This document shows, in pieces, positions 1 to 64,000 of a stretch of 64,000 nucleotides of DNA (positions are counted from its first letter, which is position 1; every line of letters starts with the position of its first letter). The position numbers and the translations under genes were made by a program. Where the stretch lies: NCBI RefSeq assembly GCF_021249345.1, contig NZ_CP089588.1, forward strand, positions 2,108,001 to 2,172,000, written 5' to 3'. Below the pieces are notes generated by a model, which saw nothing but the letters and a program-made list of their open reading frames with translations, was not told the origin of the DNA and did not search any database. Origin of the DNA: Halobacterium wangiae. Lineage in GTDB: Archaea; Halobacteriota; Halobacteria; Halobacteriales; Halobacteriaceae.

Positions 1-200
1 AGATCGACCATACGACGGGTCGTTGTCACGTCCACATAATTCCCCGGTGGGTGTCGCCTCCCACCGGAGTCGAGCGCGACCGCCTCTGTCGACCAGACAA
101 GATATTTCCAGTCACGGCCACACCATCGACGCACGAGGTCCCCGTCGCTATGACTGGCCACACCATCCTCCCGATGGACGTCTAGCGTCCCTGGCTCTGG
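1..200. other. no gene recognised at window edge
   Basis: I see no credible coding frame. The stretch immediately precedes the transposase remnant and carries stops in the transposase frame (for example a TAG at 183-185), so it may be the decayed front half of the same insertion sequence. Confidence 0.4.
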
Positions 201-692
201 GTCGCCGGTATCGACGCCTGAGGCTTCGACCGAAGCCACGCCTCGAACCACTACACGAAGCGGGCGAAGCTCACGATTCAGCAGTTGAAAGTCACATTGT
301 TGGTCGATACGAGAGCGAACGCAATTCTTGATCTGTACATAATGACGACCAGAAAACACGATACACAGATTGCACCAGCACTCATCAATCGGAACACCGA
401 CGATGTTGCGATTCTCCTCGGAGACAAGGGCTACGACGACCGGGAGATCCGCACGTTAGCCCGTGAAAAGGAGGTGCGTCCGCTCATCAAACACCGCGAG
501 TTCTCGTCGCTCCACAAGGCGTGGAACGCGCGACTAGATGCTGATCTGTACGGCCAACGAAGCCAGAACGAGACAGTAAACTCCCGGCTCAAGCGCAAGT
601 ACGGTGCGTTCGTCCGCTCACGGCACTGGTGGAAACAATTTCGAGAACTCACTATCACCTGCCTCATTCACAACCTTGACCGATCACTCTAA
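201..692 (+). pseudogene. IS5-family transposase remnant (C-terminal part)
   Basis: The frame reads as the C-terminal two thirds of an IS5-type DDE transposase. A TGA at 219-221 breaks the first catalytic block (GIDA-stop-GFDRSHASNHY). After it the frame is open through the second Asp block (LLGDKGYDD) and the Glu block (QRSQNETVNSRLK), ending near FRELTITCLIHNL. The internal stop and the absence of a recognisable N-terminus make it non-functional. An internal TTG at 285 could start a 135-residue product, but that lacks the first Asp. It marks the left side of the accessory strip that ends at the tRNA-Ser gene. I did not find terminal inverted repeats. Confidence 0.75.
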
Positions 693-717
693 TCGGTATA
701 TACAGGAGATAGATGAG

Positions 718-1242
718 TCAGCTTGGTGGGAAACTCACTTCGTTTCCCTCCTCACGGGGGTCAACGGCTTCGGTTGCCTCTGCTCGAAAGATGGTCTGAT
801 CGGTGATGAGATAGTTCGCGGCGTAGACCGGTGGGTCCGCGTGGCGCGTCTCGGTCGAATTCGGGTCGGGGTAATACCGGTACGCAGGCCCCTGGACCGT
901 GAACCGAACTAGCCAACCGTCGTCCATCTGGGTCGCGGACTTCTCGACCAGTCCCTCGACGACGCCTACGTTGAGGGAGATGACGCGCTCGTACGTCTGG
1001 AGTACCCCCCGTTTGACGTAGGCTTTCTCGAACGCGATGGCGAATGCGAGCGCGGACTCGCTGGTGAACGACTTCGGTCGCTCGGGGCACGGTGGCTTCT
1101 CGACGTACGTTTCGGTTTCAGGTGGTGTGGTGGTCGCCGAAGGATGGGTGGTGGTCGACTGGTTGAGTGTGGGTGTCTGCCCGAGACAGCCTGCGAGCGT
1201 GAGAGTGGAGACGCTGAAGGCGAGGAACCGGCGGCGATTCAT
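718..1242 (-). CDS. haloarchaeal lipoprotein, function unknown
   Basis: This is a 174-residue protein beginning MNRRRFLAFSVSTLTLAGC: an arginine-rich n-region, a hydrophobic stretch and an L-A-G-C lipobox, so Cys19 should be lipidated outside the membrane. The RRRFLAF stretch is compatible with Tat export. A Thr/Ser/Pro-rich spacer follows (about residues 23-45), then a compact domain of about 120 residues with no motif I recognise. I chose ATG 1242 over longer upstream starts because it gives the signal peptide and because a TATA-like box lies about 27 nt before it (1265-1273), which fits a leaderless transcript. It lies tail to tail with the transposase remnant. Confidence 0.7.
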   Translation of the reverse strand: MNRRRFLAFSVSTLTLAGCLGQTPTLNQSTTTHPSATTTPPETETYVEKPPCPERPKSFTSESALAFAIAFEKAYVKRGVLQTYERVISLNVGVVEGLVEKSATQMDDGWLVRFTVQGPAYRYYPDPNSTETRHADPPVYAANYLITDQTIFRAEATEAVDPREEGNEVSFPPS

Positions 1243-1264
1243 ATAAGCACATATTCGACCAATT

Positions 1265-1273
1265 GATAAATAT
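1265..1273 (-). promoter_or_regulatory. TATA-like box for the lipoprotein gene
   Basis: On the minus strand the bases read ATATTTATC, centred about 27 nt before ATG 1242. That is the spacing expected for an archaeal leaderless promoter. Confidence 0.45.
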
Positions 1274-1396
1274 GCGGTGTAGAGAAAAAGCGCCGTTTTG
1301 CCTTTGCGCAGCGATTCCATCGTTCGGGGAGTAGTGGTCTGAACGAGCCAACCGCTGTCGAGATGTCGGCGTACGAACAGCACTTGGAGGCGAACG

Positions 1397-1591
1397 GTGA
1401 TGACTGTTCACAAGGGGCCGCTCATTGGCGAGAGGGCGCTTGCGGGCATTAAATGTATCAGCTATGATTCACTGGAGAAGGCCAGCCCGTACGAGGGGCT
1501 GCTCGTGGATTCGTATGGCTCCACCGTCGAGTACGTTGACGCGACCGGTATGGACTCCGTCGACCCGGCAATCCCCGACGAGACGGTCTAA
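1397..1591 (+). CDS. small ORF of unknown function, possibly a gene remnant
   Basis: This is a 64-residue open frame with a plausible haloarchaeal acidic composition, ending in SVDPAIPDETV. I recognise no domain. It opens without a clear promoter and sits between an insertion-sequence remnant and a SWIM protein, so it may be the surviving piece of a longer gene. Weak call. Confidence 0.3.
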   Translation: MMTVHKGPLIGERALAGIKCISYDSLEKASPYEGLLVDSYGSTVEYVDATGMDSVDPAIPDETV

Positions 1592-1772
1592 GGGTGGATG
1601 GAGTAGCCGACGAACCCTTGTTCTGGCTACTTGGCCTCGCTGCCATGGCCGAGGTATCTCTGCTGACCGGGTGTTTTGAATGACTTGAAGCTAACTTGAA
1701 GGAACGACGGTGACAGTATCAGAGACCGACTAGTATCGGGTGTCGGGGTTGGTGCTTAGCTCGTGGGTTTTT

Positions 1773-1826
1773 CGCCCCCTCAGGGGGTGCGGGGGACCTA
1801 GATAGGGGTTCTCCCGAGATTTCGTT
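1773..1826 (+). promoter_or_regulatory. leader element A (CCCCC/GGGGG hairpin plus TCCCGAGA block)
   Basis: A short hairpin, CCCCC-TCA-GGGGG, runs into the 12-mer GGGGGTGCGGGG (1783-1794). Seventeen bases later comes TCCCGAGA (1812-1819), and 7 bases after that the ATG of the SWIM gene. The same arrangement precedes the zinc-ribbon gene at 2458, although the two proteins are not homologous. The element could be an operator or an RNA leader. Confidence 0.5.
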
Positions 1827-2282
1827 ATGTCAAAATGTGCGCTAGCCCAGTTAGAAGCGTCGAGTCGCGTGATCAAGCGAGCCCAGTACGAAGCCTTCGA
1901 ATTCGAACTCCAAAATACTGGAGTACTAGTTCGGAATCACAGTCACGAGAACCCGAGTGAGCACGAGTATCTGGTGACGCTCAGGGATGGGATTCCCTCG
2001 AGTTGTGAGTGTCCGGCGAACGCGTGCTTCGAGGGCGCGTGCAAGCACCGTGTGGCGGTTGCAATCCGCAAACCCATCCTTGAGGCTGCAACCAGTCAGG
2101 AGCTCGTGGCTGACGGCGGCCCAACCACGGAGAGCAGTACTGCGAGCAACCCCGGATTCTCGGAGGCGTCCGAGGACGAATCCAAAACCGATTCTAGTCG
2201 GGTTGATTGTGATTGTTCGGGTCTCTCCGGGGAGTTTCCGTGCTGGGAGTGCTATCGGAATGGACGAAAAGAGCTGCCCTAA
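1827..2282 (+). CDS. SWIM zinc-finger protein
   Basis: This is a 151-residue protein. Its middle carries a SWIM-type zinc site: CEC (about residues 59-61), then C and the CKH triad (ACKHRVAVAI) near 71-73. SWIM fingers bind DNA or protein partners, and in haloarchaea small SWIM proteins often sit near insertion sequences. Downstream is a Ser/Thr/Glu-rich linker (about 90-125) and then a second Cys cluster, CDCSGLSGEFPCWECYRNG, which could be another zinc site. No enzymatic domain is visible. Regulation may run through the leader element shared with the next gene. DNA binding is inferred from the family only. Confidence 0.8.
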   Translation: MSKCALAQLEASSRVIKRAQYEAFEFELQNTGVLVRNHSHENPSEHEYLVTLRDGIPSSCECPANACFEGACKHRVAVAIRKPILEAATSQELVADGGPTTESSTASNPGFSEASEDESKTDSSRVDCDCSGLSGEFPCWECYRNGRKELP

Positions 2283-2408
2283 TAACTCTCGTCTTGGAAG
2301 GTATCGTGGGCCCTGGTTGCTGTTCGGGAACACATACTACGTGCGCGTAGGAGGCTATCCTACTCCTTTTCGGGTGATTCGGGCGTGTCCCCGCACCTGA
2401 GTTTATCT

Positions 2409-2457
2409 GCCCCCGGGGGGTGCGGGGCGCTCTCCATCGTGTGTCCCGAGACGACTA
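2409..2457 (+). promoter_or_regulatory. leader element B (copy of the element before the SWIM gene)
   Basis: CCCCC is followed directly by GGGGGG and the same 12-mer GGGGGTGCGGGG (2416-2427). Sixteen bases later comes TCCCGAGA (2444-2451), then 6 bases to the ATG. A TTTATC sequence just upstream (about 2402-2407) is a candidate TATA box. That would place the G/C hairpin between TATA box and transcription start, where a bound protein would block initiation. Confidence 0.5.
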
Positions 2458-2670
2458 ATGTCTCTGAGTAACACCTACGAGTGTGGCTTCGACGAAGAGA
2501 ACGGTAAAACAATCAGTAAGGACACCTGCCCGGAGTGCACGGGGAATCTTGGGGCTGATGGTGGCGAAATCAGTTGCATGAAGTGTGGGCTCATCATCGA
2601 CGAAGAGCGCTTTGCGCGTGGTTGGGGCTGGGTGTCCTTTGAGGACGAGGCGAACCACCCGTTCGCGTAG
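2458..2670 (+). CDS. mini-TFB: free-standing TFIIB-type zinc ribbon
   Basis: This 70-residue protein corresponds to the N-terminal end of TFB. It has a four-Cys zinc ribbon (CPEC at 24-27, CMKC at 40-43) followed by IIDEERFARGWGWVSFEDE, which matches the B-reader start (compare [19 protein letters not shown] in the full TFB at 42993-43955). The two cyclin folds that bind TBP and DNA are absent. The ribbon docks on the RNA polymerase dock domain in TFB, so this protein could compete with or modulate TFB; that is inference. It could equally be a truncated tfb relic, but its own leader element and clean stop argue that it is expressed. Confidence 0.75.
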   Translation: MSLSNTYECGFDEENGKTISKDTCPECTGNLGADGGEISCMKCGLIIDEERFARGWGWVSFEDEANHPFA

Positions 2671-2821
2671 TTGGGATACTCGTCCCGGAAGGAGGCTTAT
2701 CTGGGTTCTGACTCGGAGAGAGCCTGTTAGCACGCTAATCTAGTGTCCAGTGTTGTCGTTGTGGCTTTGGTGAGCCGTAGCGTTATGCTTCCGTGACGCG
2801 TATCATTGTAGGATAGGACCG

Positions 2822-5629
2822 ATGTCAGACCAGCCTAGGGGACAGTTCATCGTGTGGTTCGATGATCAGGAGGCGGAGGACCTCGGGGTCACTGGTGGGA
2901 AGGGGGCGAACCTGGCGGTGTTGGCGGGGGCGGGCCTGCCTGTGCCGCCGGGGTTTGTCATTACCACTGCCGCGTACCATGACCTTGTGACCGCACCGGG
3001 TATTCAGGCTGCTGTCGAGCGACTAGACGCGGTTGAGGCGAGTGACTCTGAAGGGCTCGCGGCAGGCGCGGCTGAGGTTCGCTCGCTTATTAGGGCCCGG
3101 ACTTTTGACGCGGCTGTTGAGACGGCGGAGGCGGTGGCGTCGCTCGACGCAGACCGCTTTGCGGTTCGGTCGAGTGCAACTGCGGAGGACCTGCCGGGCG
3201 CGTCATTTGCCGGCCAGCACGAGACCTTCCTGGGAGTGCGAAGCGGCGACGTTCCGAACCGAGTTCGGGAGTGTATGGCCAGCCTGTTTACTGATCGGGC
3301 GGTGGCTTACCGGGCGCGTAATGGCGTTGAACACGCTAGCGTGGAGATGGCTGTCGTGGTTCAGCCGATGGTTGACGCGGCGGCCGCGGGCGTGCTTTTC
3401 ACTGCTGATCCCGCGAGTGGGAATCGGCGGGTGGCTGCGGTCGATGCGAGCTATGGCTTAGGCGAGAGCGTGGTTAGTGGCGAGGTCACGCCGGACCACG
3501 CGCTCGTACACAGGGAGACTGGTGAGGTACAGGAGTATCGGGTCGGCACGAAGACGTTCGCGGTCGAGGTGGATAGGTCCGAGACCGGGGACGGAGTTTC
3601 GGGGGCGGACGGTGACGTCGAAGGGGCTGGCGATGTAGGTGAGTCCGAGAATGCTGGCCGGGACGCTGCGGAGAGCGGGACCAGGCGCGTCGAGGTCTCA
3701 CCGGAGCGGCGGGACTCCCGCGTGCTCACCGACGAACAGTTGCGCACCCTGGTTGGCTTGGGCGAGCGGGCCGAGACGCTGCTGGAGGCGCCCCAGGACG
3801 TCGAGTGGGCGCTGGTGGACGGCAGGTTCGTCCTCCTGCAGTCTCGTCCAATCACGTCATTGTTCCCGGTCCCGTCGCCTGCACCCGAGGATGACCGCCT
3901 CCACGTCTACGTCAGTATGGGTCACATGCAGGCGATGCCGGAGGCGATGCCGCCACTGGTTCGGGATGTCTGGCGGACCTACACCGCTAACGCGTTCTCG
4001 ACATTCGGGGTGGACGCGAACCTGACGGTCGAGGCCGGGGGTCGGGTTTACATCGACGTCACGCCGTTCTTGCGCCGGCCGGGCCTGCGGTCCTGGTTGG
4101 TTGGGCGAATTGCCGCGATTAACGACCCTATTTCGGCGGGTCTCGAGGACGTTGTCTCTAGGCGGCCGGAGGAGTTTGGGCCGGGCGACGTCACCCTGGG
4201 GTCACTCCCGGGGTACGCCGCGACGACCGGGCGACTGGCCGCGCTGCTCGGTCCTGCGCTGCCGCGTATCGCCTGGCACCTCTTGGGCGCGCTGGGCGGC
4301 CGGGAGCCACCTGTCGACGAGGAGACTTGGGCTCTGATTGGTGACATGTTCGTTGGCAGCGCTCAGGAAGCTCAGACTACCGAGGAGCGGGCCCGGGCCG
4401 TGTTTGAGCCCCTGGATTTCGGGGAGTTCTTCCGGGAGGTCTATCCCCGGCTCAGCCCGCTGTTTCTCGCATTCGGGCTTGGTGGCTGGCTCATGCGGAC
4501 GTTCCCGGACAATCCCGAGGACGTGAATGCGGTCGGTCGTGGGTTCGAACGCGATGTGGTGACTCGCATCAACCTCGGCCTGGGTGACTTGGCTGACGTC
4601 GCCAGGGCGCACCCGTCGGTTGCGACGGCCCTCCGGGAGGGCGTCTCGCTCGCGGATTTGATGGGTGTGGAGGGCGGTGAGGCGTTTTGTGCGGCGTTCG
4701 AGGACTTCCTGGATGAGTTCGGCCACCGGGCCACGGGCGAGATCGATCTCAGTCGGCCGCGCTGGCGGGAGGATCCGTCTGTGGTCCTCGCGGTGGTCCG
4801 GGCGAATCTGGCGGTGGAGAGGCGGGGCGAGCATCGCGATAGAATCCGGGGGCTCGTTGAGGAGGCAGAGGCGGCCGCGTCGCGTTTGGAGGCGCGGGCC
4901 GACTATGGACTGTTTGGCCCGCTTCGTCGCCGGTACGTCCGTTGGCTGATCCGGACGTACCGCGAGACGGTCTACCTCCGGGAGTACCCCAAGCAGGAGG
5001 CTGCTCGGGCATTCACGGCCTGGCGGGATGCGCTACTGGACGCCGGTGACCAACTTGTAGATGAAGGCTCCCTGGACCGTCGGGAGGATGTCTGGTTCCT
5101 ACGCCGGGACGAACTCGTCGAGGCGTTGGACGGCGCGGATGCGGGGGAGGGTGACGGTGTGGCCGTGGACGTTGCGGGTCGTAGGCGGGAGCATGATCGA
5201 AATGCAAGTTTGGTCGCTCCGCCCGTGTTGACGAGTGAGGGCGAGACCGTTCGTGGGGGGCGGAAGCGAGAGGTGGCCTCCGAGTCGACTCTGGTCGGAA
5301 CTGGTGTCTCGGACGGCGTGGTCGAGGGGGTGGCGAGGGTTGTCCGAGATCCGGCGGTTGAGACGGTTGAGCGGGGTGAAATACTCGTGGCGCCCTCAAC
5401 TGACCCGGGGTGGACGCCGCTGTTTTTGAACGCTGCGGGCCTGGTATCGGAGGTCGGCGGGCACGTCAGTCACGGCGCACTGGTTGCCAGGGAGTACGGC
5501 CTCCCTGCGGTTGTCTCTGTGGCCGACGCTACGACGCGGATTCAAACTGGCGACCGGCTCCGAATTGACGGGGGCCGCGGAACGGTCGAACTCCTGGATG
5601 TGTCGGAGGGGTCTGAGAACGCGGGGTAG
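2822..5629 (+). CDS. rifampicin-phosphotransferase-like dikinase (ATP-grasp, central domain, phosphohistidine domain)
   Basis: This is a 935-residue protein. Residues 1-345 form the PPDK/PEP-synthase ATP-binding domain: LGVTGGKGANLA near 21-32, VRSSATAED at 115-123, QSRPIT at 340-345. Residues 360-800 form a mostly helical domain that starts HVYVSMGHMQAMPEAMPP, like the substrate domain of rifampicin phosphotransferase. The C-terminus is the swivelling phosphohistidine domain with VGGHVSHGALVAREYG, predicted catalytic His884. The PEP-binding TIM barrel of true PEP synthase is missing, so the ATP beta-phosphate would pass via His884 to another acceptor. A Gly/Asp/Glu-rich insert (about 252-300) looks haloarchaeal. 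Its base use is somewhat less GC3-biased than core genes. The substrate is unknown; rifampicin itself is only a family analogy. Confidence 0.8.
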   Translation: MSDQPRGQFIVWFDDQEAEDLGVTGGKGANLAVLAGAGLPVPPGFVITTAAYHDLVTAPGIQAAVERLDAVEASDSEGLAAGAAEVRSLIRARTFDAAVETAEAVASLDADRFAVRSSATAEDLPGASFAGQHETFLGVRSGDVPNRVRECMASLFTDRAVAYRARNGVEHASVEMAVVVQPMVDAAAAGVLFTADPASGNRRVAAVDASYGLGESVVSGEVTPDHALVHRETGEVQEYRVGTKTFAVEVDRSETGDGVSGADGDVEGAGDVGESENAGRDAAESGTRRVEVSPERRDSRVLTDEQLRTLVGLGERAETLLEAPQDVEWALVDGRFVLLQSRPITSLFPVPSPAPEDDRLHVYVSMGHMQAMPEAMPPLVRDVWRTYTANAFSTFGVDANLTVEAGGRVYIDVTPFLRRPGLRSWLVGRIAAINDPISAGLEDVVSRRPEEFGPGDVTLGSLPGYAATTGRLAALLGPALPRIAWHLLGALGGREPPVDEETWALIGDMFVGSAQEAQTTEERARAVFEPLDFGEFFREVYPRLSPLFLAFGLGGWLMRTFPDNPEDVNAVGRGFERDVVTRINLGLGDLADVARAHPSVATALREGVSLADLMGVEGGEAFCAAFEDFLDEFGHRATGEIDLSRPRWREDPSVVLAVVRANLAVERRGEHRDRIRGLVEEAEAAASRLEARADYGLFGPLRRRYVRWLIRTYRETVYLREYPKQEAARAFTAWRDALLDAGDQLVDEGSLDRREDVWFLRRDELVEALDGADAGEGDGVAVDVAGRRREHDRNASLVAPPVLTSEGETVRGGRKREVASESTLVGTGVSDGVVEGVARVVRDPAVETVERGEILVAPSTDPGWTPLFLNAAGLVSEVGGHVSHGALVAREYGLPAVVSVADATTRIQTGDRLRIDGGRGTVELLDVSEGSENAG

Positions 5630-5789
5630 ACTGGCGCGCTCACGAATAGTGGGAGTAACCTCGATCTCCCGCGCTGGTGACGTGCATGCCGGACTCCAAC
5701 AACCCACTCCGTTTAGCGCTATTGGTTGACACGATAGCTGTTTGTAGAACCGAAACCACTAAATCCGAACACGGCGACGTTTTGCATGA

Positions 5790-5874
5790 GCCGAGGTAGC
5801 CTAGCCTGGCCAAGGCGGTTGCCTCGAAAGCAACTGTCCACACGGACTCAGGAGTTCAAATCTCCTCCTCGGCG
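5790..5874 (+). tRNA. tRNA-Ser(CGA)
   Basis: The acceptor arms are GCCGAGG (5790-5796) and CCTCGGC (5867-5873), with discriminator G at 5874. The anticodon stem GTTGC/GCAAC (5818-5822, 5830-5834) encloses loop CTCGAAA with anticodon CGA at 5825-5827. The long variable arm (about 5835-5850) is typical of serine tRNAs, and the T arm contains GTTCAAATC. No CCA is encoded, and a short T run follows. Confidence 0.93.
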
Positions 5875-5952
5875 CTTTTCAGGAACCAAACCGACCAGCG
5901 ACGGCTGTGTCGCTGGTCGTGCGGGTAGGTAAACGCCGTGAGGAGTTTGAAC
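5860..5952. repeat. tRNA-end/hairpin module, copy 1
   Basis: The module begins inside the tRNA with its last 15 bases plus CTT. It continues 33 bases on with a perfect 10-bp stem (5893-5902 with 5909-5918, loop GGCTGT) and, 39 bases after the stem start, a block AACGCCGTGAGGAGTTTGAAC. Copy 2 lies exactly 151 bp downstream with identical internal spacing. Confidence 0.75.
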
Positions 5953-6010
5953 CCTGCAAGACGCAGCGCGAACGCGAGTGAGTGACCGTCTTGCTCCGGT
6001 TCAACTCTCC

Positions 6011-6103
6011 ATCTCCTCCTCGGCGCTTCATTACTGCCTCACCGCAGAGCGACGCGTGTGTTGCTCTGCATGCGGTGAAACGAACGCCGTGGGGTGTTCG
6101 AAC
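6011..6103. repeat. tRNA-end/hairpin module, copy 2
   Basis: The module starts with an exact 18-base copy of the tRNA-Ser 3' end and trailer. The hairpin is 6044-6053 with 6060-6069 (loop GCGTGT), followed by AACGCCGTGGGGTGTTCGAAC at 6083-6103. Compared with copy 1, three consecutive stem pairs have changed on both sides so that pairing is kept, and one further pair became G-T. This indicates selection on RNA or cruciform structure. Confidence 0.75.
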
Positions 6104-6113
6104 GCAGTCGCCG

Positions 6114-7640
6114 TCAGTCCGCGACGGCCTCCGTTGCTCTCTCCGGCAGCAGTCGGTTGAGCGCGTCCACGACGGCGGTGACGCTGGCGCTGGTGATGTC
6201 GCTGTCGCTGGCGTCGACGGATACCGAGCGGTCGCCGCGCGTGACGGTGACGTGGACGGTGACGACGGCGTCGGTGCCGCCCGTGATGGCGTCGACGTGG
6301 TAGTCCTCGAGGTGGAAGGTGACGTCGCCGAGTGCCTCGCGGACGGCGGCTATCGCGGCGTCGACGGGGCCGCTTCCGGTGCCGGCGGCGGTGTGCTCTT
6401 CGCCGTCGACGCGGAGGCGGACGGACGCGGTGGGGGTGCCGCCGCCGCTCGCTGCGGTGAGGTCACACACTTCCACGCGGCGCTCCCGGTCGCCGGTGCG
6501 GCCGGTGACGTCGTCGGCGATGGCGAGCAGGTCGGCGTCCGTGACGCGCTTCCCGCGCTCGCCGAGTTCGTTCACGCGCTCCACGATGGTCGCGAGGTCG
6601 TCGGCAGCGACGTCGACGTCGTGTTCGCCTAAGGCGGCTTTCACACCGGCGCGGCCGGCGTGTTTCCCGAGGACGAGGCGGCGCTCGCGGCCGACCCGCT
6701 CGGGCGGGTACGGCTCGTACATGCGGTCGTCCTTGAGCGTGCCGTCGGTGTGGATGCCGGACTCGTGGGCGAACGCGTTCTCACCGCAGACAGCCTTGTT
6801 CGGTGGGAGCGGGACGCCTGTCGCCTCGCTGACGGTCGCGGCGAGGTCGTAGAGCCGTTCGGTGTCCACGGTGTCGACGTCGTAGCAGTGGTCGAACGCG
6901 ATGGCGACCTCCTCGAGCGCGACGTTGCCCGCGCGCTCTCCGATGCCGTTGACGGTGGCGTGGACGAGGTCCGCGCCGGCACCGACACCCGCGAGCGCGT
7001 TCGTCATTGCGAGCCCGAGGTCGTCGTGGGTGTGCACGCTCACCGGGCCGTGCTGTGCGGCGCGGGCGACGCCCTCGCGGACTGCCTCGGGGCTGGCGTG
7101 GCCGACGGTGTCTGCGAAGCAGAACCGGTCGGCGCCGGCCTCGTTGGCGGTCTCGGCGAGTCGTTCGAGGAACCCGAAGTCGGCACGTGAGCCGTCCTCG
7201 CCGATGACCTCGACCCAGAGGCCGTGGTCGGTCGCGTACTCTACGAGTTCCCGGGTCGTGGTGAGCACGTCCTCGCGGGTTGTGCCGACCTTCCCTTCGA
7301 CGTGGCGGTCGCTGGCGGGGACGACGAGGTTGACGCCGTCGACGTCGCAGTCGAGGGCGAGTTCGACGTCACGCCGGACGCCGCGGCAGAAGCTGGTGAT
7401 CGTCGCGTCCAGGTCGAGCTCGGTGACTCGTCGGATGGTCTCGCGTTCGCCGGCGCTCGTGCAGGCGCTGCCCGCTTCGACGACGGCGATGCCGGCCGCG
7501 TCGAGTTTGCGGGCGACGGTGGCCTTCTGGTCGCCAGTCAACGACACGCCGGGGGCTTGCTCGCCGTCCCGGAGCGTGGTGTCGAGAAGTGATACGTCTG
7601 CGTCGGCTGGTTCAGTGGTGCCGGAGAATTTCGCGTCCAG
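6114..7640 (-). CDS. cimA: (R)-citramalate / 2-isopropylmalate synthase family enzyme
   Basis: Enzymes of this family condense acetyl-CoA with pyruvate (citramalate) or 2-oxoisovalerate (isopropylmalate) for isoleucine or leucine synthesis. The protein shows LLDTTLRDGEQAPGVS at the N-terminus (catalytic Arg, first metal Asp), HTHDDLGLAMTNAL (metal His pair), the HESGIHTDGTL segment, and a C-terminal regulatory domain after about residue 370. It looks closer to the haloarchaeal branch usually named citramalate synthase, but substrate choice cannot be settled here. The start is problematic: the first standard codon, GTG 7547, lies inside the catalytic motif, and no ATG, GTG or TTG lies in frame between it and an upstream TAG. 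I extended to CTG 7640 as a placeholder. A frameshift near the ATG at 7689 is the other explanation. Confidence 0.85.
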   Translation of the reverse strand: MDAKFSGTTEPADADVSLLDTTLRDGEQAPGVSLTGDQKATVARKLDAAGIAVVEAGSACTSAGERETIRRVTELDLDATITSFCRGVRRDVELALDCDVDGVNLVVPASDRHVEGKVGTTREDVLTTTRELVEYATDHGLWVEVIGEDGSRADFGFLERLAETANEAGADRFCFADTVGHASPEAVREGVARAAQHGPVSVHTHDDLGLAMTNALAGVGAGADLVHATVNGIGERAGNVALEEVAIAFDHCYDVDTVDTERLYDLAATVSEATGVPLPPNKAVCGENAFAHESGIHTDGTLKDDRMYEPYPPERVGRERRLVLGKHAGRAGVKAALGEHDVDVAADDLATIVERVNELGERGKRVTDADLLAIADDVTGRTGDRERRVEVCDLTAASGGGTPTASVRLRVDGEEHTAAGTGSGPVDAAIAAVREALGDVTFHLEDYHVDAITGGTDAVVTVHVTVTRGDRSVSVDASDSDITSASVTAVVDALNRLLPERATEAVAD

Positions 7641-7756
7641 CCGCCGTGAGGCGACTTCGTCTATCCTCCGTGCCGGTGTGGTCCGACATGGTGTACGCTA
7701 CCTTCGACTCGCGGCCACGTCAACCTGTGGGGCGTGGTAGGTATTGCCAGCGCGGT

Positions 7757-8104
7757 TCAGTCAGCGACGAAGAGGCGGTCGCCGACTGCGACGTCGGCGG
7801 CGGCGCCGGCGGGCAGTTCGACGAGCGTGTCACAGCGCGCTTCGCCGCGGCCGGTCCACGCCGAGAGCCGTTTCACCTGCTGGACTTCGCCGTTCTCGAC
7901 CCACACTGCGTCGATGTCGAAGGGGACGAACACCATGTGGGCGTCGCGAGAGGCGGCGGCGTCGAACGGGAAGACGAGCGCGTAGTCCTGGGGGATCGAC
8001 GTGTGGAACATCAGACCGAGGGTCTGGGAGAGCAGCGAGTCGGCGGTGTCCACGTTGTGGGCGAGGGTTCTGGACTCGCCGTTGCGTTCGTGGCAGAGAT
8101 GCAC
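7757..8104 (-). CDS. DUF192 family protein
   Basis: This 115-residue protein has the DUF192 core: a TLGLMFHTSIPQDYALVFPF stretch (about 27-47) followed by HMVFVPFDIDAVWVENGEV (about 56-74) and a C-terminal LPAGAAADVAVGDRLFV. The biochemical role of the family is not known to me. It is divergent from the secreted protease gene, with a 130-bp AT-rich gap that should hold both promoters. No signal peptide is evident. Confidence 0.8.
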   Translation of the reverse strand: MHLCHERNGESRTLAHNVDTADSLLSQTLGLMFHTSIPQDYALVFPFDAAASRDAHMVFVPFDIDAVWVENGEVQQVKRLSAWTGRGEARCDTLVELPAGAAADVAVGDRLFVAD

Positions 8105-8200
8105 AGGACCGTGTTCGCCGCTGGTGCGTTAAGCGTTGCGCCGCCGCGCGTTTGTTTCGTGATATCCGCGCGATACGAGCCAATTATTCAATCTTTACTA

Positions 8201-8211
8201 GAAAAATATTA
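8201..8211 (+). promoter_or_regulatory. TATA-like region before the protease gene
   Basis: AAAATATTAAG lies in an unusually AT-rich stretch 25-35 nt before the candidate GTG start at 8236, consistent with an archaeal TATA box and a leaderless or very short leader transcript. Confidence 0.4.
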
Positions 8212-8235
8212 AGAAGATTCACGGCGATTACTGCC

Positions 8236-10317
8236 GTGGGGATTCGCGTGAGAGCCCTACTCATGACAGCCGTACTCGTAGTCGCATCGCTCGCGGCCGG
8301 AGTCGGGACCGCCGCAGCGGCCCCGGCCCCGGACGCGAACCAAGGCACGGCCCCGGCGGTGGCGCCGGAGCCGACGGCGGAGAACAACTCGACCGACGGC
8401 TACCGTGCGGTCGAACCGTCGCAGAACTGGACGGACAAACCGGTCCTGGAGACGGAGATCTCGGCGGACGGCGAGTCGGCGTCCGACTCCGGGTCGGGTG
8501 GGGCGCAGTCCACGGACGGGATGACCCGACAGTTCCTCACCTCCGGGCCCGAGGGGTACACGCTGACGACCTTCGAACTCCGCGAGGTCGGAGACAACGT
8601 CGAGGTGTGGGTCGCGACCGATCTCTCGTGGGGTGTCCCGGGCGACCGTGAGACGCCCTCGATCAGCGACCGGCAGGCCGAGCACATCGCCGAGGAGTTC
8701 GACGAGAACATCTACCCGACGGAGTCCGAGGTGTTCGGAACGCCGGACGCGCGGGACGGTGAGGACGCCCTGCTCGGTCCGTCGGGCTACTACAACACCA
8801 CGGCTGACGCGGGTAACAAGACGGTGCTGCTCGTGCAGAACATCCGGGACGAGAACTTCTACAACCCGGACTACCCGCTGTACATCGCGGGGTACTACTC
8901 GCCGACCGTCCAGCAGTATTCCGACCGGAACGTCATCAACGTCGACGCCTACGGCTGGTCGAACGTGACCGAGGAGTCCCCGAACGTCGGGTACGAGGGG
9001 ACGCTCGCTCACGAGTACCAGCACCTCATCCATGCCGACCTCGACAGTGACGAGACGACGTGGGTGAACGAGGGGATGTCGGACTACGCCGAGGTCGTCA
9101 CCGGTTACGGAACGCCCGAGGGCCACCTCTCGGCGTACGAGTCGATGCCCTCGAACTCCTTGACGAACTGGGAGGACCAGGGTGCGATCAACGTCCTCGC
9201 GGACTACGGGGTCGCGTACGCGTGGACGCAGTACGTCGCCGACCGCTACGGTCAGTCGTTCGTCAGTAACCTCGCGAAAGAGGAGAAGAACGGTATCGAG
9301 GGCGTCGAGGCGACGCTCGATGAGGTCGGCGCTGATACCGACTTCGACGGTCTCTACCAGGACTTCTCGACGGCCGTCGTGACCGACCGCCTCGGGAACC
9401 CGCTGAAAGACCAGTTCAAGTTCGACAGCCTCGACGTCGGCGTGAACACGTCGACGGACGTGGGGACGGCGGGCGTCTGGGGCACGAACTACCGGACGAT
9501 AGACACCGCGGAGACGGGCCCGATCACGGACGTCACCGTCTCGGGAACTGACTTCACGGAGACCGAGTGGTCGACGGCGACCGACCCGGTCACCGGTGAG
9601 GGCGAGGTGCTGTACAGTGGGTCAGGTAACCTGCTGAATCGCCACGCCATCGTCGAGACGAACCTCTCCGGGACGGAGAATCCGACTCTGTCGTTCGACT
9701 CCTTCCAGCGCATCGAGTCGAATTGGGACTACGGCTTCGTCCAGGTGTCGACCGACGGCGGCGAGACGTGGGAGAGCCTCGCCAACGAGCACACGGACGA
9801 CTCGGCGGCCGACGGCGCCCACCCTCGGGTGCAGGCGAACCTCCCCGGGCTGACAGGGGACACCGACGGCTGGGAGTCCCAGTCGTTCGACCTCTCGGCC
9901 TACGAGGGTAACGAGAGCGTGCTGGTCTCCTTCCGGTACGTTACGGACTGGGCGGTCACGCAGCCCGGCTGGTGGGTGAAGGACGTCACCGTGGCCGGCG
10001 AGTCCGTCGAGACGGACTCCGTCGAGCCCTACCAGAGCCTCCGGGAGGCGACCGGTGACAACGTTGAGTACCAGTTCACGTTCGTCGGCGTGAAGCACAA
10101 CGGCAACTACCAGGTCAAACAGCTCGACACGCGGACCTTCGACGACTCTGGCGAGGAGGAACTGAAGCAGTTCCTCCACAACGGCAACTTCGAGCGAGTC
10201 GTCGTCGCGAGCACGTGGGCGGGTGACTCCGGCGAGTCGGGCCGCGTGCCCGTCGGCGTCGAGTTCGAGTTCGCCAGCGAGAACGGGAACGACGGTGACG
10301 GGAACGGCCAGGGCTGA
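8236..10317 (+). CDS. secreted zinc metallopeptidase (HEYQH ... NEG type)
   Basis: This exported protein has about 693 residues. The GTG start at 8236 gives VGIRVRALLMTAVLVVASLA, a Sec-type signal ending near GTAAAA; GTG 8248 or ATG 8263 are alternatives. The catalytic site is HEYQH (about 259-263) with a downstream Glu in WVNEGMSDYAE (about 279), the HExxH-plus-Glu layout of gluzincins such as the M30/M6-related secreted proteases. The C-terminal half holds beta-rich repeats of the kind seen in immune-inhibitor-like proteases (VSTDGGETWESL, WWVKDVTVAG). The tail ends in a Gly/Asn/Asp run with no membrane anchor, so it is probably released. The longer open frame upstream of the signal peptide is not coding. 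Confidence 0.8.
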   Translation: MGIRVRALLMTAVLVVASLAAGVGTAAAAPAPDANQGTAPAVAPEPTAENNSTDGYRAVEPSQNWTDKPVLETEISADGESASDSGSGGAQSTDGMTRQFLTSGPEGYTLTTFELREVGDNVEVWVATDLSWGVPGDRETPSISDRQAEHIAEEFDENIYPTESEVFGTPDARDGEDALLGPSGYYNTTADAGNKTVLLVQNIRDENFYNPDYPLYIAGYYSPTVQQYSDRNVINVDAYGWSNVTEESPNVGYEGTLAHEYQHLIHADLDSDETTWVNEGMSDYAEVVTGYGTPEGHLSAYESMPSNSLTNWEDQGAINVLADYGVAYAWTQYVADRYGQSFVSNLAKEEKNGIEGVEATLDEVGADTDFDGLYQDFSTAVVTDRLGNPLKDQFKFDSLDVGVNTSTDVGTAGVWGTNYRTIDTAETGPITDVTVSGTDFTETEWSTATDPVTGEGEVLYSGSGNLLNRHAIVETNLSGTENPTLSFDSFQRIESNWDYGFVQVSTDGGETWESLANEHTDDSAADGAHPRVQANLPGLTGDTDGWESQSFDLSAYEGNESVLVSFRYVTDWAVTQPGWWVKDVTVAGESVETDSVEPYQSLREATGDNVEYQFTFVGVKHNGNYQVKQLDTRTFDDSGEEELKQFLHNGNFERVVVASTWAGDSGESGRVPVGVEFEFASENGNDGDGNGQG

Positions 10318-10457
10318 CGCCTCGCGCCCTCCCGTTTCGACGTTCGCCGACACAGAACCTCCTTTTTCGCGTCGACGCCAGGAGCGACCGCCGTGGCGGG
10401 GGCGCTTCCGTGGCTGGACGGTAACGTTCAACCGGGTCGAGTGCGTTCACGTCGACG

Positions 10458-10976
10458 ATGAAGAAGACGCCGACCGGCACCGCCGTTGGGGTGGAGGACC
10501 CCTACGACCACGCCGGCGTCTGCGACCACGTCACTGGCGACGGGAAGTGCCGGTACGCCTTCGAGCACGGCGAGCACGACCCGGAGTTCGCGGCCGAGCG
10601 CCGCGCCGGGGAGTTCGCCTGTCCGGTCGCCGAGGACGAGTGGGAGTGGGCGGACTGCCCGCACTACCGCTGTCGCCAGCACGACCGGGAGTGCGCGCGC
10701 TGTGGCCTCGAGGAGCGCCGGCAGGCCCACGCCGACGAGCGCCCGCTGCTCGAGGAGCACCACCTCGCGTACGACGACGCCGAGGACGTTGGCCACGAGA
10801 TTACGGTGTTCCTCTGTCGGTGGTGTCACGCGAAGGTCCACGGCTCGTGGGCGCGCATCGACGACGACGTCAACCCGGACCCGGAGGCCATCGCGGCCGC
10901 GGAGGGCAGGCGTAGCGCCGAGCAGTCCGAACTCTCCTTCGAGTCGGCGGCCGAGCGCTTCGACGGAGAGGACTGA
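10458..10976 (+). CDS. HNH-like zinc-binding protein, conserved in haloarchaea
   Basis: This 172-residue protein has several Cys/His pairs: CDH, CPVAE and CPHYRC in the first half, CARCGLEER (about 79-87), and then an HNH-like module EEHHLAYDD...FLCRWCHAKVHG (about 99-131). The last part resembles the zinc-binding betabeta-alpha fold of HNH nucleases, with HH, CxxC and a final H. Nuclease activity is possible but not established, since the family is known to me only as a conserved haloarchaeal unknown. It sits between a protease and a VOC protein on the same strand, with gaps that suggest its own promoter. Confidence 0.6.
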   Translation: MKKTPTGTAVGVEDPYDHAGVCDHVTGDGKCRYAFEHGEHDPEFAAERRAGEFACPVAEDEWEWADCPHYRCRQHDRECARCGLEERRQAHADERPLLEEHHLAYDDAEDVGHEITVFLCRWCHAKVHGSWARIDDDVNPDPEAIAAAEGRRSAEQSELSFESAAERFDGED

Positions 10977-11060
10977 CTGGGAGGTGAGGACTGATCGATG
11001 GGTGCGGGCGCGGGTCGCTGCCACCCGGAGAGCTAACTGTCGAAGCGTTCTACGTGACGT

Positions 11061-11501
11061 ATGAACGAGGACACGCCGTACCACCTCGGTCACGTCCACC
11101 TGAAGGTCCGCGATCTCGGCCGTGCCGTCGCGTTCTACCGCGCGGTCTTCGAACTCGACGTGAACGAGTCGGAGGGCCGGTTCGCGTTCCTCACGTGGGG
11201 CGACCACCACCACGACGTCGCCCTGCAGGCGGTCGGTGAGGACGCCCCGGACTCGGGCCGGGGCGTCGGTCTCTACCACGCCGCTATCGAGGTGGACTCC
11301 GAGGACGCGCTGGGCGACGTCTACGATCGCCTCGCCGAGCGGGACGTCCCCGTGACGCCCGTCGACCACGGCATCAGCAAGGCGCTGTACTTCTCGGACC
11401 CCGCGGGGAACGGCCTGGAGGCGTACGTGGACACCCGCGACGAGCGCGACCGGTCGGCGTGGGGCGGGGAGAATCGGCGCTTCGACCCGACGGCGCTGTA
11501 G
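11061..11501 (+). CDS. VOC-superfamily protein (glyoxalase/extradiol dioxygenase fold)
   Basis: This 146-residue single VOC module pair has the candidate metal ligands of the superfamily: GHVHLKVRDL (His near residue 10-12), LYHAAIEV (His near 74) and GLEAYVDT (Glu near 127). The domain supports several chemistries (ring-cleaving dioxygenase, glyoxalase I, thiol transferase), so the reaction cannot be named. The spacing resembles the N-terminal half of CatE-like dioxygenases. It is convergent with the livF end of the transporter cluster, with a 39-bp gap. Confidence 0.75.
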   Translation: MNEDTPYHLGHVHLKVRDLGRAVAFYRAVFELDVNESEGRFAFLTWGDHHHDVALQAVGEDAPDSGRGVGLYHAAIEVDSEDALGDVYDRLAERDVPVTPVDHGISKALYFSDPAGNGLEAYVDTRDERDRSAWGGENRRFDPTAL

Positions 11502-11540
11502 CCGGCCGACCGCTGGCCAACCGACCGGTGGCCGCCGAGA

Positions 11541-12257
11541 CTACCCGCCGAGGAATCGCTGGCGGACCTCCTGATTGTCGAGCAACTCCCGCCCGGGGCC
11601 GTCGTAGGCGTTCTCGCCGTTGACGAGCACGTAGCCGCGGTCGCAGCGCCGAAGTGCTTCTTTGGCGTTCTGCTCGACCATCAGGACGGCCGTGCCGCCG
11701 TCGTTGATCTCGTCGATGCGGTCGAAGAGGTCGTCGACGAGGTCCGGTGCGAGGCCCGCGGAGGGTTCGTCGAGCAGCAGCAGGTCGGGGTCGCTCATCA
11801 GCGCCGCACCCATCGCGAGCATCTGGCGCTGCCCGCCGGACATTGTGCCGGCGCGTTGCTGCTGGCGCTCCTCGAGGATGGGGAAGTAGTCGAACACCAT
11901 CTCGAGGGTCTCCTGTGGGAACTCGTCCTCGGTGAACACGCCCATCTCGAGGTTCTCGCGGACCGTGAGGCTCGTGAAGATGTTCCCCGACTGGGGGACG
12001 TAGGTGATGCCGTGGTCGATGATCTCCGAGGATTCGGCGTCGTGGATGGGGTCCCCGCGGAACGCGATGGTCCCGTCCATGTACGTCGTCAGCCCGAAGA
12101 CGGACTTCATCGCGGTGGACTTCCCCGCGCCGTTCGGCCCGACGATGGTGACGTACTCGCCGTCGTCGACCCGGAGGTCGACGTCGGTGAGGATCTGGAG
12201 GTCGCCGTAGCCGGCGTCCAGGGAGGCGAGTTCGAGCAGTGGCGTGCGGTCGCTCAC
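11541..12257 (-). CDS. livF: branched-chain amino acid-type ABC transporter ATPase (LivF)
   Basis: This 238-residue ATPase has Walker A GPNGAGKST at 40-48, the signature MSGGQ at 139-143, Walker B DLLLLDE at 159-165 and a switch His replaced in the usual MVEQN motif. LivF works with LivG at the membrane to drive LivH-LivM uptake. Its ATG overlaps the end of livG by 4 bases, so the two are translationally coupled. Given the HyuA/HyuB genes in the same cluster, the real cargo may be a hydantoin, oxoproline or related cyclic amide rather than a branched-chain amino acid. Confidence 0.92.
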   Translation of the reverse strand: MSDRTPLLELASLDAGYGDLQILTDVDLRVDDGEYVTIVGPNGAGKSTAMKSVFGLTTYMDGTIAFRGDPIHDAESSEIIDHGITYVPQSGNIFTSLTVRENLEMGVFTEDEFPQETLEMVFDYFPILEERQQQRAGTMSGGQRQMLAMGAALMSDPDLLLLDEPSAGLAPDLVDDLFDRIDEINDGGTAVLMVEQNAKEALRRCDRGYVLVNGENAYDGPGRELLDNQEVRQRFLGG

Positions 12258-13030
12258 TGCGCCTCACCCCCGAGGTACGCCTCGACGACGCGTTCGTCCG
12301 ACCGCACCGCCTCGGGGTCGCCCGAGGTGAGTACGGCGCCCTGATGCATCACGATGACCTCCTGGCAGTACTCCATGATGACGTCGATGTCGTGTTCGAT
12401 GAAGAGGAACGAGTAGCCCTCGGCCTCCAGCTGCTGGATGTGCTCGAGGATCTTGTTCTCCAGCGTCGGGTTGACGCCGGCGAGCGGTTCGTCGAGCAAC
12501 ACGAGGTCGGGTTCGGTGAGCAGCGCCCGCGCGAGTTCGAGGAGTTTGCGCTGGCCGCCCGAGAGCTCGCCGGCGGCCGCGTCGAGCAGGTGGTCGATCT
12601 CGAGGCGTTCGGCCATCTCGACCGCGCGCCGCTGGGCCTCCCGTTCGTCGGCGTAGTAGTCGCCGCCGCGGGTCCACGTTGTGACGAGGTGCTCGCCGCT
12701 CTGGTGTTTCGGCGCGAGCGCGAGGTTCTCCCGGACGGTCATCTCGGGGAGTTCGCGGGGAATCTGGAACGTCCGCACGAGTCCGCGCTCGGCGACGGCC
12801 GGCGGGCGTTCGTCGGTGATGTCCTCGCCGCGGAAGCGGACGGTGCCGCCGTGCGGTTCGAGGAAGCCGGTGATGCAGTCGAACATCGTCGACTTCCCGG
12901 CGCCGTTCGGTCCGATGAGGCCCGTGATGCCGGGCTCCACGTCGAAGGTCGCGCCGTCGAGGGCGGTGATGCCGCCGAAGTACCGCTCGACGTCCCGCAC
13001 TTCGAGGATGGGGTCAGTCACTGCGACCAC
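12254..13030 (-). CDS. livG: branched-chain amino acid-type ABC transporter ATPase (LivG)
   Basis: This 258-residue ATPase has Walker A GPNGAGKST at 40-48, LSGGQ followed by ARALLTEPDLVLLDEP, and the LivG-type LFIEHDIDVIM switch region. A QIPRELPEMTVRENLALAP stretch forms the Q-loop side. It is the partner of LivF. Its start lies within the last 17 bases of livM, and its stop overlaps the livF start. The full set LivK-H-M-G-F is present, so the transporter should be complete. Confidence 0.92.
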   Translation of the reverse strand: MVAVTDPILEVRDVERYFGGITALDGATFDVEPGITGLIGPNGAGKSTMFDCITGFLEPHGGTVRFRGEDITDERPPAVAERGLVRTFQIPRELPEMTVRENLALAPKHQSGEHLVTTWTRGGDYYADEREAQRRAVEMAERLEIDHLLDAAAGELSGGQRKLLELARALLTEPDLVLLDEPLAGVNPTLENKILEHIQQLEAEGYSFLFIEHDIDVIMEYCQEVIVMHQGAVLTSGDPEAVRSDERVVEAYLGGEAQ

Positions 13031-14414
13031 CCCCGGGCGCGACGCCGGTGTCGTAGGTCTGCCGGCCGAGCAGTCCCTCCGAGCGGTAGTAGAGGATGAC
13101 GATGAGCAGCGCGCCGATGACCATCAGGCGGATCGCCGCGAGCTGCGTCGCGTACTCCGCGGGGAAGAAGTCGTTGAGGAACCGCGTGCCCGTGTACAGC
13201 GTCCAGAACACGAGCGTCCCCAGGACGACCCCGAGGTTGTTGGCGGTGCCACCGATGATGACCGCGGTGAACGCGAAGAACGTGATCTCGGCGGTGAACT
13301 GCGAGGGGTCGATGAAGCCGATCTGGGTCGCCCAGAGGCCGCCGGCCGCACCGGCCAGCGCCGACCCGAACATCATGCTCTGGACCTTGTACCGGAACGT
13401 CCGCTTGCCAAGCGCCTCCGGGACGCTCTCGTCCTCGCGGATGGACCGGAGGACGCGCCCGTAGGGGCTGTTGACGGTGCGTTCGCACCACCAGTACGCG
13501 AGGCCGAGGAAGCCGACGCTCACGAGGAGGACGAACCGGCCGTAGGTGAACCCCCCGGCGTCGCCGACAGTCGGGTCGAACAGCCAGACCAGGCTGGCGA
13601 GCATGCCGGAGGGGCCGACGGTGAGCAGGGGCGTGAGGAAGTACCAGACGCCGAACAGCACGGCCGCGAACAGCGCGAGCGGCCGGCCGAAACTGTCGCC
13701 CGCGCGGATGCCCCGGGCGAGCACCCAGATGCCTACCGCGGCGACGAGCGGGCCGACGAGTACGAGTGCGCCGCCGAGCGTGGCGATGCCGAGGCCCGCC
13801 GCGACCAGCACCACTGCGCCGACCGCGTACAGCGCTGCGCGGCGGTTGACGGGCCGGACGTACCGGACCACCCGGTAGCCGAGGTAGCCGAGGACGACCA
13901 CCGACAGCAGCCCGAACACCGCGAAGTTGACGAGGAAGCTCCCCAGGGAGACCGGGAACACCCCCTCCATCGGGGCGTAGACGTCGCGGACGCCGAACGG
14001 GCCGTTGAACAGCCAGCGTTCGTCGTTGACGACGGCGTGGAAGATGGTGGCGACGCCGAGGGCGGTGATGGCGAGGTAGTCCTCGCGCAACCGCAGCGTC
14101 GGCACGCCGACGACCAGCGAGACGAGCGCCGCGGCGACCATCGCGGCGGCGAGTGCGAGCAGCCAGCCGAGCAGTCCCCCGAGCGGGAGCGCGGACAGCA
14201 GTTCGGGGAGGCCGAATCCGCCGATGCCCTGGTAGCCCGAGGTGCCAGGGGGGATGGTGAGCACGACGGTGACGTAGGCGCCCACCAGGAAGTAGAGGAC
14301 GTGGCCGAAGTCGACCAGCCCCGTGAAGCCGAACTTGATGTTCAGCCCGAGGCCGAACAGCGTGTAGATGCTGACGACCGTCAGGAGGCTGACGAGGAAG
14401 TCCGCGAGCGCCAT
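13014..14414 (-). CDS. livM: Liv-type ABC permease (LivM)
   Basis: This 466-residue polytopic membrane protein begins with a hydrophobic run and the conserved LNIKFGFTGLVDFGHVLYFLVGAY segment, ending with the EITFFAFTAVIIGG coupling region typical of LivM. A central insertion of roughly 100 residues (about 165-260), rich in Ala/Val/Leu with extra helices, makes it longer than bacterial homologues. It overlaps livH by one base (TGATG type) and livG by 17, so the genes are one transcription unit. Confidence 0.9.
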   Translation of the reverse strand: MALADFLVSLLTVVSIYTLFGLGLNIKFGFTGLVDFGHVLYFLVGAYVTVVLTIPPGTSGYQGIGGFGLPELLSALPLGGLLGWLLALAAAMVAAALVSLVVGVPTLRLREDYLAITALGVATIFHAVVNDERWLFNGPFGVRDVYAPMEGVFPVSLGSFLVNFAVFGLLSVVVLGYLGYRVVRYVRPVNRRAALYAVGAVVLVAAGLGIATLGGALVLVGPLVAAVGIWVLARGIRAGDSFGRPLALFAAVLFGVWYFLTPLLTVGPSGMLASLVWLFDPTVGDAGGFTYGRFVLLVSVGFLGLAYWWCERTVNSPYGRVLRSIREDESVPEALGKRTFRYKVQSMMFGSALAGAAGGLWATQIGFIDPSQFTAEITFFAFTAVIIGGTANNLGVVLGTLVFWTLYTGTRFLNDFFPAEYATQLAAIRLMVIGALLIVILYYRSEGLLGRQTYDTGVAPGGGRSD

Positions 14415-15616
14415 CAGGCGTCACCCCACAGGCCCTCGGGCTTGACGAGCAGGACGGCCACGAGGATGACGAACGCGATGGCGGTGCGGTAGGTGGCGAA
14501 CCCGGCCGGCAGCAGGTAGACGCCGACGTCCATGCTGATGCCGATGAGGAGGCCGCCGAGTGCGGCCCCGTAGGGTGAGTCGATGCCGCCGACGATGACC
14601 GCGGCGAACACGGGTAACAGGAGGTTGAACCCCATGTTCGGGTTGAGGTTCGAGGCGTACCAGCCCAGGAGGATGCCCGCGATGGCCGCGAGCACGGCTG
14701 CGAGCACCCAGACGACGAGCTGGACGCGGTCGATGTCGACGCCGCGGACCCGCGCGAGCGCCTGGTCGTCGGCGGTCGCCCGCATCGCGCGGCCGGTCTT
14801 CGTTCGCTTGAGCACGTAGTTCATGCAGAGCATAGTCGCGATCATCACGACGATGATGATGCCGTACTTCCGACTGAAGCCGATCCGCGTGCTGGCGATG
14901 GCATCGGAGACGGCCATCGGTGCGCCGCGGGCGAGCAGTGCGGTCGCCGCGAGTGCGACGCCGGCGCTGGCGACGCCCCAGATCCACGGGCTGACGAAGT
15001 GCACCTTCTCGAAGCCCTCGTCGGTCGTGCGCCAGCGGTAGACGGCGACGCCGACGGCGACGGCGACGAGGAGGATGGCGACGACGACGGGCCAGCCGTA
15101 CGCCCACGCGTCGAGGGTCTCGAGTGCGCCGGCGGCGCGCTGGTTGACCTCGACGGCGACCCCCTGGCCGGTGAGGTAGAGGTCGGCGTTGAAGTCGACC
15201 CGGGTGACGGTGTCGTAGGTGACGTTCTTCGAGCCGACGAGGAACAACACGAGGTTCCGGAGCACGAGTGCGAGCCCCAGCGAGACGATGACCATCGTGA
15301 TGAGGTCGGCGTCCTTCCCCCGGAACTGCTTGAAGACGGCCTTCTCGTAGACGCCGCCGAGGACGCCAGCGAGCACGACGGCGCCGACTGCGGCGGCGGC
15401 GAACGGGAGCACGACCGCACTCGGTACGAGCGCGAGTTCGCCCGGGTTGTTCATCGCCAGCGCGAGGTAGGCGCCGACGGTGAGCATGTCGCCGTGCGCG
15501 AAGTTCGGCACTTCGGCGATGCTGTAGACGAGCGAGAGGCCGAGCGCGCCGGCAGCGATGATGCCGCCGGTCACGATGCCCTGCAACAGCGCGTTGACGA
15601 TGCCTGTCTCTACCAT
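14414..15616 (-). CDS. livH: Liv-type ABC permease (LivH)
   Basis: This 400-residue permease has the N-terminal QGIVTGGIIAAGALGLSLVYSI and FAHGDMLTVGAYLAL motifs of LivH and a C-terminal VIVGGIDSPYGAALGGLLIG loop. Bacterial LivH is about 300 residues. The surplus lies between about 115 and 235, in a segment that adds hydrophilic sequence and extra helices. It pairs with LivM to form the channel. A 61-bp gap separates it from the MFS gene upstream, the largest inside this half of the cluster. Confidence 0.9.
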   Translation of the reverse strand: MVETGIVNALLQGIVTGGIIAAGALGLSLVYSIAEVPNFAHGDMLTVGAYLALAMNNPGELALVPSAVVLPFAAAAVGAVVLAGVLGGVYEKAVFKQFRGKDADLITMVIVSLGLALVLRNLVLFLVGSKNVTYDTVTRVDFNADLYLTGQGVAVEVNQRAAGALETLDAWAYGWPVVVAILLVAVAVGVAVYRWRTTDEGFEKVHFVSPWIWGVASAGVALAATALLARGAPMAVSDAIASTRIGFSRKYGIIIVVMIATMLCMNYVLKRTKTGRAMRATADDQALARVRGVDIDRVQLVVWVLAAVLAAIAGILLGWYASNLNPNMGFNLLLPVFAAVIVGGIDSPYGAALGGLLIGISMDVGVYLLPAGFATYRTAIAFVILVAVLLVKPEGLWGDA

Positions 15617-15677
15617 GGTGTCCCCCCGGCCGTGTGGCGGTTCGACCGGTGTCTACTCGGGGGTGTGTGCTGTGTTG

Positions 15678-16829
15678 TCATATCGTTTTGGTCGGGCTGG
15701 ACGTGGCGGTCGCGCTCACGGCGAGCGCCGCGAGGCCGAGCAGGACGGCGAGCAGGACGAAGACGGCGCCGTAGCCACCCGTCGTCGTGCGGACGACCCC
15801 GGTCAGCGTCGGGAGCACGACTGCGGCGACGTTGCCGGCGGCGACGACCACCGCCAGCGCCGCGCCCTGGTGTGGCGTGGCGGTCGCGGCGAGGTTGAAC
15901 ACCGCGCCGAACGGCAGCGAGACGGCGACCATCGCGACGAGCGGGAACGCGAGTGCGACGAGGCGCACGTCCACCGTCAACGCGAGGAACGACGCGGCGC
16001 CGACGACGGTGGTCGCGCGGACGACGCGCTCGTCTGACAGCGACCAGCGCCCGGCGACGGTGCCGCCCGCCGCCCGGCCGAACGTCGCCATCGCGAGGAC
16101 GGCCGCGTTCAGTGGTCCCGTCACGCCGAAGTCCCCGAAGTACGCCGTGACGAACGTCGAGAGCGTGATGTACCCCGCGATGATGGCGACGTAGCAGAAC
16201 GCGGCGACGAGCACCGTGCGGTTCCCGAGCACGGTCCGCAGCGGCGGTCCGCCGCCGTGCTCGCCCGCGGTCCAGGTCGCGTGCCGGTACGGCCAGAGGG
16301 CGACGACCGCGGGCACGGCCAGCAGCGCGCCGAGCGCGTGGATGCCGAAGCCGCCGGTCGTCGCGACGATGGGTTCCGCGAGCAGGAAGCCGACGGCTGC
16401 GCCCAGCGTGAGCATGCCGCCGTAGACGCCCTGCTGGCGGGTCGCCTCGGCGCCGTCGTAGAGCCGCGCGATGTGCGTCGCGCCGACGCTCAACACGAGG
16501 CCGCCCGCGAGGCCCCAGACGGTCCGCATCACGAGCGCTCCCGCGAGCGTGGTCGTGAGGTCGAGGACGACGGCGGCCGCGGCGTGGGCGGCGAGCAGAC
16601 CGAGTAAGACCTGCGTGGTCGTCCACCGGGAGACGAGGCGGTCGGCGACGCCCTGCGCGAAGACGAACGAGACGAGCGCCGCGCTCATCAGCAGACCGAC
16701 GGCGGTCAGCCCGGCGTCGTAGCGCGCGGCGACGTAGCCGGGCACCGCCGAGTAGGTGAACGTCACGTAGCCGACGGTGAACACCGCGAGGTGCGGCGCG
16801 AACCGGAGCCGACGGGGCTCGCTCGACAT
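15678..16829 (-). CDS. MFS transporter
   Basis: This 383-residue, twelve-helix major facilitator protein shows the loop 2-3 signature in GVADRLVSRW (about 60-69) and a second-half equivalent near GRAAGGTVAGRWSL. Its start is two bases from the hyuB stop and it precedes livH on the same strand, so it belongs to the same unit. It could export a reaction product or take up a related compound. No substrate can be inferred from sequence. Typical haloarchaeal acidic loops are few because most of the chain is membrane. Confidence 0.82.
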   Translation of the reverse strand: MSSEPRRLRFAPHLAVFTVGYVTFTYSAVPGYVAARYDAGLTAVGLLMSAALVSFVFAQGVADRLVSRWTTTQVLLGLLAAHAAAAVVLDLTTTLAGALVMRTVWGLAGGLVLSVGATHIARLYDGAEATRQQGVYGGMLTLGAAVGFLLAEPIVATTGGFGIHALGALLAVPAVVALWPYRHATWTAGEHGGGPPLRTVLGNRTVLVAAFCYVAIIAGYITLSTFVTAYFGDFGVTGPLNAAVLAMATFGRAAGGTVAGRWSLSDERVVRATTVVGAASFLALTVDVRLVALAFPLVAMVAVSLPFGAVFNLAATATPHQGAALAVVVAAGNVAAVVLPTLTGVVRTTTGGYGAVFVLLAVLLGLAALAVSATATSSPTKTI

Positions 16830-16831
16830 CG

Positions 16832-18547
16832 TCAGTCACCGTCCGTCTCCTCCTCGACTGGGTCGACGTCGTGGTGGTCGCGGGCGTACGCCCGGGTGAT
16901 CTTCCCGAGCCGGTAGTCCCGCAGGACGGCCGCGGGGTCGCGGTCGGTCGGGTCGCCGAAGCCGCCCGCGCCCGGCGTCCGGACGCTCACGACGGAACCG
17001 GGGTCGAGGTCGTGGACGGACTTCTGAGCGAGTCGCTCGCCCTCGTCGCCGTCGTCGTACGCCTCGCTATCAAAGTGGTAGGCGGCGCCCCGGCCGCCCG
17101 ACTCGCCGCCGGCCAGACCGTACGGGGCGTGCTGGTGGCGCTCGGCGAGCAGGCTGAAGCGCGCGGTGTGCTCGCGCACCTCGATGTCCCGCTGGAGGCC
17201 GAGGCCGCCGCGGAACTCGCCGGCACCCCCGGAGTCGGGGCGGTAGGCGTAGCGGCGCACCCGCAGCGGGTAGGCCGTCTCCAGCACCTCGGCGGGCGTG
17301 TTCATCGTGTTGGACATGTGGACGTGGACGCCGTCCATGCCGTCCTTGCCCGTGCGACCGCCGAAACCGCCGCCCTGGGTCTCGTAGAACGCGTACGGCG
17401 TGTCGTCCCGGGGGTCGGTGCCGCCGAACGTGATGTTGTTCATCGTCCCCTGCCCGGCGGCGGTGACGCGCTCGGGCGCCTCCGTGCCGAACGCGCCGAG
17501 CACCACGTCGGTCACGCGCTGTGACGTCTCGAGATTGCCGCCGACGACGGCGGCCGGCGGGTTCGGGTCGACGATGCTCCCGTCGGGCGTGTCGATGTCG
17601 ATGGGGCGGTAGCAGCCGTGGTTCGGCGGGATGTCCGGGTCCGTCACGCAGCGGATGGCGTAGTACGTCGCGGAGGACGTCACCGCCAGCACGGCGTTGA
17701 TGGGGCCCTCGGTCTGGTCGGCGGTGCCCGCGAAGTCGACGTGGACGCTGTCGCCCTCGACGGTGACGGCGACCTTCACGGGGAGGTCGGTGTTCCCGCG
17801 GCCGTCGTCGTCAAGGACGTCCTCGAACGTGTACGTGCCGTCGGGGAACGCCTCCAGTTCCGCGCGCATCCGGCGCTCGGAGTAGTCCTTGATCTCGTCG
17901 AACGCCGCGTCGAGTTCGTCGACGCCGTACTTCGCGACGAGTTCGTGGACGCGCTCGCGGGCCGTCTCGTTGGCGGCCTCCTGGGCGCGCAGGTCCCCGC
18001 GGCGCTCGTCGGGCGTGCGGACGTTCAGGAGGATCATCTCCATCACGTCGTCGACCACCTCGCCGCCCGCGAACAGCTTCACGGGCGGGATGCGCAGCCC
18101 CTCCTGGTAGATTTCGGTGGAGTCCGCGGCCACGGAGCCGGCGGTCGACCCGCCGATGTCGGCGTGGTGCGCGCGGTTCGCAGCGTACGCGACGAGCGTC
18201 GGGTCCTCGGCTTCGGGGTCCGCGTAGATGGGCGAGACGAGTGTGAGGTCCGGGAGGTGCGCGCCCCCGCGGAACGGGTCGTTGAGGAGGACGGCGTCGC
18301 CGGGTTCGAGGTCGCCGGCGAACTCCTTGACGGCGGCCGCGACGGAGAACGGCATCGCGCCCAGGTGGACGGGCATGTTCTCGGCCTGCGAGATCATCTC
18401 GCCGTCGGCGTCGAACAGCGCACACGAGCAGTCCCGTCGCTCCTTGATGTTCGGCGAGTAGCCGGTGCGGATGAGGTTCGCGTTCATCTCCTCGGCGATG
18501 GCGACACAGCCGTTGCGGATGACCTCCAGGGTGACCGAGTCGACCAT
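16832..18547 (-). CDS. hyuB: hydantoinase B / 5-oxoprolinase family subunit (HyuB)
   Basis: This 571-residue subunit has the family landmarks LEVIRNGCVAIAEEMNANLIRT at the N-terminus, AENMPVHLGAMPFSV, NDPFRGGAHLPDLTLVSP and RAHHADIGG. With HyuA it forms the ATP-dependent amidohydrolase that opens hydantoins, 5-oxoproline or N-methylhydantoin, or carboxylates ketones in the acetone-carboxylase branch. The start ATG 18547 shares one base with the hyuA stop, so the two subunits are coupled. I rejected longer upstream starts because they lie inside hyuA. Confidence 0.9.
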   Translation of the reverse strand: MVDSVTLEVIRNGCVAIAEEMNANLIRTGYSPNIKERRDCSCALFDADGEMISQAENMPVHLGAMPFSVAAAVKEFAGDLEPGDAVLLNDPFRGGAHLPDLTLVSPIYADPEAEDPTLVAYAANRAHHADIGGSTAGSVAADSTEIYQEGLRIPPVKLFAGGEVVDDVMEMILLNVRTPDERRGDLRAQEAANETARERVHELVAKYGVDELDAAFDEIKDYSERRMRAELEAFPDGTYTFEDVLDDDGRGNTDLPVKVAVTVEGDSVHVDFAGTADQTEGPINAVLAVTSSATYYAIRCVTDPDIPPNHGCYRPIDIDTPDGSIVDPNPPAAVVGGNLETSQRVTDVVLGAFGTEAPERVTAAGQGTMNNITFGGTDPRDDTPYAFYETQGGGFGGRTGKDGMDGVHVHMSNTMNTPAEVLETAYPLRVRRYAYRPDSGGAGEFRGGLGLQRDIEVREHTARFSLLAERHQHAPYGLAGGESGGRGAAYHFDSEAYDDGDEGERLAQKSVHDLDPGSVVSVRTPGAGGFGDPTDRDPAAVLRDYRLGKITRAYARDHHDVDPVEEETDGD

Positions 18548-20604
18548 CAGCGACCACCCCCGGTCTCGACGACGAGGTTCCCGTAGTCGTCGACCTCGGC
18601 GGTCTGGCCGGGGTGGACGACGACGGTGCTCTCCTTGCCCTCGACGACAGCCGGCCCGTCGAAGGTCGCGTCCGCGGGCAGCGTCTCGCGGTCGTATATC
18701 TCCGTGTCGTGGGGCTCTCCGTCGTAGGTCACGGTGCGGACCTCGCGGATGGCGTCCGCGACGGATCCCTCGGTGGTCGGCGGTGCGAGTTCCGGCGTGT
18801 CGACGAGGCCGCGGGCGCGCAGGCGCAGGGTGACGAGTTCGACCGGTTCGTCGGGGTCGGCGTGGCCGTAGCGGCGCTCGTGGCGCTCGTGGAACCGCTC
18901 GACGACGGTGTCGAGGGTGGCATCGTCGACTTCGCCGTCGGGAACTGGCACCGAGATCTCGAAGGACTGGCCGACGTAGCGGAGGTCGGCGGTGCGGTCG
19001 AAGCGGCGGTCGGCGGGCGCGACGTCCTCCTCGGCGAGGCGCTGTTCGCCCTGCTCGTGGAGGTCCGCGAACGTCTCGGTGAGCGTCGCGGGCGACAGTT
19101 CGCTCCACTGGCGGACGCGGGAGACGCTGTAGTCGTACAGTACGTCGCTGATGAGCAGGCCGAGCGCGGAGAGCACGCCCGCGGTCTGCGGGACGATGAC
19201 CTTCGGGATGTCGAGGTCGGCGGCGAGCCGGCAGGCGTGCAGCGGGCCGGCGCCGCCGAACGCGACGAGCGCGAAGTCACGCGGGTCGTAGCCGCGTTCG
19301 ACGGAGACGACGCGGAGCGCTCGCTGCATGTTCGCGTTCGCCACGTCGAGGACGCCCTGTGCGGCCTCCTGTGGGTCCATGCCGAGTTCGTCGCCGAGTC
19401 GCTCGTCGAAGGCGTCCCGGACGTCGCCGACCTCGACGTCGAGTTCCCCCGAGAGGAAGCGGTCGGGGTCGAGGCGCCCGAGGAGCAGGTGGGCGTCCGT
19501 CGTCGTGGGTTCGGTGCCGCCGCGGCCGTAGGAGATGGGGCCGGGGTCGGCGCCCGCCGAGCGCGGGCCGACGCGGAGCGCGCCGCCCTCGTCCACCCAC
19601 GCGATGGAGCCGCCGCCGGCGCCGACCGTGTGGATGTCGATCATCGGGACGCCGACGGCGTAGTCGCCGACGGTGACGTCCGTCGAGACGAGCGGTTCGC
19701 CGCCCTGCACGAGCGAGACGTCGCAGGACGTGCCGCCCATGTCCATCGTGATGATGTCCTCGACGCCGCAGCGCTCGGCGACGTAGGTAGCGCCCTGGAC
19801 GCCGCCGGCGGGCCCGGAGAGGAGGGTGTTGACCGGGCGCCCGCGTGCGGCGTCGGCGGTGATGAGGCCGCCGTTGGACTGCATGATCTTCAGCTCCGCG
19901 CCCACGTCGTAGTCGCGGACGTGCGATTCGAGGTTGCCGATGTAGCTGTCCATGACGGGTTTGAGTGCGGCGTTCAGCGCCGTCGTCAGCGTGCGCTCGT
20001 ACTCGCGGATCTCCGGGAGTACGTCACTGGACAGCGAGTAGGAGACGTTGAGGCCGGCCTCGCGGAGTAGTTCGGCGACGCGGACCTCGTGGTCGTCGTT
20101 CTCGAAGGCGAACAAGAGGGAGATGGCGACGCTGTCGACGCCGCTGTCGGCGATGGTGTCGGCGAGGTCGCTCGCGCGGTCCTCGTCGAGGTCACGCAGT
20201 ACGTTCCCGCGCTCGTCGAGGCGACCCGGGACCTCGAAGCGGCGGTCGCGGGGGACGATGGGTGCCGGTTTTTCGGCGTCGAAGTCGTAGATGTCTGGGC
20301 GGTTCTGGCGCGCGATCTCGAGGACGTCGCGGAACCCCTCGGTGGTGACGAGCGCGGTGTCCGCCCACGTCCCCTCGAGGACGGCGTTCGTCGCCACCGT
20401 GGTGCCGTGGCTGAGGAAGCCGACGTCGTCGAAGGCGAACGAGGCTTCCCCGCGGCTCTTCTCCAGGCCGTTGACGACGCCCTCTTCGGGCGCGCCCGGC
20501 GTCGACGGCGTCTTGGTCACGTGGACGTCGCCGTCGCGGACGGTGACGATGTCCGTGAACGTGCCGCCGATGTCGACGCCGATTCGCACGTCGTCCGTGC
20601 TCAC
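18547..20604 (-). CDS. hyuA: hydantoinase A / 5-oxoprolinase family subunit (HyuA)
   Basis: This 685-residue ATP-binding subunit carries the ASKHA phosphate loop DIGGTFTDIV at 11-20, then FLSHGTTVATNAVLEG (about 63-78), a second nucleotide loop around MDMGGTSCDVSLV, and FGGAGPLHACRLA. It phosphorylates the substrate carbonyl so that HyuB can finish the cleavage. The C-terminal domain (from about 515) is the usual hydantoinase/oxoprolinase tail. It follows the binding-protein gene by 85 bp and is the first enzyme gene of the cluster. Confidence 0.9.
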   Translation of the reverse strand: MSTDDVRIGVDIGGTFTDIVTVRDGDVHVTKTPSTPGAPEEGVVNGLEKSRGEASFAFDDVGFLSHGTTVATNAVLEGTWADTALVTTEGFRDVLEIARQNRPDIYDFDAEKPAPIVPRDRRFEVPGRLDERGNVLRDLDEDRASDLADTIADSGVDSVAISLLFAFENDDHEVRVAELLREAGLNVSYSLSSDVLPEIREYERTLTTALNAALKPVMDSYIGNLESHVRDYDVGAELKIMQSNGGLITADAARGRPVNTLLSGPAGGVQGATYVAERCGVEDIITMDMGGTSCDVSLVQGGEPLVSTDVTVGDYAVGVPMIDIHTVGAGGGSIAWVDEGGALRVGPRSAGADPGPISYGRGGTEPTTTDAHLLLGRLDPDRFLSGELDVEVGDVRDAFDERLGDELGMDPQEAAQGVLDVANANMQRALRVVSVERGYDPRDFALVAFGGAGPLHACRLAADLDIPKVIVPQTAGVLSALGLLISDVLYDYSVSRVRQWSELSPATLTETFADLHEQGEQRLAEEDVAPADRRFDRTADLRYVGQSFEISVPVPDGEVDDATLDTVVERFHERHERRYGHADPDEPVELVTLRLRARGLVDTPELAPPTTEGSVADAIREVRTVTYDGEPHDTEIYDRETLPADATFDGPAVVEGKESTVVVHPGQTAEVDDYGNLVVETGGGR

Positions 20605-20689
20605 GGCTCGTGCCTCCGTGGTGGTCTGTCCTGCGACGCGACTACTGACTGGTGTGGGGTTGCAAACATGAATGCGGGGTGTACGGCGC

Positions 20690-21958
20690 TCAGACGAGTT
20701 CGCTGGCCGGAATCGTCTCCTGGTCCTCGAACTCGCCGTCGACGACCTGGGCGACGACCATGTCGCTGGCCACGTCGCCGTTTTCGTCGTAGTTGACGTT
20801 CCCGCTCGGGCCGGAGTAGTCGACGTCCGAGTCGTCGTCGAGGAGGTCGACGCCGGACTCGAACTCGCCGTAGCCGACCGCCTCGCCTGGCGGGTTCGTC
20901 ACCGGCCGCATCTGTTCTTTGACGTCCGCGGACTCGACGCTGCCCGCGCTGTGGGCGGCCAGCGCCCACGACACCAGCGCGTCGTAGGAGTTCCACGAGT
21001 ACGGCGAGAACAGCTGTGCGTCCGGGTACGCGGACTCGTAGTCGTCGACGAAGTTCTGGGTGTCGTCGCCGCTCGGCGGCATCGTGCGGACGCCGTACAT
21101 GCCGTCCATCACGTCCGCGCCGACGTTCTGGATGACGTCGTCGGACAGCAGGCTCGTGTGGAGCACCCAGTTGCCGCCGTAGCCGCCCTCGTACCACTGC
21201 GAGAGGATGGTCGTGCCGCTCTCGGGGTAGCCCGCGAGCGCGACGTAGTCGGGGCTGTCGGCGAACAGCGTCTCGAGGGACTGCTGGTAGGAGGAGGCGC
21301 CGGATTCGTAGCCGACCTTCGCGGTCACCTCGCCCTCGAAGGACTCCTCGAAGACGTCCGCGAGCGCGGAGCCGAAGTCGTTGTTGACGTAGAGGACGGC
21401 CGCGGAACTCGCGTCGTTGTTCTCGGCGATTCGGGACATCACTCGCGCGACGAACCGGTCGTTGGTGCGGGTCCGCCAGACGTAGTCGTCGTCGTCGAGC
21501 GTGCTGATGACCGGCGAGGACGACGCCGGCGTCACGTGCAGTACCTCGTTGGGCACGGTCACGGACTCCGCGATGCTGATGGTGACTCCCGAGGAGACAG
21601 CGCCGAACAGCGCGTCGACGCCGGTCGTGTCGACGAGCTTGTTCGCGGCGTTGACGCCCTGCGTGGACTGGGAGTTCGAGTCCTCGAAGTGGAGTTCGAC
21701 GTTCATCCCGTTGGGGCCGCCGGCGTCGTTGATGTCCTCCCGCGCGAGTTCGAAGCCGTTCTGCATCGGTCCCCCGAAGTCGCTGAGGTCGCCGCTGTAC
21801 GGGACGACGACGCCGACGTCGACGGTGCCGCCGCCGCCATCGCCGCCGCCCTGCAGGTCCTCGAGGCAGCCGGCCATCCCGGCGGCACCGAGCGCGCCGG
21901 CGGTCCGCAGGAACCGTCTCCGTTTCAACCGTTCACCGAACGAACTGTCCTGTGACAT
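20690..21958 (-). CDS. livK: Liv-type substrate-binding lipoprotein (Tat signal)
   Basis: This 422-residue receptor of the LivK/AmiC periplasmic-binding fold has an N-terminus KRRRFLRTAGALGAAGMAGC, a Tat twin-arginine motif plus lipobox, as is usual for haloarchaeal binding proteins folded before export. It anchors outside the membrane after a Gly-rich linker (about 48-58) and delivers ligand to LivH/LivM. VPYSGDLSDFGGPMQNGFELAREDIN is the conserved first lobe. As the first gene of the unit it has its own TATA box 26 nt upstream, fitting leaderless transcription of the whole cluster. Confidence 0.9.
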   Translation of the reverse strand: MSQDSSFGERLKRRRFLRTAGALGAAGMAGCLEDLQGGGDGGGGTVDVGVVVPYSGDLSDFGGPMQNGFELAREDINDAGGPNGMNVELHFEDSNSQSTQGVNAANKLVDTTGVDALFGAVSSGVTISIAESVTVPNEVLHVTPASSSPVISTLDDDDYVWRTRTNDRFVARVMSRIAENNDASSAAVLYVNNDFGSALADVFEESFEGEVTAKVGYESGASSYQQSLETLFADSPDYVALAGYPESGTTILSQWYEGGYGGNWVLHTSLLSDDVIQNVGADVMDGMYGVRTMPPSGDDTQNFVDDYESAYPDAQLFSPYSWNSYDALVSWALAAHSAGSVESADVKEQMRPVTNPPGEAVGYGEFESGVDLLDDDSDVDYSGPSGNVNYDENGDVASDMVVAQVVDGEFEDQETIPASELV

Positions 21959-21979
21959 AGTGTACCAATATCACGCGGG

Positions 21980-21988
21980 GTATATATT
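21980..21988 (-). promoter_or_regulatory. TATA box of the liv-hyu cluster
   Basis: The minus strand reads AATATATAC, centred 26 nt before ATG 21958, in an otherwise GC-rich region. This is a strong archaeal TATA box in leaderless position. Confidence 0.6.
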
Positions 21989-22105
21989 CGTGGTTGTGAG
22001 GAGTGTGCACGCTTGCTGTGGTTCTTGTGAACGAGTAGGAGGTCGTGTGAACGACGGGCGGAGGACGGAGTCGCCGTCGGCTGGGAGGCGCGCTCGGGAC
22101 GCAGT

Positions 22106-22648
22106 TCAGGGCTTCTCGGTCAGCAGTACCTTCGAGACGCCGGCTTCCATCTCCACGTCGAACGGGAGGTGGACGACGCTCCGCTCGATGAACCGCGTCA
22201 TGAACCAGCGGATATCCGCCGACGGGAAGACGATGTGGTAGGTGTTCTCCGTCGTCCGTCGGACCGTGAGGAACCCGCAGAGCGCGAGCCACTCCAGCAG
22301 CTCCTCGAGGGAGTCGAAGCGGTCCCGGTACTCCTCGGCGTGGTAGTCAGACACCTGGTCGGTGGCGTCGACGAACGCCTGCCTGGGTTCGCCGTCCTCC
22401 TGGACGTGTTCGAGAAAGCAGTGCAGGAAGTCGATGTCGAGGAGGACGTGTTCCCCGCCGGCGAGCATTTTGTAGTACTCCTCGAGGGTCTCGGAGCTGT
22501 CCGTACTGGCGGCCTCGTAGTTCGCCGCGTAGAACGTCAGCGCCCGTCGTACCAGTTCGCTCTGGGAGCGGTCGGTCTTCTTCGCCAGGTCGTCGAGGGC
22601 CTCCCGCGCCTCCCCGTCGAGGGAGACTGTCAGGCGGTCTGAACTCAT
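22106..22648 (-). CDS. ribbon-helix-helix (CopG-like) transcription regulator
   Basis: This 180-residue protein starts MSSDRLTVSLDGEAREALDDLAKKTDRSQSELVRRALTFYAANY, a classic RHH fold: one beta strand for DNA contact and two helices for dimerisation, residues 4-45. The remaining 130 residues are a family-specific sensor or effector part (LDIDFLHCFLEHV, LLEWLALCGFLTV) seen in haloarchaeal RHH proteins. It lies head-on behind the liv-hyu promoter region on the same strand, so it is a reasonable candidate regulator of that cluster. ATG 22648 was chosen because the RHH fold begins directly there. Confidence 0.82.
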   Translation of the reverse strand: MSSDRLTVSLDGEAREALDDLAKKTDRSQSELVRRALTFYAANYEAASTDSSETLEEYYKMLAGGEHVLLDIDFLHCFLEHVQEDGEPRQAFVDATDQVSDYHAEEYRDRFDSLEELLEWLALCGFLTVRRTTENTYHIVFPSADIRWFMTRFIERSVVHLPFDVEMEAGVSKVLLTEKP

Positions 22649-22884
22649 TGGCGTGGTGTAGCATGCCGAGGGGGTAAAACCCCGTCGCCTCTCCGAGTCG
22701 CGTTTTCGTCGAAATCTGCACCGCTCGGTGGAGAAACTGGAACTTCTCACAGTTGTTCGGTGTGCCCCGGCCACTTCTCGGCCGTAGACGCGGTCAGTTG
22801 CCGGTAGCGTTCCGGAGGCACTGGCTAACTGGTAGCACGACCGAACGGTTGGGTTTTTAGGCACCTACCGTCTACCCCGCTATC

Positions 22885-23436
22885 ATGACCCGCATCCTCG
22901 TCGTCGACAACCACGGGCAGTTCACCCACCTGGAGCACAGATTACTCCGGGATATGGACGGGGTGGACGCCGACCTCGTGGCGAACACGACTCCGCCCGA
23001 GGAGATCGACGCCGACGGCCTCGTGCTCTCGGGCGGCCCGGACATGGACGACGTCGGTCGCTGTCCGGACTACCTCGACCTCGACGTCCCGGTTTTCGGC
23101 ATCTGCCTCGGCATGCAGTTCATCGCGGCCGAACTCGGCGGCCGCGTCGAGTCCGGCGAGTATGGCGGCTACGCCGACGTCGACGTCCGAATCCTCGACG
23201 ACGAGGACCCGCTCGTCGGGTCGCTCGCGCCCGAGACACGCGTGTGGGCGAGTCACGCCGACGAGGTCGTCGAACTACCCGACGGATTCACCCGCACCGC
23301 GGAGAGCGACATCTGCGGTGTCGAAGCGATGTCCGACACCGACCGCGACCTCTACGGCGTCCAGTGGCACCCCGAGGTCGCACACACGGAGGAGGGGCAG
23401 GCGGTCTTCGAGAACTTCCTCCGGATCTGCGAGTAG
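22885..23436 (+). CDS. guaAA: GMP synthase, glutamine amidotransferase subunit
   Basis: This 183-residue class I glutamine amidotransferase has nucleophile Cys74 in VFGICLGMQ and partners His162 and Glu164 in QWHPEV. Archaea split GMP synthase in two; this subunit frees ammonia from glutamine for the separate ATP-pyrophosphatase subunit, which is not in this window. A TTTTTAGG stretch about 30 nt upstream may be the TATA box. The next gene starts four bases after the stop, implying cotranscription. Confidence 0.92.
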   Translation: MTRILVVDNHGQFTHLEHRLLRDMDGVDADLVANTTPPEEIDADGLVLSGGPDMDDVGRCPDYLDLDVPVFGICLGMQFIAAELGGRVESGEYGGYADVDVRILDDEDPLVGSLAPETRVWASHADEVVELPDGFTRTAESDICGVEAMSDTDRDLYGVQWHPEVAHTEEGQAVFENFLRICE

Positions 23437-23439
23437 GCC

Positions 23440-25305
23440 ATGACGGAGACCCAGGGCGAACTGGCCAGCCTCTCGAAGTATATCTTCCGCGCGCCGCGGT
23501 GGTACACGAGCGTCGCGCTCTCCGTGGTCGTCGCGGCGCTCGCCGGTATCGCGGCCTTCGACAGCCAGTACGTCCTGGAGGACGCCTGGCAGGGCGTGTT
23601 CTTCATCGCCGTGCCCACCATCGTCGCCAGCATCGCGACGACCCCCGTCGACCGGTACTTCGGCGGGCAACTCACCTACAACCGCTCCTCGCTGCTCGCG
23701 GTCGCCTGCGAGGTGCTCGTGGTTGTCGTGCTCGTGACCGCTGGCGTCGTCGCCATCTTCAGCCCGCGACTCAGCCAGAACTTCGTTTTCGACGCGCTCA
23801 TCGCGGCGCTGGCGCTCGTCTTCGCCGTCCGGTTCCTCGTCGTGCTCGCCGTATCTCGGAACTCGCCGTTCGTCGCCGCCATCCCCGCGAGCATCCAGAC
23901 GGCGACCGGCGGCGTCCTCCTGTTCGTCTACAGCGGGACGATGAACTTCCTCACCGAGGGCGGCCCCATCGTGGGCGCGTACCTCTCCCGGCCGAGTCGC
24001 GCCCCGCCCGAGATCCAGTACGCGTTCGCCCCCCGGGACTTCCTGTTGCTCGTGTTGATGACGACGCTGTACGGCCTGACCGCGTACGGGTTCGTCGTCA
24101 TCGTCGACCGGCCGTGGAAACGCAGCCTCGGCGTCAGCGTCCTCGACTTCATTCGGGGGTTCATCGGTCACATCGCGGAGGGCACCCGCGAACTCGAGGA
24201 CTTCTTCGAGCAGATCGGCGAGGAGGCGGTGGTGCCCGTCACCGTCCTCTCGTTCCGGCGGACGAGCGACGAGACGGAGAAGGCCCGCTTCGTCCTGCCG
24301 ATGATCCACCCCGGGCCGATGGGCGAGATCGGCGGCGGCAACCTCCCCCAGCGGGTCGCGGAGACGTCGAGAGGGTTGGCGTTCCCGCCGCACGCGACCG
24401 CCGGCCACGACTTCAACCTCGTCACCGAGCGGGAGGTGGACACGCTCATCGAGACCGCCGAGCGCGCCTACGAGAACATCGAGTACACGGAGTGGGCGAC
24501 CGCCTCCGTCCGCGTCCAGGAGGGCGACGCGAAACTCCTCGGGCAGGCCTTCGACGACCGGGTACTGCTCGTCTCGACGTACGCTCCGGAGTTCGCGGAC
24601 GACGTCGAGTACTCCGTCGGTCTGTCGGCGTCCGCGGAGGCCCGCGTCGAGGGGATGGACGACGTGCTGCTCGTGGACGCGCACAACTGCAACAACGGCC
24701 TCGATGGCGACGACCTCGGGCACGTCTACCCGGGGAGCAAGCGCTCGTTCGACATGATCCGGGCCGCCGGCAGGACCGCGCGTCGCCTCCGCGACGCCCC
24801 CGAGCACGCCATGCAACTGGGCACCGCGTGGGACCGCACGACGTGGCGTCCCTCCGATGGCATCGGTCCACTCGGCGTGCGCGTCACCGTCGTCCAGACG
24901 GGCGACCAGCGCACCGCCTATGTGCTCGTCGACGGCAACAACATGGAACCGGGGCTCCGCGAACACCTGATCGACGCTCTCGGTGGCGTCGACCACGCCG
25001 AGGTGATGACGACCGACACCCACATCGTGAACACCGTCGAGTCCTCGAACCAGGTGGGCGCCGCCATCGACTGGGACGACCTCGCGGACCTCGTCGTCGA
25101 ACTCACCGAGGAGGCCGTCGACGACCTCGAACCCGTCGAGGGCGGGATGGCCAGCGAGCGCGCGGAGGTCACGGTGTTCGGCAACGACCGCACCGAGACG
25201 CTCGCCAGCCACGCCAACGCCGTCATCGCTATGGGCGGTGCCGTCGCCGCACTCGCGGTGCTCGCGACCGTGATGATCAGCGTCCTCATCTTCTTCCTGA
25301 CGTGA
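23440..25305 (+). CDS. DUF2070 family integral membrane protein
   Basis: This 621-residue protein has an N-terminal membrane half of about seven helices (to about residue 225), a large soluble domain (about 230-590) and a final helix at the very C-terminus (IAMGGAVAALAVLATVMISVLIFFL). The soluble part has the family motifs VLPMIHPGPMGEIGGGNLP, LLVDAHNC and VYPGSKRSFDMI; the conserved His/Asp residues suggest a metal or phosphate site. Function is unknown. It is conserved across archaea, and here it is linked to the guaAA gene by a 3-bp gap. Confidence 0.85.
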   Translation: MTETQGELASLSKYIFRAPRWYTSVALSVVVAALAGIAAFDSQYVLEDAWQGVFFIAVPTIVASIATTPVDRYFGGQLTYNRSSLLAVACEVLVVVVLVTAGVVAIFSPRLSQNFVFDALIAALALVFAVRFLVVLAVSRNSPFVAAIPASIQTATGGVLLFVYSGTMNFLTEGGPIVGAYLSRPSRAPPEIQYAFAPRDFLLLVLMTTLYGLTAYGFVVIVDRPWKRSLGVSVLDFIRGFIGHIAEGTRELEDFFEQIGEEAVVPVTVLSFRRTSDETEKARFVLPMIHPGPMGEIGGGNLPQRVAETSRGLAFPPHATAGHDFNLVTEREVDTLIETAERAYENIEYTEWATASVRVQEGDAKLLGQAFDDRVLLVSTYAPEFADDVEYSVGLSASAEARVEGMDDVLLVDAHNCNNGLDGDDLGHVYPGSKRSFDMIRAAGRTARRLRDAPEHAMQLGTAWDRTTWRPSDGIGPLGVRVTVVQTGDQRTAYVLVDGNNMEPGLREHLIDALGGVDHAEVMTTDTHIVNTVESSNQVGAAIDWDDLADLVVELTEEAVDDLEPVEGGMASERAEVTVFGNDRTETLASHANAVIAMGGAVAALAVLATVMISVLIFFLT

Positions 25306-25436
25306 GACCGCGGATTCCGAGTCTCGTCACTCCGTCGTCGTGTTCGGAGTGACTCCCGGCACTCGTGACACCACCTCGAACGCCCCGAGCGTGTGAACTC
25401 GGTGCGCACGCTGCGCTTCTCACTACGTTGTCGGTC

Positions 25437-25487
25437 GAAAGAGCGCGTCGCGCTCTTTCGTGATGACGAGAGAGCTTCGCTCTCTCG
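25437..25487. repeat. pair of adjacent perfect palindromes
   Basis: Two hairpins lie 7 bp apart: a 9-bp stem with 5-base loop and a 9-bp stem with loop TTC. They lie 130 bp after the DUF2070 stop and could act as transcription stop or mRNA-end structures, though no U-run follows. Confidence 0.6.
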
Positions 25488-25591
25488 AACCACGGTGCTT
25501 GCGTCGTCCCCTCCGTTGAGACGACCGCTCCTTCCAGTCCACCCGCTACCGGCTGGACAACCTCCATCGGGTGGTGCGTTCACGCACTCAG

Positions 25592-25672
25592 AACACTCGA
25601 CCCACAGAGGCCACTAGGAACACTCGGCCCACAGAAGCCACTAGGAACACTCGGCCCACAGAAGCCACTAGG
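25592..25672. repeat. 27-bp direct repeat, three copies
   Basis: Units 25592-25618, 25619-25645 and 25646-25672 abut with no spacer. The last two are identical, and the first differs at two positions. The unit starts AACACTCG and ends CCACTAGG. Confidence 0.85.
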
Positions 25673-25696
25673 AGACGTAGCGAACGGGAGAAGTCC

Positions 25697-25984
25697 TCAG
25701 TTCTCGTTCGCGAACAGGTCGTCGACCGCGCCCTGTGCGGCGAGCGCGGCATCGTCGGCGACCTGTTCGAGGTCGGCCTCGGCGTCGGACGCGTCGAGGT
25801 AGACGTCCACCTCGAGGACGCCGTCCTCGAACGTCACGGTGATGTCGAGGTCGTCCACGTCGGTCGTCTTCAGTCGGTCGAAGACGAGTCCTTCGGCGGC
25901 CTCGGCGGCCGTCTCGACGACCTCCTCGTCGGTCGGCTCCGCGTCGGTCGGCTCCGCGTCGGTCCGCTCTTCGTCGGTCGCCAT
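25697..25984 (-). CDS. DUF3194 family protein
   Basis: This 95-residue acidic protein begins with two copies of an EERTDAEPTD-like stretch followed by the DUF3194 domain (about 25-93: VETAAEAAEGLVFDRL... VTFEDGVLEVDVYLD). It follows the prefoldin beta gene by 3 bp, the arrangement in which DUF3194 is usually met in archaea, suggesting a role with the chaperone, though none has been defined to my knowledge. Confidence 0.82.
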   Translation of the reverse strand: MATDEERTDAEPTDAEPTDEEVVETAAEAAEGLVFDRLKTTDVDDLDITVTFEDGVLEVDVYLDASDAEADLEQVADDAALAAQGAVDDLFANEN

Positions 25985-25987
25985 ACC

Positions 25988-26359
25988 TTACGCGCTCGGG
26001 CCGCCCATGGCGCCACCGCCGCCGAGCATGTTCTGGAGTTCCTCCTGGAGGCTCTCGAACTGCTCCTGGACGCGCTCCTCCTGCTTCTGGAGGGTCTCGA
26101 CGCGAATCTCGAGGTCGTCGACCTTCTCCTCGAGGTCCTCGCTGGCGTCGTCGTAGTCCGTCTCCACGAGGAGTTCGCCGACCTCGCGGTACATCGTGGT
26201 GCCGCTGTCGATGTCGTCGAGGGCGTCCAGTGCGGTCTGGGCCTCCGAGAGCTGGCTCTCGGCCTGCTGTTTCTGGGCCGCGACGGTCTGGGCCTTCTCC
26301 TGAAGGTCCTGTAGCTGTTCGAGCTTCTCCTGTGCCTCGGGCGGGAGATTACCCTGCAT
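25988..26359 (-). CDS. pfdB: prefoldin subunit beta
   Basis: This 123-residue coiled-coil protein has two long helices (about 6-45 and 72-110, heptads such as [19 protein letters not shown] and [20 protein letters not shown]) joined by a hairpin region around [16 protein letters not shown]. Four beta and two alpha subunits make the jellyfish-shaped chaperone that hands unfolded proteins to the thermosome. The Gly-Met-rich C-terminal tail is common in archaeal beta subunits. ATG 26359 gives the normal family length. Confidence 0.93.
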
Positions 26360-26448
26360 ACGCGAAGAGAGACGGGCCCCACGGAAAAACCCCCGCTTTG
26401 TGGTCTCCCGTCGAGCGGCCCGCAGGACGCTCGGGGGACCCGACGACG

Positions 26449-26700
26449 TTATCGACTCTGGCGCCCGGCGGACGCCGCCCGTTCCGCGACTTCCACCAGC
26501 GTCAGCCACGTGTTGTTGCCCGCCCGAAGCGCGGTCAGGTCCGTCGCGTCCACCGTCACGGTGACCGTCTCGCCGTCGCGGACGACGGTCGCGTCGCTGC
26601 GGTCGCCCTCGATGTCTCCAGCCTCGACCGCGACGCTGCGCTCGACAGTGCGAGCGAACGCGGTCGAGTCGTAGTCGAAAACCAGCTCCGTGGAGTGCAC
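26449..26700 (-). CDS. pcc1: KEOPS complex subunit Pcc1
   Basis: This 83-residue protein has the small alpha/beta Pcc1 fold ([46 protein letters not shown]). Pcc1 dimerises inside the KEOPS complex, which makes the t6A modification on tRNAs reading ANN codons. The gene lies two bases after rpo12, and the order L37Ae-Rpo12-Pcc1-prefoldin beta is the standard archaeal neighbourhood, which supports the assignment. Confidence 0.88.
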
Positions 26701-26702
26701 CG

Positions 26703-26837
26703 TTACTCGACGTGGACTTCCTTCACGTCGCGACTCCGCTCCTTCAGCAGGACGCGGTGGCCGCAGTAGGGGCAGCGCACGCCGCCGTACTCGTCGAGTT
26801 CGACGTCTCGCTTACAGCGGGAGCACTTGTACGCCAT
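26703..26837 (-). CDS. rpoP: RNA polymerase subunit Rpo12 (RpoP)
   Basis: This 44-residue zinc ribbon has CSRC at 5-8 and CPYC at 22-25, followed by the basic [14 protein letters not shown] tail that packs against Rpo3. It is homologous to eukaryotic Rpb12. The length and motif are canonical, and the start ATG 26837 sits one base from the end of the L37Ae gene. Confidence 0.95.
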
Positions 26838-26838
26838 C

Positions 26839-27159
26839 TTACTCCTCGGTCGCCTCGACCTCGTCCGGGACGTCGATGTCCACGGACTCGTCGCTCTCGC
26901 CGAGCGCCGCGCGGATCGAGCGCGAGACGGTCCTGCCACCCGGCGTCTGCGGGCGGTACGCGCCGCCGGCGTACTTGTAGTTGCACTTGCCGCACTGCCA
27001 GATGCCCGTACCCTGCCGCGAGACGTTCGCAGCGCCGCAGTCGGGGCAGACGTGGTCCTCGTTCATGTCGCTCTCGATCTCGGAAACCCGGCGGCGAGAG
27101 ACGCGGCCGTAGCGCGCGCCGAATCGGCCGGCACTCCCGGTGGAGCCCTTCTTAGCCAT
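26839..27159 (-). CDS. rpl37ae: 50S ribosomal protein L37Ae
   Basis: This 106-residue ribosomal protein starts [25 protein letters not shown] and has the CPDC...CGKC zinc ribbon (about residues 38-41 and 55-58). An acidic haloarchaeal tail follows ([19 protein letters not shown]). It is the first gene of the minus-strand unit, and a GTTTATGTG box at 27186-27194, about 30 nt upstream, is the likely promoter. An upstream in-frame ATG at 27189 falls in the promoter and was rejected. Confidence 0.95.
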
Positions 27160-27185
27160 AGTGACCGACACTATCATCGTCGCGC

Positions 27186-27194
27186 ACATAAACG
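27186..27194 (-). promoter_or_regulatory. TATA-like box before rpl37ae
   Basis: GTTTATGTG on the minus strand is centred 31 nt before ATG 27159, consistent with a short leader and with transcription of the five-gene unit that follows. Confidence 0.4.
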
Positions 27195-27285
27195 CTACGA
27201 GTCGCGTGTCCGACGGAGGGAGGACACGGACTGAACGAGCGGGGAGCCAAGCGACCCGCGAGGAGCGTGACCAACCTCTTCCGCA

Positions 27286-28008
27286 CTACTCCCGCAGGTC
27301 CGCTTCGTCGAGGGCGTCGTTGAGGTCCGTGCGCACCCGCTCGCCGGTGTCGCGGTCCATCGCCGTCGTGACGACGCGGTTCTCCTGAACGCTGGAGCCG
27401 TCGCGGACGAGCAGCCGGAGGTTACCGTTGTCGTCGGCGCGCGTGACCTTCGCTCGGACGCCGGTCCGGGAGCCCGAGCCGCCGGCGTCGATGGGGCCCG
27501 GAATCACCTTCTTCACGTTCGGGTGGCCGGCGACGGTGCGGATGGCGCGTTGGCCGTCGCGGTTCCCGATGACCGTCGAGTGGCGGCCACCGATCTTCTC
27601 CCCCGCGGGCGCGTCCACGACGTCCAGGGACCGCTCGCCGCGGCGGTCGAGGACGCTCTCGACTGGGTTCTCGCTGGGGACGCGGAACACCTCGTAGCGG
27701 AGGTCCGCGCGCACTGCGGAGATGACGTCGTGGTCGCCCGCGACGAACACGTCCTCGGGGCGCTTGCGGCGGATCTCGTCGGCGACGCGCCCCGCGAAGT
27801 TCCGGAGTTCGACGACGCCCGCCTCGCCGCCGTCCTCGGGGACCGTCGCGACGTCCGTGCGCCCGACCTTCTCCTCGCCGTCGAGGAAGGTCAGCGTGGC
27901 GTGGTCGCGGTCGCAGGCCGCGACGACCGTGTCGCAGTTGGCGGTGTCACAGACCAGGCAGTAGTCGCCCGGTTTCTCCAGTGGCGTTCCACACCGCCGA
28001 CACTTCAT
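27286..28008 (-). CDS. DUF2103 family metal-binding protein
   Basis: This 240-residue archaeal protein opens with a zinc ribbon, MKCRRCGTPLEKPGDYCLVC (Cys3, 6, 17, 20), and continues with ANCDTVVAACDRDHATLTF. Later conserved segments are IGGRHSTVIGNRDGQRAIRTVAGHPNVKKVIPGPI and NLRLLVRDGSSVQENRVVTTA. The last part looks like a small nucleic-acid or RNA-binding fold, but no role is known to me. ATG 28008 is chosen because the zinc ribbon starts there; upstream open sequence is not coding-like. Confidence 0.8.
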   Translation of the reverse strand: MKCRRCGTPLEKPGDYCLVCDTANCDTVVAACDRDHATLTFLDGEEKVGRTDVATVPEDGGEAGVVELRNFAGRVADEIRRKRPEDVFVAGDHDVISAVRADLRYEVFRVPSENPVESVLDRRGERSLDVVDAPAGEKIGGRHSTVIGNRDGQRAIRTVAGHPNVKKVIPGPIDAGGSGSRTGVRAKVTRADDNGNLRLLVRDGSSVQENRVVTTAMDRDTGERVRTDLNDALDEADLRE

Positions 28009-28182
28009 TGGTTCGGAGGTGGTCGCCCGTCTGCAAAAGGGCGGTGTTTCGAGCCGCTCGGGTGTTCGGTCGCCCCGATGGCGCGGGGTCGTCGCTCGCT
28101 CGGCGGGTGTATGCGTCGGGCGAGTACACCGTCGGGGTCGACTGAGGGTTCTTGCCCGTGGGACGCCTACGTCGACCTGTCC

Positions 28183-28605
28183 GTGATTGCAAACGACCAG
28201 GGGCCGGCATCGGCGGTGACCCGGTGGCTGCGTGGGTTGTGGGAGTACTACCGGGAGTACACCGACACCGCTATCCACGCCGTCGCGACCGCGGCACTGA
28301 CCGCGTTCGGATTGCTCATCTTCGTCGACCCCCTCTTCGCGATACTGGCGATCGCCTCGTACCTCCTCCCTCCAGTCGTTCTCTACGTCCTCGACGCCGA
28401 CGCTGGGAAGCCCTCGAAGTCACCGGAGACGGCCACTGCCCGAGCGACGCCCGAGCCAAAACCGAACGGTGATTCCGACACCGACTCGGACAGCGACGAT
28501 GGCGACACCGACTCGGATAGCGACGATGGCGACACCGACTCGGATAGCGACGACGGTGATACCGACTCGGATAGCGACGACGGTGACACTGATTCGGACA
28601 ACTGA
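28183..28605 (+). CDS. small membrane protein with C-terminal Asp/Ser repeat tail
   Basis: This 140-residue protein starts at GTG 28183. It has a short amphipathic front (AVTRWLRGLWEYYREYTD) and two hydrophobic helices (about 28-47, AIHAVATAALTAFGLLIFV, and about 50-70, FAILAIASYLLPPVVLYVL). The tail is four copies of DTDSDSDDG plus a partial fifth, encoded by 27-bp repeats. The tail is highly negative and should face one side of the membrane as a disordered brush. It has no recognised family. The repeats probably expand and contract by slippage. The start is uncertain because the frame is open upstream. Confidence 0.55.
   Translation: MIANDQGPASAVTRWLRGLWEYYREYTDTAIHAVATAALTAFGLLIFVDPLFAILAIASYLLPPVVLYVLDADAGKPSKSPETATARATPEPKPNGDSDTDSDSDDGDTDSDSDDGDTDSDSDDGDTDSDSDDGDTDSDN
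28477..28602 (+). repeat. 27-bp coding tandem repeat (four full copies, one partial)
   Basis: Units start at 28477, 28504, 28531 and 28558, with 18 bases of a fifth. They encode DTDSDSDDG. Differences are almost all synonymous (GAT/GAC, GGC/GGT), which points to selection for the peptide after duplication. Confidence 0.9.
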
Positions 28606-28668
28606 CCGTGCGTACTCTGCTCTCGGCTGTACTCGACTGGAGGCGTTACGTGTGCGTTCGTCGACGCC

Positions 28669-29973
28669 TCACAGCTCCAGCGGGCTCGTCTTCAGGTACT
28701 CCCGGAGCACGACCGTCGCGTAGCTCCCGGAGGGGAGCGCGAACTCGAAGGTGAGCGGGTCGTGCTCGACGGTCAGGTCCGGGCGGAGCAGCACGGCGCG
28801 CCTCGTCCCCTGCGAGTCGAACTCGCCGGGGAGGTCGAAGTCCGACGGTTCGAGGTCGAGTTCGTCGAGCACGGAGCGCTCGATCTCGCCGGGTTCCCCC
28901 TCGGCGAATTCGGTCTCGGTGCCGACGAGCGGCGCGGTGACGAACGCCCGGCCGCGCTCGCAGTGCCGCGCCATCACGTCTACCCGCGACTCGGTGACGC
29001 GCTGCTCGCGGCCCGGGTCCGGGCGCGCGACGCCCTCGGGCGCGTCGGACTCGGCGAACCACACCACGTCGCCCGCGACGGGTTCGTCGAACGGGAGGCC
29101 GCGCTCCACGCGTTCGGAGAGCATCCGGTTGAACGCATAGGACTGGGCGGCGTTGACGAACAGGCGCTGGAGGTTCGACGGGAACGTCTCGACGGCGTCC
29201 CGGAAGCTCCCGCCGTCGGCGAGTTCGTGGAGCATCGTGCGCTCGTAGCGCAGGCGCCCGGGGAACTCGTCGAGCGCGCCCGTCCAGTCGCGGGTGTCCT
29301 CGACGTACGCCCGCGCCCGCTGGGAGTCCTCTGGTTCGTACTCGGTGGGGTGGCCGAGGTACGCCATCGCCGCGTCCTCCCAGTCGTCGCGCAGGATGGC
29401 CAGGCCGACCTCGTGGGTGATGGGGCGCTTGCTGCCGAAGCGCTGCTGGCCGAAGTAGTTCGGCGTCGCGACGTCTCCGTTCCCGAACTCGCGGAGGTCG
29501 TCGCTCACGGCGTCGGCCTGCCCGGGTGCCTCGGGGTCGCGCACGACGACGCGGAACTCGTTGCCGGCGAGGTCGCCGAACTGGAGGCCGCGGCCCGCTC
29601 GCCCGACGACGTCGACGGCCGCGTTCCGCACGTCGGGGACGTCCGCGGCGTCGAGGTCCCGGATGGCGAACAGCTGGGTCGTGACGGCGTGGCGGTCCTT
29701 CGTCCCCGCCCAGGTCAGGCGCTCGCGGCTCATCCCGACGGCGTTCGCGAACGACCGGGCGAAGTCGTTCGTGTCCCAGCCGGTGAGCGTCGCACGGACC
29801 ACCAGCCACGGGTAGTCGCTCGTGTCGGCGTCCGCGGGCTGGACGTCGAAGTCCTCGATTTCCGTGACCCGGAAGTCCCCGGGGGCGTCGCGGAGGCGGC
29901 CGCCGGTGCCGTCGGCGTCGCTCGCGTAGTACTCCATGCCGACGGCGCGTTCGAGTTCGTGGGCCTCGCGCAT
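28669..29973 (-). CDS. truD: tRNA pseudouridine(13) synthase TruD
   Basis: This 434-residue enzyme isomerises U13 of tRNAs. The catalytic Asp93 is in [13 protein letters not shown]. Other TruD blocks are [22 protein letters not shown] and [19 protein letters not shown]. The TRUD insertion domain falls in about 180-330. The length is normal for archaeal TruD. It stands alone between the repeat-tailed membrane protein (convergent) and the divergent carotenoid oxygenase. Confidence 0.93.
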
Positions 29974-30056
29974 TCCTCATCTACTCCGGGGGCCGGCGGC
30001 TTAACGCGGACGGTTCGCCGCCACGACTATGCGACGGCCGGCCGTAGGTGACGGGA

Positions 30057-31523
30057 ATGGCCGACTATCGGATCGGCTTCGAGTCCTGCGAGACGGAGTA
30101 CGCGGGCGTCGACCTCCCCGTCGAGGGGTCGATTCCGGCGTGGCTCGACGGCGCGCTGCTGCGGAACGGGCCGGGGAAGTTCGGTCCGGGTGAGCCGCGC
30201 GGCGGGTCACCGAACGAGCGAGCGACGACCGCCGGGAACCGCGAGCAGGACGGTGAGCGCTTCGCCCACTGGTTCGACGGCCTCGCGCTCCTCCGGAAGT
30301 TCGCGGTCCACGACGGGTCAGTGACGTACACGAACCGGTTCCTCCGGACCGCGGAGTACCGCTCGGTCGTCGAGGACGGCGGCCTCGGCGCGGGCCAGTT
30401 CGGCACGAACGCGACCCCTGGCTTCCGCTCCCGGCTGAAGTCGGCCGTCCTCCCGGAGTCGACGGACAACGCGAACGTGAACGTGATGCGCGCCGGCGAC
30501 GCGTTCCTCGCGCTCACGGAGGTCCCCGAGCGTGTCGCCTTCGACCCGCGGACGCTCGAGACCGAGGGGTCCTGGCGCTTCGACGACGACCACGACGGCC
30601 ACATGGCGTGCGCGCACCCCGTCGTCGACCCCGAGACGGGCGCGACGTTCGACTTCTCTGTGCGCTTCGGTCGACACACCGACTACGTCGTCACGCGCCT
30701 CCCCGCGGGCGAGACCACCCGCGACGTCGTCGGCACCGTCTCGCTCTCCGACGCCGTCTACGTCCACAGCTTCGCGCTGACGCCCGACCACGTCGTGCTC
30801 GTGGCGTGCCCGCTCGTCGTCGACGTGCTCGGTCTACTCAGGCCGGGCGGCCACGACACGTTCCTCGACGCGCTCGACTGGCGCCCCGACCGGGCCGCGC
30901 GGTTCGTCGTCCTCTCCCGGGAGACTGGCGACATAGTCAGCGCACCCACTGCGCCCCCGTTCTTCACGTTCCACCACGCCAACGCGTTCCGGCGCGGTGA
31001 CGACCTGGTCGTGGACCTCGTCGCGTTCTCGGACGCGAGCGTCGTCACCGAACTCTCGCTGTCGGACCTCGACGCGGGGTCGGTAACTGAACTCGACGGC
31101 GACCTGCGGCGCTACCGCGTCCCCCTCGACGGCGAGCGGACGACCCAAGAGACGCTCGCGTCCGGCGGACTCTCGCTCCCGAGATTCGACGAGCGGCACC
31201 GCGGCCGACCCTACCGCTACGCCTACGCGACCCGGTCCGGTGGTCGCGACGCGCCGAACCACCTCGTCCGCGTGGACTGCTGGACCGGGGAGACGCGGGT
31301 CTGGGAGCAGGCCGACGCGTTCTGCGGCGAACCCGTGGTCGTCCCCAGACCCGGTGGCGAGGAGGGCGACGGCGTCGTGCTCTCGGTCGTTCTCGACGCG
31401 GCCCGCGAGCAGTCGTTCCTGCTGGTCCTCGACGCCGGCAGTTTCGAGGAGGTGGCGCGAGCGTGGACGCCCCACGTGCTCCCGTTCGACTTCCACGGAC
31501 AGTTCTATCCGGGCCTTGCCTAG
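30057..31523 (+). CDS. carotenoid oxygenase (retinal-pigment-epithelium 65 / CCD family)
   Basis: This 488-residue seven-bladed propeller enzyme is predicted to cleave carotenoid double bonds with Fe(II) and O2. The four iron-binding His are visible in context: CAHPVVD (His187), VYVHSFALT (His237), [10 protein letters not shown] and DFHGQFYPG near the C-terminus. [16 protein letters not shown] and [14 protein letters not shown] are family blocks. In a haloarchaeon it might make retinal or apocarotenoids; that is inference. ATG 30057 is chosen over GTG 30048. The stop codon overlaps the end of the convergent pth gene by 4 bp. Confidence 0.88.
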
Positions 31524-31858
31524 AACAGCGAGAGGTCGCCGGTCACCTGGTCGACGTCCGCGTCCGGCGCGGGGCCGACGGCGACGGCGGTCGGCGTCCC
31601 GGGTTCGAGTTGCGTCCGCCCGGCGTCCTCGATGACTGCCGACGGGAGACCGTGGTGTTTGGCCTCCTCCGCGACGGCGTACAGTTCGCGCTCGCCGCTC
31701 ACCTTCACGACGGCCTTCATCTGGCCCTCCGCCTTCCAGCGGCGCTTGACGTTCTCGTCGGCGTACTCGTAGGCCTTCAGCGAGGCGTGGGCGACCTGAG
31801 CGGCGAGTTTCCCCTGCCCCATCCCGATGTCCGTGCGGGCGGCGATGACCTGCTTCAT
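31520..31858 (-). CDS. pth: peptidyl-tRNA hydrolase, archaeal/eukaryotic type (Pth2)
   Basis: This 112-residue Pth2 has the start [27 protein letters not shown], which holds the conserved Lys and His, and the [21 protein letters not shown] and [21 protein letters not shown] segments. It recycles tRNA from prematurely released peptidyl-tRNA. The family fold is complete, with no extension. Its 3' end overlaps that of the carotenoid oxygenase gene by 4 bp. Confidence 0.94.
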
Positions 31859-31946
31859 GGTCGGCGTGACGGGGGCGCCGGACTAAGACCTGCCCATCCG
31901 CGCGGGAGTCTCAAACCTTTAGGCGGGCGGGGACCCAGGAGTCGGT

Positions 31947-32534
31947 ATGATACTCTCCGACCGCGACATCCTCTCCCGCCTGGCAGACGGGAGCCTCGTC
32001 GTCGAACCGCTCGACGACGTCGACCTGCAGGTCCAGCCCGCGAGCGTCGACGTCCGCCTCGGGCGGCGGTTCCTCGAGTTCGAGCGCGCGAACGTCCCCT
32101 GCATCCACCCGAACCGCGAGGAGGAGGTCGAGGACTACGTCCACGAGACGGTCGTCGACGACGGCGAGGAGTTCATCCTCCACCCCGGCGACTTCGTGCT
32201 CGGCACCACCAAGGAGCGCGTCGAGGTGCCGCCGGACCTCGTCGCGCAGGTCGAGGGCCGGTCGTCGCTCGGGCGCCTCGCCGTGGTCGTCCACGCGACG
32301 GCGGGCTTCATCGACCCCGGGTTCAAGGGGAAGGTGACCCTCGAACTCTCGAACCTCGGGAAGGTTCCGGTCGCGCTCACGCCGGACATGCGCATCAGCC
32401 AGCTCGTGTTCACGGAGCTGTCGAGCACCGCCGACCGACCGTACGGTGCGGGCCGCGGGTCGAAGTACCAGGACCAGGACGGCCCGCAGGCCTCCCGCAT
32501 CCGGGGAGACCGGGAGTTCGGTGGCGACCAATGA
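31947..32534 (+). CDS. dcd: dCTP deaminase
   Basis: This 195-residue trimeric enzyme deaminates dCTP to dUTP; some archaeal versions also hydrolyse dUTP. The key blocks are [33 protein letters not shown], containing the catalytic Glu and nucleotide-binding residues, and the C-terminal [13 protein letters not shown] tail that closes over the base. From sequence I cannot say whether it is mono- or bifunctional. The thiN-type gene begins within its stop codon (ATGA). Confidence 0.92.
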
Positions 32535-33433
32535 AGTTCGTCGAGGAGGTGGTCGTCGAGGAGTTCCTCCCGACGTTCCGGTCGCTGCTCGCTGCGGACC
32601 TCCGCGAGCGCGGGCTCACCCAGCACGAAGTCGCCGAGCTACTCGGCGTCAGCCAGTCGGCGGTGTCGAAGTACGCCCACGGCGAGGTCGGGGTCAACGA
32701 CGCCGTCGCCGCCGACGAGCGGGTACAGAACACCGTCGAGCGCGTGGGCGAGGGCCTCGCCAGCGGCGACGTCTCGCAGGTGCAGGCGCTCGTCGAGGCG
32801 GAGGTCCTCGTCAGGGAACTGTCGACCCGCGGCGACGTGCTCGCGGACCTCCACGAGGTGGCGATGCCCGCGCTCGCGGACTACGACGGCGACTTCCGCG
32901 TCCACGACCCCGACAGCGAGGTCCGAGTGCGCGAGCGCGTGCTCTCATCGGTCCGTCGGGGCATCCGCACGCTCGAACACACGAGTGGGTTCACGACGCT
33001 CATCCCCGCCGTCGGGTCGAACCTCGTCGAGTGCACGCCGGACGCCGGGGGCGTCGAGGACGTCGCGGGCGTCCCCGGCCGTATCCTGGACGTCATGGGG
33101 CGCACGGAGATCCCCGCCGACCCCGAGTTCGGCGTCAGCGTCCACGTCGCGTCCGTGCTGCTGGCGGCCCGCGCCGCTGGCAGCGACGCCACTGCGTGCC
33201 TGAACGTGAGGTACGACGAGGCGATCGTCGACGCGCTCGAGGACGTCGGCTACACCACCGTCAGGTTCGACCCGGAGCGCGATTCCTCGACGGACGCGAT
33301 ACGCGACGCCGTCGCGGCGAACCCGGGCGTCGACGTGTGCTACCAGACCGGCGGTTTCGGCGTCGAACCCATCGTCTACCTGCTCGCCGACGGTGCGCCA
33401 GCGGCCGCGAAGATGGCGCGAGAACTACTGTAG
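32531..33433 (+). CDS. HTH-ThiN thiamine-phosphate-responsive regulator (ThiR-like)
   Basis: This 300-residue protein has an N-terminal helix-turn-helix (about 24-50: [26 protein letters not shown]) and a C-terminal ThiN domain (about 120-300), including [20 protein letters not shown]. Stand-alone or ThiD-fused ThiN makes thiamine phosphate; HTH-ThiN fusions act as thiamine-phosphate-sensing repressors of thiamine genes. Regulation is more likely here, but residual synthase activity cannot be excluded. It overlaps dcd by 4 bases, and its 3' end overlaps the convergent CoA gene by 9. Confidence 0.85.
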
Positions 33434-34168
33434 GTCGCCGTCTCGAATCGCTGCCTCGGCAGCATCCAGCGCCGCTTCTCGGGCGAACGAGTCGACGATC
33501 TCCTCCAGTTCCTCCGTCGAGGCCCCTGCTAACTCGCGGGCGTGCCGCGTGATGTTCGGCACCGCGCGGACGACGTTGTCGACGATCGGTACCGCGGCAC
33601 TCTGCGCCGACCGGGAGAGTGGATTGAGGTCGATCACGAGTTCGGTCTTCCCCATTGTCGCGAGCGCCTCCGCGCGGTCGCCGTCTTCCAGGGGGACGAG
33701 CACCACGTCGGCGTCGTAGATGCCGTCGGCGTCGACCTTCGCGCGCTCGTGTTCGAGGCCGGGGATGCGGGCGTCCGCTTTCAGTCCCTTCACATCCTCG
33801 GCGCCGTGCTCGCGGAGGTACGCCGCGATGGCCTCCATCCGCGCCTCGGTGCGGTTGAACAGGTTGACCTCTAGGTCCGCACCGGTCGCCTCGGCGAGTT
33901 CGACGATCTCCCCGGGCACGAGTGCGGCGACGTTCCCGTTGACGGAGAGCACGGGGTGGTCGGCGAGCAGGAGGTGGGCGGCCGCCACGCGCTCGGCCTC
34001 GTCAGCCGAGGGGATGGTCTCCTCGCCGAGCAGGTAGTCGTAGGCCTCCCCGCGGCCCTGCGCGATGAGCCCCTGCTTGCTCGTGATGCCGCGCTCGACT
34101 CCGTCCTCGATGCGGTGGCGGGTCACCAGCGAGTCGTGGCGCGGGTGGTCCGCCGGAATCTCGGTCAT
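33425..34168 (-). CDS. 4-phosphopantoate-beta-alanine ligase
   Basis: This 247-residue member of the former DUF137 family joins 4-phosphopantoate to beta-alanine with ATP, the second archaeal-specific step of CoA synthesis. The blocks are HPRHDSLVTRHRIEDGVERGITSKQGLIAQGRGEA at the N-terminus, NGNVAALVPGEIVELAEATGADLEVNLFNRTEAR, and LVIDLNPLSRSAQSA. Pantoate kinase, the preceding enzyme, is encoded 52 bp upstream on the same strand, so both unusual archaeal steps are together. Confidence 0.92.
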   Translation of the reverse strand: MTEIPADHPRHDSLVTRHRIEDGVERGITSKQGLIAQGRGEAYDYLLGEETIPSADEAERVAAAHLLLADHPVLSVNGNVAALVPGEIVELAEATGADLEVNLFNRTEARMEAIAAYLREHGAEDVKGLKADARIPGLEHERAKVDADGIYDADVVLVPLEDGDRAEALATMGKTELVIDLNPLSRSAQSAAVPIVDNVVRAVPNITRHARELAGASTEELEEIVDSFAREAALDAAEAAIRDGDLQ

Positions 34169-34220
34169 ACTCCGAGGTCACGGTCGGCCAGCAAAAATCG
34201 CCCGTTCCCGGCGCGACCCC

Positions 34221-35054
34221 TCACCGTTCGAGTCTCGCCCCTGCGGGGTGGATCCGGCAGGACTCGGCGTCGTAGCCGGCGTCGGTGAGTCCCGTGTCGA
34301 GGGCGAACACCGTCCGTCCGAGCATCGCCATCGTCGCCTCCGCACCGGCGTCGGTGACCGCGTCGACGGCCGCCGCGACCTCGCCGTCGAGCAGGTCCGC
34401 CTCGCGGGCGAACCGCCGGGACGCCGCGAAGAATTCGGGGATCGTCGGCCGTTCGTGGAGGGCGACGAGCGCTCGCTCGCCCGCCTCGTCGAGGACGTCC
34501 GTCTCGTCGCCGATGACGTCGCTCGTCGACAGTTCGCCGAAGGAGACGTACTCGACGCGGCCCGTCGTCGGAACGCCGTCGAGCGCGCCGAACTCGGGCG
34601 CGCCGGGTTCGACGCGGATCGGGATGCCGCCCCGGGCCTGCGCGACCACGTCGCCGAGACCCGTGCCGGCCGCCACCTCGGCCGCGTGTGCGACGCCGAC
34701 GAGGTCGTTCTCCGAGCGACCCCGGCCGAAGGCGTGGTTCGCGGCGAGCGCCGTTCCGAGTGCCATCGCGCCGGAGACGCCGAACCCCGCGCCCAGCGGG
34801 AGGTCGGTCTCGGCGGCTACCGTCGCCGAGGCGTCCAGCGCGTCCAGCACCCTGGTGACACTCTCCATCTCGAGGGCCCGGCCGTTCAGCCGGACTGTAG
34901 TCTCGTCGGCCGGTTCTACGCGCGTCGTCACGCCGTCCGAGAGCGTCACGCCGGCGCCCCGCGACCCGGCACGCCGCGGGTCCGCGGCCCGGTGGACGCT
35001 GAAGAACCCCGTGACGTGTCCCGGCACGAACGCCGCCGCCCCGTCGTCGCTCAT
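34221..35054 (-). CDS. pantoate kinase (GHMP superfamily)
   Basis: This 277-residue protein has the archaeal pantoate kinase signature VPGHVTGFFSVHRAADPRRAGSRGAGVTL at the start and the GHMP ATP loop TDLPLGAGFGVSGAMALGTALA near residues 85-106. It phosphorylates pantoate to 4-phosphopantoate, replacing the bacterial synthetase-first route. ATG 35054 fits the family start; upstream open sequence runs into the neighbouring gene. It is followed by its pathway partner. Confidence 0.92.
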   Translation of the reverse strand: MSDDGAAAFVPGHVTGFFSVHRAADPRRAGSRGAGVTLSDGVTTRVEPADETTVRLNGRALEMESVTRVLDALDASATVAAETDLPLGAGFGVSGAMALGTALAANHAFGRGRSENDLVGVAHAAEVAAGTGLGDVVAQARGGIPIRVEPGAPEFGALDGVPTTGRVEYVSFGELSTSDVIGDETDVLDEAGERALVALHERPTIPEFFAASRRFAREADLLDGEVAAAVDAVTDAGAEATMAMLGRTVFALDTGLTDAGYDAESCRIHPAGARLER

Positions 35055-35092
35055 CGTCTCCCACTCGGGAGCGGGGTGAATTAAGGGTTGTA

Positions 35093-35683
35093 CTATTCGC
35101 TCGACCGGTCGTCGGGGTCCGGTCTGTCCCAGTCGTCCTTCTCGAAGTCCGTCTCGTCGGCGAGCGTCACGCCCGCTCGCGGGTGCTGGTCGGCGTCCGC
35201 GACCAGCGTTCCGTCCGCGCGCAGGTCCTTCAGTTCCTCCCGGGCGTCCTCGCGGCTCCGGTCGCCGAGGACGGCGGCCGTCTCCAGCAGGTCGTCCTTG
35301 GCGACGCCCGAGGACGCCCCGCTGTTCGGCGGGTGCTCCGTCTCGTTGATCACCTGGACGTACTTCGCCAGGGAGTCGTCCGGGTCGAGTCGTTCGTGCC
35401 ACACTTCGGGGTAGCCGCTCACGCGTCCCTCACCGACCTCGTACACAGACGCCTCGCCCGCGCCCTCGCGGTCATCCGCGAGGTGGTCGTCGAGTTCCCG
35501 GCGCATCTGCTCGCCGTCCACGGTACCTTCGGCGTTGAGTTCCTCGATGTACTCCTCGACGAGCGAGCGCGGGACACCCGGCCCAGTGTCGTCGTGTTTC
35601 TCGACGAGCCTGACGAGTTTGCCGACGAGCAACTGGTCGCCCCGGTTGGCCGCCTCCTCGATGACTGGGTCGTCGTGTTCCAT
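35093..35683 (-). CDS. conserved charged haloarchaeal protein, function unknown
   Basis: This 196-residue, very acidic protein has no signal peptide or helices in the membrane. The N-terminal half (DPVIEEAANRGDQLLVGKLVRLVEKHDDTGPGVPRSLVEEYIEELNAEG) reads like a helical, possibly winged-helix domain. A second alike region follows about residue 120 (DDLLETAAVLGDRSREDAREELKDLRADGTLV), also helix-helix-turn in character. It might therefore be a tandem HTH adaptor; that is a guess. It lies just upstream of the pantoate kinase gene with 38 bp between. Confidence 0.65.
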   Translation of the reverse strand: MEHDDPVIEEAANRGDQLLVGKLVRLVEKHDDTGPGVPRSLVEEYIEELNAEGTVDGEQMRRELDDHLADDREGAGEASVYEVGEGRVSGYPEVWHERLDPDDSLAKYVQVINETEHPPNSGASSGVAKDDLLETAAVLGDRSREDAREELKDLRADGTLVADADQHPRAGVTLADETDFEKDDWDRPDPDDRSSE

Positions 35684-35749
35684 AGTGAGGGGTAGGCCGC
35701 GCTCACGGAAAAGCCGCTAGTCGCCTGTCAGTACGTGGTCGCCACCGCG

Positions 35750-37138
35750 TCAGATTCCGGTCGGTGCGACGTCGCAGGCGTCCCGGAACGCCCCCTGGAC
35801 GACCTCCGAGAGCGCCGGGTGGACGTGGATGGTCTCCGCGATTCGCTCGGCGTCCGCGCCGGCGGCGACGGCCGTGCTCACCTCGTGGATGAGCGTCGCG
35901 GCGTCGGGGCCGACGACGTGGACGCCCAGAACCTCGCTGTCCGCGCCGACGAGGACCTTCGCGAACCCGTCGGCCTGCATCGCGGAGCCTAGCGGCGTGT
36001 CGTCGTACTCGCGCGTCCCGACCTCGTAGGCCGTCCCGTCGTCGATCTCCGATTCGGGCTTCCCGAGACTCGCGAGCTGTGGGGAGCCGAAGATGGCGTG
36101 TGCCATCCCCGGGTACTCGACGGGCTCGCGCTCGCCGCGGACGGCGTTCTCGACGACGTACTCGCCCTCCTTGTCCCCGGAGTGTTTGAACATGTAGTTG
36201 CCAGCGACGTCGCCGATGGCCCAGACGCCGTCGACGGACGTCTCGAGGTAGTCGTCCGTCTCCACGAACCCCCTCTCGTCGGTTTCGATACCCGCGGCGT
36301 CGACGCTCCACAGGTCGGAGTTCGGCTGTCGCCCGGTCGCGACGAGTACCTCGTCGCCGCGCACGCTGATTTCGTCGCCGTCCTCGGTCTCCGCGGTGAC
36401 GACCACCTCCTCGCCCTCCTCCGCGAGTTCGGTGGCGCTGTGGCCGAGGTGGAGGTCGTGTCGCTCCCGGTAGGCCGCGGTCAGGCGCTCGGCGGCGTCG
36501 CGGTCCTCGCGGTGGACCAGCAGGTCGCCGTGCCCGACGATGGTGACGTCGGTCCCCATCTGCCCGAAGAAGTGTGCCAGTTCGACGGCGATGTAGCCGC
36601 CGCCGACCACCACGAGTCGGTCCGGGCGGTCCTCCAGGCGGAGCGCCTCGTCGCTCGTGAGAAACTCCACGTCGTCCGTGCCATCGATGCCCTCCGGAAC
36701 CAGGGGCCGGGAGCCGCCCGCGAGCACGATGCGGTCGCTCGTGAGTCGCTCGGGGCCGTCCCCGGTGTCGACTTCGACGACGTGCTCGTCGACGAACCGG
36801 CCCTCCGTCTGGTAGAACGTCATCCGGTCGTGCTCGCGCGCCTGCTCGGCCTTCTCCTCGGCCTCGGCCGTGACCGTCTCGTTGACTGCCCGGACGATGT
36901 CCGCGAACGCGACGTCGTTCAGTGTCGCGTCCACGTCGAAGGCCTCGGCCTCACGAACCGTCTGGACGACGTCCGCGTGGTGGATGAGCCGTTTCGAGGG
37001 GTTGCAGCCCCGGTTCAGACACGTCCCCCCGAGTTTGTCGCGCTCGACGACCGCCACGTCGAGTCCTTCGCCCGCGGCCGCCGACGCGACGACGTTCCCG
37101 GTGCCGCCGCCGAGCACGATGAGGTCGAACTCCGGCAT
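35750..37138 (-). CDS. dihydrolipoyl-dehydrogenase-like disulfide reductase
   Basis: This 462-residue class I pyridine nucleotide-disulfide oxidoreductase has an FAD Rossmann motif (IVLGGGTGNVVASAAAGEGLDVAVVE), redox Cys pair CLNRGC (about 44-49), NAD(P) motif VVVGGGYIAVELAHFFGQMG, FAD-2 motif VWAIGDV, and the C-terminal catalytic HVHPALSEVV. It lacks both the N-terminal metal-binding domain and the C-terminal Cys pair of mercuric reductase. It is not beside 2-oxoacid dehydrogenase genes. Candidates are a dihydrolipoyl dehydrogenase paralogue, a mycothione-reductase-like enzyme, or the haloarchaeal bis-gamma-glutamylcystine reductase. ATG 37138 is the family start. Confidence 0.82.
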   Translation of the reverse strand: MPEFDLIVLGGGTGNVVASAAAGEGLDVAVVERDKLGGTCLNRGCNPSKRLIHHADVVQTVREAEAFDVDATLNDVAFADIVRAVNETVTAEAEEKAEQAREHDRMTFYQTEGRFVDEHVVEVDTGDGPERLTSDRIVLAGGSRPLVPEGIDGTDDVEFLTSDEALRLEDRPDRLVVVGGGYIAVELAHFFGQMGTDVTIVGHGDLLVHREDRDAAERLTAAYRERHDLHLGHSATELAEEGEEVVVTAETEDGDEISVRGDEVLVATGRQPNSDLWSVDAAGIETDERGFVETDDYLETSVDGVWAIGDVAGNYMFKHSGDKEGEYVVENAVRGEREPVEYPGMAHAIFGSPQLASLGKPESEIDDGTAYEVGTREYDDTPLGSAMQADGFAKVLVGADSEVLGVHVVGPDAATLIHEVSTAVAAGADAERIAETIHVHPALSEVVQGAFRDACDVAPTGI

Positions 37139-37240
37139 ACCTAGAGCGTCGGGACAGCGGCGAAAAAGCGTAGTGGCGCGGTGGTTCGCGCTGGAGCGTA
37201 CCAGGGAACGTTCTTGGGAGTACAGCACCTCGTTCGCGGT

Positions 37241-37642
37241 ATGACGAAACTAGCGTTCGTCTGCGTCGGCAACGCCGGTCGGAGCCAGATGGCGACCGCA
37301 CTCGCCGAACGGGAACGTGACGAGCGAGGGCTGGACGTCGACGTCGTCACCGGCGGCGTCGACCCAGCCGACAGCGTCCACGACGAGGTCGTCGAGGCGA
37401 TGCGGGAGATTGACGTCGACATCAGTGATCGCGAGCCCCGTCGGATCACGCCCGAGGATATCGAGGACGTCGATCACGTCGTGACGATGGGCTGTTCGGT
37501 CGAGCAGTTCCGCCCGGACGGCTGGCACGGCGAGAGCTCGGTCTGGGAGTTGTCGTCCTCGGACACCCGCGACCAGCGGGACGAACTCGCGGGCCGCGTC
37601 GAGCAGTTCTTCGACGAGCTAGAGAACGAGGGCCGCGTGTAG
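37241..37642 (+). CDS. ArsC-like low-molecular-weight phosphatase family protein
   Basis: This 133-residue protein has the P-loop CVGNAGRSQMA (Cys8 to Arg14) of low-molecular-weight tyrosine phosphatases and thioredoxin-coupled arsenate reductases, and VTMGC-SVEQFRPDGWHGESSVWEL later. Arsenate reductases of this class normally use two more Cys in that second region; here only one is present, so arsenate reduction, if any, would need a different resolving route. It is divergent from the disulfide reductase gene with about 100 bp between, and the two may be functionally linked by thiol chemistry. Confidence 0.8.
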   Translation: MTKLAFVCVGNAGRSQMATALAERERDERGLDVDVVTGGVDPADSVHDEVVEAMREIDVDISDREPRRITPEDIEDVDHVVTMGCSVEQFRPDGWHGESSVWELSSSDTRDQRDELAGRVEQFFDELENEGRV

Positions 37643-37725
37643 GGTCTGCCGGTCTACGCTACGGCGACAGACGCTCCCGGTCCTGCGAGACGCTGGCGCG
37701 GTTCGCTGGCTCCCAGAGATTTCGC

Positions 37726-39030
37726 CTACGGACTCAGGCGCTGTCTGTCTCGCGGGAAGAGAACTGCTTCCCGGATGTTGTCGAGGTCGAGCATCGTCAT
37801 CACGAGGCGCTCGACGCCGTACGCCCAGCCGGCGTGGGGCGGCATCCCGTACTTGAACATCTTCGTGTAGTAGTCGAACTGCTCGGGGTCGAGGCCCTGG
37901 TGCTCGAAGCCGGCGACGAGTTCGGGGTAGCGGTGTTCGCGCTGCCCGCCGGAGACGAGTTCCATCCGCGGGTGCATCAGGTCGAACCCCTTCGAGAGGT
38001 CGGGGTCGTCGTCGTAGTTCTGGATGTAGAACGGCTTGATCTCCGCGGGCCAGTCGGTGACGAAGTAGTGGCCGCCGACGTCGTCGCCGAGCGCCTTCTC
38101 GCCCTCGGTGGGGAGGTCGTCGCCCCAGACGAGCTGCTCGTCGAGTTCGCCGGTCGCGTTGATGCGCTCGATGGCCTCTTCGTAGGTGAGTCGCGGGAAG
38201 TCCTCGCTGGGGGCTTCGAACTCTTCGGCCATCCCGAGCACTTCGAGCTGTTCCTGGCAGTTCTCCTCGACGGCCTCGTAGGCCGCCTGGAGCGTGCCTT
38301 CGCAGACGTCCATCGCCTCCTCGTGGTCGATGAACGCGGACTCGAAGTCGATCATCGTCGCTTCGTTGAGGTGCCGCGGCGTGTTGTGCTCCTCCGCGCG
38401 GAAGATGGGACCGATCTCGAAGACGCGCTCGAGGCCGGAGCCGACCATCAGCTGCTTGAACAGCTGGGGGCTCTGGTTCATGAACGCCTCGCGACCGAAG
38501 TACGTGATGGGGAACAGCTCCGTGCCGCCCTCGGTGCCTGTGGCGACGATCTTCGGCGTGTTGATCTCGGTGGAGCCGACCGATCGGAAGTACTCGCGGA
38601 CCGCCCGGAGGACTTCGGCGCGGATCTCGAAGACGGCCTTCGTCTCGTCGGTCCGGACGTCGAGCGTCCGGTTGTCGAGGCGCGTCGAGAGGTCGGCGTC
38701 GACCTTCCCGGAGGGGTCGAGGGGAAGCTGGGGGTCGGCCTCGGCGAGCACCTCGATGCTCTCGGGGACGACCTCGACGCCCGTCGGCGCGCGGCCCTCC
38801 TCCTCGACGTCGCCGGTGACCGTGACGACGGACTCGCGGTGGACGTTCAGCCCGGTCTCCACGAGGTCTTCGTCCATCTCGTCCTTCTCGAACTTGACCT
38901 GGATCTTCCCGGACTTGTCCCGGAGGATGAGGAACGCGATGCCACCGAGGTCCCGGACTTCGTGGACCCAGCCGGCGACCGTCGCGTGGTCGCCCGGCTC
39001 GGCGTCCGCCGTGTACGTACGGTTTTCCAT
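37726..39030 (-). CDS. aspS: aspartyl-tRNA synthetase (archaeal type)
   Basis: This 434-residue class IIb synthetase has an N-terminal OB-fold anticodon domain (residues 10-105: [21 protein letters not shown]) and a catalytic core with motif 2 in [23 protein letters not shown] and motif 3 in [18 protein letters not shown]. The length matches archaeal enzymes without the bacterial insertion. Whether it also charges tRNA-Asn is not decidable from what I see. ATG 39030 is chosen at the OB-fold start. Confidence 0.94.
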
Positions 39031-39107
39031 GCCTCTCGGTTCACGAGGACCGGCCTTAAACGACTTCATTTCCGGCGTGGGACGGGCGCTCCGTCCCGGG
39101 ACGGCGC

Positions 39108-40367
39108 TCAGCCGTGGGACTGCGTCAGCTCCGGTGCGGCGTCCTCGCTGTCGGCGTCGTGGAGGTGGCAGGCAGCCGGGTGGCCCGCGTCGGTCGCCTC
39201 CAGTTCGGGTTGCTCCTGCTCGCAGATGGTCGCGAACGCGTCGCCGAGCCGGTCTGCGGCCGCGTCCACGTCGCCAGCCACCACGTCGTCGACGGCGTTC
39301 GAGAGGACCGCCTCGGCGTCGGGGTCCGGGAGCTTCCGGGGGAGGTCGAACGCCGCGCGGACGTCGCTCCCGTCGTCGAGTTCATCTGCACTCACGTCGC
39401 CGTGCTCGGCGGCGAGGCGGAAGTCAAGCACCTGCCGGAACGACCCCTCGGGGAAGTCGTAGGCCGCCGGCGGGACGACGTGTGGGCAGCGCGTGTTGAA
39501 CGAACAGCCGGACGGCGGGTTCGACGGGTCGGGCACGTCGCCGGTGAGCTCTACGGCGTCCCCGCGGTTCCGGGGGTTCGGGTCGGGGATCGACGCCAGT
39601 AGCGCCTCCGTGTACGGGTGCTGGGGGTTCTCGAACAGCTCTTCGGTCGGCCCGATTTCGACCATCTCGCCGAGGTACATCACGCCGACGCGGTCGCAGA
39701 CCTGCCGCACGACGCCGAGGTCGTGGCTGATGAGCAGCATCGACAGGTCCAGTTCTGCCTGGAGGTCGTCGAGCAGCGAGAGGATTTCGGCCTGCACGCT
39801 CACGTCGAGGGCGCTCACCGGTTCGTCCGCGACCAGCAGGTCGGGGTTGAGGATGAGCGCGCGAGCGAGCGCGATGCGTTGTTTCTGCCCGCCGGAGAAC
39901 TCGTGGGGGTAGCGGTCGGCGTCGCTCGCCGAGAGGCCCACGCGCTCCAGCAGGTCGGTGACGATCTCCTGCTGGCGCTCCTCGTCCCGGAGACCGTGGA
40001 TGCCGAGGGGTTCGGCGACGGACTCGCCGACGGTCATCCGCGGGTCGAACGCGGAGTTCGGGTCCTGGAACACCATCTGGGCGCGCCGCCGGAACTCTGT
40101 CTGCTCGTCGTCGTCGTACTCCGTGATGTCCTCGCCCTCGAAGTACACCTCGCCGCCGGTCGGCTCCTCGAGGCGCAGCAGGCTGGTCGCCGTCGTCGAC
40201 TTCCCGCAGCCCGATTCGCCGACGAGGCCGACGGTCTCGCCCTCGCTGACGTCGAAGCTGACGCCGTCGACGGCCTTCACGTGGCCGGTGACGCGGCGCA
40301 GCAGTCCCGAGCGCACGGGGTAGTGTTTCTCCAGGTCCCGCACCGAGAGGACGACGTCGTCAGTCAT
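39108..40367 (-). CDS. peptide ABC transporter ATPase (DppF/OppF type)
   Basis: This 419-residue ATPase has Walker [10 protein letters not shown] near 47-55, [13 protein letters not shown] for Walker B, LSGG-type signature [15 protein letters not shown], and the Opp/Dpp C-terminal Cys motif ([12 protein letters not shown], about 310). About 85 extra residues follow the oligopeptide-transporter tail, including CEQEQPELE...HPAACHLHD, which contributes the remaining Cys of the presumed iron-sulfur motif. It is coupled to the partner ATPase (8-base overlap). Both ATPases are intact although the permease upstream is broken. Confidence 0.9.
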
Positions 40368-41364
40368 CATCCACCTCCATGGCACGGGGCACCTCGTGGT
40401 CCGTCCCGTACAGGACACAGGAGACGTCGTGGGTGCCGCCGACGTCCTCGAAGTCGGGCTGGCCACCCTGCTCGCAGGCCGGCACTGCGTGCGGGCAGCG
40501 CGGGTGGAATCGGCAGCCTTCGGGTGGGTCCGTCGGGTCCGGCAGCGTCCCGCCGATGGTCTCCAGCGTCCGCCCGCGGCCGGGCAGACAGTTTAGCAGC
40601 GCCTTCGTGTACGGGTGCGAGGGGTTCTCGAACACCTGGTAGACGTCGCCGGTCTCCATCACCTTCCCCGCGTACATCACGACGACGCGGTCGGCGATCT
40701 CGGCGACGACGCCGAGGTCGTGGGTGACGAACACCATCGCCATCCCGCGTTCCGCCTGGAGGTCGTCGAGCAGGCGGAGGACCTGTGCCTGGATGGTGAC
40801 GTCCAGCGCGGTGGTCGGTTCGTCCGCGATGAGCAGGTCCGGGTCGCAGGCGAGCGCCATCGCGATGACGACGCGCTGTTTCATCCCGCCGGAGAACTGG
40901 TGGGGGTAGTCGTCGATGCGCTCCTCGACGTCGCCGATGCCGACGCGGTCGAGCAGTTCGACCGCGCGCTCCCGGGCGACGTTCTTCGGCACGTCGCGGT
41001 GGAGTCGGATGGCCTCGACGAGCTGGTCGCCGACGGTGTAGACCGGGTCGAGGGCGCCCTGCGGGTTCTGGAAGACGTGGCCGATGCGGCCGCCGCGGTA
41101 CGCCTCGAGTTCCTTCGAGGAGAGCTCCGCGAGGTTCTCGCCGTCGAAGTTCACCTCGCCGCTCGTGATCTTTCCGGGCGGCGTCGGGATGAGTTTCGTG
41201 ATGGACTCGCAGGCGACTGTCTTCCCGGAGCCCGACTCGCCGACGAGACAGATCGTCTCGCCGGGCTGGACGTCGAAGCTGACGCCGTCGACGGCGCGCA
41301 CGGTCCCTTCCTGGGTGTCGAACTGGGTGTGGAGGTCGCGGACGGAGAGCAGTGGGTCGCTCAT
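40360..41364 (-). CDS. peptide ABC transporter ATPase (DppD/OppD type)
   Basis: This 334-residue ATPase has Walker A GESGSGKT (about 38-45), signature FSGGMKQRVVIAMALACDPDLLIADEPTTALDVT, and the C-terminal GCRFHPRCPHAVPACEQG motif (about 278-295) that binds an iron-sulfur cluster in related transporters. Its ATG immediately follows the stop of the truncated permease gene with no gap, and its stop overlaps the next ATPase. No substrate-binding protein or DppB permease is encoded nearby in this window. Confidence 0.92.
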   Translation of the reverse strand: MSDPLLSVRDLHTQFDTQEGTVRAVDGVSFDVQPGETICLVGESGSGKTVACESITKLIPTPPGKITSGEVNFDGENLAELSSKELEAYRGGRIGHVFQNPQGALDPVYTVGDQLVEAIRLHRDVPKNVARERAVELLDRVGIGDVEERIDDYPHQFSGGMKQRVVIAMALACDPDLLIADEPTTALDVTIQAQVLRLLDDLQAERGMAMVFVTHDLGVVAEIADRVVVMYAGKVMETGDVYQVFENPSHPYTKALLNCLPGRGRTLETIGGTLPDPTDPPEGCRFHPRCPHAVPACEQGGQPDFEDVGGTHDVSCVLYGTDHEVPRAMEVDDD

Positions 41365-41790
41365 CTACGCCACCTCCTCGTGTGGGTCGAGCACGTCGCG
41401 GACCACGTCACCGAAGACGTTGAGCGAGACCACCGTGAGCACTAGGAACGCGGTGACGCTGGCGGCGACCCAGGCTGCGCTCGCGACCCCGGCGGGCCGC
41501 CGGAGGAACGCCTTGACCTGGCCGCTGGACTGGTCGGCGCTGGTGGCCAGTGGGACGATGGCGTAGCGGGCGAAGAGGACAAACGTGGGGAAGAACAGCC
41601 AGTACATCCGGTTCAGGATCCACGTCTCGACGATGGCGCCCGACACCATTATGTAGTTGAAGATGGCCGCGAGGGTGGCGAGCGCCGCGAGGAAGCCGAC
41701 AGTCCGTGGCCTGACGTCGAGGGTGTTCCTCTGTCGATTACTCCATTCGATACTGGTGAACAGCAATGCCTCGTACTGCTTGGAGGGCAT
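41365..41790 (-). pseudogene. DppC-type permease with internal deletion
   Basis: This is a 141-residue open frame. Residues 1-115 look like the N-terminal region of a haloarchaeal DppC: a soluble start, two helices (about 33-50, 62-82) and KAFLRRPAGVASAAWVAASVTAF. Residues 116-141, LVLTVVSLNVFGDVVRDVLDP and tail, are the last helix end and conserved terminal D-x-RD-x-LDP of DppC. The permease core, including the EAA coupling loop, is missing, apparently by an in-frame deletion of roughly 200 residues. It cannot form a channel, though it may be translated and keep the downstream ATPases expressed. Confidence 0.65.
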
Positions 41791-41823
41791 GTGTGGGCTC
41801 GTTCAGTCGGTTTGAAACAGGCC

Positions 41824-41830
41824 TTTATAA
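41824..41830 (-). promoter_or_regulatory. TATA box of the truncated peptide-transporter unit
   Basis: The minus strand shows TTATAAA within AAAGGTTTATAAAGG, centred 37 nt before ATG 41790. Transcription would start near 41800 with a leader of about 10 nt. The promoter looks intact despite the damaged first gene. Confidence 0.45.
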
Positions 41831-41896
41831 ACCTTTGCGGATGATGCGCATACAAGGCATGCCGCCCGCCCTCCACCCCCGAACTGCACCGCTCCC

Positions 41897-42154
41897 CAGA
41901 TCGAGCCCTCCGATGACCACCAGGTCGTCCCGTTCGGGGAGGGCAACACCTGGCGGGCCGCGAGCAACATTGGCTTCGGCAGGGCAGCCCGACTCGGCGA
42001 GTACCTGCTAATGTGGCTGTCGGCCTTCTGGGTCGTCCAGTTCCTCTATACGAAGCACATCTGACTGACGCTCGTGCTATCCATCGGGCTCGCCGCCGGC
42101 CTCCTACAGTACTCGCTGTACGGCTACCTTGACCTGACGGTCCATGAGGACTAG
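41897..42154 (+). pseudogene. remnant of a membrane protein gene
   Basis: In one plus-strand frame the bases read QIEPSDDHQVVPFGEGNTW... GEYLLMWLSAFWVVQFLYTKHI, then TGA at 42062, then LTLVLSIGLAAGLLQYSLYGYLDLTVHED and a TAG at 42152. Two clear hydrophobic segments flank the stop, so this is probably the C-terminal end of a membrane protein broken by a nonsense change. No start codon or front half is seen. It lies between the broken permease and GGGP synthase, suggesting the locus has lost DNA. Confidence 0.5.
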
Positions 42155-42169
42155 ACTAGACCAGGGCCA

Positions 42170-42880
42170 CTACCAGTCGGCGTGGGCGTCTCGGACGCCC
42201 TCGACGGTCTGGCGAACCGCGTCGACGCCCTCGTCGTGGAGGAGGTCGCCGACGACGACGGTGTCGGCGTGTTTGCCCATCTCGTAGGCCGCTTCGTAGT
42301 CCCCGATACCACCGCCGTAGAACAGCGTCGCGTCGTCGAGCGCCTCGGCGGCCGCCTCGACCACGTCGGTGTCGCCGAGTGTCCCCGAGTACTCGACGTA
42401 GACGATCTCCTGGCCGAACATCCGCTCGGCGACCTCGGCGTAGGCGGCGACGTCGTCGGCGCCGAGGTCGCAGTCCGCCTCCGTGTACTCCGCGACGCTC
42501 GCCTCCGGGTTCAACACGACGTACGCCTCCGTCGTGGTGCGTTCCCAGTCGAGGTCGGCGATGCGCACCCACTCCTTGTGGGCGCCCGTAATCCAGAAGG
42601 GGTCGCCGGCGTTCAACACGACCGGGACGAGGTAGCCGTCCAGCGCGTCGTCGTCGACCACGACGGCCGGGTTCGACGGTTCCTGGTAGAGCGGCACGTC
42701 GTGTTTTCGGCAGGCGTCGATGACCCGCTGCATCTTCTCGGTGGTCACGTCCAGCGTGCCGCCGACCTCGATGGCGTCCGTGCCCGTCTCGCAGACGTCG
42801 TCGAACGTCTCGCCGTCGACGAGCGACTTGTCCGGGTCCACCTTCAGCACGTGGTCCCAGTCCTCCCACGGGGTAGTCAT
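42170..42880 (-). CDS. geranylgeranylglyceryl phosphate synthase
   Basis: This 236-residue TIM-barrel prenyltransferase makes the first ether bond of archaeal lipids from sn-glycerol-1-phosphate and geranylgeranyl diphosphate. Recognisable loops are [50 protein letters not shown] and [30 protein letters not shown], the last being the phosphate-binding end. It belongs to the haloarchaeal group I branch. ATG 42880 matches the conserved start region; a GTG/ATG further upstream adds only a non-conserved stretch. Confidence 0.92.
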
Positions 42881-42992
42881 GCTCCCCGCTTCCGAACGTG
42901 CGGTCAAAACCTCTTCGATGCGGTGAGTGGCGGCCCGCGGCGGGCAGCGCCGCCGCTGGGACGGCGTGGCCGGCGGAGAAAGGAGGCGAGAC

Positions 42993-43955
42993 CTAGCCGT
43001 GGATGCCCATCGCCTCGATCTGCTCCTGGTACCGGTTCCGGATGGTGACTTCCGTCACTTGCGCGACGTCTGCGACCTCGCGCTGGGTCTTCTTCTCGTT
43101 GCAGAGCAGGGACGCGGCGTAGATCGCTGCTGCCGCGTAGCCGGTCGGGGACTTTCCGGAGAGCAGTCCCTTCTCGGCAGTAGTCTCGATGATCTCGTTG
43201 GCCTTCGACTGCACTTCCTCGGAGAGTTCGAGCTCCGAGCAGAACCGCGGTACGTACTTCTTGGGGTCGACGGGCTTCATCTCGAGCCCGAGCTCCTGGG
43301 AGATGTAGCGGTAGGTGCGACCGATCTCCTTGCGCTCGACGCGGCTCACCTCCGAGATCTCTTCGAGGCTCCGCGGGATGCCCTCCTTGCGGCACGCTGC
43401 GTACAGCGCGCTGGTGGCGACGCCCTCGATGGAGCGCCCGCGGATGAGGTCTTCTTTCAGTGCGCGGCGGTAGATGACGGACGCGACCTCGCGGACGGAC
43501 CGCGGCACGCCGAGCGCCGAGGCCATCCGGTCGATCTCGGAGAGCGCGAACTGGAGGTTGCGCTCGCCGGCGTCCTTCGTGCGGATGCGCTCCTGCCACT
43601 TCCGCAGGCGGTGCATCTGCGACCGTTTCTTCGAGGAGATAGACCGGCCGTAGGCGTCCTTGTCCTTCCAGTCGATGGTGGTGGTCAGACCCTTGTCGTG
43701 CATCGTCTGGGTGGTCGGGGCGCCGACCCGGGATTTCTCCTGTCGTTCCTGGTGGTTGAACGCTCGCCACTCTGGACCGGGGTCGATCTGCTCCTCCTCG
43801 ACGACGAGGCCGCAGTCTTCGCAGACCAGTTCCGCGCGGTCCGAACTCTTCACGAGGTTGTCAGAGCTGCACTCCGGGCACTCCCGTACCCCCTCCTCGG
43901 ACTCCTCCTGCTCTGTCGCTGTTTCTCGCTCCCGCTGGCGAGTGGACCGTGTCAT
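42993..43955 (-). CDS. tfb: transcription initiation factor TFB
   Basis: This 320-residue TFB has an acidic N-terminus, a zinc ribbon with CPEC at 26-29 and CEDC at 45-48, B-reader/linker [39 protein letters not shown], and two cyclin repeats (about 125-215 and 220-310), the second including the recognition helix region [25 protein letters not shown]. It recruits RNA polymerase to TBP-bound promoters. Haloarchaea carry several tfb genes. An AT-rich promoter lies upstream. The ribbon can be compared directly with the free-standing mini-TFB at 2458-2670. Confidence 0.95.
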
Positions 43956-43984
43956 CGCACTTTTATATTAGCGGTGCGCAAACA

Positions 43985-43990
43985 TTTAAA
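43985..43990 (-). promoter_or_regulatory. TATA box of tfb
   Basis: TTTAAA is centred 33 nt before ATG 43955. A second AT-rich stretch, TAATATAAAA on the minus strand (43961-43970), lies only about 11 nt before the start, too close to act as TATA for this start codon. Confidence 0.45.
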
Positions 43991-44133
43991 TCCGTTGCCC
44001 GCATTGGTCCGGAACTCGAACGACAGAATCCGAGTTAGAGACCGATTATCTCCCGAATACGGCCTCTAGAGGGTGCGTATCAGCAAATCCCGAATAGTAA
44101 CCCATATACGGGGCGCGAGGTGACGTCGAATCA

Positions 44134-44730
44134 ATGCCGGTGGTGGAATGCGACGTCGAGACCGCGCGCGAGCGACTGGCCGACGCGGGCGCGACGTTCA
44201 GCGAGGGGAACTCCGAGTACGAGCAGTGGCACGCCGACCTCGGGGACGCACACGCAGTCGCCTACGAGGACAAACTCGTTGTCCAGGGGGCGAATCCGAC
44301 GGACATCACTGCCGTCGTCGAACCCGAGCGCGGCGGCCGCGTCCACGTCTACTTCGACGGCGCGTGCCGCGGCAACCCGGGTCCGTCGGCGGTCGGGTGG
44401 GTGCTCGTCTCCGGTGACGGCATCGTCGCCGAGAACGGCGAGACCATCGGGCGCGCTACCAACAACCAGGCCGAGTACGAGGCGCTGCTCGCCGGCCTGC
44501 GCGCGGCCGACCAGTTCGGCTTCGACGAGGTGGAGATCCGGGGGGACTCACAGCTCATCGTCAAGCAGGTGAAGGGTGCGTGGGACACAAACGACCCCGA
44601 CCTCCGGGAGAAACGCGTGGCGGTCCGGGAACTACTCGAGCGCTTCGACGACTGGTCGCTGACCCACGTACCGCGAGAGGTAAACGACCGGGCGGACGAA
44701 CTCGCGAACGAGGCGCTCGACAATGACTGA
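44134..44730 (+). CDS. rnhA: ribonuclease HI, archaeal type
   Basis: This 198-residue enzyme has an N-terminal extension of about 68 residues (MPVVECDVETARERLADAGATFSE, a small extra domain) and an RNase H fold beginning VHVYFDGACRGNPGPSAVG. Catalytic residues are Asp75, Glu114 (NNQAEYEALLAGL), Asp138 (RGDSQLIVKQV) and Asp188 (NDRADELAN). It removes RNA from RNA-DNA hybrids. The extension resembles that of the Halobacterium enzyme. It is followed at once by its usual operon partner. Confidence 0.92.
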   Translation: MPVVECDVETARERLADAGATFSEGNSEYEQWHADLGDAHAVAYEDKLVVQGANPTDITAVVEPERGGRVHVYFDGACRGNPGPSAVGWVLVSGDGIVAENGETIGRATNNQAEYEALLAGLRAADQFGFDEVEIRGDSQLIVKQVKGAWDTNDPDLREKRVAVRELLERFDDWSLTHVPREVNDRADELANEALDND

Positions 44731-44732
44731 CA

Positions 44733-45278
44733 ATGACTGAACTCCCTGCGGACGTGGTCGACGAGGCAGAACGGCTCACCCGACTGGCCCGGAACGCCGT
44801 CGACGACAACGCCGCGGCGGCGTACCGCGAGCGCCGTGACGACCTGCTCGAGGAGCACGGGTTCGTCGCGCGCGTCCGCGACGACGACCACACGCTCGTC
44901 TGCTACCCCGCGGACTGGCTGGACGACGAGGGCGCGGTCCAGCTCGCGGACGTCGAGGACACCGACCGGGCGGCGGAGGTGTCGATCGCGGGGCCGGGCG
45001 AACAGGGCGACTACGACGCCGCCGCCGAGCGCAACGCGGAACTCGTTGAGCGCGTCCGCGAGGCACACGGCGAGGTCCACGGCGAGAACGCGGCGGCGTT
45101 CGCGACGTTCATGAGCAACCACTACGCCCGACCGATGGACACGGCCTCGGCGCGCGAGCGCGAGGAGTTCCTCGCGGAGTTCTTCCCGCGGAACACCTGG
45201 CCCACCGAGGAGCAGCGCCAGGTCGTCGAGGACTCCCTATCGTACGTCTTCGACGCCGCAGAAGACGGCAGTCGCTGA
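44733..45278 (+). CDS. rnhA operon protein, function unknown
   Basis: This 181-residue haloarchaeal protein starts two bases after the rnhA stop. It is helical with an N-terminal DVVDEAERLTRLARNAVDDNAAAAYRERRDDLLEEHG and a central FVARVRDDDHTLVCYPADWLDDEGAV segment, then helices to a FFPRNTWPTEEQRQVVEDSLSYVF end. No catalytic motif is visible. Constant pairing with rnhA in haloarchaea suggests a shared process (RNA-DNA hybrid processing), but nothing more can be claimed. Confidence 0.8.
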   Translation: MTELPADVVDEAERLTRLARNAVDDNAAAAYRERRDDLLEEHGFVARVRDDDHTLVCYPADWLDDEGAVQLADVEDTDRAAEVSIAGPGEQGDYDAAAERNAELVERVREAHGEVHGENAAAFATFMSNHYARPMDTASAREREEFLAEFFPRNTWPTEEQRQVVEDSLSYVFDAAEDGSR

Positions 45279-45313
45279 GGGGACGTCGGAACCGGAGAAA
45301 CCGCGGGTGTGCC

Positions 45314-45664
45314 TCAGTTGTCCGCGACGATGCCGCTGACGCGCTCCTTGCGCTCCTCGTCGACGAGGAACTTCGAGAGCGCCCACTCCAGGTCGTCGAC
45401 GACTGCCTCGAAGCCGTCGTCCGTGAGTGCGTACTCGTTGGTGCGCTTGTCGAGTTCGGACTTCTCGACGAGCCCCTTGTTGACGAGGTCGTCGAGGTTC
45501 GGGTAGAGTCGTCCGTGGTTGACCTCCTGCCCGTAGTACTCCTCGAGCTCTCGTTTGATGGCGAGCCCGTAGCGGGCTTCCTCGGCGAGAACGGTCAGGA
45601 TGTTCTTCTGGAACGCAGTCAGGTCCCGCACGTCTGTGCGCGTGGCGGGTTGTGCCTCTGACAT
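45314..45664 (-). CDS. PadR-family transcription regulator
   Basis: This 116-residue winged-helix protein has the body LTAFQKNILTVLAEEARYGLAIKRELEEYYGQEVNHGRLYPNLDDLVNKGLVEKSELDKRTNEYALTDDGFEAV, the PadR DNA-binding domain with the conserved Y-G and G-R-L-Y-P-x-L-D-D-L. The C-terminal helix (about 90-110) is the dimerisation part. ATG 45664 is preferred because a TATA box sits 27 nt upstream. It is divergent from the pyrophosphatase gene, whose promoter it may overlap. Confidence 0.88.
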   Translation of the reverse strand: MSEAQPATRTDVRDLTAFQKNILTVLAEEARYGLAIKRELEEYYGQEVNHGRLYPNLDDLVNKGLVEKSELDKRTNEYALTDDGFEAVVDDLEWALSKFLVDEERKERVSGIVADN

Positions 45665-45686
45665 ACCAACGCAAATGTCACCCATC

Positions 45687-45695
45687 TATTTAAAC
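45687..45695 (-). promoter_or_regulatory. TATA box of the padR-type gene
   Basis: GTTTAAATA on the minus strand is centred 27 nt before ATG 45664, giving a leaderless mRNA. It lies in the 113-bp intergenic region shared with the divergent pyrophosphatase gene. Confidence 0.55.
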
Positions 45696-45777
45696 ACTTC
45701 TCAATCAGTAGCGGGTTCTCCGTTTCGGACCGCAATACGAAAGCTCTTTTTCCGCCGGGGGTGCACCTGCGAACGCT

Positions 45778-46311
45778 ATGACGAACCTCTGGGAAGACCT
45801 CGAGACGGGGCCCGACGCACCCGACGTCATCTACGCGGTCGTCGAGTGTCTGAAAGGCGAGCGCAACAAGTACGAGTACGACAAGGACGTCCCCGGCGTG
45901 GTGCTGGACCGCGTCCTCCACAGCAACGTCCACTACCCCTCGGACTACGGGTTCATCCCGCAGTCATACTACGACGACGAGGACCCCTTCGACGTGCTCG
46001 TGCTCGTCGAGGACCAGACGTTCCCGGGCTGTGTCATCGAGGCCCGTCCGGTCGCACTGATGAAGATGGACGACGACGGCGAGCAGGACGACAAGGTCAT
46101 CGCGGTGCCCGAGGAGGACCCCCGCTACGACCACATCCAGGACCTCGCGGACATCCCCCAGCAGACCCTCGACGAGATCGAGGAGTTCTTCGAGACGTAC
46201 AAGAATCTCGAACCGGGCAAGCAGGTCGAGACCCAGGGGTTCGAGGACGCGGCGGCCGCCAAGGACGCCATCGAACACGCCCAGGACCTCTACTCCGAGC
46301 ACTTCGGGTAA
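45778..46311 (+). CDS. ppa: inorganic pyrophosphatase (family I)
   Basis: This 177-residue soluble pyrophosphatase hydrolyses PPi to phosphate in the cytoplasm. The active-site blocks are KGERNKYEYDKD, HYPSDYGFIPQSYYDDEDPFDVLVL with the D-x-x-D-P-x-D metal-binding motif, and DDKVIAVPEEDPRY. Length and order are standard. The C-terminal helix (DAAAAKDAIEHAQDLYSEHF) is usual for archaeal hexamers. Its promoter faces the PadR regulator gene. Confidence 0.95.
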   Translation: MTNLWEDLETGPDAPDVIYAVVECLKGERNKYEYDKDVPGVVLDRVLHSNVHYPSDYGFIPQSYYDDEDPFDVLVLVEDQTFPGCVIEARPVALMKMDDDGEQDDKVIAVPEEDPRYDHIQDLADIPQQTLDEIEEFFETYKNLEPGKQVETQGFEDAAAAKDAIEHAQDLYSEHFG

Positions 46312-46416
46312 CCCGGCAGTCGGACGCCCGATTACCGCGGCGAATGGTCCGGAGCGGCCCCATGTGTTATGCGCATGGGTAATTACTTCCGGGTGTCTCC
46401 CCTACCTCCTCCCGTG

Positions 46417-46536
46417 ATGGCTGCCAACCGGTCCGAACCCACCCGCGCCGACTTCGGCATGCACCACGTCACCGTCGTCCCGACGAACTTCGACTCCGAC
46501 GACGAGGACGAACTCCCTCGACGGTCCTCCCGATAG
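46417..46536 (+). CDS. small haloarchaeal protein (VTVVPTNFD type)
   Basis: This 39-residue frame reads MAANRSEPTRADFG followed by MHHVTVVPTNFDSDDEDELPRRSSR. The VTVVPTNFD segment resembles short proteins I associate with haloarchaea, with an acidic low-complexity end. A GTG lies one codon upstream. Nothing about function can be inferred. It occupies the gap between the pyrophosphatase and DHH genes and is the only coding-like stretch there. Confidence 0.5.
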   Translation: MAANRSEPTRADFGMHHVTVVPTNFDSDDEDELPRRSSR

Positions 46537-46696
46537 GCACACGCCCGCCACTCGTTACTCCGTAGTCCCGACACGCTCGGTAGCCAGGGGCTGCCGATTC
46601 ACTTCGTTCACCGCTCGCTCGTTCCGAGACACTTCGCTGTGCTCAGCGTCTCGTGCGGGACAAGGTTCTTAACCGTCCGCAGTGACTCTCGGTCAC
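46537..46696. other. gap with palindromic sequence
   Basis: It includes CGAGAC...GTCTCG (46625-46630 with 46648-46653) and repeated TTCGCT/TTCGTT motifs like those in the other intergenic palindromes. No gene is seen. Confidence 0.4.
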
Positions 46697-47806
46697 ATGC
46701 TCTCCGAGGTCGGCTCGGCTCCGCTACCCACCATCGCGTTCGTCGCCATCACCCTGATCGCCGGGGGTGCGGGGGTGTACGCCGTCAGCTCCGTCCTTCG
46801 CCGCCGTCGCGCAGACGCCCGAAGCGAGGACTTCGAACAGCTCCGGGACACCATCGCGGGACTCGAATCGGTTGCCCTCGTTGTCCCCGAGAATCCGAGT
46901 GTAGACGCGCTCGCTGCCGCTATCGGCCTCCGCGAGCTCTGCAAGGAGTGGGGCGTCTCGGCGCGCGTCTTCGCCGAGGGACGGGTGACTAGCGACGACG
47001 CGAAGGCCTTCTGTAACCTGTTCAACCTCACACTCGACGTCGCCGACGACCCGCTCGACGACTACGACGGCGCAGTCGCGGTCGGCGGCGGCGGCACCGT
47101 CCCCTCGTTCGCCAATCGGCCGCCGGTCGTCGCGGTGGTGCGCCACCGCCCCGCGGCCGTCGACCACCCGCTCGTCATCGCCGGCAACGACGCCGGCGCC
47201 ACCTCCACGATCGTCGCGCGGTTCATCGAGCGCGCCGACCGCACGCCCGAACAGGACGTCGCGACCGCGCTCCTCTACGGCATCCGCGCGGGTACCCGGG
47301 AGTTCCGCCGGGTCCGCTCCCGCGAGGACTTCCAGGCAGCTAGCTTCCTCCAGGAGTTCGCCGACCAGGGGACCATCGACGCGCTCCGTGCGCCCGGCAT
47401 GAGCGGCGAGACGTTCGACGTCATCGGCGAGGCGATCGCCAACCGCGAGCGCCGCGCGAGTTTCGCCGTCACGAACGTCGGCAGCGTGCCCGCCGTCAGC
47501 TCCCTCGAGGAAGCCGCAGACACGCTGCTCCGTCTCGACGGGGTCTCCTCGGCGGCGGCGTTCGGCGTCCACGAGGACACCGTCGTCACCGCCTGCCGCG
47601 CGGAGGACGTCCGCACCAGCGCGCTCGACGTGCTCTCGACGGCGTTCGACCAGACGGAGGCGCTGGGCGGCGACGCCGATGCCGCGACCGCTCGCGTGCC
47701 GCTGGGACTGTTCAGTCGCGTGAGCGCCGAACAGCAGCCCACCCTCGACGAACTCATCGACGCGAGCACCCGGAAGGCGCTGTTCGCGTCCTTCGAGCAG
47801 GCCTGA
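46697..47806 (+). CDS. membrane-anchored DHH-type phosphoesterase-like protein
   Basis: This 369-residue protein has one N-terminal helix (PLPTIAFVAITLIAGGAGVYAVSSVL) ending in RRRR, so the rest should be cytoplasmic. The body has the DHH layout: PENPSVDALAAAIGLREL, DYDGAVAVGGGGTV, AAVDHPLVIAGNDAGATSTIVARFIE, then AGTREFRRV. The DHH triad is altered (VDH), as in many archaeal paralogues, so metal-dependent hydrolysis of a nucleotide or nano-RNA is possible but unproven. ATG 46697 starts next to the helix; a GTG at 46682 is the alternative. Confidence 0.75.
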   Translation: MLSEVGSAPLPTIAFVAITLIAGGAGVYAVSSVLRRRRADARSEDFEQLRDTIAGLESVALVVPENPSVDALAAAIGLRELCKEWGVSARVFAEGRVTSDDAKAFCNLFNLTLDVADDPLDDYDGAVAVGGGGTVPSFANRPPVVAVVRHRPAAVDHPLVIAGNDAGATSTIVARFIERADRTPEQDVATALLYGIRAGTREFRRVRSREDFQAASFLQEFADQGTIDALRAPGMSGETFDVIGEAIANRERRASFAVTNVGSVPAVSSLEEAADTLLRLDGVSSAAAFGVHEDTVVTACRAEDVRTSALDVLSTAFDQTEALGGDADAATARVPLGLFSRVSAEQQPTLDELIDASTRKALFASFEQA

Positions 47807-47871
47807 CCGGGTAGCGACCTATCTGGCCGCCAAGACCAACGCTTTAGTGCGACAACGGCGAGTCGGGAGGT

Positions 47872-49230
47872 ATGGGTCTGTTCGACCGACTCCGCGGGAG
47901 TGACGACGCGCGGGTCGCCTTCGTCGGTATCGACGGCGTCCCGTACAGCCTCGTCCGCGCCGAACCCGAGACGTTCCCGAACCTCCACGACGTGCTCGAC
48001 GAGGGGTCCGGCGGTGCCATCGACAGCATCGTGCCCCCCGAGTCCAGCGCGTGCTGGCCGTCGCTGACCACCGGCGTCAACCCCGGTGAGACGGGCGTAT
48101 ACGGGTTCCAGGACCGCGAAGTCGGCAGCTACGAGACGTACGTGCCGATGGGCCGCGACGTGCAGGCGACCCGACTCTGGGACCGCGTCACCGACGCCGG
48201 CCGGGACGCCACCGTCCTGAACGTCCCCGTGACGTTCCCGCCCCAGCGCGACATCCAGCGCATGGTCTCCGGGTTCCTCTCCCCGGACATCGAGAAGGCC
48301 TCCCACCCCGAGGACGTCGCGACCTACCTGGAGTCCATCGACTACCGCATCGACACGAACGCGAAACTCGGCCACGACGACGACAAGACGGAGTTCCTCG
48401 AGAACGCCCACGAGACCATCGACGCCCGCCAGGAGGCGTTCCTGCACTACGTCGAGGAGGACGACTGGGACCTCTTCTTCGGCGTGTTCATGACGACGGA
48501 CCGCGTCAACCACTTCCTCTTCGACGACTACGAGCGCGACGGCGAGTACTACGAGGAGTTCCTCGAGTTCTACGCGAAGGTCGACCGTTACATCGGCGAA
48601 CTCCGCGATGCGCTTCCCGAGGACGTCACCCTCGTCGTCGCCTCCGACCACGGGTTCACTAGCGAGGACTACGAAGTCCACCTGAACGCGTGGCTCGAGG
48701 AGGAGGGGTGGCTCTCCTACGAGGACGACGACCACGAGAGCCTCGACGACATCGACGACGATACGAAGGCGTACTCGTTCATCCCCGGCCGGTTCTACAT
48801 CAACCTCGAGGACCGCGAACCCCGCGGGAGCGTCGCCCCCGAGGAGTACGAGTCGGTCCGCGCGGAACTGAAGGAGAAACTCGAATCCCTAGAGGGCCCG
48901 GACGGCGAGCAGGTCGTCGACCGCGTCGTCGAGGGCGAGGACGTCTTCGACGGGGCGCACGACGAGATCGCGCCGGACCTCGTCGCCATCCCGAACCACG
49001 GCTTCGACCTGAAGGCCGGCTTCAAGGGCAGCGAGGACGTGTTCAGCGTCGGCCCGCGGACGGGCATGCACTCCTTCGAGAACGCGACGCTCGTCGCCGA
49101 CGACCCGGACGTCGAGGTGCCTGAGGGGACGGACCTCTACGACATCGCGCCGACTCTCCTCGACCTGCTCGACGTGCAGTACGACAAGCGCGAGTTCGAC
49201 GGCGCGAGTCTCGTGCAGGCCGACGACTGA
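47872..49230 (+). CDS. alkaline-phosphatase-superfamily phosphodiesterase
   Basis: This 452-residue metal-dependent hydrolase resembles nucleotide pyrophosphatase/phosphodiesterases. It has VAFVGIDGVPYSLV (metal Asp), PPESSACWPSLTTGVNPGETGVYGF (nucleophile Ser/Thr in the S-x-T region), VFMTTDRVNHFLFDDY, VASDHGFTSEDYEV (metal Asp-His) and GMHSFENATLVADD (His). There is no signal peptide, so it should work inside the cell. The substrate is unknown. Related haloarchaeal proteins lie near cell-surface glycan genes, but no such genes are adjacent here. Confidence 0.85.
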   Translation: MGLFDRLRGSDDARVAFVGIDGVPYSLVRAEPETFPNLHDVLDEGSGGAIDSIVPPESSACWPSLTTGVNPGETGVYGFQDREVGSYETYVPMGRDVQATRLWDRVTDAGRDATVLNVPVTFPPQRDIQRMVSGFLSPDIEKASHPEDVATYLESIDYRIDTNAKLGHDDDKTEFLENAHETIDARQEAFLHYVEEDDWDLFFGVFMTTDRVNHFLFDDYERDGEYYEEFLEFYAKVDRYIGELRDALPEDVTLVVASDHGFTSEDYEVHLNAWLEEEGWLSYEDDDHESLDDIDDDTKAYSFIPGRFYINLEDREPRGSVAPEEYESVRAELKEKLESLEGPDGEQVVDRVVEGEDVFDGAHDEIAPDLVAIPNHGFDLKAGFKGSEDVFSVGPRTGMHSFENATLVADDPDVEVPEGTDLYDIAPTLLDLLDVQYDKREFDGASLVQADD

Positions 49231-49270
49231 CGACGGCTTGCGGCCGCTGTTTTGCGGTTTGCTGTGGCAT

Positions 49271-49380
49271 TCGCCGAGCGTAGCGAGGCGATTCACCGCG
49301 AGCCTCCGGCTCGCGGGACGTTTTTAGTGTAGCTTTTTGCGAGGAGCGGTGCGCGAGCGCACCCGCCGGAGTAAAAAGCT
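49271..49380. repeat. intergenic palindromes between convergent genes
   Basis: CCGCGAGCC-TCC-GGCTCGCGG (49296-49316), followed by GACG and five T's, is a good plus-strand terminator candidate for the phosphodiesterase gene. A second structure has outer arms AGCTTTTT (49331-49338) and AAAAAGCT (49373-49380) around an inner GGTGCGC/GCGCACC stem. On the minus strand a T-run follows the CetZ stop within a few bases. Confidence 0.6.
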
Positions 49381-49384
49381 CCGT

Positions 49385-50458
49385 TTAGAAGAGCCCGTCC
49401 AGTTCTTCGTTCTGGAAGTCCTCCGTGACCTGCTCGCGCTCGACCTCCTCGCTGGCGGCCTTCGCGCGCTCCATGAACTGCTGGATGCGCTCGGAGCGGG
49501 CGATGCCCGAGAGGAGCACGAGGACGGCGACGTTGTCGGAGTCGATGGGGAAGTCGCCGCCGCGGACCTGCATGCTTCGGGTCTCCTCTTCGACCCACGA
49601 GCGCGCCTTCTCCACGCCTTTCCGTGGGATGCGGTCGCTCTCGCCGGCCGCGATGACGAGTGCGGCGCCGGCCTCCGTCGTCTCGGGGACGCTCATGCCC
49701 GAGAGGAGAGCTTTCCGAGTGGTGGAGGTGACGACGTTGATGTTCTCGCCGGCGTCCGGTGCGGCCTCGGCGGTGGCGAACCCGAGAGCGGACATGTTGC
49801 CGGACTTGAGCGTGTTGATGACCTCGCTGGAGTCGACGACGCTCTCGCCGACGCCCTCGATACCCTCACCGGCGGCGAGGAGGATACCGATGCGGCGCGC
49901 CATGCGCTCGTTGATGGCGTCGTACGCCTCGGTGACGCTCTGGCCGGTCTGGCGCCAGGCGTCGTTGTCGACGAGGAGCGTGGAGTCGGCCTCGCGGACG
50001 AGCGTCTTCAGGGAGCGACCCGCGTTGGCCTGGTAGATGCCGCCCTCGTCGCGCCCGGGGAGGATGCCGAGTGCGTAGACGGGAACGTCGTAGACGCGCT
50101 TGAGCTCCTTCACCAGGACGGGCGCGCCGCCGGAGCCGGTGCCACCGCCGAGTCCCGCGATCACGAAGATGGCTTCTGTATGGGGGTCGACGACGCCGTC
50201 GAGGCCACCCATCACCTCGCGGATGTCGTTCTGCATGACCTCCGCGCCGAGTTCGTTGTCGGCGCCGACGCCATGGCCTTTCACGCGGTCCTGTCCGATC
50301 AACATCGTGTCGATCTCCAGTCCTTCGAGGTCCGTCTCCGCCGTGTTGATGGCGAACGCCGAACGAATCGAGTCGTAGCCCGCTCGTCGGTCTTCCGCGA
50401 GGAGGGCCTCCGTCACCTTCCCGCCGGCTTGGCCGACACCGATGAGGGCGGCTTTCAT
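49385..50458 (-). CDS. cetZ: CetZ, tubulin/FtsZ-superfamily GTPase
   Basis: This 357-residue CetZ has an N-terminal GVGQAGGKVTEALL (GTP loop), INTAETDLEGL, the T4 phosphate loop AGLGGGTGSGGAPV (101-114) and GRSLKTLVREADSTLLVDND. It lacks the C-terminal peptide of FtsZ that binds SepF/FtsA, ending ...TEDFQNEELDGLF. CetZ proteins polymerise and control haloarchaeal cell shape and motility rather than division. Which of the several CetZ groups it belongs to needs alignment. It is divergent from the next gene with 76 bp between. Confidence 0.93.
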   Translation of the reverse strand: MKAALIGVGQAGGKVTEALLAEDRRAGYDSIRSAFAINTAETDLEGLEIDTMLIGQDRVKGHGVGADNELGAEVMQNDIREVMGGLDGVVDPHTEAIFVIAGLGGGTGSGGAPVLVKELKRVYDVPVYALGILPGRDEGGIYQANAGRSLKTLVREADSTLLVDNDAWRQTGQSVTEAYDAINERMARRIGILLAAGEGIEGVGESVVDSSEVINTLKSGNMSALGFATAEAAPDAGENINVVTSTTRKALLSGMSVPETTEAGAALVIAAGESDRIPRKGVEKARSWVEEETRSMQVRGGDFPIDSDNVAVLVLLSGIARSERIQQFMERAKAASEEVEREQVTEDFQNEELDGLF

Positions 50459-50534
50459 ACGACATGCCTCACAGCGCTCCTGCATCAACGTTGCGCCCCG
50501 AGCATTAAGTACCAGAACGGGACCACCCCCGGTC

Positions 50535-51320
50535 ATGTCGGATGACGAACTCGCGGCCAGAGTGCGGACGGGCGAACGTGCACTGACGGACGACGACGTG
50601 AGCGTCGCCGACCTGTCGGACACGGCCGCGGTCCACCAGCGACTCGGTGACGTCGAGACCCGCCTGGAGGCGCTCGCTCGCTGGACGGGCCTCGACGCCC
50701 GCGCGAAAGCGGTCGCCAACGGCTCGGCTGCCCGGGCCGTCGCCGCCGAAGCCGCCCGAATCGCGGACGCCTCCGAGGTCCAGCGCGATCGACTGGCGGC
50801 GAGACTCCGCGCGGAAGCGCCGAAAATCGCCCAGCGAGGCGCGGTCCGCGTCGCGGCCGGAACGGTCTCGGACACGGTCGCGTCGACGCGGCACGTCGGT
50901 CGCATCGTCGCCGAGAACGCGCTCTCGGAGGCCGGCACCGTGACCGCCGAGCGCGCGGCGAAACGACTCGGCGCCGCCGACGTCGGGTCGGTGCCGGCCG
51001 GCCTGCCGCTGGCGCCCGTCCCCGGGTTCTGGTACGCGACGACGAACGCGTGGTCCGTCTCGATTCGCGGGGAGTGGGCACGGTTCGTCGTGCACGCGTC
51101 GGGTGGCTCGCCGGTCGGCCCCGGCAACGGTACGGCGTACGTCCGCGAGACCGAACCCGTCGCGTTCGACGTGAACGGGGACGGTAGACCGGACCGCGTC
51201 GGGCGGAACGAGCGGCTCTCCTTCGACGTCGAGGCGACCGTGGCGGTGGTCGTGCCGGCCGGGCCACGGGGGGTCGGCGACGTCGACGGTGACGCCGACG
51301 AGCAGTCCTCGGGCTGGTGA
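50535..51320 (+). CDS. conserved haloarchaeal protein, function unknown
   Basis: This 261-residue protein has an Ala/Arg/Val-rich helical first half (residues 45-150, periodic AARAVAAEAARIADASEV) and a beta-like end, WSVSIRGEWARFVVHASGG...VAFDVNGDGRPDRVGRNERLSFDVEATVAVVVPAGPRGVGDVDGDADEQSSGW. That end resembles the C-terminal part of larger haloarchaeal surface or pilin-cluster proteins (DUF7286-like in my memory), but here there is no signal peptide or helix anchor before it. The DVNGDGRPDR stretch could bind calcium. The start at ATG 50535 is supported by the conserved-looking SDDELAARVR beginning. Confidence 0.65.
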   Translation: MSDDELAARVRTGERALTDDDVSVADLSDTAAVHQRLGDVETRLEALARWTGLDARAKAVANGSAARAVAAEAARIADASEVQRDRLAARLRAEAPKIAQRGAVRVAAGTVSDTVASTRHVGRIVAENALSEAGTVTAERAAKRLGAADVGSVPAGLPLAPVPGFWYATTNAWSVSIRGEWARFVVHASGGSPVGPGNGTAYVRETEPVAFDVNGDGRPDRVGRNERLSFDVEATVAVVVPAGPRGVGDVDGDADEQSSGW

Positions 51321-51359
51321 GTCGTAGCCTCCTTGAACACGGGGTGCCTACGTGGGGGC

Positions 51360-51791
51360 GTGCTAACCGACGAAATCGCGGACCCGGACGCGGTGACCCC
51401 CGAAGAGCTGCGTGCGGAGTACCTGTCGACGCTTCGGGACGCCGTCGAGTCAGTCGGCGTGGACGCCGTCGCAGAGCAGTCCGATATCGCGACCGAGCGA
51501 CTCGACGCGCTGGTCGCGGGGGAGTCGCTGACGTTCACCCTCGAGGAGGCTGCGGCCATCCTCGGGACGAGCGACGACTGGCCGGGCGCCGAGGGCATCC
51601 TCCTCGAGGTCCGAGACCACGTGATGCTCCAGATGAGCTCCGCCGTGATGGACGTGGACGCCCTCGCGGCCGGCCTCGACGGCGACCTCGATCCCAAGGA
51701 GATACAGCAGAAGATCGAGGGGCGACAGCCGATGACGCTCGCGGAGTACGCCCGCATCTACCGGTACATCGCCAGCGAGAACCCGTACTGA
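51360..51791 (+). CDS. DUF5791-like haloarchaeal protein
   Basis: This 143-residue helical acidic protein starts at GTG 51360 (MLTDEIADPDAVTPEELRAEYLSTLRDAVESVG). The middle ERLDALVAGESLTFTLEEAAAILG looks like a helix-turn-helix pair, and the end SRAVMDVD... is helical with LAEYARIYRYIASENPY. It could be a small DNA- or protein-binding adaptor; no family function is known to me. Its stop overlaps the ATG of the epimerase gene by one base, so the two are coupled. Confidence 0.68.
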   Translation: MLTDEIADPDAVTPEELRAEYLSTLRDAVESVGVDAVAEQSDIATERLDALVAGESLTFTLEEAAAILGTSDDWPGAEGILLEVRDHVMLQMSSAVMDVDALAAGLDGDLDPKEIQQKIEGRQPMTLAEYARIYRYIASENPY

Positions 51792-52684
51792 TGGACGTCG
51801 CCGTGCTCGGCTGTGGCTACGTCGGTCTCGAACTCGGCCGTCAGCTGACGGCGGCGGGTCACGAACCCGTCGGCGTCCGGCGCTCCGCAGACGGCATCGA
51901 TTCGATTCTGGCGGCTGGCTTCGAGGCCGTCCGCGCGGACGTCACGGACGCCGACTCGCTGGCTTCGGTTCCGGACGTCGACGCCGTCGTCTTCGCGGCG
52001 AGTTCCGGGGGTCGGGGTGCCGAGGCGGCCCGCGAGGTGTACGTCGACGGACTCCGGACTGCGATCGAGCAGTTCGGATCGCGGGACGACCCGCCCGACC
52101 AGTTCGTCTACACGTCGAGTACGGGCGTCTACGGCGACTACGGCGGTGATTGGGTGGACGAGGAGACGCCACTCGACCCGACGACGGAGAAGACGGAGGT
52201 GCTCGCGGAAGCAGAGCGGGTCGCCCTCGAGGAAGGAACCGAGGCGGGGATTGACCCGACCGTCGTGCGGTTCGCGGGGCTGTACGGCCCGGACCGCTAC
52301 CGACTGACGCGCTACCTCGACGGCCCGGTCACCGAGGGCTACCTGAACATGATCCACCGCGCGGACGCCGCCGGCGTCGTGCGGTTCGCGCTCATCGACG
52401 CGGACGAGGACGTGCTGCTCGCGGTGGACGACGAACCGGTGTCGAAGTGGGCGTTCGCGGACTGGCTCGCCGACGAGTGCGGCGTAGCGTGGCCCGAGAA
52501 ACAGACCGTCGAGGAGCGCCTCGCGGCGGGCGACCTCTCGACGCCCGCAGAGCGGCGCCTGCGGACGAGCAAGCGCTGCTCGAACGCGTTGCTCCGTGAG
52601 CTGGGATACGAGTTCTCCTACCCGACGTTCCGGGAGGGCTACCGGCCGGCCGTCGAGGCGTTCCGTCGCGGGGAGTACAAGTAA
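51791..52684 (+). CDS. NAD(P)-binding epimerase/dehydratase family protein
   Basis: This 297-residue extended short-chain dehydrogenase fold has a Rossmann motif VAVLGCGYVGLELGRQLTAAGHEPVGVRRS, with Arg at the end of the second strand suggesting NADP. The FVYTSSTGVYGDYGGDWVDEETPLDP segment follows, with the usual catalytic Tyr-x-x-x-Lys replaced by LAEAERVAL, then VVRFAGLYGPDRY. Loss of the Tyr/Lys pair points to a YeeZ-like atypical member with unknown substrate. It is the second gene of a coupled pair. Confidence 0.82.
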   Translation: MDVAVLGCGYVGLELGRQLTAAGHEPVGVRRSADGIDSILAAGFEAVRADVTDADSLASVPDVDAVVFAASSGGRGAEAAREVYVDGLRTAIEQFGSRDDPPDQFVYTSSTGVYGDYGGDWVDEETPLDPTTEKTEVLAEAERVALEEGTEAGIDPTVVRFAGLYGPDRYRLTRYLDGPVTEGYLNMIHRADAAGVVRFALIDADEDVLLAVDDEPVSKWAFADWLADECGVAWPEKQTVEERLAAGDLSTPAERRLRTSKRCSNALLRELGYEFSYPTFREGYRPAVEAFRRGEYK

Positions 52685-52704
52685 GCGGCCGGGCAACGTC
52701 CGGT

Positions 52705-53793
52705 ATGGCCACCGCAGACGCGACGTTCCGGTACAAGGAGCGGTTCGGCGAGGGGATGGCGCGGACGTACTTCCGGCGCGTCGGCGACCGCGCGGTCTCC
52801 AGCGTCGGCCTCGGTACCTACCTCGGCGACCCGACCGACGACGTGGACGACGCCTACTACGAGACCGTCCGGGCGGCCGTCGAGTCCGGTTGCAATGTCG
52901 TCGACACCGCCATCAACTACCGCAACCAGCGCAGCGAGCGCGTCGTCGGGCGGGCGCTCGCGGACGCCGACGTGGACCGGGACGCCGTCTTCCTCTCCAC
53001 GAAGGGTGGCTTCGTCCCCTTCGACGGCGAGCGACCCGAGAACCCCGGCGAGTACGTCCGCTCGGAGTACGTCGACGCGGGCATCGTCGACCCCGAGGAC
53101 CTCGCCCACGGCAGCCACGCGGTCGCATCGGGGTACGTCGAGGACCAGCTCGACCGGTCGCTGCGCAACCTCGACGTCGACACCATCGACCTCTACTACG
53201 TCCACAACCCCGAGACGCAACTCGACGAGCGGCCCGCGAGCGAGCTGTACGACCAGCTCGAAGCCACCTTCGAGCGCCTGGAGCGGCGAGCGGCCGCGGG
53301 CGACATCAACCACTACGGCGTGGCGACGTGGGACGCGTTCCGCGTCCCCCGCGACCACGAGCGCTACCTCGACCTGGGCGAACTCATCTCCCGGGCGCGG
53401 GCGGCGGCGAAGGAGGTTGGGAACACGGCGACGCACCTCCGCGCGGTACAATTACCGTTCAACGTCTACATGGCCGACGCGTTCACCTGCGAGTCGCAGT
53501 CGGGACCGGAGGGTGACCAGAGCGTGCTGTGGTTCGCACACGAGGCGGGACTCAACGTGTTCACGTCCGCGAGTCTCGCGCAGGGCGAGGTGCTCCGGGG
53601 CATCCCCAACGCCGTCGACGCAGAGCTGTCCGGGGAGACGGCGGCCCAGCGCGGCCTGAACTTCGCGCGGAGCGCGCCGGGCGTCACGTCGGCGCTCGCG
53701 GGCACGACGAGCCCAGCGCACGTCCGCGAGAACGTCGCCGCGGGCTCCTTCGAGCCGCTGGGTGCGGACGCCTTCGACGCCGTCTTCGAGTAG
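52705..53793 (+). CDS. aldo/keto reductase
   Basis: This 362-residue TIM-barrel oxidoreductase has the AKR tetrad: Asp and Tyr in VVDTAINYRNQRSERVVG, Lys in FLSTKGGFVPF and His in DLYYVHNPETQL. The C-terminal NADPH-binding part reads NFARSAPGVTSALAGTTSPAHVRENV. It is larger than typical AKRs by about 40 residues, placed around LDRSLRNLD/ERLERRAAAGD. It reduces an aldehyde or ketone of unknown identity, and follows the epimerase by 20 bp. Confidence 0.88.
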   Translation: MATADATFRYKERFGEGMARTYFRRVGDRAVSSVGLGTYLGDPTDDVDDAYYETVRAAVESGCNVVDTAINYRNQRSERVVGRALADADVDRDAVFLSTKGGFVPFDGERPENPGEYVRSEYVDAGIVDPEDLAHGSHAVASGYVEDQLDRSLRNLDVDTIDLYYVHNPETQLDERPASELYDQLEATFERLERRAAAGDINHYGVATWDAFRVPRDHERYLDLGELISRARAAAKEVGNTATHLRAVQLPFNVYMADAFTCESQSGPEGDQSVLWFAHEAGLNVFTSASLAQGEVLRGIPNAVDAELSGETAAQRGLNFARSAPGVTSALAGTTSPAHVRENVAAGSFEPLGADAFDAVFE

Positions 53794-53961
53794 TTAGCGG
53801 AGCTGCTTCCACTCGCGGCCGCAGTCGGGACAGACCCGCCGCCAGCCGACACCGCCCCGGTCGCGGGTGGTCAACTGCCTGTTACAGTCGTCGCACACCA
53901 GCCGCTCGTAGGTGTCCTTCCGCACTGTCCCGGAGCGAAGCGCCTTGGTCACCGAACTCAT
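53794..53961 (-). CDS. small zinc-finger protein (HVO_0758-like)
   Basis: This 55-residue protein reads MSSVTKALRSGTVRKDTYERLVCDDCNRQL...RRVCPDCGREWKQLR, with two CxxC pairs (CDDC and CPDC) forming one zinc ribbon. Such micro-proteins are widespread in haloarchaea, and the KDTYERLVC start is characteristic of one family. It is directly adjacent to, and convergent with, the aldo/keto reductase gene (no gap). Function is unknown; regulation of gene expression is plausible. Confidence 0.75.
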   Translation of the reverse strand: MSSVTKALRSGTVRKDTYERLVCDDCNRQLTTRDRGGVGWRRVCPDCGREWKQLR

Positions 53962-54068
53962 GGACCATCGTTGCACACTCCGTACCTTCAGTAAACACCG
54001 GCTAACGCCCGTGGTACGGTCGCCACCGGAACCACAACTGTTGACAGGCCGGCCCGTGAAGTGCGGTC

Positions 54069-55268
54069 GTGTCCAGTCCGTCTGCCGGGAGCGACGCGGG
54101 ACGCGTCCGCCTGTTCGGGTCGCTGTGCGCGCTCGTGTTCCTCGTGAACTTCGGGCGCGTCGTCTTCGCGCCGCTCGTCGCGCCACTCGAGTCGCACTTC
54201 GTGGCGAGCGAAGCCGCCGTCGGACTCGTCGCGACGCTCGTGTGGCTCGGCAGCGCGCTCCCGCGCCTGCCGACGGGCTACCTGTTGACGCGCGTCGAGC
54301 GCCACCGCGTGGTCCTCGGGACGGGCGTCCTGCTCGCCGTCTCCTCGCTCGGGATGACGTTCGCGCCGACCATCGAGTTCGTGATGCTCGGCGCGCTGCT
54401 CGTCGGCCTCGCCTCCGGAGCGTACTTCGTCGCGGCGAACCCCCTCATCAGCGAGCTGTTCCCCCAGCGCGTCGGCCGCGTCGTCGGCGTCCACGGCACG
54501 GCCTCGCAGCTCGCGGCCGCCATCGCGCCCGTCTTCGTCGGCCTGTTGCTCGTCCGCTACGACTGGCGGGCGCCGTTCTGGCTGCTGTCGGCCGCCGCGC
54601 TCGCCGTCACTGCGGTCATCTACGTGTTCGCGGGCCGTGCGGACCTGCCCGACGCGGGCGCCGCCGACCGCGAACTCCTCGGTGCCATCCGGCGCCAGTA
54701 CCGCATCGTCCTGCTGGGTGTCGTCGTGGTCGGTGTCGCCGGCTTCGTCTGGAACGGCTTCTTCAACTTCTACATCAAGTACCTCATCGCCACGAAGGAC
54801 GTCTCCGCGTCGACGGCGCAGACGCTGCTTACCGTCGTGTTCGCGGCCGGCGTCCCCGCGTTCTGGTACACGGGCCGACTCGCCGACCGCTTCCGCCACG
54901 TCCCGCTGATGCTGGCGGTGCTCGGCGGGTTCGTTCTCTCCCTGCTGGCGATGACCGTCGTGGAGAGTGTGATCGGGGTGGCGCTCGTCTCCGCCGTGCT
55001 CGGCTACGCCGTCCACAGCCTCGTCCCCGCAATCGACACGTTCCTCCTCGACAGCCTCCCGGACGCCGACCGCGCAAGCGCGTACGCCGGCTACAGCGGC
55101 GCAATGATGGTCGTCCAGGCGTTCGGCAGCGTCGCCGTCGGGACGCTGCTCGGCATGGAGTACGGCTACGACCTCGTCTTCCGCGTCGGCGGCCTCGGCG
55201 TCGGGGCGCTGCTCGTCGCGCTCGTGGTCCTCTACCGCGCCGGCCGCCTGCCCGCTGGCGCAAGCTAG
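54069..55268 (+). CDS. MFS transporter
   Basis: This 399-residue, twelve-helix carrier starts at GTG 54069. The first half has VWLGSALPRLPTGYLLTRVERHRVVL (loop 2-3 signature variant) and the second FWYTGRLADRFRHVPLMLAVLG, the symmetric copy. The central loop (about 190-215) is short. The substrate cannot be inferred. The next gene, a nucleotide-sugar-type glycosyltransferase, follows after 26 bp and may be cotranscribed, so a link to compatible-solute or glycan metabolism is possible. Confidence 0.82.
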   Translation: MSSPSAGSDAGRVRLFGSLCALVFLVNFGRVVFAPLVAPLESHFVASEAAVGLVATLVWLGSALPRLPTGYLLTRVERHRVVLGTGVLLAVSSLGMTFAPTIEFVMLGALLVGLASGAYFVAANPLISELFPQRVGRVVGVHGTASQLAAAIAPVFVGLLLVRYDWRAPFWLLSAAALAVTAVIYVFAGRADLPDAGAADRELLGAIRRQYRIVLLGVVVVGVAGFVWNGFFNFYIKYLIATKDVSASTAQTLLTVVFAAGVPAFWYTGRLADRFRHVPLMLAVLGGFVLSLLAMTVVESVIGVALVSAVLGYAVHSLVPAIDTFLLDSLPDADRASAYAGYSGAMMVVQAFGSVAVGTLLGMEYGYDLVFRVGGLGVGALLVALVVLYRAGRLPAGAS

Positions 55269-55294
55269 TTGGGACGGGCGTCCGCAGACGGGGT

Positions 55295-56383
55295 ATGGAC
55301 TACACGCAGGAGCGCGTGGCGACGCTCCACGACTACGGGGCCGCGGACCCGGACGCGCCGACCGACCGCACCGCCGTGGTGGTGCCGATGACCGACCGGG
55401 AGTACGCCGGCCTCGCCCCCGAACGCGTCTTCTCCGAGCTGGAGACCGTCGACCCCGCGGCGGTCGTCGTGCCGCTGCGCGCGCCCGCCGAGCGCGTTCC
55501 CGAGTTCTGTGCGTGGCTCGACGAGTTCGACGTCGACCTCACCGTCCTCTGGTGTGACGGGCCGCGCGTCGAGTCGCTGCTCGCCGAGGCGGACCTCGAC
55601 GGCGCGCGCGGGAAGGGCCGGGACGTCTGGCTAGCGCTAGGGGTCGCGGCCGCCAACAACGACTTCGTCGTGGTTCACGACGCGGACACGACGACCTACG
55701 AGGCCCGCGACGTCCGGAAACTCCTCTTCCCGCTCGCGCAGGGCTTCGACTTCTCGAAGGGGTACTACGCTCGCGTGGAGAACGACCGCCTCTACGGCCG
55801 GCTGTTCCGCCTGTTCTACGAGCCGCTGGTCGCCGCCCTGAACGACGCCCACGACCACGAGGTCCTGTCGTTCCTCGGCGCCTTCCGGTACGCGCTCGCC
55901 GGGGAGTGCGCGATGACGAGCGAGGTTGCTCGCGGCCTCCGCGTACAGCGAACGTGGGGACTCGAGGTCGGCACGCTCGGCGAGGCGTTCCGGCTCGCGG
56001 GGACCGCTGGCGCGGCGCAGGTCGACCTCGGCCGGTACGAACACGACCACCGCGCCGTCTCCGGGCCGACCGGGCTCTCGGAGATGAGCGAGGGCGTCGG
56101 GAGCGCGCTGTTCCGTGCGCTGGCGGACGCCGGGGTCGACGTGGAGTACGACACGCTCGCGGAGCGCTACCTCGACCGCGCCGGCGAGTTCGTGCGGGCC
56201 TACGGCGCCGACGCCGCGTTCAACGACCTTGACTACGACGCCGCCGACGAGCGCGCCCAGACGGAGATGTATGCGGAGGCGATCGCACCGCCGGGTCCGG
56301 ACACCCGCCTGCCCGCCTGGACGGACGCCCCGCTCGACCCCGGGGAGGTGGCGGCGGCCGCCGCGGCGGACGCGGAGGATTGA
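55295..56383 (+). CDS. GT-A glycosyltransferase, glucosyl-3-phosphoglycerate-synthase-like
   Basis: This 362-residue protein has the GT-A motif VVVHDADTTTYEARDVRKLLFPLAQGFDFSKGYYARV, where HDAD is the metal-binding D-x-D, and SFLGAFRYALAGECAMTSEVARGLRVQRTWGLEVGTLGEAF, which fits GpgS/mannosyl-3-phosphoglycerate synthase relatives. These enzymes add a sugar to 3-phosphoglycerate for compatible-solute or polysaccharide synthesis. No phosphatase partner is next to it, so the acceptor is uncertain. A helical 50-residue Asp/Ala tail ends it. Confidence 0.78.
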   Translation: MDYTQERVATLHDYGAADPDAPTDRTAVVVPMTDREYAGLAPERVFSELETVDPAAVVVPLRAPAERVPEFCAWLDEFDVDLTVLWCDGPRVESLLAEADLDGARGKGRDVWLALGVAAANNDFVVVHDADTTTYEARDVRKLLFPLAQGFDFSKGYYARVENDRLYGRLFRLFYEPLVAALNDAHDHEVLSFLGAFRYALAGECAMTSEVARGLRVQRTWGLEVGTLGEAFRLAGTAGAAQVDLGRYEHDHRAVSGPTGLSEMSEGVGSALFRALADAGVDVEYDTLAERYLDRAGEFVRAYGADAAFNDLDYDAADERAQTEMYAEAIAPPGPDTRLPAWTDAPLDPGEVAAAAAADAED

Positions 56384-56409
56384 AGCCCACGCGGTCGACA
56401 CCCCAGTTC

Positions 56410-56847
56410 ATGGACGGGGACGAACTCGCGGGCATCGCGGACCTCTTCGGCGGCCTGACGCGCGAGGAACTCGACGACGCACTCGCCGAACTGGCCTTCA
56501 AGCGCGGCGAGGAGTTCGAGAACAGCGACGCGGCCGTCGAGGCGGCGCTCCGCGACTACTACCTCGTGGCGGTCGAGTCGGGCGACGAGACGCTACTCGT
56601 ACCCGGTCCCGTCGCGTTCCCGGACCTCCCCGAGAACGCGGGGGACCTCCCGCACATCATGGACGTCGAGCGCCGGAGCGTCGACCGCGACGCGCTCGCC
56701 GACGCGGTCCGGGAGCGACTGGAGGCCGACGCCGCAGGGGCCGACGACGAGCGCGCCCGCGCCCTCGTCGACGTGACCTACGACGCCGAGGCGTGGGCGC
56801 CGGTCGAACTCGGGGGAGTGCGGCAACGATTGGCCGACGACGCGTGA
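56410..56847 (+). CDS. conserved haloarchaeal protein, function unknown
   Basis: This 145-residue acidic protein begins MDGDELAGIADLFGGLTREELDDALAELAFKRGEEFE, a helix-loop-helix unit, then VEAALRDYYLVAVE...TLLVPGPVAFPDLPENAGDLPHIMDVERRSVDRDALADAVRERLE. It looks like a two-helix DNA- or protein-binding part plus a small beta part, without catalytic motifs. It starts 26 bp after the glycosyltransferase gene and 30 bp before the Nudix gene, so it may be in one transcription unit with both. Confidence 0.68.
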   Translation: MDGDELAGIADLFGGLTREELDDALAELAFKRGEEFENSDAAVEAALRDYYLVAVESGDETLLVPGPVAFPDLPENAGDLPHIMDVERRSVDRDALADAVRERLEADAAGADDERARALVDVTYDAEAWAPVELGGVRQRLADDA

Positions 56848-56877
56848 GTTAAGGGCGTCGCGTCCGTCCCGCCCACC

Positions 56878-57468
56878 ATGGACCTCTCGCGGGTGGCCGC
56901 CCACCGTCCGCAGCGAATCACGGACGAGGACCGGGACGCGGCGGTGCTCGTCCCCGTCGTCGAGCGCGAGGAGACCGCGTTGCTGTTCACAATGCGCGCC
57001 GACCACCTCGGCGAGCACCCCGGACAGATGAGTTTCCCCGGCGGCAGCCGCGAGCCCAGCGACGCGGACCTCTGGGATACGGCGGCCCGCGAGGCCCACG
57101 AGGAGATCGGTCTGCGACACGAGGAACTCTCCTTCGTCGGTCAACTGGACGACATCAGCACGGTCACCAGCTACTCGGTGACGCCGTTCGTCGGGCGCGT
57201 CCCGGACCGCGAGTACGAACCCGACGAGCGCGAGGTCGACGAGGTGGTCGTGCTCCCGCTCTCGGGGCTCACCGACCCGACGAACTACGAACTCGAGAAG
57301 CGCAGCCACCCGTCGTACGGCGAGGCGCTCGTCCACTTCTTCCACGTGAACGACTACACCGTCTGGGGGGCGACCGGCCGCATCCTGGTGCAGTTCCTCG
57401 AACTCGCCTGCGGCTGGACGCCACCGGACCGCGACCCAGACGTCGTCGAGATGGACCCCGACGGGTAG
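56878..57468 (+). CDS. Nudix hydrolase, CoA-pyrophosphatase-like
   Basis: This 196-residue protein carries the Nudix box G-x5-E-x7-REUXEEXGU as GGSREPSDADLWDTAAREAHEEIG and, just before it, TMRADHLGEHPGQMSFPGG, which matches the extra signature of CoA pyrophosphatases. It would cleave CoA or a similar dinucleotide to phosphopantetheine and 3',5'-ADP. The archaeal CoA enzymes elsewhere in the window are not adjacent. It is cytoplasmic. Confidence 0.85.
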   Translation: MDLSRVAAHRPQRITDEDRDAAVLVPVVEREETALLFTMRADHLGEHPGQMSFPGGSREPSDADLWDTAAREAHEEIGLRHEELSFVGQLDDISTVTSYSVTPFVGRVPDREYEPDEREVDEVVVLPLSGLTDPTNYELEKRSHPSYGEALVHFFHVNDYTVWGATGRILVQFLELACGWTPPDRDPDVVEMDPDG

Positions 57469-57506
57469 GAAACACGCTGAAGGTGTCACGGCTCCAAGGG
57501 TCACCG

Positions 57507-59132
57507 ATGTCCGACTCGCCGACCGTCGCGGTGCTGGGGGGAGGAATCGGCGGCCTGACCGCGGCCCACGAACTCGCCGAGCGCGGGTTCGACGTGACCG
57601 TCTACGAGGCCAACGACCGCGTCGGCGGGAAGGCCCGGAGCATCCCGGCCTCCGACGACGACGAGCCACTGCTCGGGGAGCACGGCTTCCGGTTCTTCCC
57701 GGCGTACTACCGGAACGTCGTGGACACGATGGAGCGCATCCCGGACGCCGACGGGAGCGTCGCCGACCACCTCGTGGCGACCAGCGAGACGCTCGTCTCG
57801 GGAATCGGTGACCTCGCCGTCCGTGCGTCCACGGAGCGCCCGTCGACGCCCCGCGAGTGGCTGGACGCGTTCCGGCCACAGATCGCGGGCGGGTCGGTGC
57901 CGCGCCACGAGATCGCACACTTCCTCTCGCGGCTCGCGGTGTTGCTGACGAGCTGCCAGGAGCGCCGCGAGGACGAGTTCGAGCGCACGTCGTGGTGGGA
58001 GTTCATCGACGCCGCGGAGATGTCCCCGGCGTACCAGAAACACCTCGCGGCGTCCACGCAGGCGCTGGTCGCGCTCCGCCCGGAGGTGGGGAGCGCGCGC
58101 ACCGTAGGGTCGATCTACCTTCAGTTGCTGTTCGGTCAGTTCTACCCCGACAGGCCCGCAGAACGGGTGCTCGACGGACCGACGAGCGAGGTGTGGTTCG
58201 ACCCGTGGGTCGGCTACCTCCACGAACGGGGCGTCACCATCGAACTCGACGCCCCCGTCACGGCCATCGAGAGCGACGGCCGACGGGTGACTGGCGCCGT
58301 CGTCGATGGCGAGCGCGTCACCGCAGACTACTACGTCGCCGCGCTCCCCGTGGATGTGATGCGGCGTCTCGTCACACCGGAACTGCGGCGCGCAGCCCCG
58401 TCGCTGGCCGGCGTCGAACACGTCGAGACGGCGTGGATGAACGGCGTCCAGTTCTACCTCGACCGCGACGTCCCCATCGTCGGCGGGCACGCCGTCTACG
58501 TCGACTCGCCGTGGGCGCTCACGTCCATCAGCCAGCGGCAGTTCTGGGTCGACCACGACCCCGTCGCGCGTTCGGGCGGGGAGGTCGAGGGTGTGCTGTC
58601 AGTCATCGCCTCCGACTGGGAGACGCCCGGCGTGCTGTACGGCAAGCCAGCCAGGGAGTGCACGCGCGAGGAGGTCGTCGAGGAGATTTGGGCGCAGGTG
58701 CAGGCCCACCTCGGCCCCGAGGAACTGCCGGACGAGGCCCGCGTCTCGCACTTCCTCGACCCGGCGCTCGGGGAGGGTGAGGGTGGACTGACGAACGACG
58801 CGCCGCTGGTCATCAACACGGTGGGGAGCCTCCGACACCGGCCCGAGGCGGGGACGGAGGCGGAGAACCTCGTGCTCGCGGCCGACTACGTGCGCGTGGA
58901 CACCGACCTGGCGACGATGGAGGCCGCCAGCGAGGCCGGGCGCCGGGCCGCCAACGCCGTCCTCTCTCGCTCCCGCGTCCACGCGCGGCCGTGCGAGGTG
59001 TGGGGCCTCGAGGAGCCGCGAGTGTTCGACCCGCTGAAGCGACAGGACGAACTCCGGTACAGACTCGGCCTCCCACACCCCGGCGAGGCCGGCCACGACG
59101 CCTGGGAGGTCCTCCACTCCCTGCGGCCGTAA
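57507..59132 (+). CDS. FAD-dependent amine-oxidase-like enzyme (hydroxysqualene dehydroxylase/phytoene desaturase type)
   Basis: This 541-residue flavoprotein has VAVLGGGIGGLTAAHELAERGFDVTVYEANDRVGGKARS (FAD dinucleotide fold), HGFRFFPAYYRNVVDTMERIP, and a C-terminal LVLAADYVRVDTDLATMEAASEAGRRAANAVL. The layout matches HpnE hydroxysqualene dehydroxylase, a squalene-making step, and carotenoid desaturases. The isoprenoid role is inferred from family only. ATG 57507 is chosen because the Rossmann motif begins nine residues after it. No other terpenoid genes are adjacent. Confidence 0.78.
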   Translation: MSDSPTVAVLGGGIGGLTAAHELAERGFDVTVYEANDRVGGKARSIPASDDDEPLLGEHGFRFFPAYYRNVVDTMERIPDADGSVADHLVATSETLVSGIGDLAVRASTERPSTPREWLDAFRPQIAGGSVPRHEIAHFLSRLAVLLTSCQERREDEFERTSWWEFIDAAEMSPAYQKHLAASTQALVALRPEVGSARTVGSIYLQLLFGQFYPDRPAERVLDGPTSEVWFDPWVGYLHERGVTIELDAPVTAIESDGRRVTGAVVDGERVTADYYVAALPVDVMRRLVTPELRRAAPSLAGVEHVETAWMNGVQFYLDRDVPIVGGHAVYVDSPWALTSISQRQFWVDHDPVARSGGEVEGVLSVIASDWETPGVLYGKPARECTREEVVEEIWAQVQAHLGPEELPDEARVSHFLDPALGEGEGGLTNDAPLVINTVGSLRHRPEAGTEAENLVLAADYVRVDTDLATMEAASEAGRRAANAVLSRSRVHARPCEVWGLEEPRVFDPLKRQDELRYRLGLPHPGEAGHDAWEVLHSLRP

Positions 59133-59256
59133 TTCGCGGGGGCGACACCCTTTTCCCGACTCGTGCGGTAGCCGGGGTATGGTCGCAGAGACGATTGGTC
59201 GAGTTCCGCTACTGTACTGAGAGTCAATTCCGTCTCGTGGCCCGGGGTGACCTGTC

Positions 59257-60048
59257 GTGTTGAGAAGCGACAGCCACGCCGCGGTCGCGGGCGTCGACGC
59301 CGTCGCGCTGAAACCCGCCGAACACGACTGGACGAAGATCCCAGACCTCCACGACGCGTTCGAGACGGTCACGATAGACTACGAGGGCCGCGAGCACCTC
59401 CCCGACTTCGACGCGCTCGCCGACCTCGCGGACGCCGACCGCGAGGTCCGACTCACGACGCCCGTCCGCGCGGACGGGTTCGATCCCGTCGGTGACGACT
59501 CGCTGTCGGCCGACCTGCCCGAGCACGTCGGCCGCGTCGTCGTCGCCGGGCACAGCGCCTACCTCTCGGAGACGGAGGCCGAGCGCGCAATCGCCCCCCG
59601 GTTCGGCGCCGCCGTCGCGGCCGACGGGGACGCCTGGGTCGGCACCGAGGGCGTCGAGCGCGCGGCGCTCGCGACGGGTGCGACGCAGTTCGAGTTGCTC
59701 GCCAGGAGCACCGAACGGACCGTGCGCTCGCTGCGAGCGGCTGGCTTCGACGGCGAGATAGCGGTGTACGCGCCCACCGTGCTGAGCGACGACGAAGACG
59801 AGATACTGGACGCCGTCGGCGCGTACGCGGCCCGGCGCAGGCCCGTAGCCCGCGCGCTCCCCGAGGACGCGGCGACGGACGGGACCGCCGACGGACGCGC
59901 CCGCGAGGTGCTGTCGAAAGCCGTCAGAGACTACGCACTGGTTGGCGACGCAGAAACAGTCGGCGAGCGCGTCGACGCGCTGCGTGCGGCGGGCGTCGAC
60001 CACGTGGTCGCCTACCCTGCGGCGGGTCTCGACGCCTTCCTCGACTGA
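59257..60048 (+). CDS. haloarchaeal protein of unknown function (luciferase-like ending)
   Basis: This 263-residue protein has alternating beta strands and helices. It contains VVVAGHSAYLSETEAERAIAPRF, a central beta-alpha-beta pattern, and near the end VRDYALVGDAETVGERVDALRAAGVDHVVAYPAAGLDAF, which looks like the end of F420/FMN luciferase-type TIM barrels (where DAETVAERV binds cofactor phosphate). The first part does not read like that family's start, so it may be a diverged TIM barrel. No enzyme activity can be stated. Confidence 0.65.
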   Translation: MLRSDSHAAVAGVDAVALKPAEHDWTKIPDLHDAFETVTIDYEGREHLPDFDALADLADADREVRLTTPVRADGFDPVGDDSLSADLPEHVGRVVVAGHSAYLSETEAERAIAPRFGAAVAADGDAWVGTEGVERAALATGATQFELLARSTERTVRSLRAAGFDGEIAVYAPTVLSDDEDEILDAVGAYAARRRPVARALPEDAATDGTADGRAREVLSKAVRDYALVGDAETVGERVDALRAAGVDHVVAYPAAGLDAFLD

Positions 60049-60222
60049 CTACTCGACGGTGACGAGGAACGTCTTGCCACCGCGGCGCTCGAGGAACGCG
60101 TCGTCCGAGTGGCTGTCCGCGTAGGCGGCGACGCCAGCGGCGGTCATCTCCGACACCTCGATGCGCCGCTCCGAACTGTCGGTCGTGCGCGGCGTGCGGC
60201 GGCGTCTTCCCTGGAGTGACAT
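60049..60222 (-). CDS. small basic-acidic haloarchaeal protein, unknown
   Basis: This 57-residue frame starts MSLQGRRRRTPRTTDSSERR and continues IEVSEMTAAGVAAYADSHSD, ending DAFLERRGGKTFLVTVE. The Arg-rich start with a helix-forming body looks like a small DNA- or RNA-binding protein, but no motif is recognised. Its stop directly abuts the stop of the convergent gene, leaving no base between. An AT-rich stretch behind its ATG could hold a promoter. Confidence 0.55.
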   Translation of the reverse strand: MSLQGRRRRTPRTTDSSERRIEVSEMTAAGVAAYADSHSDDAFLERRGGKTFLVTVE

Positions 60223-60342
60223 ATCTGGAAATTAGACGGTACCCGCTTTAACGTCACCCGTGCAGAGTGAAAGTGAAACTAACGGCAGGCGGCCGGACGC
60301 CGCGTCCGCGGCAGTTATGCGGGTGCCACCGCACGCTCCGGT

Positions 60343-61461
60343 ATGGACGACTCTCTCAGCGGCACCGACAGGCGCGTGGCGGTCGTCGGTGGCGGCGCCG
60401 TGGGTCTCACTGCCGCCCACGACCTCGCGCAGCGCGACGCCCACGTGACCCTGTACGACGCCGGCGAGGTCGGCGGCGAGAGCACCGGTCGAGCGGCCGG
60501 CATCCTCTACGACGCGTTCGCAGAGGACGTCGACGCGCACGTCGCGGCCCGCGCCCTCGATCGGTTCCGCGAGTTCTCGGGCGACGGCGAATTCGCCGTC
60601 CGCGAGACGCCGTACCTGTGGTTCGTCACCGAACCCGGCGCGAAGGCCGAGGCCATCCGCGAGCAGGTCGCGGGGATGCAGCGCCAGGGCCGTCACGTCG
60701 AGCGCATCGACGCCGACACAGTCGCCGAGCGCTTCCCGGCTCTCCGGACCGACGACGTCGTCGAGGCCGCCATCGCTTACGACGCCGGCGTGGTCGACAC
60801 GAGCGCGTACGCCGACCTGCTCGCCTCGAAAGCCGCGGAGCGGGGCGTCGAGATCCGAGAGCAGACGCCCGCGTCCGTCGCGACGGACCCGACGCGCGTG
60901 AACGGCGAGCGCTACGACGCCGTGCTCGTCGCGGCCGGCGCGCACACGAAGCGAGTGCTCGCCGACGCCGGATTCTCGGTGGCACTCAAGCCCTACCGCG
61001 TCCAGGCTCTGACGGCGAACGATCCCGGGGAGATGCCGACGTTCTACGACGCCACCGCGGGCTACTACGCCCGCCCGCACCCCACTGGCCTGCTCGCCGG
61101 CGACGGCACCGAACCCGTCGAGGCCGACCCTGGGACGTACGACCGCGCGGGCGACGACTGGTTCGTCGACGCGACGCGCGAGCGCCTCGCCGACCGCCTC
61201 CCCGGCTACGACCCGGACATCGAGCGCGCGTGGGCAGGCCTCTGCACGGCCACGCCGGATCGCGACCCGCTGCTCGGCGAACTCGCCGACGGACTCTTCG
61301 TCGCCGCCGGCTGGCAGGGCCACGGCTTCATGCGCGCGCCGGCCACCGGCGAAGCGATCGCAGAACAGATCCTCGGTGACGACGGGATCGCCGCCTTCGA
61401 CCCGACGCGGTTCACGGGCGAGGAGTCCTTCGACATCGTCGAGGGGATGACCGTCGAGTAG
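60343..61461 (+). CDS. FAD-dependent oxidoreductase, DAO family
   Basis: This 372-residue D-amino-acid-oxidase/sarcosine-oxidase/ThiO-type flavoenzyme has VAVVGGGAVGLTAAHDLAQRDAHVTLYDAGEVGGESTGRAAGIL (FAD fold and GG doublet), YDAVLVAAGAHTKRVL and the C-terminal WAGLCTATPDRDPLLGELADGLFVAAGWQGHGFMRAPATGEAIAE. The substrate, an amine such as glycine or a D-amino acid, cannot be decided. It has no signal peptide. Convergent with the small heat-shock gene, whose stop abuts its own. Confidence 0.86.
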   Translation: MDDSLSGTDRRVAVVGGGAVGLTAAHDLAQRDAHVTLYDAGEVGGESTGRAAGILYDAFAEDVDAHVAARALDRFREFSGDGEFAVRETPYLWFVTEPGAKAEAIREQVAGMQRQGRHVERIDADTVAERFPALRTDDVVEAAIAYDAGVVDTSAYADLLASKAAERGVEIREQTPASVATDPTRVNGERYDAVLVAAGAHTKRVLADAGFSVALKPYRVQALTANDPGEMPTFYDATAGYYARPHPTGLLAGDGTEPVEADPGTYDRAGDDWFVDATRERLADRLPGYDPDIERAWAGLCTATPDRDPLLGELADGLFVAAGWQGHGFMRAPATGEAIAEQILGDDGIAAFDPTRFTGEESFDIVEGMTVE

Positions 61462-61989
61462 CTACTCGATTGGGACGTCGTCCCTGTCCGACTCGTCCTC
61501 GACCTCTCCGCCGCGGTCCACCTGTTCGACGGCGTCCGGGTCCGTCTCAGTGGTCTCCGTCCGAGTGTCGTCGGCCTGGCTTCCCTGAGTGACGTCGATG
61601 CGCGTGCCGTCGTCGGCGCCTTTCGGCAGGAAGACGTATAGCGTGCCGTCGTCGTTCAGTTCGGCGTGCGCGCTGTCGGCCTCCACGACGGCATCCCCGG
61701 GGAGTGTAGCCTCGCCGTCCAGGGCCAGGCCCCGGCCGGGGAACAGCATGTCGAACCCCTCGCGGTACTCGCGGAAGCGGTCGACGCGTACCGACACCGT
61801 GTTCTCCGCGTAGTTCACCTGGACGTCGCTGGTCAGTGCGCCGGGCACGTCGAAGACGACGAGGTACTCCTCGTCGCTCTCGAGGACGTCGACCGGGAGC
61901 GGCGACTCCTCCTGGAACTGCGAGGCCGCCTGCCCCATCCGTCGCAGCACCGCGCCGCCGACCGCCTCGGCGAGTTCGCGACCCCTCAT
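61462..61989 (-). CDS. small heat-shock protein, Hsp20/alpha-crystallin family
   Basis: This 175-residue protein has an alpha-crystallin domain in about 35-130: PVDVLESDEEYLVVFDVPGALTSDVQVNYAENTVSVRVDRFREYREGFDMLFPGRGLALDGEATLP...HAELNDDGTLYVFLPKG. The C-terminal 45 residues are acidic low complexity (ETTETDPDAVEQVDRGGEVEDESDRDD) without the usual I-x-I, which may change oligomer assembly. An N-terminal 30-residue helix (MRGRELAEAVGGAVLRRMGQ) is unusual. Its ATG overlaps the stop of the zinc protein gene (ATGA). Confidence 0.85.
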   Translation of the reverse strand: MRGRELAEAVGGAVLRRMGQAASQFQEESPLPVDVLESDEEYLVVFDVPGALTSDVQVNYAENTVSVRVDRFREYREGFDMLFPGRGLALDGEATLPGDAVVEADSAHAELNDDGTLYVFLPKGADDGTRIDVTQGSQADDTRTETTETDPDAVEQVDRGGEVEDESDRDDVPIE

Positions 61990-62144
61990 AGCTCGATCGC
62001 CTCCAGCGGGTCGGTCTCCCGGCAGTACGGACACGCGAAGTCGGACACCCCGACGCTGTCCGGCATGTCGTACGTGTAGTGCATCTCGAACATGTCCATC
62101 TCGCAGTCGTCGTTCGTACAGCGGACCTCGAGCGTGGCGGGCAT
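61986..62144 (-). CDS. small zinc-ribbon protein of haloarchaea
   Basis: This 52-residue protein reads MPATLEVRCTNDDCEMDMFEMHYTYDMPDSVGVSDFACPYCRETDPLEAIEL, with CTNDDC and CPYC as the zinc ligands. It matches a small conserved haloarchaeal family. It is coupled to the Hsp20 gene by a 4-base overlap, which suggests they are expressed together and that the zinc protein might work in stress response. Confidence 0.8.
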   Translation of the reverse strand: MPATLEVRCTNDDCEMDMFEMHYTYDMPDSVGVSDFACPYCRETDPLEAIEL

Positions 62145-62243
62145 ACCTCGACGTTGGGACGCCGCGGGCATAAAGCGGCCGGCCGCGGAGGGAACGGCCC
62201 TGCCACCGGAAGACGCAAGTGGTCCGCGGTGCCCCCTTCTCCC

Positions 62244-63500
62244 GTGCCCTCGACTCGTGGGCTCCGGTCCCTCCCCCTCCGCACCAGGCGGTTCGCAGCG
62301 ACGCACGCCCCTCGCCTCGTCCTCTCGGCGGCCGTCCTCTCGGGACTGGTCACCGCCGTCGTCTTCCCCGCCGCGAACCCCGGGCAGGTCGCGCTCGCGA
62401 GCGACGTCTACTACGCCGCCGGTCGCGCGGTCCTCGCCGGTCAGCCGCTTTACGACGTCGGCTTCCTCTACCCCCCGCCGATCGCCGTCGCGTTCGTCCC
62501 GAACGCGCTGCTGGGCAGCACCACCCTGGCGTACGCCTTCCAGATTCTGGTCGGGGTGGTGTCGCTCGGCGCAGTCGCCGTGGTCGGTGTCCGTCTCGCG
62601 GAGCGTGTGGGTGCCGACCTCGGGCGAACCGACCGCTGGCTCGTCGGCGCCGCCGTCGTCGCCAGTTCGCCGTCGGTCGTGAACCTCGTGAACGGCCAGG
62701 TCAACCCGGTGCTCGCGGCGGCCGTCGCCGCCGGAGTTCTGGCGTTCGAATCCGACCGCGAGTGGGCGAGCGGTGTGGCGTTCGCGCTCGCCGCGCTCGT
62801 CAAACTGTTCCCCGCGCTCGTCGGCGCGTGGCTCCTCCGCCAGCGCGCCTGGCGCGCGGTCGCCGCCGCCACCGCCACCGGCCTCGGCCTCCTGCTCGCC
62901 GGGCTCGTCCTCTTCGGTCCCGCCCCCTACGAGACGTTCGTCACCACCGTCCTCACCGGCGAGGCGAACGTCGCCACCTTCCCGGACGGCCCGGACGCGT
63001 CGGAGCCCTACACCACCATCCGGCGCCAGTTGACCGCGGTCGCCCCGGGACTCTCCGGTGGAGCCCTGCTCGCCGCCAGCGTCGCCGTCCTCGCGCCCAT
63101 CGTCGCCGCAGCGAACCGGGTCACCGCCACGCTCACCGACCGGCTGGTCGGCCTCCACGCCCTCCTCACGGCCACCCTCGTCGCGTTCCCGCTGGAGCCG
63201 TTCTACGCCGTGCTCGCCTACCCGACGCTCGTCCCGCTGCTGTACGCACTCGACGGCACTCCCCGCAGGCTATTCCTCGTCGGATCGCTGCTCACCGTCG
63301 TCCCCATCGCACTCGCCGACGTCGCGCTCGTCGCCACGCTGCCCGTGTTCCCGCAGGCCGTCACCGACACGTTGCTCGGTGGTGCCGAGACCACGTTCAC
63401 CTACGTCCACCCGCCGACGATCGGCGCCGCGCTCACGCTCGCCGCGTGCGTCCTCCAGCAGCACGGCAGGGCCGTCGAGCCGTCCTCGGGAGCCGCCTGA
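62244..63500 (+). CDS. GT87/DUF2029-type membrane glycosyltransferase
   Basis: This 418-residue protein has about nine to eleven predicted helices and the GT87 (mannosyltransferase PimE-like) features: DVYYAAGRAVLAGQPLYDVGFLYPPPIAVAFVPNALLG near the start (Asp as the catalytic base of GT-C enzymes) and VNGQVNPVLAAAV, ALAALVKLFPALVGAWLL. Such enzymes use a polyprenyl-phosphate sugar as donor. GTG 62244 is chosen; GTG 62229 is equally possible. The acceptor is unknown. Confidence 0.78.
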   Translation: MPSTRGLRSLPLRTRRFAATHAPRLVLSAAVLSGLVTAVVFPAANPGQVALASDVYYAAGRAVLAGQPLYDVGFLYPPPIAVAFVPNALLGSTTLAYAFQILVGVVSLGAVAVVGVRLAERVGADLGRTDRWLVGAAVVASSPSVVNLVNGQVNPVLAAAVAAGVLAFESDREWASGVAFALAALVKLFPALVGAWLLRQRAWRAVAAATATGLGLLLAGLVLFGPAPYETFVTTVLTGEANVATFPDGPDASEPYTTIRRQLTAVAPGLSGGALLAASVAVLAPIVAAANRVTATLTDRLVGLHALLTATLVAFPLEPFYAVLAYPTLVPLLYALDGTPRRLFLVGSLLTVVPIALADVALVATLPVFPQAVTDTLLGGAETTFTYVHPPTIGAALTLAACVLQQHGRAVEPSSGAA

Positions 63501-63561
63501 GGGGCAAGGACTGTCGCCCCGTGTAGTCACGTTCTTACGCGTCGACCCCCAATCCCCGCCA

Positions 63562-64000
63562 ATGAACGACCCCGCGGAACTGGACGTGACGCTCGTGGAC
63601 GGCTACGTCGACGAGCCGGCGCACTTCGGCGTGCCGCCGTACATCTCCACGTACCCGCGGTACGCCGCCGGCGCGATGGTGGACGCCGGCGTCGACCCCG
63701 CGAACGTCACCTACCACACCATCGACGAACTGCGCGACGACCGCTCGAAGTGGGCCGACGTGGCGGACGCTGACCTCTTCGTCTACGTCGGTGGGATGAC
63801 CGTCCCCGGCAAGTACGTCGGCGGGACGCCAGCCGAACCAGACGAAGTCCGGGAACTCGCGTGGGTCGCCGAGGGGACGAGCGTGATGGGCGGCCCCGTC
63901 CGATTCGGCGTCGGCGAGGAGAACGCGGGCGCCCAGGAGATGGAGCGCTCGGACCTCGACTTCGACTTCCTCGCGATGGCGGACGTCGAGGCGGCGGCCT
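63562..64000 (+). CDS. radical SAM protein (COG1031-like), 5' part only
   Basis: The window ends inside this gene. The first 146 residues, MNDPAELDVTLVDGYVDEPAHFGVPPYISTYPRYAAGAMVDAGVDPANVTYHTIDELRDD..., are the N-terminal region of an archaeal radical SAM family I recognise by this opening; the CxxxCxxC cluster should lie beyond the edge. GGMTVPGKYVGGTPAEPDEV is also characteristic. The function of the family is not established. ATG 63562 is preceded by an AT-poor gap of about 60 bp. Confidence 0.7.
   Translation, partial: MNDPAELDVTLVDGYVDEPAHFGVPPYISTYPRYAAGAMVDAGVDPANVTYHTIDELRDDRSKWADVADADLFVYVGGMTVPGKYVGGTPAEPDEVRELAWVAEGTSVMGGPVRFGVGEENAGAQEMERSDLDFDFLAMADVEAAA

Follow-up and report, generated by a model that had tools for sequence, protein, structure and literature searches.

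A predicted RPH-like small-molecule dikinase in a genomic island of Halobacterium wangiae

Described RPH-like proteins

Archaeal enzymes known to modify drugs or metabolites are, to our knowledge, few. The bacterial enzyme rifampin phosphotransferase (RPH) inactivates the antibiotic rifampicin. According to Stogios et al., RPH belongs to a wide family of small-molecule dikinases that has archaeal members (PMC4844700). HpeHI, CreHI and PpsAB contain an ATP-grasp domain, a swivel domain and an RPH-type substrate domain and phosphorylate phenolic hydroxyls (PMC12167813). ZPH1101, the zearalenone phosphotransferase of Bacillus subtilis, has a conserved His and a natural-product substrate (PMC11768653). 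Among haloarchaea, Chen et al. reported that the RPH-like protein PspR of Haloferax mediterranei, which is 35% identical to the Listeria monocytogenes enzyme (RPH-Lm), binds and represses the phaR promoter (PMC10948481); this PPS-like regulator is described there as a DNA-binding repressor for bioplastic (PHA) genes.

The DNA analysed here, referred to as the window, is a 64,000-nucleotide stretch of H. wangiae (NZ_CP089588.1, positions 2,108,001 to 2,172,000 of the forward strand) that encodes a new member of this known family, hereafter the window protein. The window protein has the same three-domain order as RPH-Lm (5hv1, 5fbs), the same whole fold as predicted here, and identical residues at 11/11 catalytic-site positions. 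It differs from RPH-Lm in overall sequence (33% identity) and in its clade, and has none of the 11 rifampin contacts in common with it. Its domains are also those of HpeHI, CreHI and PpsAB, although these consist of two polypeptides and the window protein of one chain. ZPH1101 is bacterial and is likened to the window protein by description, not by sequence. Phenol phosphorylation by the relatives HpeHI and ZPH1101 is counted in favour of the reading that we consider probable, namely that the window protein is an RPH-type ATP-dependent dikinase that would modify a small, non-rifamycin hydroxylated molecule in an accessory role.

Domain architecture and predicted fold

The features of the locus, in window coordinates, are as follows.

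2822..5629 (+): RPH-like small-molecule dikinase gene, 935 aa, intact ORF with an ATG start
2840..3856 (+): ATP-grasp domain, residues 7-345, with K27, R116, T135, E328, Q340 and R342 (Pfam, alignment)
3572..3685 (+): acidic low-complexity linker within the ATP-grasp domain, about residues 251-288, predicted to be disordered (pLDDT)
3857..5266 (+): predicted central substrate-binding domain of the RPH type, about residues 346-815, with Q370 and R720-E721-K724 (alignment, model)
5279..5599 (+): swivel phosphohistidine domain, residues 820-926 (Pfam, structural alignment)
5471..5473 (+): codon of His884, the counterpart of the catalytic His825 of RPH-Lm (alignment)
5790..5875 (+): tRNA-Ser(CGA), conserved, flanking the island on its right

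Pfam detected PPDK_N (E 5e-82) and, at residues 850-920, the PEP-utilizers mobile domain (E 7e-23); the PEP/pyruvate-binding barrel was absent from the Pfam matches. The domain order given in the original prediction, an ATP-grasp, a central and a phosphohistidine domain (His884) with no PEP barrel, is thus confirmed by Pfam and by alignment. The typical block that it placed at the opening of the central domain was also found, around SMGHMQAMPEAMPP, which aligns with SVAHQQMMTDAMKP of RPH-Lm. Across 39 aligned sequences, the window protein included, Q370 is invariant and H368 is at least 90% conserved.

The closest PDB sequence matches are the Listeria RPH entries 5hv1, 5fbs and 5hv2 (E about 1e-128). 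None of the 25 NCBIfam models listed reached its cut-off. PRK06241 subfamilies, which carry the name phosphoenolpyruvate synthase, scored highest, with up to 714 bits (cut-off 945); the rifamycin phosphotransferase model NF041857 gave 608 bits, under its curated cut-off of 999, and PEP_synth TIGR01418 gave 344 bits, under its cut-off of 739.75. No PADLOC defence model matched.

An AlphaFold2 model built from the alignment of 39 sequences had a mean pLDDT of 87.1 and a pTM of 0.86, with pLDDT below 50 in both ends and in the acidic linker (256-283). The top Foldseek match of the model was RPH-Lm 5hv1 (TM 0.79 by model and 0.87 by target). VIA-align superposed 828 of the 847 residues of 5hv1 (Z 38.3, rmsd 3.4), so that the match covers the central domain, and residues 7-345 aligned with 5hv6, the isolated ATP domain of RPH-Lm. 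A comparison of the predicted structure with RPH had been proposed as a check on the RPH-like assignment, and the model matches Listeria RPH, central domain included. With an ATP-grasp domain, an RPH-type central domain and a C-terminal swivel His domain in a single chain, the modelled protein is supported as a member of the RPH-like small-molecule dikinase superfamily.

The names of the best NCBIfam subfamilies could suggest a PEP synthase or another core carbon-metabolism enzyme, as could a VIA-align match to PEP synthase 2ols at Z 36.2, but this match extends over 307 residues only. PEP synthase identity was rejected on the domains, with no Pfam PEP barrel and a central domain that matches RPH, and on the predicted fold. 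Close homologues occur in just 2/26 genomes of the host family, the host counted (E <= 1e-100), and the host has a separate PEP-synthase-like gene elsewhere in its genome. A core metabolic role of either kind thus has next to no probability; domains, predicted fold and catalytic-site residues all bear out the earlier assignment to RPH-like proteins and not to PEP synthase.

PigC and RedH link two natural-product precursors by way of phosphoryl activation. NCBIfam matches of the window protein to RedH (357 bits) and PigC (338 bits) would agree with a dikinase-type ligase of this sort, but both scores are far under the cut-offs (1350 and 1300, respectively), and no biosynthetic gene was recognised in the 13 of 40 island ORFs scanned. 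We regard a ligase as quite improbable.

Phylogeny, catalytic site and substrate pocket

A quick maximum-likelihood tree of 82 rows was calculated with SH-aLRT support only; its non-haloarchaeal rows were hand-picked from the best 80 matches to the window protein, and its distant branches are thinly sampled. The 50 haloarchaeal rows form one clade (SH-aLRT 100), joined by six further rows (five Myxococcota and one unassigned MAG). Within it the window protein belongs to a clade of nine (SH-aLRT 100), here called the window clade. Listeria RPH, Streptomyces rph and Bacillus velezensis ppsA lie in a separate group, and annotated RPH do not group with the window protein in this quick tree. Close homologues were found in 51/392 genomes of the host order (E <= 1e-120, the host counted) and in 18/170 genomes of the family of G073 (taken to be Halorubrum sp. 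PV6), where a search with the central domain alone returned the same 18/170. Among 314 plasmid records with a match, 23 cover at least 80% of the query at one place, including records from Haladaptatus, Halorubrum, Natrinema and bacteria.

Residues were compared across 81 aligned proteins, of which 50 are haloarchaeal, 28 come from other loci and 3 are controls; a Rhodococcus row (L155) was dropped as too divergent. The RPH-Lm positions used represent both half-reactions and comprise K22, R117, T136, E297, Q337, R666, E667, K670 and H825, together with Q309 and R311, which we take to be catalytic-site positions. The other nine are named in PMC4844700. All 11 are identical in the window protein (K27, R116, T135, E328, Q340, R342, Q370, R720, E721, K724 and H884) and are kept in all 9 members of the window clade, and at least 10 of the 11 are kept in all 50 haloarchaeal rows, where the sole changes are T136 to S in three rows and E667 to D in six. 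Rifampin resistance or phosphorylation is lost when K22, R117, T136, R666 or E667 of RPH-Lm is altered, while E297A leaves resistance unaffected and Q337 is called not central (PMC4844700). The catalytic argument therefore weighs on K22, R117, T136, R666, E667 and the His.

The substrate pocket gave a different result. At the 11 rifampin contacts of RPH-Lm, as named in PMC4844700, the window protein has M369, W384, a gap, A399, N400, T402, I411, I430, V540, Y541 and A727, none of them identical (0/11), with the alignment uncertain near the loop containing T354-M359, where another alignment set Y387 at T354. The median number of identical contacts is 0 in the window clade, 1 in the 50 haloarchaeal rows (maximum 4) and 2 in 26 other rows (maximum 4), one of which is a Methanosarcina MAG. 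The five RPH-clade rows have a median of 7, with one outlier at 1, and Streptomyces rph and B. velezensis ppsA keep 5 and 8 of the 11 contacts, respectively.

These data bear on whether the window protein could be a genuine rifamycin phosphotransferase. Its predicted fold and its catalytic-site residues are those of RPH, and Stogios et al. predict rifamycin inactivation for their clades B and C, where sequences from Haloferacaceae and Natrialbaceae are found (PMC4844700). RPH-Lm also stays active after the single pocket changes Y351F, V368T and V368E (PMC4844700), so that the lost contacts make rifamycin binding less likely without excluding it. Sensitivity to rifampicin exists in some haloarchaea: Haladaptatus cibarius is reported to be sensitive (PMC4571117) and Halorubrum sfaxense resistant (PMC3132631). 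The original prediction had expected another substrate on the ground that rifampicin is not a drug against archaeal polymerases, an argument that is weaker than stated given these reports. The expectation itself is supported by the aligned residues and the tree, in which all 11 rifampin contacts are lost and the clade is separate from RPH. The NF041857 score, well short of its cut-off, and the relative PspR, reported not to phosphorylate rifampin (PMC10948481), also speak against rifamycin as the substrate, and we consider this function very improbable. RPH-like architecture is thus supported for the window protein and RPH function is not. A halocin-type substrate, which had also been suggested, found no support here; halocins are peptides or proteins (PMC6759562).

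The preferred reading, an RPH-type dikinase with a non-rifamycin substrate, implies a mechanism whose order of steps is taken from RPH-Lm. The ATP-grasp domain would activate ATP, and His884 on the swivel domain would accept the beta-phosphate, leaving AMP and Pi as products. The swivel domain would then shuttle the phosphate to the central domain. There, the R720-E721-K724 group and Q370 would pass it on to a hydroxyl group of the substrate, a small organic molecule that is probably mostly non-polar and not a rifamycin. The role would likely be accessory: the modification of a phenol or another hydroxyl-bearing compound, foreign or from secondary metabolism, either to detoxify it or to trap it so that it can be broken down. 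The window protein, RPH-like, mobile, seemingly complete in its catalytic site and different in its pocket, is a concrete candidate for screens aimed at an archaeal substrate, be it an antibiotic or an aromatic compound.

PspR and relatives, TetR partners and the genomic island

The report on PspR raises the alternative that the window protein is a transcriptional repressor, its central domain binding promoter DNA and not a small molecule. For PspR, this claim draws on a 2.55-fold ChIP-qPCR enrichment at the phaR promoter, a 3.18-fold increase of the reporter in log phase in the pspR deletion strain, point mutations that alter DNA binding and reporter activity, and the lack of rifampin phosphorylation noted above (PMC10948481). 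In the same source, however, EMSA shifts appear only at protein:probe ratios of at least 50,000:1. None of the 50 haloarchaeal rows has lost the catalytic His or the R-E-K group that serves the second transfer; six have D at E667. No PHA synthase was found in the H. wangiae genome (0 matches to PF07167 and TIGR01836; TIGR01836 was positive in 9/21 haloarchaeal genomes searched, with the host one of the negatives, and among haloarchaea PF07167 was tried on the host only). PHA regulation would then not be the task of the window protein in this host, unless a divergent synthase was missed, and is disfavoured. Together with the conserved catalytic residues, this makes an enzyme likelier than a repressor.

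A branch present in genomes G101, G156, G206, G224, G398 and G437 was taken to be PspR-like; only G398 has a TIGR01836 match (1/6). TetR and dikinase genes overlap in 4/6 loci of this branch (L143, L144, L145 and L152, but not L141 and L142), and the effect of a pspR deletion could therefore be indirect. For the surroundings of the four phaC genes, the legend in PMC12863089 names an HTH gene and does not state which one. PspR itself was not recognised among 128 proteins searched for its five named residues (F340, W360, E377, W380 and R519) by exact position and by spacing. Judged by spacing, W360 probably corresponds to W384 of the window protein, and W380 seemingly lacks a tryptophan counterpart. 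G156 and G398 each contain a window-type copy and a PspR-like-branch copy, and the two lineages thus look separate. We consider a PspR-type repressor unlikely for the window protein. The conservation pattern casts testable doubt on the published conversion of an enzyme to a DNA-binding repressor.

The association with TetR genes extends beyond this branch. In seven loci a TetR gene overlaps the dikinase gene or, once, ends 180 bp before it, and TetR_N was confirmed in the 4/4 scanned by Pfam. A first profile was made from these seven haloarchaeal TetR genes and applied to dikinase genes with at least 700 bp of upstream sequence. It detected a same-strand TetR gene directly upstream of 19/67 bacterial genes (RPH clade counted), 12/39 other haloarchaeal genes and 0/8 window-clade genes; because the seed genes are counted among the haloarchaeal hits, 19/67 is the independent count. 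A second profile, widened with the first hits, was applied to both strands of 102 distinct genes with at least 900 bp upstream. It placed TetR directly upstream in 26/62 bacterial cases (23 same strand, 3 divergent), 9/27 other haloarchaeal cases (8 same strand, 1 divergent), 0/8 of the window clade and 0/5 of the RPH clade, against a background expectation of 0.011 per gene (about 1%). The bacterial groups include one Methanosarcina MAG, and kinship limits the independence of these counts, since 12 of the 26 bacterial TetR cases are from Paenibacillus; the remainder are from other Bacillota, Myxococcota, alphaproteobacteria and one unassigned MAG. In Halorubrum sp. Atlit-26R, three tandem RPH-like dikinase genes follow one TetR gene (L007:3282-11413), and two tandem dikinase genes occur in each of L116 and L146.

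The frequent upstream TetR gene suggests that the relatives are enzymes which a ligand induces and whose substrates are foreign or secondary compounds. In these relatives the compound would probably induce the dikinase through the TetR regulator, and this recurring partner offers a handle on the inducer. For the window clade, which has no such regulator (0/8), the induction argument applies by kinship only. A more tentative proposal, which we hold to be possible but rather doubtful, is that the haloarchaeal clade comprises archaeal ligand-induced phosphotransferases (TetR and dikinase) that inactivate or trap brine natural products, with PspR a working enzyme whose effect on PHA is indirect. 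If so, the clade would be an archaeal counterpart of the antibiotic-modifying enzymes. No earlier description of TetR-coupled RPH-like dikinases was found in titles and abstract starts of the open-licence literature, and no mention of TetR was found in PMC12167813 or PMC4844700; as far as this search extends, the coupling is new.

The original prediction had placed the gene in an accessory strip, and it was correct to do so. A 36.3-kb stretch (own-genome 2077361-2113659), which ends 30 bases past the dikinase stop codon, has no counterpart there in the two siblings compared, G014 and G017, and its GC content is 0.55-0.64 in 4-kb steps, compared with 0.675-0.695 to the right. The block to the right of the dikinase gene (tRNA-Ser(CGA)-leuA-DUF192-HNH) is core: leuA (E <= 1e-120) is present in 8/12 sibling genomes, the host not counted, and the 8/8 sibling loci fetched (10 kb each, one only 6 kb because of its contig end) contain all four block genes and nothing that matches the RPH-like protein. 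The sibling G010 has a more distant dikinase copy elsewhere in its genome. RPH-like genes also occur in or near the leuA-DUF192-HNH block of G410, G224 and G206, in other positions and other subclades, and we read the block as a probable hotspot and this synteny not as a sign of orthology.

The genes next to the window copy do not point to any pathway. Among the 13 of 40 roughly called island ORFs, outside the window, that were scanned by Pfam are two long PGF-CTERM surface proteins, a HerA-type ATPase, a drug-type ABC exporter, an MFS gene and an HTH_10 regulator. The exporter and the MFS gene are several kb distant, and we claim no link between them and the dikinase. The two PGF-CTERM proteins are S-layer-like and similar to each other; 2 kb separates them (L166:14751-17246 and L151:3-2492), in the part of the island that lies upstream of the window. 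Aldehyde ferredoxin oxidoreductase-type genes adjoin window-clade dikinases in L115, L134 and L139, with MoaD/ThiS-like genes in L115; they were set aside as a substrate lead, as two of the three loci are from one genus and the window copy has no such gene.

Within the window, the left flank of the dikinase gene contains an IS5-family transposase remnant at 285-692 (+), which matches the latter half of the family model only and has a 157-bp match elsewhere in G014. A SWIM zinc-finger protein at 1827-2282 (+) has a homologue in the Halogranum rubrum locus (L006/L138) that bears a window-clade dikinase. The 70-aa ORF at 2458-2670 (+) clusters with longer ORFs near the dikinase genes of L143, L138 and L006; that of L143 is a TFB (TFIIB) gene by Pfam, and the short ORF looks like the N-terminal zinc-ribbon remnant of such a gene. 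On the right, the 3' end of tRNA-Ser(CGA) at 5857-5880 is repeated at 6009-6030, about 150 bp downstream (tctcctcctcggcgctt). A second partial tRNA-Ser(CGA) match is also present in the sibling loci L156 and L160, and these repeats possibly mark an old integration scar at the tRNA gene.
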